The position numbers and the translations under genes are program-made. From Prochlorococcus sp. AG-424-E20 (lineage in GTDB: Bacteria > Cyanobacteriota > Cyanobacteriia > PCC-6307 > Cyanobiaceae), in the NCBI GenBank assembly GCA_003213355.1, contig QCND01000007.1, positions 1-36,317 on the forward strand: a stretch of DNA of 36,317 nt. The letters run 5' to 3'. Of the stretch, positions 1-36,317 are shown piece after piece. Under the pieces are notes generated by a model. It searched no databases and was not told the DNA's origin. It saw nothing but the letters and a program-made list of their open reading frames with translations. The first letter of the stretch is position 1, and every line of letters begins with the position of its first letter.

Positions 1-152
1 ATTAATTAGAGAGATATTTATCCAATGATTAGATCGATTGATGACTCTAATAAGTATAAATAGCCCGAACACGAGTGTGATTACCCATCCTTGATATTTT
101 TCTTTCAAGTTATATTTTTACTGATAATTATCACATCAACAAATCCCTTTTC

Positions 153-434
153 ATGAGTCGCGAACCTGATGATTCACAAATACTTATCAGCAAGTACAGG
201 AGTATGAATATTGAAGAATTAGAAGCAAATATCAATAACTGGGATAATGAGAATAATTTCCCCACTCAAACAAAAAGCCTTAATATTGCTAAAAACGAAC
301 TGGAAGCCAAATACAAAGACAGACAAAAACAAATAGAGCTTTTAACTAAATCTCTTACTTCTTCTTCACGAGCTGGGAGATGGCTTTCTAGTACTAAAGC
401 AGTTATTGAACAGCTTCTAAAATTCAAGAATTAA
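153..434 (+). CDS. hypothetical protein (93 aa)
   Basis: ORF from track; charged helical composition, no recognised domain. Confidence 0.6.
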   Translation: MSREPDDSQILISKYRSMNIEELEANINNWDNENNFPTQTKSLNIAKNELEAKYKDRQKQIELLTKSLTSSSRAGRWLSSTKAVIEQLLKFKN

Positions 435-522
435 AAGCTATAGCAGCTTTTTAGCTAACGATGGGGAAGATCGGTACTCTTAAGAACGTTATTCCTTCAA
501 CTGTCAAGATTTGGTTTATTAG

Positions 523-945
523 CTATTCCCACGTTGAAAGATCCGTAGTTCCTTGAGATCTTTGCATCCATGAAATTTTCCATTTGCCATCAATTTTCTT
601 AAAAATTAATGAATAAGTAGATAAATCATTATTTAGGTCACCTTTGTAGCTAAATGCTTCTTTCAAGGTAAACGCAGCAAATCCCCAGTCCGAATTAGAT
701 TCTAATCGATGAATCTTGACTAATTCGGAAAGTTCAATAATCAAATCTGCATTTTCATACATTCCTGCAAGACCCTCTGCGGTTATGGGGTTACCACTTG
801 GTCTGATAGCCAAGAAGTTATTCGTGGTGTTGGCTGGTAAAAATGTTTTGTTTTGAGCCCTGTCTGTAAAACCTTGTATAAGAGCCACTAGCTGCTGTGA
901 ATCAGAAGACAATTTTCTAAAATATACATACTCAAAGCATCTCAC
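523..945 (-). CDS. SnoaL/NTF2-like (ketosteroid isomerase-type) domain protein
   Basis: ORF; C-terminal pattern ...YSLIFKKIDGKWKISWMQRS typical of SnoaL/DUF4440-like folds. Confidence 0.6.
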   Translation of the reverse strand: MRCFEYVYFRKLSSDSQQLVALIQGFTDRAQNKTFLPANTTNNFLAIRPSGNPITAEGLAGMYENADLIIELSELVKIHRLESNSDWGFAAFTLKEAFSYKGDLNNDLSTYSLIFKKIDGKWKISWMQRSQGTTDLSTWE

Positions 946-1219
946 AATTAACTTAATCAGGATGTGTCATTTGATGTATTTGAACAAATAGAAAGTGAAT
1001 TTACGATTGAATAAAAGAACTAACAAAAGTCTCTGGCAGGAGCGACCAACCATCCATCTGTCGTTGGTAATGCTTCTCTTACTAGTTGACTCATTTTTCT
1101 AATTAAAGAAGAAAAAACTGCTCACTAGTGGCTTATTTAACGTTCGCGAAAGGGATTTGACTGGCACAAATATACTAATTAAATCTAGGTAGCCAAGTCA
1201 CTTATTTTTCACATTAAAG

Positions 1220-1245
1220 AAGGGGTTAGATTTTGATCACCCCTT
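1220..1245. terminator. weak hairpin AAGGGGT...ACCCCTT followed by TTTT
   Basis: inverted repeat 1220-1226 / 1239-1245. Confidence 0.3.
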
Positions 1246-1617
1246 TTGAGTTCAGCGCTTTTGTATCCATCTGAACTTTCCACTCTGACTAAGCCAACAT
1301 CTACTGAATCAGAAGTGCTAGAACTCCTAATTCATTTCTAACAAATCTAGATCATGTGAACATTAGAAAAACCCATGTTTCACCCACAACCCAATAATCT
1401 TTATGCTTTCTGAGGATTAGCTTGAGAAGGTCGATAATCATTCTTTTTACCTCAATATTTCAACTGAAAGTAATAAGGAACAAGGTGTGGAAGTGTTCCA
1501 AGTGAGATTAAAAGGACAGAAAACCAAAGAAAGATCGATGAAAGAGTATTCGATCCATTGGACTTGAAACTACGCGTTGCTTGCATAATTAGACCTCGCT
1601 GTTAGTTCAATGTTTTT

Positions 1618-1803
1618 TTAGTAGTCCATTGAGCAGTTGCCAAACTGCAAGCATTCATTCGCGTAATCGACTTCATCAAAATCAGTTTCATAATTAGAAA
1701 CGAGGTCGCACCAATCGTTCCCTTGCATAGGAACTCCACAAGATTTCGAGAATGTTTCTTTTACGTCTTCGATTGCATGTTTAAAAGGATTACCGCATGA
1801 CAT
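1618..1803 (-). CDS. small Cys-containing hypothetical protein (61 aa, 5 Cys)
   Basis: ORF MSCGNPFKHAIEDVKETFSKSCGVPMQGNDWC...; non-random composition. Confidence 0.6.
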   Translation of the reverse strand: MSCGNPFKHAIEDVKETFSKSCGVPMQGNDWCDLVSNYETDFDEVDYANECLQFGNCSMDY

Positions 1804-1822
1804 GGTTAGACCTCCAAATAGT

Positions 1823-1885
1823 GCCTTGATTTATATCTACTCCTCCTAATTCAAAAAATCTATAGGACAAAAACCCTAAAGTATT
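1823..1885 (+). pseudogene. decayed partial copy of the small ORF at 2055 (LDLYLLLLIQKIY vs LDLYLLPLIKNIY)
   Basis: shared DNA CTTGATTTATATCTACT and further similarity at 1823-1885 and 2059-2115, with preserved amino-acid similarity. Confidence 0.45.
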
Positions 1886-1909
1886 AACTCTGATTACCCT
1901 GCAAAGAAA

Positions 1910-1935
1910 AAATCCCTGAAACTAATCAGGGATTT
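1910..1935. terminator. bidirectional rho-independent-like hairpin AAATCCCTGA/TCAGGGATTT
   Basis: perfect 10-bp inverted repeat with 6-nt loop, A-rich upstream. Confidence 0.65.
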
Positions 1936-1966
1936 AGGTTGTTCCGACCATTGCAGAGACCGCACG

Positions 1967-2026
1967 AAAGGTGACTCTATTCACATCAGGAGGTGTGAGA
2001 TGCCTTCTTAGAGTCAATGCACCTTT
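1967..2026 (+). ncRNA. candidate structured leader RNA upstream of small ORF
   Basis: AAAGGTGACTCTA (1967-1979) pairs with TAGAGTCAATGCACCTTT (2009-2026) with a small bulge; inner TCACA/TGTGA stem (1981-1985/1994-1998). Confidence 0.4.
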
Positions 2027-2054
2027 TCCCTTCTTTAATATCTTCGAGAGTGCT

Positions 2055-2201
2055 ATGACTCTTGATTTATATCTACTACCGCTCATCAAAAATATCTATG
2101 CAGAGAACCCAAATGTAGAAATACCTTGGTGTTCTCACCCCTATGAATTTCCGTTTATGAGGGGTAGAACAAGATCAGGAACAAAGCACTTCAATTTCTG
2201 A
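2055..2201 (+). CDS. small hypothetical protein MTLDLYLLPLIKNIYAENPNVEIPWCSHPYEFPF... (48 aa)
   Basis: internal ATG of track ORF 1971..2201; protein-level similarity to the decayed copy at 1823 supports coding. Confidence 0.45.
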   Translation: MTLDLYLLPLIKNIYAENPNVEIPWCSHPYEFPFMRGRTRSGTKHFNF

Positions 2202-2258
2202 GGTGATGGACTCGAAGGGGGAAAACAAATGCCCCCTTTCTTCATTCGAGGTATCTCT

Positions 2259-2429
2259 ATGACTAGAAAAAGAGACAAAATCAGGACAGCGATCATTGCT
2301 ACTCGACAATGGTTCACCAACCTTTTTACTAGTGAGGCAGATGCGTTAGTTGATGACTTCGGAAATAATCCACCACCACAGATAGGACCTCAACCTTATT
2401 CAGGAGATACTCACGAGAAAGGTGACTAA
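2259..2429 (+). CDS. small basic hypothetical protein MTRKRDKIRTAIIATRQWFTNLFTSEADALVDDFG...
   Basis: ORF; internal ATG at 2259 is more plausible than the start at 2229. Confidence 0.5.
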   Translation: MTRKRDKIRTAIIATRQWFTNLFTSEADALVDDFGNNPPPQIGPQPYSGDTHEKGD

Positions 2430-2452
2430 TTGAACTTCTTATAAATGGCATT

Positions 2453-2540
2453 AAAAAAAGGGACCCCGCTGCTTCAGCGACCTTGAGTCCCTCTTTTCAT
2501 TTACAGAACAAAATGTGTGAGGAGTTGAGTTGTTCTGCTT
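2453..2540 (-). ncRNA. Yfr1-motif small RNA candidate (ACTCCTCACAC in hairpin loop plus terminator)
   Basis: minus strand: stem CAGAACAA/TTGTTCTG (2504-2511/2530-2537), loop CTCAACTCCTCACACATT, then terminator GGGAC..CGCTGaagCAGCG..GTCCC (2460-2491) and T7. Confidence 0.55.
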
Positions 2541-2828
2541 TTTACTTTCTAATCAAATACACAAAGGGTTGGCATCAGAAGAAATTCCTAAGGACCAAAA
2601 GCAGGTAAATTCTTTTGATGCCTTTATTGTTGATAGAAGCAAACAATTCTCTAATATGTATAATTTTTGGGAGAAAAGACATGAGGAAGAAGAAGGATAA
2701 GTTCAATGTGACGCAGGGTATGACCCTTTTGCTGCTTAAAAAAATTTCATTACCTTCAAACCTAGTCTTTCAAATGATTCTCTTTATTACTAATCCAGGA
2801 AATAATATCGGATACAAGGATTAATAGG

Positions 2829-2925
2829 TACAAAAAAACCGCCCGTTCTGAACAAGGCGGTTTCTTTGTGAGATCATGAGCAAGTGTTTCCTTGTTTCCA
2901 CTGCGGAGGATCTCAACTCCTCACT
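2829..2925 (-). ncRNA. Yfr2-family small RNA candidate
   Basis: minus strand: GAGGAgttgagaTCCTC hairpin, then GCAGTGGAAACAAGGAAACACTTGC with two GGAAACA boxes (2881-2900), then terminator AAACCGCC..GGCGGTTTTTTT (2836-2863); -10-like TATTAT just upstream. Confidence 0.7.
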
Positions 2926-3185
2926 ATTAAATAATAAAATGATTAATACTAAATAAATCAACAAGCAGTAAAGTTTTTCAACTGTCACAGATCATAAGAA
3001 TTTAGAAAGTTTCGCTTCAGCTAGGACAATAAGCTTTATGTAACACGCTGAACACCGAGAATAGTACAATAGGCTTAAAATTATTCTGTAGTAAAACTAC
3101 CAAAAAACGTTCAACTCATCGAATGATGAGCCGCAGTTTGCCTCAAGCCAAGGAACGGGGACTTGAGCATATTTCGGAGAAAAAA

Positions 3186-3287
3186 ATGTCTTTAACCTAC
3201 AGAGGTCTTAAGTACAACCAGCAAAAAGTAGCTGTAGAAAAGCAGCATGTACAACTTACATATCGTGGTAAGTCTTACCAAAACTAG
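3186..3287 (+). CDS. DUF4278-type small protein MSLTYRGLKYNQQKVAVEKQHVQLTYRGKSYQN (33 aa)
   Basis: two LTYRGxxY repeats typical of cyanobacterial DUF4278; RBS-like cggag upstream; terminator downstream. Confidence 0.75.
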   Translation: MSLTYRGLKYNQQKVAVEKQHVQLTYRGKSYQN

Positions 3288-3307
3288 TAAGAATAACTAC
3301 ATCCAGC

Positions 3308-3332
3308 AAAAGCCCCCTTCAGGGGCTTTTTT
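3308..3332 (+). terminator. rho-independent terminator AAAGCCCCCTTCAGGGGCTTTTTT
   Basis: GC-rich hairpin plus poly-T. Confidence 0.8.
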
Positions 3333-3346
3333 AATTAATAAATTAC

Positions 3347-4093
3347 CTAATTAATATTTGATCTTCTGTGTAAATATATATTTATCATTGCCAAGATAAA
3401 TATTATTAAAAATGATATTATGAATAGAAAAAGATAATTTCCAGAAATCATATCTAATTCTCCATTTAATATTTTTTGTAAGAAATTTTTTAATCCAATA
3501 TCCTTTATTTTTCTTGCAGCAAAACCACTTGCTACAAAAGGTGAATCTGAGATTACAATGCTAAAAATCAAAGCAGGCATAAACCTTTTCCATGTTATTT
3601 TTGTCAGTCCTATTGCATAGCAAACAAAATCAAAAAAACCTGACATTAAAAGAGCTGTCATAAGAAAATAATTATTTTCCAGATAATCTTTGCTAATGCT
3701 TTCAACTCTTCGCATTTGTCTTGAACCAAGCAATCTACTAATATATCTTCTTCCTAATTTTCTAGCCAATAAAAATGATATAGAACAAGAGAAAAAATCA
3801 GCAAAGAATATAATTAATAGCCCCTGCGCAAAGCCAAACTGAAAACCAGCAGCAGCGGAAAATATTGTTCCGGGCAAAACTGGTATTATTATACTAATGG
3901 ATCTTAGTATAAATAATAAGAATATTAATATTAAGCTAAAAAAGTTATTTGCATTTAAACCGTTAACGCTTTCATAAAAGAAATCAGTAATGATATTAAC
4001 ATCGAAGGAAATAAGAGTAATACTTAAAATAAAAACGAAGAAAATTACTATTACATAACTAAAATATTTACTAATAATAAACTTGTTATTCAT
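3347..4093 (-). CDS. TVP38/TMEM64 (SNARE-associated, DedA-like) membrane protein
   Basis: multiple TM segments with VLPGTIFSAAAGFQFGFAQGLL...LLARKLGRRYI signature. Confidence 0.75.
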   Translation of the reverse strand: MNNKFIISKYFSYVIVIFFVFILSITLISFDVNIITDFFYESVNGLNANNFFSLILIFLLFILRSISIIIPVLPGTIFSAAAGFQFGFAQGLLIIFFADFFSCSISFLLARKLGRRYISRLLGSRQMRRVESISKDYLENNYFLMTALLMSGFFDFVCYAIGLTKITWKRFMPALIFSIVISDSPFVASGFAARKIKDIGLKNFLQKILNGELDMISGNYLFLFIISFLIIFILAMINIYLHRRSNIN

Positions 4094-4168
4094 AAAATAT
4101 TTTTATTAGAATAAAATTCTATCTTAAATTTATAGCAATGAAATCCTTAAAAATCTATAAAAGACTTA

Positions 4169-4492
4169 CTAGTTATGTTCAAACTTTAGACTGCACATTG
4201 TATTAGCCTCTGCTAAAGGCATTTCTCCGGAGTTCCATTTCTCATATACACATGCATAAAAAGGCTCATTTAAACTACTCAAATCATTTTTTTGATCTAT
4301 TAATTCTCTTAGATATTTTGCTTTCGCTCTGAGATATTCTTTTCTATATAACCAGTACATCACCTCGGCAACACCTACAAAAGCCAAAGAGAATAGAAAA
4401 ACTAATAACAAATAATTAATCAATCTTTCACTTGTAAGGATTGTTATTTTAGGCCCGATATACAAAAAAAGTAACTCGTAAATAATACTCAA
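4169..4492 (-). CDS. hypothetical membrane protein
   Basis: ORF with a TM segment. Confidence 0.55.
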   Translation of the reverse strand: MSIIYELLFLYIGPKITILTSERLINYLLLVFLFSLAFVGVAEVMYWLYRKEYLRAKAKYLRELIDQKNDLSSLNEPFYACVYEKWNSGEMPLAEANTMCSLKFEHN

Positions 4493-4701
4493 AGCCCTCT
4501 CTCTTCTTTTTTACTGAGAATATCGATTACTGTTTTTGACAGTTATCATTATCAATCTTATCAAGAATCAAGAAAAACACTGCGGCTGTTCAAGATACAG
4601 AAGCCAAAAGCAAAGTCAAAATACTTGCAGGACTATCTTCTATGACCTTAGCCTCAACTGATGATTTATTTTGTTAGAAGGACTGAAATTCTTAATGAAC
4701 A

Positions 4702-6081
4702 ATGTCATTAGAAAGTTTCGTACTTAATCAATTACAAGATCTAGTTCAATCTGGCAAAACAAGAAATGAGAAATGGAGAAGAGCACAGCTTAACTCCTTA
4801 TCAAATTTATTAGAAAACCATCAGAAAGAAATCTTAAAAGCCTTAAGTCAAGATTTAGGAAAGCCAGCTACAGAAGCGTTCTTTGAGATTATTGCTGTCA
4901 AACAAGAAATAAAACTGGCGCAGAAAAATTTATCTAATTGGATGAAAACGAGGCGAATCAATGTGCCTTTCTCTCTTAAACCAGCACAAGCATTCGTACA
5001 GCCAGATCCGTTAGGCTGCATTTTGATAATTGGTCCATGGAATTATCCTTTTTCACTTACCCTTCAACCACTAGTAGGAGCATTAGCCGCTGGTAACACT
5101 GCGGTTTTAAAGCCATCAGAGAATGCCCCTAACGTTTCAAATTTGATAAAAGAACTTATAGAAGAATATTTTCCACCAGAGATCGTGCAAGTTTTTGAAG
5201 GAGATGGAAATATAGCTGCTGAGTTAATGAATCGACAATTTGATCACGTCTTTTTTACAGGTGGAGAAAGTATAGGCAAAAAAGTAATGGAAGCCGCCTC
5301 AAAAAACCTCACTCCAGTAACTTTAGAACTTGGTGGCAAAAGCCCTGCTGTTGTTATCGATGGTGCCAATCTAGAAGTAACTGCAAAGAGAGTTATATGG
5401 GGGAAAAGTCTGAACGCTGGTCAAACATGTATTGCTCCTGATCATTTACTAGTTGAACATAAACTTTTTGATTCATTAATTTCTAATTTAATAAATTCGA
5501 TTAATGATTTTTACGGAAATACGCCTTTAGCTTCAGAACATCTGGGGAGCATTATCAATGAAAAGCAATTTAATAGACTTAATAATCTACTAACACAAGC
5601 TAAAAAGAATAACCAGATAATTTATGGAGGAGATAGCAATGAAGAAGACAAAAGAATTAGCCCTACACTGATCAAAATTGATAATAGAAATGATCCACTT
5701 ATGAAGGAAGAACTTTTCGGCCCCTTGCTGCCAATTTTGAGTATTAAAAATCTCGACCAAGCAATTTCAGATTTCAAGTTATTGCCTAAACCCCTTGCTC
5801 TATATCTTTTTGGAGGGGGTGAGAGAGAACAAACGAAAGTACTCTCAATGACCTCATCAGGAGGTGTTTGTTTTAATGATGTTGTTCTACAAGCAGGGAT
5901 TCCTGAACTGCCTTTTGGTGGTGTCGGAACAAGTGGCATGGGAAAATACCACGGCAAAGCAGGTTTTGATAACTTTACTCATTATAAGTCAGTCCTAAAA
6001 AGACCTTTTTGGTTAGATCTAAACTTCAGATACCCTCCATATAAGTTAGATTTGTCTTTACTTAATAAATTAATAGGTTAA
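4702..6081 (+). CDS. aldehyde dehydrogenase family protein
   Basis: GPWNYPFSLTLQPLVGALAAGNTAVLKPSE, FTGGESIGKKVMEAA, VTLELGGKSP, GQTCIAPD motifs. Confidence 0.93.
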   Translation: MSLESFVLNQLQDLVQSGKTRNEKWRRAQLNSLSNLLENHQKEILKALSQDLGKPATEAFFEIIAVKQEIKLAQKNLSNWMKTRRINVPFSLKPAQAFVQPDPLGCILIIGPWNYPFSLTLQPLVGALAAGNTAVLKPSENAPNVSNLIKELIEEYFPPEIVQVFEGDGNIAAELMNRQFDHVFFTGGESIGKKVMEAASKNLTPVTLELGGKSPAVVIDGANLEVTAKRVIWGKSLNAGQTCIAPDHLLVEHKLFDSLISNLINSINDFYGNTPLASEHLGSIINEKQFNRLNNLLTQAKKNNQIIYGGDSNEEDKRISPTLIKIDNRNDPLMKEELFGPLLPILSIKNLDQAISDFKLLPKPLALYLFGGGEREQTKVLSMTSSGGVCFNDVVLQAGIPELPFGGVGTSGMGKYHGKAGFDNFTHYKSVLKRPFWLDLNFRYPPYKLDLSLLNKLIG

Positions 6082-6126
6082 AGTAACTTCAATATCTATA
6101 AAATAGATAATCAATTCAGGATTGAG

Positions 6127-6987
6127 ATGATCATAAAGATAAAAGCACCTATAGTTTTATTTTATATAAATATCATTATCTTTATCTTACCAATATTTAC
6201 CTTAAAAGTTAATTCAGAAACAAAAATTATCGCAAAAAGCGGAGATACCCTTTTAAAAATATCCAATCAATATGGAGTTTCCTTGAAACAACTAATGTAT
6301 AAAAACAATTTCAATGATGCGACAAAAATAATAGAAGGTAAAGTCATAATTATACCTGATATAGATATTAATAAATACAAGAATAATGAATACCTAACTT
6401 ATAAAGTTATAAAAGGAGATACTCTTTACAAGATAGCAAGGGATCACAACGTAAGTCTAAATGATATTATTTCCATAAATAACCTACAAAATGATTCTTA
6501 TCTTAAACTTAATCAGATTATCTTATTGCCAAAGGGAGCTACACCTAAGGAAATAATTAGTATAGAAAATATTAAAGTAGCCAGTAAAAAAGTTTTTTAT
6601 CATCAAACTGCTAAGACAGAAGATCTTTCAACCATCGCATATGTGCACAAAATCCCAATAGAACAAGTTAAGACTTTGAATAAATTAAATGACCCTATAA
6701 AAATCAAACCTAATATCAAATTAAAATTAAGAAAATATAAACCTTCAAAATGGATAAAATATGGATCATTAATAGTCGATTGGTCAGATTGGACATATTT
6801 TGATGGCAACTATATTGCTCAATCAAAAACAAAAAAAAACAAAGCTTTCTATTTAGCTCTTAGCTGCAAAAAAAGAGCATTAAACAATACATTAAACAAT
6901 TCTTACTGGACAAGTTGGTATTTCCCTGAAACTGATTTTGAATTTAAATTAATTAATGATTTTTGTGACCAGGATTTTAATTTTTAA
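6127..6987 (+). CDS. LysM-repeat protein with signal peptide
   Basis: two to three LysM repeats (AKSGDTLLKISNQYGVSLKQLMYKNN; YKVIKGDTLYKIARDHNVSLNDIISINNL). Confidence 0.88.
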   Translation: MIIKIKAPIVLFYINIIIFILPIFTLKVNSETKIIAKSGDTLLKISNQYGVSLKQLMYKNNFNDATKIIEGKVIIIPDIDINKYKNNEYLTYKVIKGDTLYKIARDHNVSLNDIISINNLQNDSYLKLNQIILLPKGATPKEIISIENIKVASKKVFYHQTAKTEDLSTIAYVHKIPIEQVKTLNKLNDPIKIKPNIKLKLRKYKPSKWIKYGSLIVDWSDWTYFDGNYIAQSKTKKNKAFYLALSCKKRALNNTLNNSYWTSWYFPETDFEFKLINDFCDQDFNF

Positions 6988-6988
6988 A

Positions 6989-8038
6989 TTATTTGTTTAT
7001 TTCAAGAGGTGGAGGTTCTAACCTTTCAGAGTCTTCCTCAACAAGTTGTAATCTCAACCTTTTTCCACCTGAAAGCTCTCCAAGAGAAACTCTTATTGTT
7101 GAACCAGTTAGCGTTTGAAGGGTGTCTAAAAGCTCTCTTAAATATGGTGTGCTACTTCCAGACTCGACCCATAGTCTCTCTTGCAAGCCTTCTAATCTTT
7201 TCCAAGCAGAATGAAACTTCAAAATAGAACTCTCTATAGTTTTTGCTTGTCCAAAAGCATCTGAAAGTAATCCTAAGGAATCCAACCTGAGAGCTTCTTG
7301 AGTAGCTTTATCTAAATTTAAATTCTTATTTTGAAAAGCCCTTAATGCTAAAGATGCATCTAAAGACTTGCCCATCCATTTAGCAGTATTCGTCATGTCT
7401 TTTACTGAATCTATTTCAGGATTTTCTCTTAAAGTTTCGCAGATTTCTTCCTGCTGAATAGGCGTCAACTTGGATAATTCTCTTACTAATGGCGCTACAA
7501 ACTTGGCTGGCAATAAATTAGATTGTGTTTTTTCTCTAATTTCATCAGGCAAAAGATTGCTGGTTGCGGCCATGAATTGATCAGTTAAGCTTTTTACTTG
7601 TCTTCTTGTTATGTCCCTCCCTTCATTCGCAGCTTCAGAAATCATATATTGAATCTCAGGCTCAGCTTGTGCTGTTTCTATAAAAGCTCTTTTAGAAAAA
7701 TTATTTACACTAGATTCTTCAAGAATTCCATCAACCACAAGATTATCGGAGGAATCAGCAAGTTGGATAAGAGAATAGGCTTTACTTTTACTAATTTCCA
7801 TCTCCCTAAGCCACTGTAAAAAGCCTGTACCTCTTCCATCCCCACCTCTCTTTTCTCTATCTCTTACAACACGTAAAATTCTTCCTCGCCAAATTTCTGT
7901 TTGCAAATCAAACTGCTCACATATTGACCAAGCATTCTCTAATCTCTTGATGAAATCAATATTGCTTAAATCATCTTGATTAGGGTCAGGCAAATCAAAA
8001 CTAAGAGAAGAGGGGTCTAAAGATGGCTGTGGTATCAC
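6989..8038 (-). CDS. hypothetical protein with possible HTH segment (349 aa)
   Basis: long ORF; WLREMEISKSKAYSLIQLADSS resembles a DNA-binding HTH (DUF3102/ParB-like only by eye). Confidence 0.75.
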   Translation of the reverse strand: MIPQPSLDPSSLSFDLPDPNQDDLSNIDFIKRLENAWSICEQFDLQTEIWRGRILRVVRDREKRGGDGRGTGFLQWLREMEISKSKAYSLIQLADSSDNLVVDGILEESSVNNFSKRAFIETAQAEPEIQYMISEAANEGRDITRRQVKSLTDQFMAATSNLLPDEIREKTQSNLLPAKFVAPLVRELSKLTPIQQEEICETLRENPEIDSVKDMTNTAKWMGKSLDASLALRAFQNKNLNLDKATQEALRLDSLGLLSDAFGQAKTIESSILKFHSAWKRLEGLQERLWVESGSSTPYLRELLDTLQTLTGSTIRVSLGELSGGKRLRLQLVEEDSERLEPPPLEINK

Positions 8039-8244
8039 AAAAAATAAAATCTTTAAAGGATTAACATTTCAAAGCTAATTGAAAATTCCCCCAGAAATCA
8101 ATATGAATTATTTATGGCTGTAAGTAAAAAATCTTTCAAAAGGTTTCTAATTATTTAAGATGCCAGCGACAGTCTGTGACACATCTACAAATATCTCCTG
8201 TTTTGATAGATAATAGTGGTATTAAAGTCATTTAGGTTAGTCAG

Positions 8245-8463
8245 ATGAGCTTTGCAAGAAAAGATAAGGTTCGCATCTTGCGTCAAGAATCATACTGGTT
8301 CAATCAAATTGGAGAAATAGTCTCTATAGATAAATCTCCATTAATGAGATACCCAGTAACTGTTAAATTTGAAAAATGTGATTTCAAAGCTTTTAGCGGT
8401 GTTGATGGTGGAGCTAATACCAGTCAATTTTCAGTGAAAGAATTAGAAGCTGCTGCAAGTTAG
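8245..8463 (+). CDS. psaE: photosystem I reaction center subunit IV
   Basis: KVRILRQESYWFNQIGEIVSIDKSP..RYPVTVKFEK. Confidence 0.95.
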   Translation: MSFARKDKVRILRQESYWFNQIGEIVSIDKSPLMRYPVTVKFEKCDFKAFSGVDGGANTSQFSVKELEAAAS

Positions 8464-8477
8464 CAGTATTAATACTT

Positions 8478-9326
8478 TTGCCAGAATTACCAGAAGTTGA
8501 GACAGTTAGAAAAGGACTTGAAAAACTTTTAAATGATTTTTATATTGAAAGAATAGAAGTATTAAAAGAAAGATCAATAGCAAGTAACGGGGGATCAAAA
8601 ACTTTCATAAATAATGTTAAAAATAGTTATTTAGGTAATTGGGAAAGAAGAGGTAAATATTTAATAGGATCACTACTTACAAAAGAAAAAATTAGCAAAG
8701 GTTTTTTAGTTGTTCACTTAAGAATGACAGGCCAATTTAAATTAGTTGCGAAAGAAGTTTTAGCATGCAAGCATACGAGAGTGAGATTTTTTGATGAGAG
8801 AGGTAGAGAACTCCGTTTTATAGACATTAGAAATTTCGGACAAATGTGGTTCGTACCCTCGTCAAAGTCAGTTCCAGAAATAGTATCTGGAATTAGAAGA
8901 TTAGGCCCAGAGCCTTTTAATGCTGATTTTAATAGTGATTATTTAGAGGAATATTTGCGAAAAAAAACTCGCTCTATTAAATCTGCATTATTAGATCAAG
9001 AAACTGTTGCTGGGGTTGGAAATATATATGCTGATGAAACACTATTTGACGCAGGGATTAATCCAAAAAAAGAGAGTAGAAATTTAAAAAGTAATGAAAT
9101 AAAAAGGCTTTGCAATAGTCTGGTAAAAATATTAAAAATAAGTATTGGAGAGGGAGGCACTACTTTTAGTGACTTTAGAGATTTAGAGGGAATCAATGGA
9201 AATTATGGCGGACAAGCCTTGGTGTATAGAAGAAGTGGTAAAGATTGTAAAAAATGTGGAGAAAAGATATTGCGAGAAAAGATCTGTGGAAGGAGCACAC
9301 ACTGGTGTCCTAATTGCCAAAAATAA
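8478..9326 (+). CDS. mutM: formamidopyrimidine-DNA glycosylase (TTG start)
   Basis: (M)PELPEVETVRKGLE N-terminus; C-terminal zinc finger CKKCG..THWCPNCQK. Confidence 0.95.
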   Translation: MPELPEVETVRKGLEKLLNDFYIERIEVLKERSIASNGGSKTFINNVKNSYLGNWERRGKYLIGSLLTKEKISKGFLVVHLRMTGQFKLVAKEVLACKHTRVRFFDERGRELRFIDIRNFGQMWFVPSSKSVPEIVSGIRRLGPEPFNADFNSDYLEEYLRKKTRSIKSALLDQETVAGVGNIYADETLFDAGINPKKESRNLKSNEIKRLCNSLVKILKISIGEGGTTFSDFRDLEGINGNYGGQALVYRRSGKDCKKCGEKILREKICGRSTHWCPNCQK

Positions 9327-9335
9327 TTTGTCATT

Positions 9336-9362
9336 AAAAAAGGGTCACTAAGGACCCTTTTT
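9336..9362 (+). terminator. terminator AAAAAGGGTCactaaGGACCCTTTTTT
   Basis: hairpin plus poly-T. Confidence 0.8.
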
Positions 9363-9371
9363 TAATATTTT

Positions 9372-9489
9372 ACCTGGCATTGAGCTATTTTCTCAGGGGG
9401 CTACCCCCCAAATATCGTCGCCGCTGATGCGTTTCACAACCGAGTTCGAGATGGATCGGAGTGGTTCCACATCGCCATGAACACCAGGA
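9372..9489 (-). rRNA. 5S ribosomal RNA
   Basis: TCCTGGTGTTCATGGCGATGTGGAACCACTCCGATCCATCTCGAACTCGG... reverse complement. Confidence 0.93.
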
Positions 9490-9579
9490 TAGTGTTATTT
9501 ATGAACCCTGAAGACTGCATAGCAATTATTAAAAAATAAAAGAGAAAGAATAAAGCAATAATTTGAGTAAAGCAAAAGA

Positions 9580-12453
<2,874 letters not shown>

Positions 12454-12757
12454 TTAAATACAATCACAAAATCAATTGTGCTCGGCTTTTACTCAAGAAT
12501 TAAACATGAATTCTAGAATTAACAATTTAGTTTTAAGGCTAAATTATAAAAACAGAATTATGCATCCATGAGATGCTTTATTCTTTCTAATCTATGCAGT
12601 TTTCAAGGTTCTACTGAAATCTCATGGAATTTATCCATGGAACCCAGCATGTTATCAACTATAAAAAGATGACAAGAAGCTAGATTCTTTTCAAATAGAC
12701 AATTCTAAGCCAAATCTACAAATTTTTCTCCAAATTAGTTATCAGGATAGTTTTCAG

Positions 12758-12830
12758 TGGAGGTAAGCGGACTCGAACCGCTGACATCCTGCTTGCAAAG
12801 CAGGCGCTCTACCAACTGAGCTATACCCCC
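12758..12830 (-). tRNA. tRNA-Ala(TGC)
   Basis: cloverleaf GGGGGTATAGCTCAGTTGGTAGAGCGCCTGCTTTGCAAGCAGG...; anticodon TGC. Confidence 0.95.
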
Positions 12831-12839
12831 AACAACGAA

Positions 12840-12913
<74 letters not shown>

Positions 12914-13081
12914 AGGAGAAACTTTGTTGGTTGTGACCTAGACAAGTTTAGGAACTGAAATCAAAGAATCAATTTTACAACCAATTCAAAAATCTGAGGT
13001 ACCGATCGACCTTAAGGTGACAGGATTGCGGCCTAAGAATAAATAACTTAGACATCACAATCAATTTATTGTCTCCCTGTT

Positions 13082-14563
<1,482 letters not shown>

Positions 14564-15211
14564 TAGTCAGGCCCTATTGTAAAAATAATTTCTACTCAGT
14601 CTGATTTGCTTCTCCCACTTAATTCAGCACTGGCGTACTGAATTGTGATTGTTGCCACCTTGGTTTTAATAAGGGTTCTAAAGAGTGCACTTAGTTTTAT
14701 CTTCGTGACTTTCCCGGATCTCAGATCCGTCGTTGCTCTAACTCTGTAACACCAAAAATCAAAGTAGAGCCGTGAAACTCTAATTCGAAATAGTGACAAA
14801 ATCATGCAACTAATTTCTTTTTGACGGGACCTCACACCTTTATCGCAATACATCTGATTCAAAAATGAAGCAGACGCGATAAAAGCGTCAGTTCCTAAAC
14901 TTTTAAGTTGTCTAGGTACAATGTTTTTGACTTAAAAAGCCAAGAACATTTTTCGATCTTTCGACCGTTTTTCAGCTTACAGCACAGAAGGGTTTAGTCT
15001 TCAAATGTTGTAAAACTCCCACCTAACTAAAAAACTTTCGTAATTTTCGCTAACTGAGTACGCTCCAGATTAACTTTTGCGCAGAAGAATATTCTAGACC
15101 CTCGAAGTACTTACTTGCAACAAAGTTGCAAATGAAATGTTTTACCTCTTACTATAAATTTTAAATGAGCAAGCCATAACTAGCTTTTAGAGATGGCAAC
15201 AGATTATCTTA

Positions 15212-16669
15212 ATGCCCGCACGTTTTAGCCAACAGAACCAAAGGGTACGCCCCAACTCAAATGAAGACAAAGTTGTTGCAAGAGCTAAAGAACATTTTGA
15301 AAAAACTCTGATTGAAATTTCTGGAGATATTGCAGGCAGTGTCGCGGCCTTAGAGCATCCAACAAAAAATGATGCTCTCAATTACGGAGAAATCTTTTTA
15401 AGGGACAACGTTCCTGTAATGATCTATCTCTTAACTCAAAAAAGATATGACATAGTCAAAAAATTCTTGACAGTAAGTCTTGATTTGCAAAGTACCACTT
15501 ATCAAACTCGCGGGGTTTTTCCAACAAGTTTTATTGAAGAAAAAGGAAAATTAATAGCAGATTATGGTCAGAGATCTATTGGAAGAATTACCTCTGCTGA
15601 TGCAAGCTTATGGTGGCCAGTACTTTGTTGGCTATATGTGAGAAAAAGTGGTGATCAAAGTTTTGGGACAAGTCAACAGGTGCAAAGAGGAGTGCAACTT
15701 CTTCTTGATTTAGTTTTGCATCCAACTTTTGAGGGAAATCCAGTTTTATTCGTACCAGATTGTTCATTTATGATCGATCGACCCATGGATGTTTGGGGAG
15801 CTCCTCTTGAGGTAGAGGTTTTGTTGCATGCATGTTTAAAAAGCTGCATTCAACTAATGGAACTAAGCAGAAAGCATCAAAAAAGTCGATTACTCGATCA
15901 GAGGCTTGTTTTAACTCGTCAGTGGGTACATGATCTTCGACAATTTCTTTTGAAGCATTATTGGGTAACAAGCAAAACGATGCAAGTTCTTAGAAGACGG
16001 CCTACAGAGCAATACGGTGAAGATCAACATCAAAATGAATTCAATGTCCAACCCCAAGTAGTCCCTTCATGGCTTCAGGATTGGCTTGAAAATAGAGGTG
16101 GATACCTTATTGGAAATATAAGGACTGGTAGGCCAGATTTTCGTTTTTACAGCTTGGGAAATTCATTAGCATGTATGTTTGGAGTACTTACAGCACCTCA
16201 ACAGAGAGCATTATTTCGTCTGGTTCTACATAACCGAGAACACCTCATGGCACAAATGCCAATGAGGATATGTCATCCTCCAATGGATATAGAAGAATGG
16301 CAAAACAAAACAGGTTCAGACCCAAAAAACTGGCCATGGAGTTATCACAATGGGGGGCATTGGCCTAGTCTTTTATGGTTTTTTGGTGCTTCTATATTGC
16401 TTCACGAAAAACGTTATCCAAAAGCTGATGTTTTACTCATGGGACAAATGAGGGCTCTTATTGAAGAATGTTATTGGAGTCAATTGAACCAACTACCAAG
16501 ACAAAAATGGGCAGAATATTTTGATGGGCCAACTGGTACTTGGGTAGGACAACAATCTAGGACTTATCAAACTTGGACTATTGTTGGTTTTTTATTGATG
16601 CATCATTTGTTAAGAGCGGAGCCTGATGATGTATTGATGCTGGACTTAGAGATAGAGGAAAAATTCTAG
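15212..16669 (+). CDS. alkaline/neutral invertase (glycoside hydrolase family 100)
   Basis: [57 protein letters not shown] motifs. Confidence 0.92.
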
Positions 16670-17148
16670 AACAAACCTAAAGTAAGAGACTTATCAATTG
16701 GTAGGCATGCTCCTATACCTAGATACATTGTCAAAACAGTTCCAAATAAAAATAATGACATTGCAACTGGTCTTCTAAAAGGGTTAGCAAATTTATTTAC
16801 GTTTTCGATGAAAGGTAGAATCATTAGTCCTAATGGTATCAATGTCTGAAGAGCAATACCAAGTAACTTATTAGGCACAACTCTTAAAATTTGAAAAACA
16901 GGATATAAATACCATTCAGGAAGAATTTCTAATGGAGTTGCAAAAGGGTTTGCTTTATCTCCAAGGAATGCAGGATCTAAAACTGCTAAACCGACAACAC
17001 ATGCAATAGTCCCAAGAATAACTACTGGGAAGATATATAAAAGGTCATTAGGCCATGCTGGTTCACCGTAATAATTGTGTCCCATACCTTTGGCAAGTTT
17101 TGCTCTTAATTTTGTATCGGTTAAATCAGGTTTCTTAAGAGTAGACAT
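16666..17148 (-). CDS. petD: cytochrome b6-f complex subunit IV
   Basis: [42 protein letters not shown]. Confidence 0.97.
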
Positions 17149-17201
17149 GGATTAAGAAAGGTTTAAGAAAATTAGGGATTATTTTGAATAAATAATTTTA
17201 A

Positions 17202-17858
17202 TTATAAGGGACCTGAGATTCCTTGCTTTCTAATCATTAGAAAATGCATCAACATAAATACTGCTAGTAGCCATGGCATTACAAAAGTGTGAAGACTATA
17301 AAACCTTGTCAAAGTTGACTGCCCAACACTCTCACCACCTCTAAGAAGTTCGACCATAAAATCTCCAATAACTGGAATAGCTGCTGGGACACCAGAAACA
17401 ATTTTGACTGCCCAATAACCGACTTGATCCCAAGGCAATGAATACCCTGTAACTCCAAAAGCTACTGTTATTACTGCCATAACAACTCCAGTTATCCATG
17501 TCAATTCTCTAGGTCTTTTAAATCCACCGGTCAAATAAACTCTAAAAACATGCAAAATAAGCATGAGTACCATCATTGAGGCACTCCATCTATGAACTGA
17601 TCTAATCAACCAACCAAAACTCACATCTGTCATCAAATAACTAACTGAGCTATAAGCTTCAGTTACTGTAGGTTTGTAGTAAAAAGTCATCGCGAATCCA
17701 GTCGCGAATTGAATCAAAAAACAAACCAGTGTTATGCCACCAAGACAATAAAAAATGTTGACATGTGGAGGAACGTATTTTGAAGTGACATCATCAGCGA
17801 TGTCCTGTATCTCAAGACGTTCCTGGAACCAGTCATAAACCGGTGAAGAGTTCGCCAT
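17202..17858 (-). CDS. petB: cytochrome b6
   Basis: [41 protein letters not shown]; start revised from track 17915. Confidence 0.96.
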
Positions 17859-17927
17859 CCACTTATGCACTGTACTTTCAAATATCTTACTCGATGTGCC
17901 CCTTGGTCGCCGCAAAAGATCAATCTA

Positions 17928-19226
17928 ATGCTCTCATCTGTTAAATCTTTAACTAAGCTACTGCAAAGACTTTTTGCAGTATTAATTAGCTTTGGGATTT
18001 TATTTCAAGTCTTTACTCAGCCAGCTTATGCTCTAAATGATGGACAATTGCTTGTTATTGAGGCATGGAATCAAGTTAATGCGGGTTATTTAGATCCTAA
18101 GAAATTTGATGAAATTCAATGGAAAAAACTTCGTCAAAAAGCTCTTGAAAAGCCAATAAACAATTCTCAACAAGCTTACTCAGCTATTGAAGCAATGCTA
18201 CTTCCTCTTGGAGATCCATATACACGCTTATTGAGACCAGTTGATTACGAAGCGATGAAAAAAAGCAACATAGGTAGTGAAATCAATGGAGTTGGACTTC
18301 AACTAGGAGCTAGAAAAGAAGATGGAAATATAGTTGTAATATCTCCTCTTGAAGGCTCTCCGGCATCCGATGCAGGAATTACAAGTGGAACAATTATAAA
18401 AAAAGTCAACGGGCAATCTCCCAAACAATTAGGACTTGAAGCAACAGCAGCAAAATTGAGAGGGGAAACAGGAACAGAAGTAATCGTTGAATTAGAGCTG
18501 CCTGACAACGAAATAAAAGAAATTTCTTTAGAAAGGAGAAGTGTTGATTTAAGACCAGTTAGGACTAAGAGAATAAGAAACGAATCACATACATTTGGTT
18601 ATTTAAGAATTACACAATTTAGTGAGGGGGTTCCTGAGCAAGTCAAAGAAGCATTGGAAGAACTTTCTGGGAAAGAAATAGATGGTCTGATTTTGGACCT
18701 AAGAAATAACTCTGGAGGTCTCGTAAGTTCTGGACTCGCGGTTGCTGACGATTTCCTCAGCAATTTGCCGATTGTTGAAACAAAAAAAAGAGATTCCATA
18801 AATGATCCCATCAGTTCTGGACTAGAAACTATTTATGATGGCCCAATGGTTACTCTTGTAAATGAAGGGACAGCCAGTGCTAGTGAAATTCTTGCTGGTG
18901 CTCTTCAAGACAATAAAAGATCTGAACTCATAGGTAATAAAACATTTGGGAAGGGCCTAATACAATCTTTGACCAATCTTAGTGATGGTAGTGGTTTAGC
19001 TGTAACAGTTGCTAGCTATTTGACTCCTAGCGGAAGAGACATACAAAATCTTGGAATTGAGCCTGATCGCCTCTTAGAAATGCCAGAGCCACTTAATCCA
19101 GGCGCGGATGAAGATAGATGGCTTTTAGATGCAGAGTTGATCATGCAAGCCACCTTGGACAAAGAAAAAGTCTCAAAAGAGACTTTAGTAAAAGAAGAAC
19201 AATTTATAAGCCAAGCAATTGAATAA
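17928..19226 (+). CDS. ctpA: C-terminal processing peptidase (S41, PDZ domain)
   Basis: PDZ + GLILDLRNNSGGLV and GTASASEILAGALQDN..GNKTFGKGLIQ motifs; internal ATG preferred. Confidence 0.9.
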   Translation: MLSSVKSLTKLLQRLFAVLISFGILFQVFTQPAYALNDGQLLVIEAWNQVNAGYLDPKKFDEIQWKKLRQKALEKPINNSQQAYSAIEAMLLPLGDPYTRLLRPVDYEAMKKSNIGSEINGVGLQLGARKEDGNIVVISPLEGSPASDAGITSGTIIKKVNGQSPKQLGLEATAAKLRGETGTEVIVELELPDNEIKEISLERRSVDLRPVRTKRIRNESHTFGYLRITQFSEGVPEQVKEALEELSGKEIDGLILDLRNNSGGLVSSGLAVADDFLSNLPIVETKKRDSINDPISSGLETIYDGPMVTLVNEGTASASEILAGALQDNKRSELIGNKTFGKGLIQSLTNLSDGSGLAVTVASYLTPSGRDIQNLGIEPDRLLEMPEPLNPGADEDRWLLDAELIMQATLDKEKVSKETLVKEEQFISQAIE

Positions 19227-19229
19227 GTC

Positions 19230-20489
19230 ATGTTGTCAAGAACTTATTACGACCCTCTTCATCAATCAATCACATTAAATAGTTCCATTCCAGAGGAAAA
19301 AATGGTGATGGAATTAATAGATTCCTCCCCATTTCAAAGACTAAGAAGGATCAAACAGTTAGGTCCTGCTTACTTAACATTTCATGGTGCAGAATCAAGC
19401 AGGTTCACTCATTCTCTTGGTGTATTTCATCTGGCAAGAAGAGCAATAGATCATTTGTTAAAGGTTGATTCTGGATTAAAAGAGCATAAATTCCTTCTCT
19501 ATGGTGCTGCGCTTTTACATGACCTAGGTCATGGACCACTTAGCCACACAAGTGAAGAAGCTTTCAAAATAAAACATGAATCTTGGACCGCTAAATTAAT
19601 CAATTCAAGTCACGAAATAACTACGATACTTAATAAATATGGGAAAGGAAACGCAAAAGCAATTTCAGATTTAGTTCAATCGAGAAAAGCAGAAAAAAAA
19701 TCAATAATTTCGTTAATCAGTAGTCAACTAGACTGCGATCGACTTGATTATTTAATGCGAGATAGTTATACAACTGGGGCAAAATATGGTCAGTTAGATA
19801 TAGACCGAATAATTTCAGCAATGACAATTTCACCTGATGGAGATTTAGCAATTCACCCAAAAGGATTAATGGCAGTTGAGCATTATTTAGTTATAAGGAA
19901 TCTAATGTATAGAAGCGTATACAATCATCGATTAAATGAAGTTTGCAATTGGTTATTAGAACAAATCATAAAAACGGCAAGGAATATTGGCCCAAAAAAC
20001 TTATGGGCTGATAAAAGCATGTCTGAATGGCTTTGGAATCATGAAAAAATGAGCCTAAAAAGTTTTTTATCTAATGATGACATAGTAACTGGATACCATA
20101 TCCATAAATGGCAAGACTGTAGTTCTAAAAATCTATCAAATCTCTGTAAGCGCTTTATACATAGAAATTTATTAAAAGCACTAAATATATCATCCTTTAC
20201 TTTAGAGACAAGACTAGAGTCTCTAGCGAAAGCTAGAAAACTATCTGAAAAATATTGCATTGAGCCAGACATATCCTGTGGGTTAAGAGAACAATTAGTT
20301 AAAAGTTACCATCCTTATAAACATGGACTTCGTTTATGGGACGGAGATAAGTTACAAGCTCTAGAGAGAGTTTCACCATTAGTTGAAAGATTAATTCAGC
20401 CAAATCAATCTTCATGGTTGATTTATCCAAAAGAAATAGAAATTGAATTAAAAACAGAAATTGAGAAACTAAAAATGAAATACAATTAG
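19230..20489 (+). CDS. HD-domain phosphohydrolase (dNTPase-like)
   Basis: RFTHSLGVFHLARR, ALLHDLGHGPLSHTSE, DCDRLDYLMRDS. Confidence 0.92.
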   Translation: MLSRTYYDPLHQSITLNSSIPEEKMVMELIDSSPFQRLRRIKQLGPAYLTFHGAESSRFTHSLGVFHLARRAIDHLLKVDSGLKEHKFLLYGAALLHDLGHGPLSHTSEEAFKIKHESWTAKLINSSHEITTILNKYGKGNAKAISDLVQSRKAEKKSIISLISSQLDCDRLDYLMRDSYTTGAKYGQLDIDRIISAMTISPDGDLAIHPKGLMAVEHYLVIRNLMYRSVYNHRLNEVCNWLLEQIIKTARNIGPKNLWADKSMSEWLWNHEKMSLKSFLSNDDIVTGYHIHKWQDCSSKNLSNLCKRFIHRNLLKALNISSFTLETRLESLAKARKLSEKYCIEPDISCGLREQLVKSYHPYKHGLRLWDGDKLQALERVSPLVERLIQPNQSSWLIYPKEIEIELKTEIEKLKMKYN

Positions 20490-20491
20490 AA

Positions 20492-21139
20492 ATGAATTCA
20501 AAAAATCAAAAAATAATAATCAACATAGAGGGTAGAAACTATCCTAATTGGAAAATAGATTTGAAAAATAAATTAAAAACCCTTAAGTCAAATAATTTAG
20601 AAATAGATGCTAAAAATATCGATCTTTCATGTAAAGAAATATCAGAAATAATAGAAATTGCGAATCAATTTGATTGTAAGATTATTTGTTTTTGCTCATC
20701 ATCTCCAAAGACGATTGTAAGCTCTCAATCACTAGGTTATAAATCCCAATTTATTATTGAAAGTTCTTCAAAAAATACTTCAGATGAACATAAGAAAAAT
20801 CTAACTTTTTCAAAAACTCACTTTCATCAAGGAACTGTCAGGTCAGGCGAATATCTTGAAAGCCCTGGGGATTTGTTAATCCTTGGAGATGTTAATCCAG
20901 GGGCAAAAGTTAGCGCAGAGGGAAACATATTTATTTGGGGAAGACTACTTGGGATTGCCCATGCAGGCAGCAAAGGAAACTCTAAAGCAAAAATATCCGC
21001 ACTTCAACTTAGCCCTGTTCAACTTAGAATCGCTAAAAAAGTTGCTAGAGGGCCGAAGGAGAAGCCTCAACTTGGTCTTGCAGAGCAAGCAAGAATTGAT
21101 TCTGAAGAAATTATAATTTCCCCACTGGAGACCACATAA
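20492..21139 (+). CDS. minC: septum site-determining protein MinC
   Basis: GTVRSGEYLESPGDLLILGDVNPGAKVSAEGNIFIWGRLLGIAHAG; upstream of minD/minE. Confidence 0.93.
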   Translation: MNSKNQKIIINIEGRNYPNWKIDLKNKLKTLKSNNLEIDAKNIDLSCKEISEIIEIANQFDCKIICFCSSSPKTIVSSQSLGYKSQFIIESSSKNTSDEHKKNLTFSKTHFHQGTVRSGEYLESPGDLLILGDVNPGAKVSAEGNIFIWGRLLGIAHAGSKGNSKAKISALQLSPVQLRIAKKVARGPKEKPQLGLAEQARIDSEEIIISPLETT

Positions 21140-21302
21140 TTAGAGAACTAAAACCAGTATGGTTTTGGACAAAAAACAAGAAAAAATTACTTCATAAGTC
21201 CTTAAATATGTCTTCAAAAGCAAACCCAATGCAACCGATCTAACAATAAAGCTTTTCTCTTCATCAAAATCGAACTAAAGTTTGTCGAATCCAAGGAGGT
21301 CA

Positions 21303-22118
21303 GTGGCTATAGATACACGTGTCATTCTTATTTGCTCAGGCAAGGGTGGAGTTGGTAAGACAACCCTTACAGCTAATCTTGGCATTTCACTAGCAAGGCA
21401 GGGCTTCACCACTGCTGTTTTAGACGCAGACTTTGGTCTCAGAAATTTGGATTTACTTTTAGGTCTTGAAAATCGAATTGTATATACCGCACAAGAAGTT
21501 CTAGAGGAGGAATGCAGACTTGATCAGGCCTTAGTGAAGCACAAGCAAGAGTCCAATCTATCTTTACTTCCTGCGGGGAATCCAAGAATGCTTGATTGGT
21601 TAAAACCCGATGATATGAAGCGAATAGTAGATATGTTAAAAGAACAGTTTAATTACGTTTTAATTGACTGCCCTGCAGGAGTTGAAGATGGATTTAAAAA
21701 TGCTATGGCAGCCACTCAAGAAGCAATTGTAGTTACCAATCCTGAAGTATCAGCAGTAAGAGATGCAGACAGAGTAATTGGTTTACTTAACACAAATTCT
21801 ATTAAACCAGTCCAATTAGTTCTTAATAGAGTTAGGCCAAAGATGATGGCCAACCAAGAAATGCTTTCTATCGATGATGTAACTGATATTTTAGCTTTAC
21901 CTTTACTTGGCCTTGTACTAGAGGATGAACAGGTAATTGTAAGTACAAACCGAGGGGAGCCACTAACTTTAAATAGCGTTAATTCCCCAGCAGCTAAATG
22001 TTATTTAAATATTGCCAAGCGATTACAAGGAGAAGATATTCCACTTATTGACCCAGCAGAGGAGATTTCTGGATTTGGTGCGAAATTTAGAAGACTAATG
22101 CAAACAAAAATTTTCTAA
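21303..22118 (+). CDS. minD: septum site-determining ATPase MinD (GTG start)
   Basis: [23 protein letters not shown] aaggagg at 21292 precedes GTG 21303. Confidence 0.96.
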
Positions 22119-22122
22119 AGCA

Positions 22123-22470
22123 ATGGCAATGACACTTAGAGACATTATCAACAAGTTACTACGTAGACAACCGGCCAGCGCTAGCACCGCTAGAGAGAGG
22201 TTGCAACTTGTTCTAGCTCATGATCGATCAGATCTCAGTACAGAACTTTTAGATCAAATGAGAAAAGAAATACTTGAGGTGGTGGCAAAGTATGTAGAGA
22301 TAGATGTTGACGAAGGCGCAGTAAGTCTTGAGACAGAGGATCGCATGACCGCATTAGTTGCAAACCTACCAATAAAGAGAACCATGACTGGGCAAATCAA
22401 ACTTAAAGAGCCTAAGAATCAGTCAGAAGTAAATTCTCCAGGTACTGAAGACACAGATCAAAAATCATAA
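22123..22470 (+). CDS. minE: cell division topological specificity factor MinE
   Basis: [39 protein letters not shown]. Confidence 0.96.
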
Positions 22471-22595
22471 TCAATTTCAAGATGGCATTGATTTGTTAGA
22501 TGAGATCAAAAAAAAGAGATTTAAAAAAGTATTTTCAACAAATTTCTTAAATGGATTAACTTTTAGTTTACTTTTTTAGGTAGGATAAAATTAAT

Positions 22596-22667
22596 GCCGG
22601 CTTAGCTCAGCGGTAGAGCAGCGCTTTTGTAAAGCGAAGGTCATCAGTTCAAATCTGTTAGCCGGCA
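22596..22667 (+). tRNA. tRNA-Thr(TGT)
   Basis: GCCGGCTTAGCTCAGCGGTAGAGCAGCGCTTTTGTAAAGCGAAGGTCATCAGTTCAAATCTGTTAGCCGGCA; anticodon TGT. Confidence 0.95.
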
Positions 22668-22692
22668 TTTTAAAAACCACAATTAAAATGAT

Positions 22693-22851
22693 CTATTTAG
22701 ATTGACCAGAGATTATCCAAATTAAAAAAGCTGCAATAAATAGGTTGAAAAATTTAAATTGAAAAATCCAATCAAAACTCATTATGGGGACTCTGAAAAG
22801 CCACCAAAAAATAGATTGCACTAACAAAACTATGAATAACAGATAAATCAT
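22693..22851 (-). CDS. small hydrophobic membrane protein (52 aa)
   Basis: MIYLLFIVLLVQSIFWWLFRVPIMSFDWIFQFKFFNLFIAAFLIWIISGQSK; two TM-like segments; below track length cutoff. Confidence 0.6.
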   Translation of the reverse strand: MIYLLFIVLLVQSIFWWLFRVPIMSFDWIFQFKFFNLFIAAFLIWIISGQSK

Positions 22852-22860
22852 TCGTTACTT

Positions 22861-23436
22861 TTATTTCAAAACAACTGAACCAGGCCTTAACAAATTCCAC
22901 TCTCCATTTTTCCATTCAACAACTGTGCTTGCCATGCCAGAAGAACTTGGCCAAGGAATAGGAGCCAGTATTGGAATACCAGGGAATTGAATGGAAGCTT
23001 CCATCGCATCTTTAACAGGTGCTTCTCCAGAAATGTTTGCACTTGTAGTTGCAAGAGGACCAGTTTGCATAAGCAAATCTCTAGCAAGTCTTAGTGCGGG
23101 GACTCTAAAACCAACAGCATTTGAATTACCATTCAAATGCTTAGAAAAATTTCCTATTGTTGGCAAAACCATTGTTAATGCTCCAGGCCAATAGATTTTT
23201 GCCAATTTCAAGCTTTCCTCCAAAGCACAAGGATGAACAAATTCAAACAAATCATCCAAGCAACCTCCCATTAATATAAGTGGCTTACTTGAAGGCCTTT
23301 TCTTAATAGTCCAAATTTTTTTTGAGTATTTTGGGTATGAACAAATTGCTGGCAAAGTATCAGTAGGGAATAAAGCTAAAGAGCCTTTTTTCAACTTTAA
23401 AGCCAAGTCAAAGATTCCAAGTTGCTGAGTAATCAT
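22861..23436 (-). CDS. Sua5/YciO/YrdC family protein (threonylcarbamoyl-AMP synthase)
   Basis: FPTDTLPAICSYP...KKRPSSKPLILMG, TSANISGEAP; internal ATG removes the prmC overlap. Confidence 0.9.
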   Translation of the reverse strand: MITQQLGIFDLALKLKKGSLALFPTDTLPAICSYPKYSKKIWTIKKRPSSKPLILMGGCLDDLFEFVHPCALEESLKLAKIYWPGALTMVLPTIGNFSKHLNGNSNAVGFRVPALRLARDLLMQTGPLATTSANISGEAPVKDAMEASIQFPGIPILAPIPWPSSSGMASTVVEWKNGEWNLLRPGSVVLK

Positions 23437-23437
23437 T

Positions 23438-24307
23438 TCATTTTCTACGACAAATTGCATAACGCTTGATTCCACTTAAATCTGTTTCAAAAGAAACTTC
23501 CTCCATTCCAATATTCTTCATAAAACTAGTTATCTTTTCGCTTTGATCATAATGATGTTCAAGAATCAACCAACCTCCTTTGGCAAGTCCATTTAATGCT
23601 CCAAGGATGATTTTCCTAGAAGCATTCATTCCATCCTCTCCACCATCCAAAGCAAGAAATGGCTCATGGTTTTTAACAACTGGTTCTAACTCTTCAATTA
23701 AATCGGAGGGTATATAAGGAGGATTGCTTAAAACCAAATCAAATCTTCCCCTCCATCTTTTCAAAGGTTCCCACCAATCACCCAAAGAAAATCTCACATT
23801 CGCATTTGGCACAATAGATTTTAAATTTCTTTTTGCTAGTTCTAATGCCTCATTACTAATATCAGCTGCGTGTCCATTCCAATTAGGAAGAGATTTAGCT
23901 AAAGATACTGCAATAGCTCCAGAGCCTGTACCAAGATCAGCCCATCTTCCAGAATCAAAATTAGTAATTTTTTTCAAAGCAATATCAATCAAAAATTCTG
24001 TTTCTTGCCTAGGGATCAAAGCATCTGCTGAAACCTCTAACTCAACATCTCTCCAAGGGCACTTAGAAATCAAATACTGAAGTGGGGTTTGATATTTTAA
24101 ATGAGAATTCCAAATAAATTCTAATTCATCAGTTGAGATATCTAAGGAAATAAACTTCTCAGGATTCAAAATAATGCTTTGCAATTTAGCCCAAGAGACT
24201 CCAGCAGCCATATCCAAAAGCCAATCAAAATCAACTTTCCTACCGCCCATCAATATCATTTTTTTTCTCCATTTAAGAAAAGCTTCACCTGGAATGGATT
24301 TAAACAT
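23438..24307 (-). CDS. prmC: peptide chain release factor N5-glutamine methyltransferase
   Basis: ADLGTGSGAIAVSLAK, LVLSNPPYIPS. Confidence 0.93.
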   Translation of the reverse strand: MFKSIPGEAFLKWRKKMILMGGRKVDFDWLLDMAAGVSWAKLQSIILNPEKFISLDISTDELEFIWNSHLKYQTPLQYLISKCPWRDVELEVSADALIPRQETEFLIDIALKKITNFDSGRWADLGTGSGAIAVSLAKSLPNWNGHAADISNEALELAKRNLKSIVPNANVRFSLGDWWEPLKRWRGRFDLVLSNPPYIPSDLIEELEPVVKNHEPFLALDGGEDGMNASRKIILGALNGLAKGGWLILEHHYDQSEKITSFMKNIGMEEVSFETDLSGIKRYAICRRK

Positions 24308-24325
24308 ATTAGATTCTTAATTTCC

Positions 24326-24757
24326 TTAAACTTTTGGGCCTTCTTCTAGCTTTAATAATATATTTTTAATTTCTACTGGTAATTCTCTAACTAACTTTAT
24401 AGATTCATTTGTTTTTCTTACAACAACAAGTCCTATTATTGCTTTTGCACCAATATCACCATTTGATTTTAAAAATAAAGTATTACAAGTAAGTCGTATT
24501 TTATTTTCCAGCTTAAATTGACTCGCTAAAAGAACCTTTTCGCCATGAATAAAAGATATTTTATATCTAAGTTGAATTGAAACAACTGGAATTTCGAAAC
24601 CCCTTTCAGATAGTTTTGGATACGAATATCCAACTTGATCCAAAGCATCAATTCTCCCCTCTTCTAAGAAGTTTAAGTAAGAGCCATGCCAAAGTACACC
24701 TGCATGGTCAGTGTGCTGGGGAAGAACTGTTTTTTTTAATCTCCATCTATTCTCCAT
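24326..24757 (-). CDS. 4HBT-family acyl-CoA thioesterase (possibly DHNA-CoA thioesterase)
   Basis: LPQHTDHAGVLWHGSYLNFLEEGRIDALDQ. Confidence 0.85.
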   Translation of the reverse strand: MENRWRLKKTVLPQHTDHAGVLWHGSYLNFLEEGRIDALDQVGYSYPKLSERGFEIPVVSIQLRYKISFIHGEKVLLASQFKLENKIRLTCNTLFLKSNGDIGAKAIIGLVVVRKTNESIKLVRELPVEIKNILLKLEEGPKV

Positions 24758-24913
24758 CTATTATTTTTTGAAACCATCCTAAATAAGAACCAATTATCTT
24801 AGTCGTTTAATTTAATATTATAACCATTGAAGCATTACCTTTACGGCAAAACCTCAATAAGTGTATTGACCTCGAGCAAATACTTGAGATCTTTAGCGTA
24901 GAAAATTCCTAAA

Positions 24914-25072
24914 TTACTTTTTAGGCTCAGGGCTCAATCTACCTTTGCTGGTATCAGAGTAAAAGCTTGATTTCTCTCCATCACTGGTAGAAACAAATAA
25001 ACCTATAAGAAAGATCGTTGGTACTCCAACAAATAAAAGACTTGCGGCAAAGCCAAAACTAGTGGTTTCCAT
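24914..25072 (-). CDS. psbM: photosystem II protein PsbM, C-terminally extended (52 aa)
   Basis: METTSFGFAASLLFVGVPTIFLIGLFVSTSDGEKSSFYSDTSKGRLSPEPKK. Confidence 0.88.
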   Translation of the reverse strand: METTSFGFAASLLFVGVPTIFLIGLFVSTSDGEKSSFYSDTSKGRLSPEPKK

Positions 25073-25550
25073 AACCGAGGTTTTTACTCAGAACAAATTT
25101 TACTGAAACAAACTATATATCCCTTCAGCAGAAAAACTGGGTTTTGAATCAAAAGGACTGAGATTTTGTAATTTGCCGAAAAATTATGTGTTCAGGAAGT
25201 TGTTCGCTTATATGGAGTTGAAAAGCCATGAAAATAATTTTCAAGCTATCGATTTCAAGTAGTTTTAGGCTCGAATTTTTAATTTTTCAAAATTAATTTG
25301 ATAATAAAACGTCTTAAAATTACAAAATCAATTGAAATTCGAAAAATTCTTCTTTTTCTTTTTTTTTTTATTTTTTCTAGTCTGAGACTGTCTATTCGCA
25401 ATTTTCAGCTCCTCAAAACCAGTTAGATTTTACTCAAGAGTGTCAAAAGTCATTTCAGGTCTCTACATCCTGTGCCTTAACTCAAGCAATACCATTTACG
25501 ATCATTCGAGTCTTGCTGCATTAAGCAGCTTCGTTATACGAACCTGACCC

Positions 25551-27074
25551 ATGGGATTGCCCTGGTATCGGGTGCACACAGTCGTTATCAACGACCCTGG
25601 CCGTCTCTTGGCCGTGCACCTCATGCATACTGCTTTGTTAGCCGGCTGGGCCGGCTCAATGGCCTTATATGAATTGGCCATTTTTGATCCTTCTGATCCA
25701 GTACTTAATCCAATGTGGCGCCAAGGCATGTACGTCATGCCCTTTATGGCCCGCCTAGGAATTACAGGTAGCTGGAACGGATGGGATATAACCGGAGCAA
25801 CCGGAGTTGACCCCGGCTTCTGGAGCTTCGAAGGTGTTGCTGCAGCTCATATAGTTTTCAGTGGTCTCCTTATGCTCGCTGCCGTATGGCACTGGACATA
25901 TTGGGACCTTGAATTGTGGGAAGATTCCCGCACTGGAGAGCCAGCTTTAGATCTTCCAAGAATATTTGGAATTCATCTTTTCTTAGCCGGCCTGACATGC
26001 TTTGGCTTTGGCGCATTTCATTGTTCATCTGTAGGTATATGGGTTTCTGATCCATATGGATTAACTGGACATGTAGAAAAAGTTGCTCCAGTCTGGGGTG
26101 CAGAAGGATTTAATCCATTCAATGCTGGAGGAATTGTCGCCAATCACGTTGGGGCAGGACTTTTAGGAATAATTGGTGGAATATTCCATATCACCAATAG
26201 ACCAGGAGAAAGGCTATATAGGGCTCTAAAACTAGGTAGCCTTGAAGGCGTTCTGGCTAGTGCTCTAGCAGCTGTTCTTTTTGTATCCTTCGTAGTTGCT
26301 GGAACAATGTGGTATGGATCAGCAACAACTCCAGTTGAATTATTTGGTCCTACTAGATATCAATGGGATTCTGGGTATTTCAAAACTGAAATCAACCGCA
26401 GAGTTCAAGAGTCTATGAATGATGGTGCTTCAAAAGCTGAAGCTTATGCAGCCATTCCTGAGCAACTTGCTTTCTATGACTATGTAGGTAATAGTCCAGC
26501 CAAAGGAGGACTATTCAGAGTTGGTGCAATGGTTAATGGAGATGGGGTTCCTAGTGGATGGCAAGGTCACATCTCATTTACTGATAGCGATGGCAATGAC
26601 TTAGAAGTAAGAAGAATTCCAAATTTCTTTGAGAACTTCCCTGTCATTCTTGAAGACAAGGATGGGAACGTTAAAGCTGACATTCCTTTCCGTCGAGCCG
26701 AAGCTAAGTACTCCATTGAACAAACTGGAGTCACAGCTACTGTTTATGGTGGTGAGTTAAATGGACAAACATTTACTGATCCAGTAATTGTTAAACGTCT
26801 AGCTAGAAAATCTCAGCTTGGAGAAGCCTTCAAGTTTGACAGAGATCGCTACAAGTCAGATGGTGTATTCAGAAGCTCTCCAAGAGCCTGGTTCACTTAT
26901 GCGCACTTGTGTTTTGGCTTGCTATTCCTCTTCGGGCACTGGTGGCACGCCGCTAGGACTCTATTTGGCGACAGATTCTCAGGTATCGATCCAGAGCTTG
27001 GGGATCAGGTTGAGTTTGGTCTCTTCAAAAAACTTGGAGACGAATCTACCCGCCGAGTTCCTGGTCGAGCCTAA
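25551..27074 (+). CDS. psbB: photosystem II CP47 chlorophyll apoprotein
   Basis: [50 protein letters not shown]. Confidence 0.98.
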
Positions 27075-27110
27075 ACAGGATTCTTTACCCCCCTTATCCC
27101 GAGAACTTAG

Positions 27111-27206
27111 ATGGAAGCTTTCTCCTACGTGCTAATACTTACTTTGGCACTTGTAACGCTCTTCTTTGCTGTCGCGTTTCGTGATCCTCCGAAATACGAC
27201 AAGTAA
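27111..27206 (+). CDS. psbT: photosystem II protein PsbT
   Basis: [31 protein letters not shown]. Confidence 0.96.
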
Positions 27207-27254
27207 ATAACAATAAAAAAAGCCCTGAAAATTCAGGGCTTTTTTTATTGTTAT
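27206..27254. terminator. long bidirectional terminator palindrome
   Basis: AAATAACAATAAAAAAAGCCCTGAAaaTTCAGGGCTTTTTTTATTGTTATTT near-perfect palindrome. Confidence 0.9.
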
Positions 27255-27365
27255 TTACTTGAAATTAAAAAAATATTTTAAGTACAAAAGTAGTTTTATT
27301 TAATCTACCCCTTCTCAGAATCCAAATAAATGTTTAAAGTTAGTAAAATCGTTAAAAAGGGCTGC

Positions 27366-27845
27366 ATGCAGTGCCCATCTTGTAAAAATACAGACAGTCG
27401 AGTTCTTGAATCTCGTTCGGCTGATTCTGGAAGAAGCGTAAGAAGAAGAAGGGAGTGCTTAAATTGCGACTTCCGATTTACTACGTACGAAAGAGTAGAA
27501 ACAACACCAATTACTGTTTTAAAAAGAAGCGGCGCAAAAGAACTATTTAATCGAAGTAAAATAATTAATGGCTTAAATAGAGCCTGCGAAAAAACACTTA
27601 TACATGTATCTAAAATTGAATTTATTGTTGACGAAATAGAACTAGAACTCCATCAAGGAGTTTGCAAAGAAATCAAATCAGTTGAGATTGGTGAAATGGT
27701 TCTTACACATTTAAAAGATATTAATGAAGTTGCATATATCAGATTTGCCTCTGTTTATAGGCAATTTAATGGAATCAATGATTTCTTGAAAACCCTTGAA
27801 GTACTAAAACCAATAAAAAAAGAACAATTGGCATCAGTTATTTAA
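27366..27845 (+). CDS. nrdR: transcriptional repressor NrdR
   Basis: [43 protein letters not shown]. Confidence 0.95.
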
Positions 27846-27948
27846 CTAGAAAGACCTATCAATAAAGTAGAATTTAATCTCAATTTGGTCGGCGGGCCAT
27901 TTTGTATTTCTATCGAACTGTTCTAAAAAGGCAGACCGCCATTCAAGC

Positions 27949-29058
27949 ATGTCTGAAAATCAAGCAAGCAAAATTGAAGAAAAAAATCATAGCAAAGAGA
28001 CATCAATACCTGAAGAAACTGTCTCAGATGCTACGAGTGCAGAGTTTGAAGAAAATTCAATGAATGAATTAAAAGAAGACGATATTCCCAAAAATATTCC
28101 TGCTGCTGATGACTCTTCAAGCAGAATTAATAAGAGTGATCTTGAGAGTGCAGGGTTCACTCTTGATGAATTTGCATCTTTACTAAGTAAATATGACTAT
28201 AACTTTAAACCTGGTGACATAGTCAATGGAACAGTTTTTGCTCTTGAATCGAAAGGAGCAATGATTGACATTGGAGCGAAAACAGCTGCTTTTATGCCTA
28301 TGCAAGAAGTCTCAATAAATAGAGTCGAAGGACTGAGTGATGTTTTACAGCCTTCAGAAATTAGAGAATTTTTTATAATGACCGAAGAAAACGAGGATGG
28401 TCAATTATCCTTATCAATCAGGAGAATTGAATATCAACGAGCTTGGGAAAGAGTTAGACAATTACAAAAAGAAGATGCCACAATTTACTCAGAGGTTTTT
28501 GCTACAAATAGAGGCGGTGCACTTGTTCGAGTTGAAGGACTGAGAGGCTTTATTCCTGGATCACACATAAGCACTAGAAAGGCGAAAGAAGAACTAGTTG
28601 CTGATTTCTTGCCATTGAAATTCTTAGAGGTTGATGAAGAAAGGAATAGGCTTGTTTTAAGTCATCGCAGGGCTTTAGTTGAAAGAAAAATGAATCGCCT
28701 TGAAGTTGGAGAAGTTGTTGTAGGAGCAGTCAGAGGAATTAAACCTTATGGTGCATTTATAGACATTGGGGGCGTAAGTGGACTTCTTCACATCTCTGAA
28801 ATAAGCCATGAGCATATTGAAACTCCTCACTCCGTATTAAACGTCAATGATCAAATGAAGGTCATGATTATTGATCTAGATGCTGAAAGAGGAAGAATTT
28901 CTCTTTCGACAAAGGCGCTTGAACCAGAACCTGGAGACATGCTGACTGACCCTCAAAAAGTTTTTGACAAAGCTGAAGAGATGGCAGCAAGATACAAACA
29001 AATGCTTCTTGAGCAGGCAGAAGAAGGAGAAGACCCTATTGCAGTAATGACTATTTGA
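27949..29058 (+). CDS. rpsA: 30S ribosomal protein S1 (multiple S1 domains)
   Basis: GDIVNGTVFALESKGAMIDIGAK..., VRGIKPYGAFIDIGGVSGLLHISEIS. Confidence 0.95.
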   Translation: MSENQASKIEEKNHSKETSIPEETVSDATSAEFEENSMNELKEDDIPKNIPAADDSSSRINKSDLESAGFTLDEFASLLSKYDYNFKPGDIVNGTVFALESKGAMIDIGAKTAAFMPMQEVSINRVEGLSDVLQPSEIREFFIMTEENEDGQLSLSIRRIEYQRAWERVRQLQKEDATIYSEVFATNRGGALVRVEGLRGFIPGSHISTRKAKEELVADFLPLKFLEVDEERNRLVLSHRRALVERKMNRLEVGEVVVGAVRGIKPYGAFIDIGGVSGLLHISEISHEHIETPHSVLNVNDQMKVMIIDLDAERGRISLSTKALEPEPGDMLTDPQKVFDKAEEMAARYKQMLLEQAEEGEDPIAVMTI

Positions 29059-29076
29059 TTATTTACATTTCTTGAA

Positions 29077-29865
29077 ATGGCAGAACTATTAATAAAAAAT
29101 AGCTCTGTTGGTTTTATTAAGGCAGTAATATTTGATAAGGATGGGACCTTATCAAATAGTGAAGAATGCTTGCTAGAACTGGCTAAAACTAGGATCAATT
29201 TTTTTGAAGATAAATTTAAAAAATTAAAACTAAACAATATTAAAATTTGGTTGTTAAAAAAATCACTTATTGCTGTCTATGGATTAAAAAAAAATTGTCT
29301 TTCAGCTAATGCAAGCTTAGCAATAGCTTCTAGAGAGCAAAATATTATATCTACTGCGACAATTTTTACTTTATTTGGTTTCGATTGGTTTCATTCACTT
29401 TCAATAGGGAAAGAAATTTTCGATAAAGTAGATGTCTACCTTTCGAATCAAAAAGGTAATACGCAAAAACATAGAACTATAATTTCAGGAGCTTTAGATC
29501 TATTGGTTTCTCTAAAGAAAAAAGGAGTATCTATTGCATTAATGACGAATGATACAAAAGAAGGGATAGAAGAATTTATTTGCAGGAATAAATTGGAAGG
29601 GATATTTGATTATCATTGGAGTGCTGAGAATAAACCTTCTAAACCCAATCCAGAAGCAGTTATAGAACTTTGCAAAAAAATGAACTTTAATCCTTCAGAT
29701 TGTGCTCTTATTTCAGATGCAGATACTGATTTAAGGATGGCAAAAGAAGCTGGGATAACTATGGTAGTTGGCTTTAATGGTGGATGGAAAAATCCCCCAT
29801 CTCTAACTGAAAAAAGATTTCTTATAGAAAAATTAAATGAATTAAAAATTCATTCAAGCCACTAA
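29077..29865 (+). CDS. HAD-superfamily hydrolase (phosphoglycolate phosphatase-like)
   Basis: VIFDKDGTLSNSEE, ISDADTDLRMAKEAG. Confidence 0.88.
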   Translation: MAELLIKNSSVGFIKAVIFDKDGTLSNSEECLLELAKTRINFFEDKFKKLKLNNIKIWLLKKSLIAVYGLKKNCLSANASLAIASREQNIISTATIFTLFGFDWFHSLSIGKEIFDKVDVYLSNQKGNTQKHRTIISGALDLLVSLKKKGVSIALMTNDTKEGIEEFICRNKLEGIFDYHWSAENKPSKPNPEAVIELCKKMNFNPSDCALISDADTDLRMAKEAGITMVVGFNGGWKNPPSLTEKRFLIEKLNELKIHSSH

Positions 29866-29888
29866 AATATTGAATATTAATATTTTAA

Positions 29889-31118
29889 ATGAGTAGATAC
29901 GTTTTCACCTCTGAATCTGTCACTGAAGGGCATCCAGACAAAATCTGTGATCAAGTGAGTGACGCAGTTTTAGATGCATGCCTAAGTTCAGATCCAACAA
30001 GCAGAGTCGCATGTGAAGCAGTTGTTAATACTGGCTTGTGTTTAATAACTGGAGAAATAACTTCAAAAGCAGAGGTGGATTTTAACAAGCTTGTCAGAGA
30101 AGTTATCAAAAGCATTGGTTATAGAAGTGCTAGTGATGGTGGATTTGATGCTAATAGTTGCGCCGTTCTAGTCGCACTCGACCAACAGTCTTCAGATATA
30201 GCTCAAGGTGTAAATGAAGCTGAAGACCATTCAACAGATCCGCTCGATCAAGTTGGGGCTGGTGATCAGGGAATCATGTTTGGATTTGCTTGTGACGAGA
30301 CTCCTGAACTTATGCCATTGCCAATAAGTCTCGCTCATCGATTGGCACGAAGGCTTGCATTAGTTAGGCACCAAAAATTAATGGATTATCTTTTACCTGA
30401 TGGCAAAACCCAAGTAAGTGTCTCCTACGAAAACGGAGTACCATGTTCCATAGACACAATACTGATTTCTACTCAGCATAAATCTGAAGTAGATGGAATA
30501 ACTCTTGAAGAGGAAATTCAAAAAAGAATTACTAAAGACCTATGGAAATTTGTTGTTGAGCCTGCCACCGAAGACCTGCCTCTAAAACCTTCTAAAGGAT
30601 CAACTCGTTTCCTTGTCAACCCAACTGGAAAATTTGTTATTGGGGGGCCCCAAGGCGACGCAGGTCTAACTGGAAGAAAAATAATTGTTGATACCTATGG
30701 TGGATATGCTCGACATGGAGGAGGCGCTTTCTCAGGGAAAGACCCTACTAAGGTTGATAGATCTGCAGCGTATGCAGCAAGATTTGTGGCGAAGGCATTA
30801 GTTGCAGCGAATCTTGCAAAAAAAGTTGAAGTTCAATTAAGTTATGCAATCGGAGTCGCAAAACCTATATCGATACTTGTGGATTCATTTGGGACAGGGA
30901 AAGTTTCAGACTCTGAACTAACACAACTTGTACAAGATCAATTCGATCTAAGACCAGGCGCAATTATTAAAGCATTCGATCTTCAAAACCTACCAAGTAT
31001 TAGAGGTGGACGTTTTTATAGAGATACTGCGGCATATGGTCATTTTGGCAGAACGGATATTCTTCTCCCTTGGGAGGACGTATCTCAAAAAGCAAACGAA
31101 CTAAGTTTGCTCAAATAA
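29889..31118 (+). CDS. metK: S-adenosylmethionine synthase
   Basis: [55 protein letters not shown]. Confidence 0.98.
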
Positions 31119-31136
31119 AAAAAGATTAATAAAAAA

Positions 31137-32372
31137 ATGTTAAACAAATCTCTTGTACTTGGTATAGATCTTGGTACATCAGGCGTAAGAATTGCAATAA
31201 TTAATGCTAAAAAAAAAATACAATTCACATCATCGAAAAAATACTATAAAGGTCTTGAAATATCTGGAGACTGGATAAATAGCCTCAAAACTCTAATACA
31301 AGAAATTCCAAAAGATCTTAAAGAAAAGTTGGTTTCTTGTTCAGTAGCCGGAACATCTGGAACACTTTTAGCATGCAATAGAGACGGAGCTCCTCTTGGG
31401 AAAGCCCTACCTTATTTCTTATCCTTTTCAGAATATTCATACGAGATAGAAAATCTATTTACTAAAGAATGTGCAGGGTCAAGCATAAGTGGAAGTGTCG
31501 GAAGAGCACTAAAACTTCTAGCCTTATATGGTAATGAAATAATCTTAAGGCACCAAGCAGATTGGATTAGTGGATGGCTTATAAATAATTGGGAGTATGG
31601 GGAAGAAGGGAACAATATTAGAATGGGTTGGGAAATATCAAATAGTTCATGGCCAGAAAATTTTCAAAATCTAAAATGGTTAAAATGTCTTCCGAAAATA
31701 ATTCCTTCAGGTCAAATAATGGGAAAGATATGTATTAAAAAAGCAAATGAACTAAGTTTACCAAAAAATCTTCAAGTCATAGCAGGAACTACAGATTCTA
31801 ATGCTGGGGTTTTAGCCACTTTCCCTAATAAGAATGATGGGATAACAATCCTTGGTAGCACAATAGTAATTAAAAAGTTTGTCAATAAGCCCCTGGAGGG
31901 GAAAGGCATTTCAAATCATAAATTGTTGGGGAATTGGCTAACTGGTGGAGCATCTAATGCAGGGGCTGCGATACTACTAGATTTCTTTAATCTTGAATAT
32001 ATTGAAGAATTAAGCAAACAAATAAATCCTAATAAATCATCAGGTTTAAACCTTCTTCCATTATCAAGTCAAGGAGAAAGATTTCCAATAGATGACCCCA
32101 ATTTACAACCTAAACTTGAGCCAAGACCAGTCAGTGATTCTCTTTATCTTCATGCATTATTTGAAGGGTTAGCGAAAATAGAAGCAAGAGGCTGGCAAAA
32201 ACTTAATGAATTAGGAGCTGATTTACCTCGGCAAATAATTTCTATTGGAGGGGGTGCAAAAAATATTACATGGAAGAAAATAAGAGAAAGAGAAATTGGC
32301 ATACCAATAAAAATATGCAACACCCCCCCAGCTGCAGGAGTAGCGAGTATTGCTTTGCAGGGATTATTATGA
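31137..32372 (+). CDS. FGGY-family carbohydrate kinase
   Basis: LGIDLGTSGVRIAIIN, VIAGTTDSNAGVLAT, ISIGGGAKNITWKKIRE. Confidence 0.88.
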   Translation: MLNKSLVLGIDLGTSGVRIAIINAKKKIQFTSSKKYYKGLEISGDWINSLKTLIQEIPKDLKEKLVSCSVAGTSGTLLACNRDGAPLGKALPYFLSFSEYSYEIENLFTKECAGSSISGSVGRALKLLALYGNEIILRHQADWISGWLINNWEYGEEGNNIRMGWEISNSSWPENFQNLKWLKCLPKIIPSGQIMGKICIKKANELSLPKNLQVIAGTTDSNAGVLATFPNKNDGITILGSTIVIKKFVNKPLEGKGISNHKLLGNWLTGGASNAGAAILLDFFNLEYIEELSKQINPNKSSGLNLLPLSSQGERFPIDDPNLQPKLEPRPVSDSLYLHALFEGLAKIEARGWQKLNELGADLPRQIISIGGGAKNITWKKIREREIGIPIKICNTPPAAGVASIALQGLL

Positions 32373-32470
32373 ATAAAGAATTAAATTCTTTATAAAATTT
32401 TTACTCTGAATATCTTTAAATCTATCTAACTTATTAATTAATTTCTAAAGTCACTAACAAAAAAAATTTC

Positions 32471-32740
32471 ATGAACTCCGAGCCAATCACCCAAACGTCA
32501 AGTACAAGAATATGTAATCACATGAACAAAGACCATGAGGATGCTGTCAATGCATATGCAAAATATTATGGAAAAATTAAAACTTTTAAATCAGCAAAAA
32601 TGACAAGCCTATCTCCAGAAGCTATTCAGATTAAAATTGATGAACAGACATTAGAAATAAAATTTGATCATATTCTTCAAGACTGTTCAGATGCACATAA
32701 AACATTGGTTAGGATGATCAAAGCTATTCCTAAGTTATGA
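32471..32740 (+). CDS. DUF2470-domain protein
   Basis: ICNHMNKDHEDAVNAYAKYYG... Confidence 0.85.
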   Translation: MNSEPITQTSSTRICNHMNKDHEDAVNAYAKYYGKIKTFKSAKMTSLSPEAIQIKIDEQTLEIKFDHILQDCSDAHKTLVRMIKAIPKL

Positions 32741-32883
32741 AATTTGCTTCCAACAAAATCATGAGGAAGCTAGCATTTTCATGATTTTCAAATTACCTTC
32801 CAATTAGACGAAAGAAAAATAAGGCGATTTCAATTTATTTTTCAATAAGGTACTTACGAATTGGTAGATTATTAGGGTTTAAA

Positions 32884-32959
32884 GCCGGGATAGCTCAGTT
32901 GGTAGAGCAGGCGACTGAAAATCGCCGTGTCCCCAGTTCAAATCTGGGTCCTGGCACCA
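32884..32959 (+). tRNA. tRNA-Phe(GAA), CCA encoded
   Basis: GCCGGGATAGCTCAGTTGGTAGAGCAGGCGACTGAAAATCGCCGTGTCCCCAGTTCAAATCTGGGTCCTGGCACCA. Confidence 0.96.
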
Positions 32960-32964
32960 TTAAT

Positions 32965-32986
32965 AAGCACCTAAAGGTGCTTTTTT
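32965..32986 (+). terminator. AAGCACCtaaaGGTGCTTTTTT terminator after tRNA-Phe
   Basis: hairpin plus poly-T. Confidence 0.8.
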
Positions 32987-33112
32987 AATGCCTATTTACT
33001 ATCACTTCACTACGCTGTAACCGCTTGTCACAACAGCGTTTTAGAGAAAAATAAGAATATGCCTTCCGTGAAAAACAGGAGCATTAGAAGCAATTATGAG
33101 AGGAGCAAAACT

Positions 33113-33158
33113 GGTATGTAATTACCTGAAAAGTCCTGTAAACACTCACTTACATACC
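33113..33158. repeat. inverted pair of GGTATGTAA(G) sites (33113-33121 +, 33149-33158 -)
   Basis: same 9-10-mer occurs twice in tandem at 35506-35526 upstream of the recombinase-like pseudogene. Confidence 0.6.
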
Positions 33159-33189
33159 TATCAGGGTCAGTCCACACGCAAAAATGCAT

Positions 33190-33222
33190 AAAAAAAGAGC
33201 ACCTACCGTTACAGTTGCTCTC
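33190..33222 (-). terminator. terminator AGAGCA...TGCTCTTTTTTT
   Basis: inverted repeat 33196-33201/33216-33221, poly-T on the minus strand. Confidence 0.65.
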
Positions 33223-33298
33223 TACTCCAAGAGAATAGGATTCTCTGCTAACGGATAAATCTCTTTAAAAGTATTAAATACTATCAATCATTCATTAA

Positions 33299-33898
33299 TT
33301 AATTAGCAAAAGTGATCCAACCAGTAATGATATATTTTGAACCTTCTTTTAGGATGTTACCTCTGTGTGCGTGAGTCCATTCAGCAGGCCATATTAAAGT
33401 TAGTCCTTTCCTCGGTTGTATTTCAAGATCATAATGACTGAAATACGTTGAACCACCTTCTTCAACATCATTCAAATAAGTCATAAAAGCAAAAATACGG
33501 TGAAGACTACCTATAGAAAATCGTTCGGTATGTATTTTTTTAAAATGTTGACCAGGTTTATATCTTTGTAAATTAAAAGAACTAATTTCTAATCTTTGAG
33601 ATATTTCTTCTAAAAAAGTCCAGTCCTCTATATAGTTTTTATAGCATTCAAATAGTTGATCAAAATATGCTTTAAATGCCTCATTTCCTGGCAGAATAAT
33701 CTCTTTAGGCTCAATGCTCATATCAACGCTATCTTTTATCTCAGTATTTAAACCACTTCCTATTACACCAATTTTCTGTTTTGTAAGATTAAGTTCAAAG
33801 TAGGAGATAAGATCGTCACAAATTGAGATTGGTTCTATAGTCCAAGAGCCAATAAAGTTTGGATTTTTCTTCCCCGAATCGATTGTTGATTTCTTCAT
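33299..33898 (-). CDS. 2OG-Fe(II) oxygenase (prolyl 4-hydroxylase-like)
   Basis: YKPGQHFKKIHTERFS...FAFMTYLNDVEEGGSTYFSHYDLEIQPRKGLTLIWPAEWTHAHRG. Confidence 0.85.
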   Translation of the reverse strand: MKKSTIDSGKKNPNFIGSWTIEPISICDDLISYFELNLTKQKIGVIGSGLNTEIKDSVDMSIEPKEIILPGNEAFKAYFDQLFECYKNYIEDWTFLEEISQRLEISSFNLQRYKPGQHFKKIHTERFSIGSLHRIFAFMTYLNDVEEGGSTYFSHYDLEIQPRKGLTLIWPAEWTHAHRGNILKEGSKYIITGWITFAN

Positions 33899-34807
33899 TT
33901 AATAAATCGTTATAGAGGACTTTTTAGAATTAAAACCAATGGATCCAATAGCCTCTCTTATTTTGAGGATACCATCTGAATAATTACCTTTCTTTAAAAG
34001 TACTGTCCCTATTCCCTCTAGAGCATTTTCAAGATTTTTATCAATATCAATTAATACCTGAAAACTTAAAAGAGCTTGATCTAATTTTCCTAGATCTATC
34101 AATATCCTCCCCAGATTTAAATGAGCATTTGCGAAATCAGGTTTGATTTCAATCGCTTTGCGAGTAGATGACTCTGCGTCCTTTAATTTACCTAGTTCTT
34201 TCAATAAGACTCCCAGATTGTAATGAGCGTCTGCGTAATCAGGTTTGATTTCAATCGCTTTGCGGTAAGACAATTCTGCTTCTTTTAATTTGCCTAGATC
34301 TTTTAATATGTTTCCAAGATTTAAATGAGCATTTGCAAAATCAGGATTCAGTTGAATTGCTTTACGAGTAGAGACTTCTGCTTCTGGTAATGTGCCAAGA
34401 TCTCTAAATATGCTTCCTAGATTGGAATGCGCCATTGCGAAATTAGGATTCAGTTCAATTGCTTTGCGAGTAGAAACTTCTGCATCTTTTAAGTTTCCAA
34501 CATCTTTCAATATGTTTCCCAGATTTAAATGAGCATTTGCGTAATTAGGCTTCAGTTCAATTGCTTTACGAGTAGAAACTTCTGCGTCTTCTAAATTGCC
34601 CAGATTTTTTAAAATGGTTCCATAATTAGAAAAAACCCTGTGATCTTTGAAACCTTGATTTATGAAATATTTATAATATTTTACTGCTTCTGAAATATTG
34701 CCTTGTGAATGAAACTTAAATGCTTGATTGATTATTTGTTCTTTAGAGTGATTAGTTTCTTTATCCCTTTTCTTTTTAGATCTTCGCTGTTCTCCAAAAC
34801 CTTTCAT
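33899..34807 (-). CDS. tetratricopeptide repeat protein
   Basis: tandem 34-aa TPR units such as NLGNILKDLGKLKEAELSYRKAIEIKPDYADAHY. Confidence 0.93.
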   Translation of the reverse strand: MKGFGEQRRSKKKRDKETNHSKEQIINQAFKFHSQGNISEAVKYYKYFINQGFKDHRVFSNYGTILKNLGNLEDAEVSTRKAIELKPNYANAHLNLGNILKDVGNLKDAEVSTRKAIELNPNFAMAHSNLGSIFRDLGTLPEAEVSTRKAIQLNPDFANAHLNLGNILKDLGKLKEAELSYRKAIEIKPDYADAHYNLGVLLKELGKLKDAESSTRKAIEIKPDFANAHLNLGRILIDLGKLDQALLSFQVLIDIDKNLENALEGIGTVLLKKGNYSDGILKIREAIGSIGFNSKKSSITIY

Positions 34808-34875
34808 CTTTAAAGCTTTAAGAGTCTTGTCTTTTGATTGTATTATCTCTCCTCGAAATTTATGGGAATCTAGAT

Positions 34876-35481
34876 TTAATAATGACTTTTTATCATAAAA
34901 GGTGATGAGTAACGGTTAATTTGCTTGTAAAAAAAAGAACTATTTTCCCAATCATCTACTTGATTGAAGTCATCCAAATTAGTTATATCCTTTAACCCAT
35001 AGTCAAAGGTTTGCGAAAACTCTTCTACTGGAACTTTCTGAAGTTTTAGTGAGCTTGGGTTTTGTCCTACCCACTTTGTTTGCTTTTCTGATAAACACTC
35101 TCAGTAGAAGTGTTTTTTTTGCGTTCGCTTTTCTTCTTCTATTTTTTGTTTTAATTTCTTCAATAAAACTATTGCCTCTTTACCTGCTGCGAAAGGGTCA
35201 CTTTCACCTGTCGATTCTTGTCCGTAGTACTTTCTTTTTTTCTTCTTTCCATTCTTGTCGAGTTCTACATTTCCCTTTGAATCCGTTGGTCTTCCAGCAT
35301 TAGGTCTTATATCATCGTCTTTATCTAAAGGTTTCCAACGCCAATAAAGATTCTGTGTTTTCAGTCCACGGTGCTTGTAGATATAGAGATTAGTCACATC
35401 ACATTTCAACCCCAAATCAGTAAAAACATTCAGGGTCGTTTTCTTTCCATTTATCCAATCTTCAGGCAGTTGCTTACCCAT
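34876..35481 (-). pseudogene. tyrosine-recombinase-like integrase N-terminal remnant with in-frame TGA at 35101-35103
   Basis: track ORF 35101..35481 continues in the same frame for 74 codons after a single TGA, to a TAA at 34876; WRWKP...KYYGQESTGESDPFAAGKEAIVLLKKLKQKIEEEK resembles integrase N-terminal segments. Confidence 0.55.
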
Positions 35482-35505
35482 AGAAAATTACATATCCTAA
35501 GCACA

Positions 35506-35526
35506 GGTATGTAAGCGGTATGTAAG
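35506..35526 (+). repeat. tandem GGTATGTAAG x2, 11-bp spacing (candidate recombinase arm sites)
   Basis: aGGTATGTAAGcGGTATGTAAGt directly upstream of the recombinase-like start; degenerate TTACATATCC at 35488-35497. Confidence 0.55.
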
Positions 35527-35651
35527 TCGTCAGTTAATTAGCAGACCAATCCTAATTATTACAAAACTGCATGAGAGTTGATACTAGAAGCTCAAAAAAT
35601 AAAAGATCATTTCAATCTTGAGTTAGCATAGAATAAATTAGAAGTTTAGAG

Positions 35652-35819
35652 ATGATGAACCTTTTAATCGGAGTTCAAAGTACATTTGATCTTTCCAAAG
35701 TAGATTTCTCATCAGGTCTAGGTATAAATTCACCTGATCTGGCTGGCATATCTTTTTTAATGGTTATTTTTGCAGGGGTTTTAGCTTTGAGACTTGGAAC
35801 CACTCTTAGAGACTCGTAG
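35652..35819 (+). CDS. small single-TM protein (55 aa)
   Basis: MMNLLIGVQSTFDLSKVDFSSGLGINSPDLAGISFLMVIFAGVLALRLGTTLRDS; missed by the track length cutoff. Confidence 0.5.
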   Translation: MMNLLIGVQSTFDLSKVDFSSGLGINSPDLAGISFLMVIFAGVLALRLGTTLRDS

Positions 35820-35920
35820 TTTTCAAAAATACTACAAGTTAAATATATAAATCCTTTTACCAACGCTGATAATTTTCAAAGACTAACTGATCTGATTTTT
35901 AAACATTAAAAGATTTGATG

Positions 35921-35963
35921 ATTTTAATTGTCATCTTCTTCTAAAGAAGTTGACAATTAAAAT
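35921..35963. terminator. long stem-loop, possible bidirectional terminator
   Basis: ATTTTAATTGTCA t CTTCTT cta AAGAAG t TGACAATTAAAAT, 19 paired bases with one mismatch. Confidence 0.5.
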
Positions 35964-36231
35964 GAAGATAATTATAAGTAAGACTAAAAGATCGTTAATA
36001 TCTGGCAAAATCAATAGCTGGTAATCAAATATATTTTAAACAATAATAATAATTTATGTTGGTTTTCATATCATTTATCTCCAAATGCATTACTTAGCAT
36101 ACCAAGCAAAATTTATACAGCGATAGGCTTTGTCGAGAAAAACAAATAATGATTAACTATATTACAAAGACTTAGTCATTTTTAATACCCATTAAGGAGT
36201 TAAAATTATTTAAACATTTGATTCTATTCTG

Positions 36232-36317
36232 ATGAATTTAGAGGCATCTAGTGAAAATTTATATAACAATGCTGATAGTTTTGCAATGGCATTTGATGCA
36301 GCCTGGAATGATTGTGA
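36232..36317 (+). CDS. partial ORF running off the window end (MNLEASSENLYNNADSFAMAFDAAWNDC...)
   Basis: open ATG frame to the window edge; aaggag 36194-36199 is distant. Confidence 0.35.
   Translation, partial: MNLEASSENLYNNADSFAMAFDAAWNDC

Follow-up and report, generated by a model that had tools for sequence, protein, structure and literature searches.

Among the post-transcriptional circuits of the most abundant photosynthetic organism, the network formed by Yfr2, Yfr1 and Yfr10 counts as one of the main ones, and to our knowledge only a few bacterial small RNAs (sRNAs) have so far been found to regulate one another. In the laboratory strain MED4, Yfr10, Yfr12 and Yfr18 directly adjoin Yfr2, Yfr4 and Yfr5, respectively, and the Yfr1 motif can base pair with the 5' ends of Yfr2, Yfr4 and Yfr5 (Steglich et al. 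2008, PMC2518516). Yfr10 is recognized by the placement of the Yfr1 motif in the loop of a hairpin. In MED4 both Yfr1 and Yfr10 contact mRNAs through the seed UCCU, and in HL strains Yfr10 is placed upstream of Yfr2 (Lambrecht et al. 2019, PMC6778093). In CRAFD-Seq experiments Yfr2 pulled down Yfr1 and Yfr10, and the reverse, and in a reporter system the repression of a target by Yfr1 was abolished by Yfr2. Furthermore, Yfr2 prevents Yfr1 and Yfr10 from binding to ppa, and Yfr1 and Yfr10 in turn shield Yfr2 from RNase E (Lambrecht et al. 2019, PMC6778093). Since adjacency and complementarity were described in 2008, and experiments published in 2019 demonstrated binding and mutual neutralisation, the mechanism of antagonism is already published for MED4, and with it the core inference of the initial annotation of the locus analyzed here, that one of two neighbouring RNAs titrates the other.

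The window analyzed, the whole stretch of 36,317 nucleotides of the uncultured Prochlorococcus sp. AG-424-E20, contig QCND01000007.1, contains two such RNAs on its minus strand (Table 1). As in the MED4 pairs Yfr2/Yfr10, Yfr4/Yfr12 and Yfr5/Yfr18, they are neighbours on one strand, and the 5' tail of Yfr2 complements a Yfr1-motif loop carried on a single stem. The order, however, is the reverse of that published for HL strains: in the MED4 pairs Yfr10 comes before Yfr2, whereas in the window the Yfr10-type RNA lies downstream, with about 300 nt between them. The window loop also differs in having a CAACT duplication, and the sequence is too diverged for the Rfam Yfr10 model. What is added to the known pairing is a relocated and diversified second copy of one of the partners; the novelty is modest and lies in position and loop diversification.

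Features and identity of the two RNAs

Table 1. Features of the Yfr2 and Yfr10-type RNA locus, with window positions.
Feature	Position	Strand	Basis
Yfr2 (Cyano-1) RNA	2831..2930	-	body 2866-2930 plus terminator
Yfr2 5' antisense segment GTGAGGAGTTGAG	2912..2924	-	direct sequence reading
Yfr2 terminator hairpin and T run, CCGCCUUGUUCAGAACGGGCGGUUUUUUU	2831..2868	-	fold and sequence
Yfr10-type RNA, class b of the genus	2454..2539	-	fold and genus model R1
Hairpin GCAGAACAA / UUGUUCUGU, 18-nt loop	2503..2538	-	minimum-energy and centroid fold; stem retained in relatives
Yfr10-type loop segment CTCAACTCCTCAC, perfect complement of 2912-2924	2517..2529	-	sequence
CAACT-CAACT tandem duplication, lengthening the match	2523..2532	-	single copy in relatives (38-sequence alignment)
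Yfr1 core motif CTCCTCACAC within the stretch	2515..2524	-	sequence; motif definition PMC2518516
Terminator of the Yfr10-type RNA	2454..2496	-	fold and terminator scan
Putative -10-like element TTAGAAAG	2545..2552	-	inferred from alignments; TTGATTAGAAAAGGAAAA precedes the hairpin in relatives
Glutamine-II riboswitch, divergent from Yfr2	3105..3167	+	RF01704, 66.2 bits
Gene for a small DUF4278 protein behind the riboswitch	3186..3287	+	PF14105, 38 bits

Direct reading bears out the antisense match first noticed by the initial annotation: GTGAGGAGTTGAG (2924..2912, minus) and CTCAACTCCTCAC (2529..2517, minus) are exact reverse complements over 13 nt. In 400 dinucleotide shuffles of the downstream RNA the longest perfect match to Yfr2 was 5-12 nt, never 13, and the 13-mer is confined to these two sites in the whole 1.27-Mb assembly. 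Yfr2 folds at -33.9 kcal/mol (z -3.9 against shuffles) and the Yfr10-type RNA at -30.8 kcal/mol (z -3.95). The folds also confirm the 18-nt hairpin loop claimed for the downstream RNA and good terminators on both units, since terminator hairpins close both RNAs; a simple scan flagged that of the downstream RNA alone. A promoter scan gave nothing useful on the minus strand.

The upstream RNA, described at first as Yfr2-like, is matched by RF01701 (Cyano-1) over model positions 1-69 of 69 with 56.6 bits (cut-off 41, E 1.9e-7), which confirms that identity. Like the Cyano-1 / Yfr2-5 family (RF01701), it has a 5' GUGAGGAG tail and both GGAAACA repeats, here in the loop of the first stem (GTGGAAACAAGGAAACAC); it lacks the UGUGUG ahead of GUGAGG, and there is no important difference otherwise. 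In the minimum-energy fold its 5'-most 15 nt remain free of pairing, and this tail is complementary to the Yfr1 motif. It had been proposed that the motif lies partly in the loop of a local hairpin, GAGGA-gttgaga-TCCTC, which is possible on paper but is not part of the minimum-energy fold. Across 40 distinct relatives, compensatory changes support another stem, UGAGAUC/GAUCUCA (one pair went twice from C-G to A-U, others from G-C to A-U), whereas no such changes were seen for the local hairpin, which is disrupted in some of these sequences and lineages. This makes the GAGGA/UCCUC hairpin a doubtful holder of the motif; it could be an alternative conformer of Yfr2, and the first 15 nt are best seen, from fold and alignment, as a free tail.

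The downstream RNA had been characterized by a Yfr1 motif, and the motif is indeed present, but the RNA is not Yfr1. It shares ACUCCUCACAC with Yfr1 (RF01116), in which the motif is single-stranded between two stem-loops, whereas in the window RNA CTCCTCACAC is found within the 18-nt loop of one hairpin. RF01116 has no match in window positions 2350-3100, even to E 10, and the true Yfr1 of this genome is on another contig (C11; RF01116, 60.5 bits), before what we take, by our own reading of the protein start, to be a trxA-like gene. The Yfr10 model RF02362 gives the downstream RNA 22.3 bits, below its cut-off of 43. This model is narrow: at gathering level it also gave no match to the Yfr10 copy that lies upstream of a Yfr2, in MED4 order, in the same genome (contig C57, L002). 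A genus model, R1, scores the window RNA at 87.6 bits, with the window sequence itself among the 38 used to build it. The downstream RNA is, on sequence and predicted fold, of Yfr10 type, and we use this label without filing the RNA in RF02362 because of its score below the cut-off.

Predicted pairing of Yfr2 with the Yfr10-type RNA

Under a simple one-helix model that sets no penalty on pseudoknots, the net energy predicted for window Yfr2 and the Yfr10-type RNA is -13.8 kcal/mol, against a best value of -7.4 in 60 shuffles. The values predicted for the same Yfr2 with Yfr1 (-13.8) and with the Yfr10 copy on contig C57 (-13.6) are similar. Together with the MED4 experiments (PMC6778093), these energies support the claim that the two RNAs base pair and that one titrates the other. 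The kissing complex in which this had been framed is only loosely right: tail-to-loop pairing is to be preferred because the Yfr2 motif is mostly a single-stranded 5' tail. We consider it very probable that the locus encodes Yfr2 and, behind it on the same strand, a Yfr10-type sRNA, with tail-loop pairing by which each sequesters the other. The single-stranded Yfr2 tail GUGAGGAGUU would pair with the CUCCUCAC loop; Yfr2 would thereby keep the UCCU seed of Yfr1 and Yfr10 off mRNAs, and the Yfr10-type RNA would in turn block Yfr2. By analogy we infer that the antagonism of MED4 operates in AG-424-E20 as well, with both RNAs made and binding. Such pairing is not universal: for the genome's second Yfr2, which carries GTGAGAAG, no good pairing with its neighbour is predicted.

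The initial annotation laid stress on the 13-nt length of the match, and this emphasis is not upheld. As a duplex alone, 13 nt give -22.2 kcal/mol and 9 bp give -14.2, and the extra CUCA of the window loop pairs exactly with bases that form the first stem of Yfr2, as might be expected if the CAACT duplication had been selected in this strain for an ability of the Yfr10-type RNA to invade and unfold that stem. However, opening the stem costs 8.6 kcal/mol, so that the net value of the 13-bp duplex (-13.6) is no better than that of the 9-bp core (-13.8), and deleting the duplication in silico still leaves -12.9 kcal/mol. In the one-helix model the length of the match is of no advantage, and on the predicted energies we reject the idea of an exceptionally strong complex. 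The Yfr2 half of the match is genus-wide: GTGAGGAGTTGAG recurs unchanged in 34 of 40 distinct in-register Yfr2 bodies from relatives, the 13-mer is present in 37/41 genus genomes, nearly always as the Yfr2 complement, and the usual Yfr10-side loop ...CAACTCCTCACACA... already provides an 11-12 nt match with most Yfr2 copies. The second CAACT is private to the window, alone among 38 aligned class-b sequences and the sole case in 41 genomes, and a 5-nt tandem duplication is easily produced by slippage. A special adaptation of this strain is therefore quite improbable, and the duplication, specific to the strain, is probably neutral or of minor effect.

Another reading holds that the motif is kept only through the action of both RNAs on mRNAs, and that their complementarity is incidental, CUCCUC and GAGGAG being Shine-Dalgarno and anti-Shine-Dalgarno-like words. 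UCCU being also the mRNA seed of Yfr1 and Yfr10 in MED4 (PMC6778093), the conservation of CUCCUYA could equally be attributed to mRNA targets; moreover, there are Yfr2 copies without a Yfr10 neighbour and Yfr10-type copies without a Yfr2 in the stretch read. Against this stand the physical and functional interaction of Yfr2 with Yfr1 and Yfr10 shown in MED4, and the recurrence of their adjacency at conserved spacings (about 188 nt for upstream copies and about 258 or 361 nt for downstream ones), so that we regard incidental complementarity as unlikely. Exact matches to the loop complement at non-sRNA sites of the own genome, an assembly about 70% complete, included no convincing ribosome-binding-site candidate.

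Two classes of Yfr10-type RNA in the genus

Yfr2 was found in 38/41 genus genomes. In most genomes a Yfr10-type RNA of the usual class, with a canonical and almost constant loop, precedes the Yfr2 GGAAACA core by about 188 nt. The window RNA belongs to another class (class b), located about 250-360 nt downstream of Yfr2 (at about 250-260 or 360 nt), with some copies away from any Yfr2 within the stretch read. Class b shares the promoter-like TTGATTAGAAAAGGAAAA, the stem GCAGAAC/GTTCTG and the terminator. In a search of 300 genomes of the family, the class-b covariance model gave strong matches within this genus only; elsewhere matches were weak (best E 7.6e-7). This second, downstream class of putative Yfr10-type RNAs is new for the genus, and it is under-annotated in these genomes because Rfam misses it at cut-off.

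The class-b loops (n=38, many of them near-identical by descent and not independent events) contain CUCCUUACC in 24 cases, the full Yfr1 unadecamer in 6, and CUCCUYA, the Yfr2-pairing half, in 37. The C-to-U change in the loop leaves a G-U pair with Yfr2, and predicted energies are -11.7 to -12.0 kcal/mol, against -13.8 to -15.5 for canonical loops. Class b would thus keep a Yfr2-pairing loop half, often the G-U-compatible CUCCUUACC, and lose the universal Yfr1 unadecamer, as if it had drifted from Yfr1-type mRNA regulation into a largely dedicated anti-Yfr2 sponge. We put this forward tentatively, as a possibility on the unlikely side; if true, each Yfr2 would have a target-regulating antagonist on its upstream side and a sponge on its downstream side. 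Whichever role they have, loop variants on a conserved scaffold form a natural series that could separate Yfr2 binding from mRNA binding.

Related sequences were observed elsewhere. A second Yfr10-Yfr2 pair of the AG-424-E20 genome, arranged as in MED4, occupies L002:1114-1325 (G000:C57, minus), its Yfr2 being the one with GTGAGAAG. The same scaffold and terminator are found at L119:1957-2042 and at L127 near 1015 (plus) with the loop UCUCGCAACAAAAAUU, devoid of the Yfr1 motif; the Yfr10-type scaffold can thus carry other loops. The downstream RNA's terminator (GGGACTCAAG.TCGCTGAAGCAGCAGGGTCCC) also stands by itself, with no sRNA hairpin, at L133:1538-1623 (G000:C19); several genomes match this locus, and by sequence this terminator is a recurring element in the genus.

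Conservation and loss at the locus

In the named relatives, all of them Prochlorococcus single-cell genomes, the same order recurs: a VTT-domain gene, the DUF4278 gene with its glutamine-II riboswitch, and a divergent Yfr2. The distance from the Yfr2 start to the riboswitch is 172-174 nt in the window and six other genomes. PirA was considered for the neighbouring small protein and rejected, as the Pfam match is to DUF4278 and PirA is reported missing from marine picocyanobacteria (PMC8092223).

Five named relatives keep Yfr2 at the locus and lack the downstream RNA, and in AG-311-D23 and AG-311-J23 Yfr2 is missing and the downstream RNA is decayed to remnants. The Yfr2-Yfr10 pairing is therefore not indispensable at this locus. 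These remnants, and the lack of class b beside Yfr2 in several relatives, would fit the view that the downstream RNA is a Yfr10 scaffold copy in decay and without function. In the window, however, promoter-like element, stem, motif and terminator are all intact, and the RNA folds far better than its shuffles, which makes decay very improbable there. Among the few named loci the downstream RNA is present only alongside Yfr2; strict co-occurrence at the syntenic locus was not retained as a rule, numbers being small and copies without a Yfr2 in the stretch read occurring elsewhere.

Two further elements surround the window Yfr2. It is flanked by 8-nt direct repeats TATTAATC (2948..2941 and 2826..2819, minus), and in AG-311-D23 and AG-311-J23 the junction left where Yfr2 is missing is consistent, at the sequence level, with deletion between these repeats. 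Upstream of Yfr2, at about 2960-3000 (minus), a block (TATGATCTGTGACAGTTGAAAAACTTTACTGC) is strongly conserved even where Yfr2 is lost, and is possibly a regulatory site. Elsewhere in the window, positions 27858-27942 (plus) match the cyanobacterial ribosomal protein S1 leader (RF03151, 62.9 bits).
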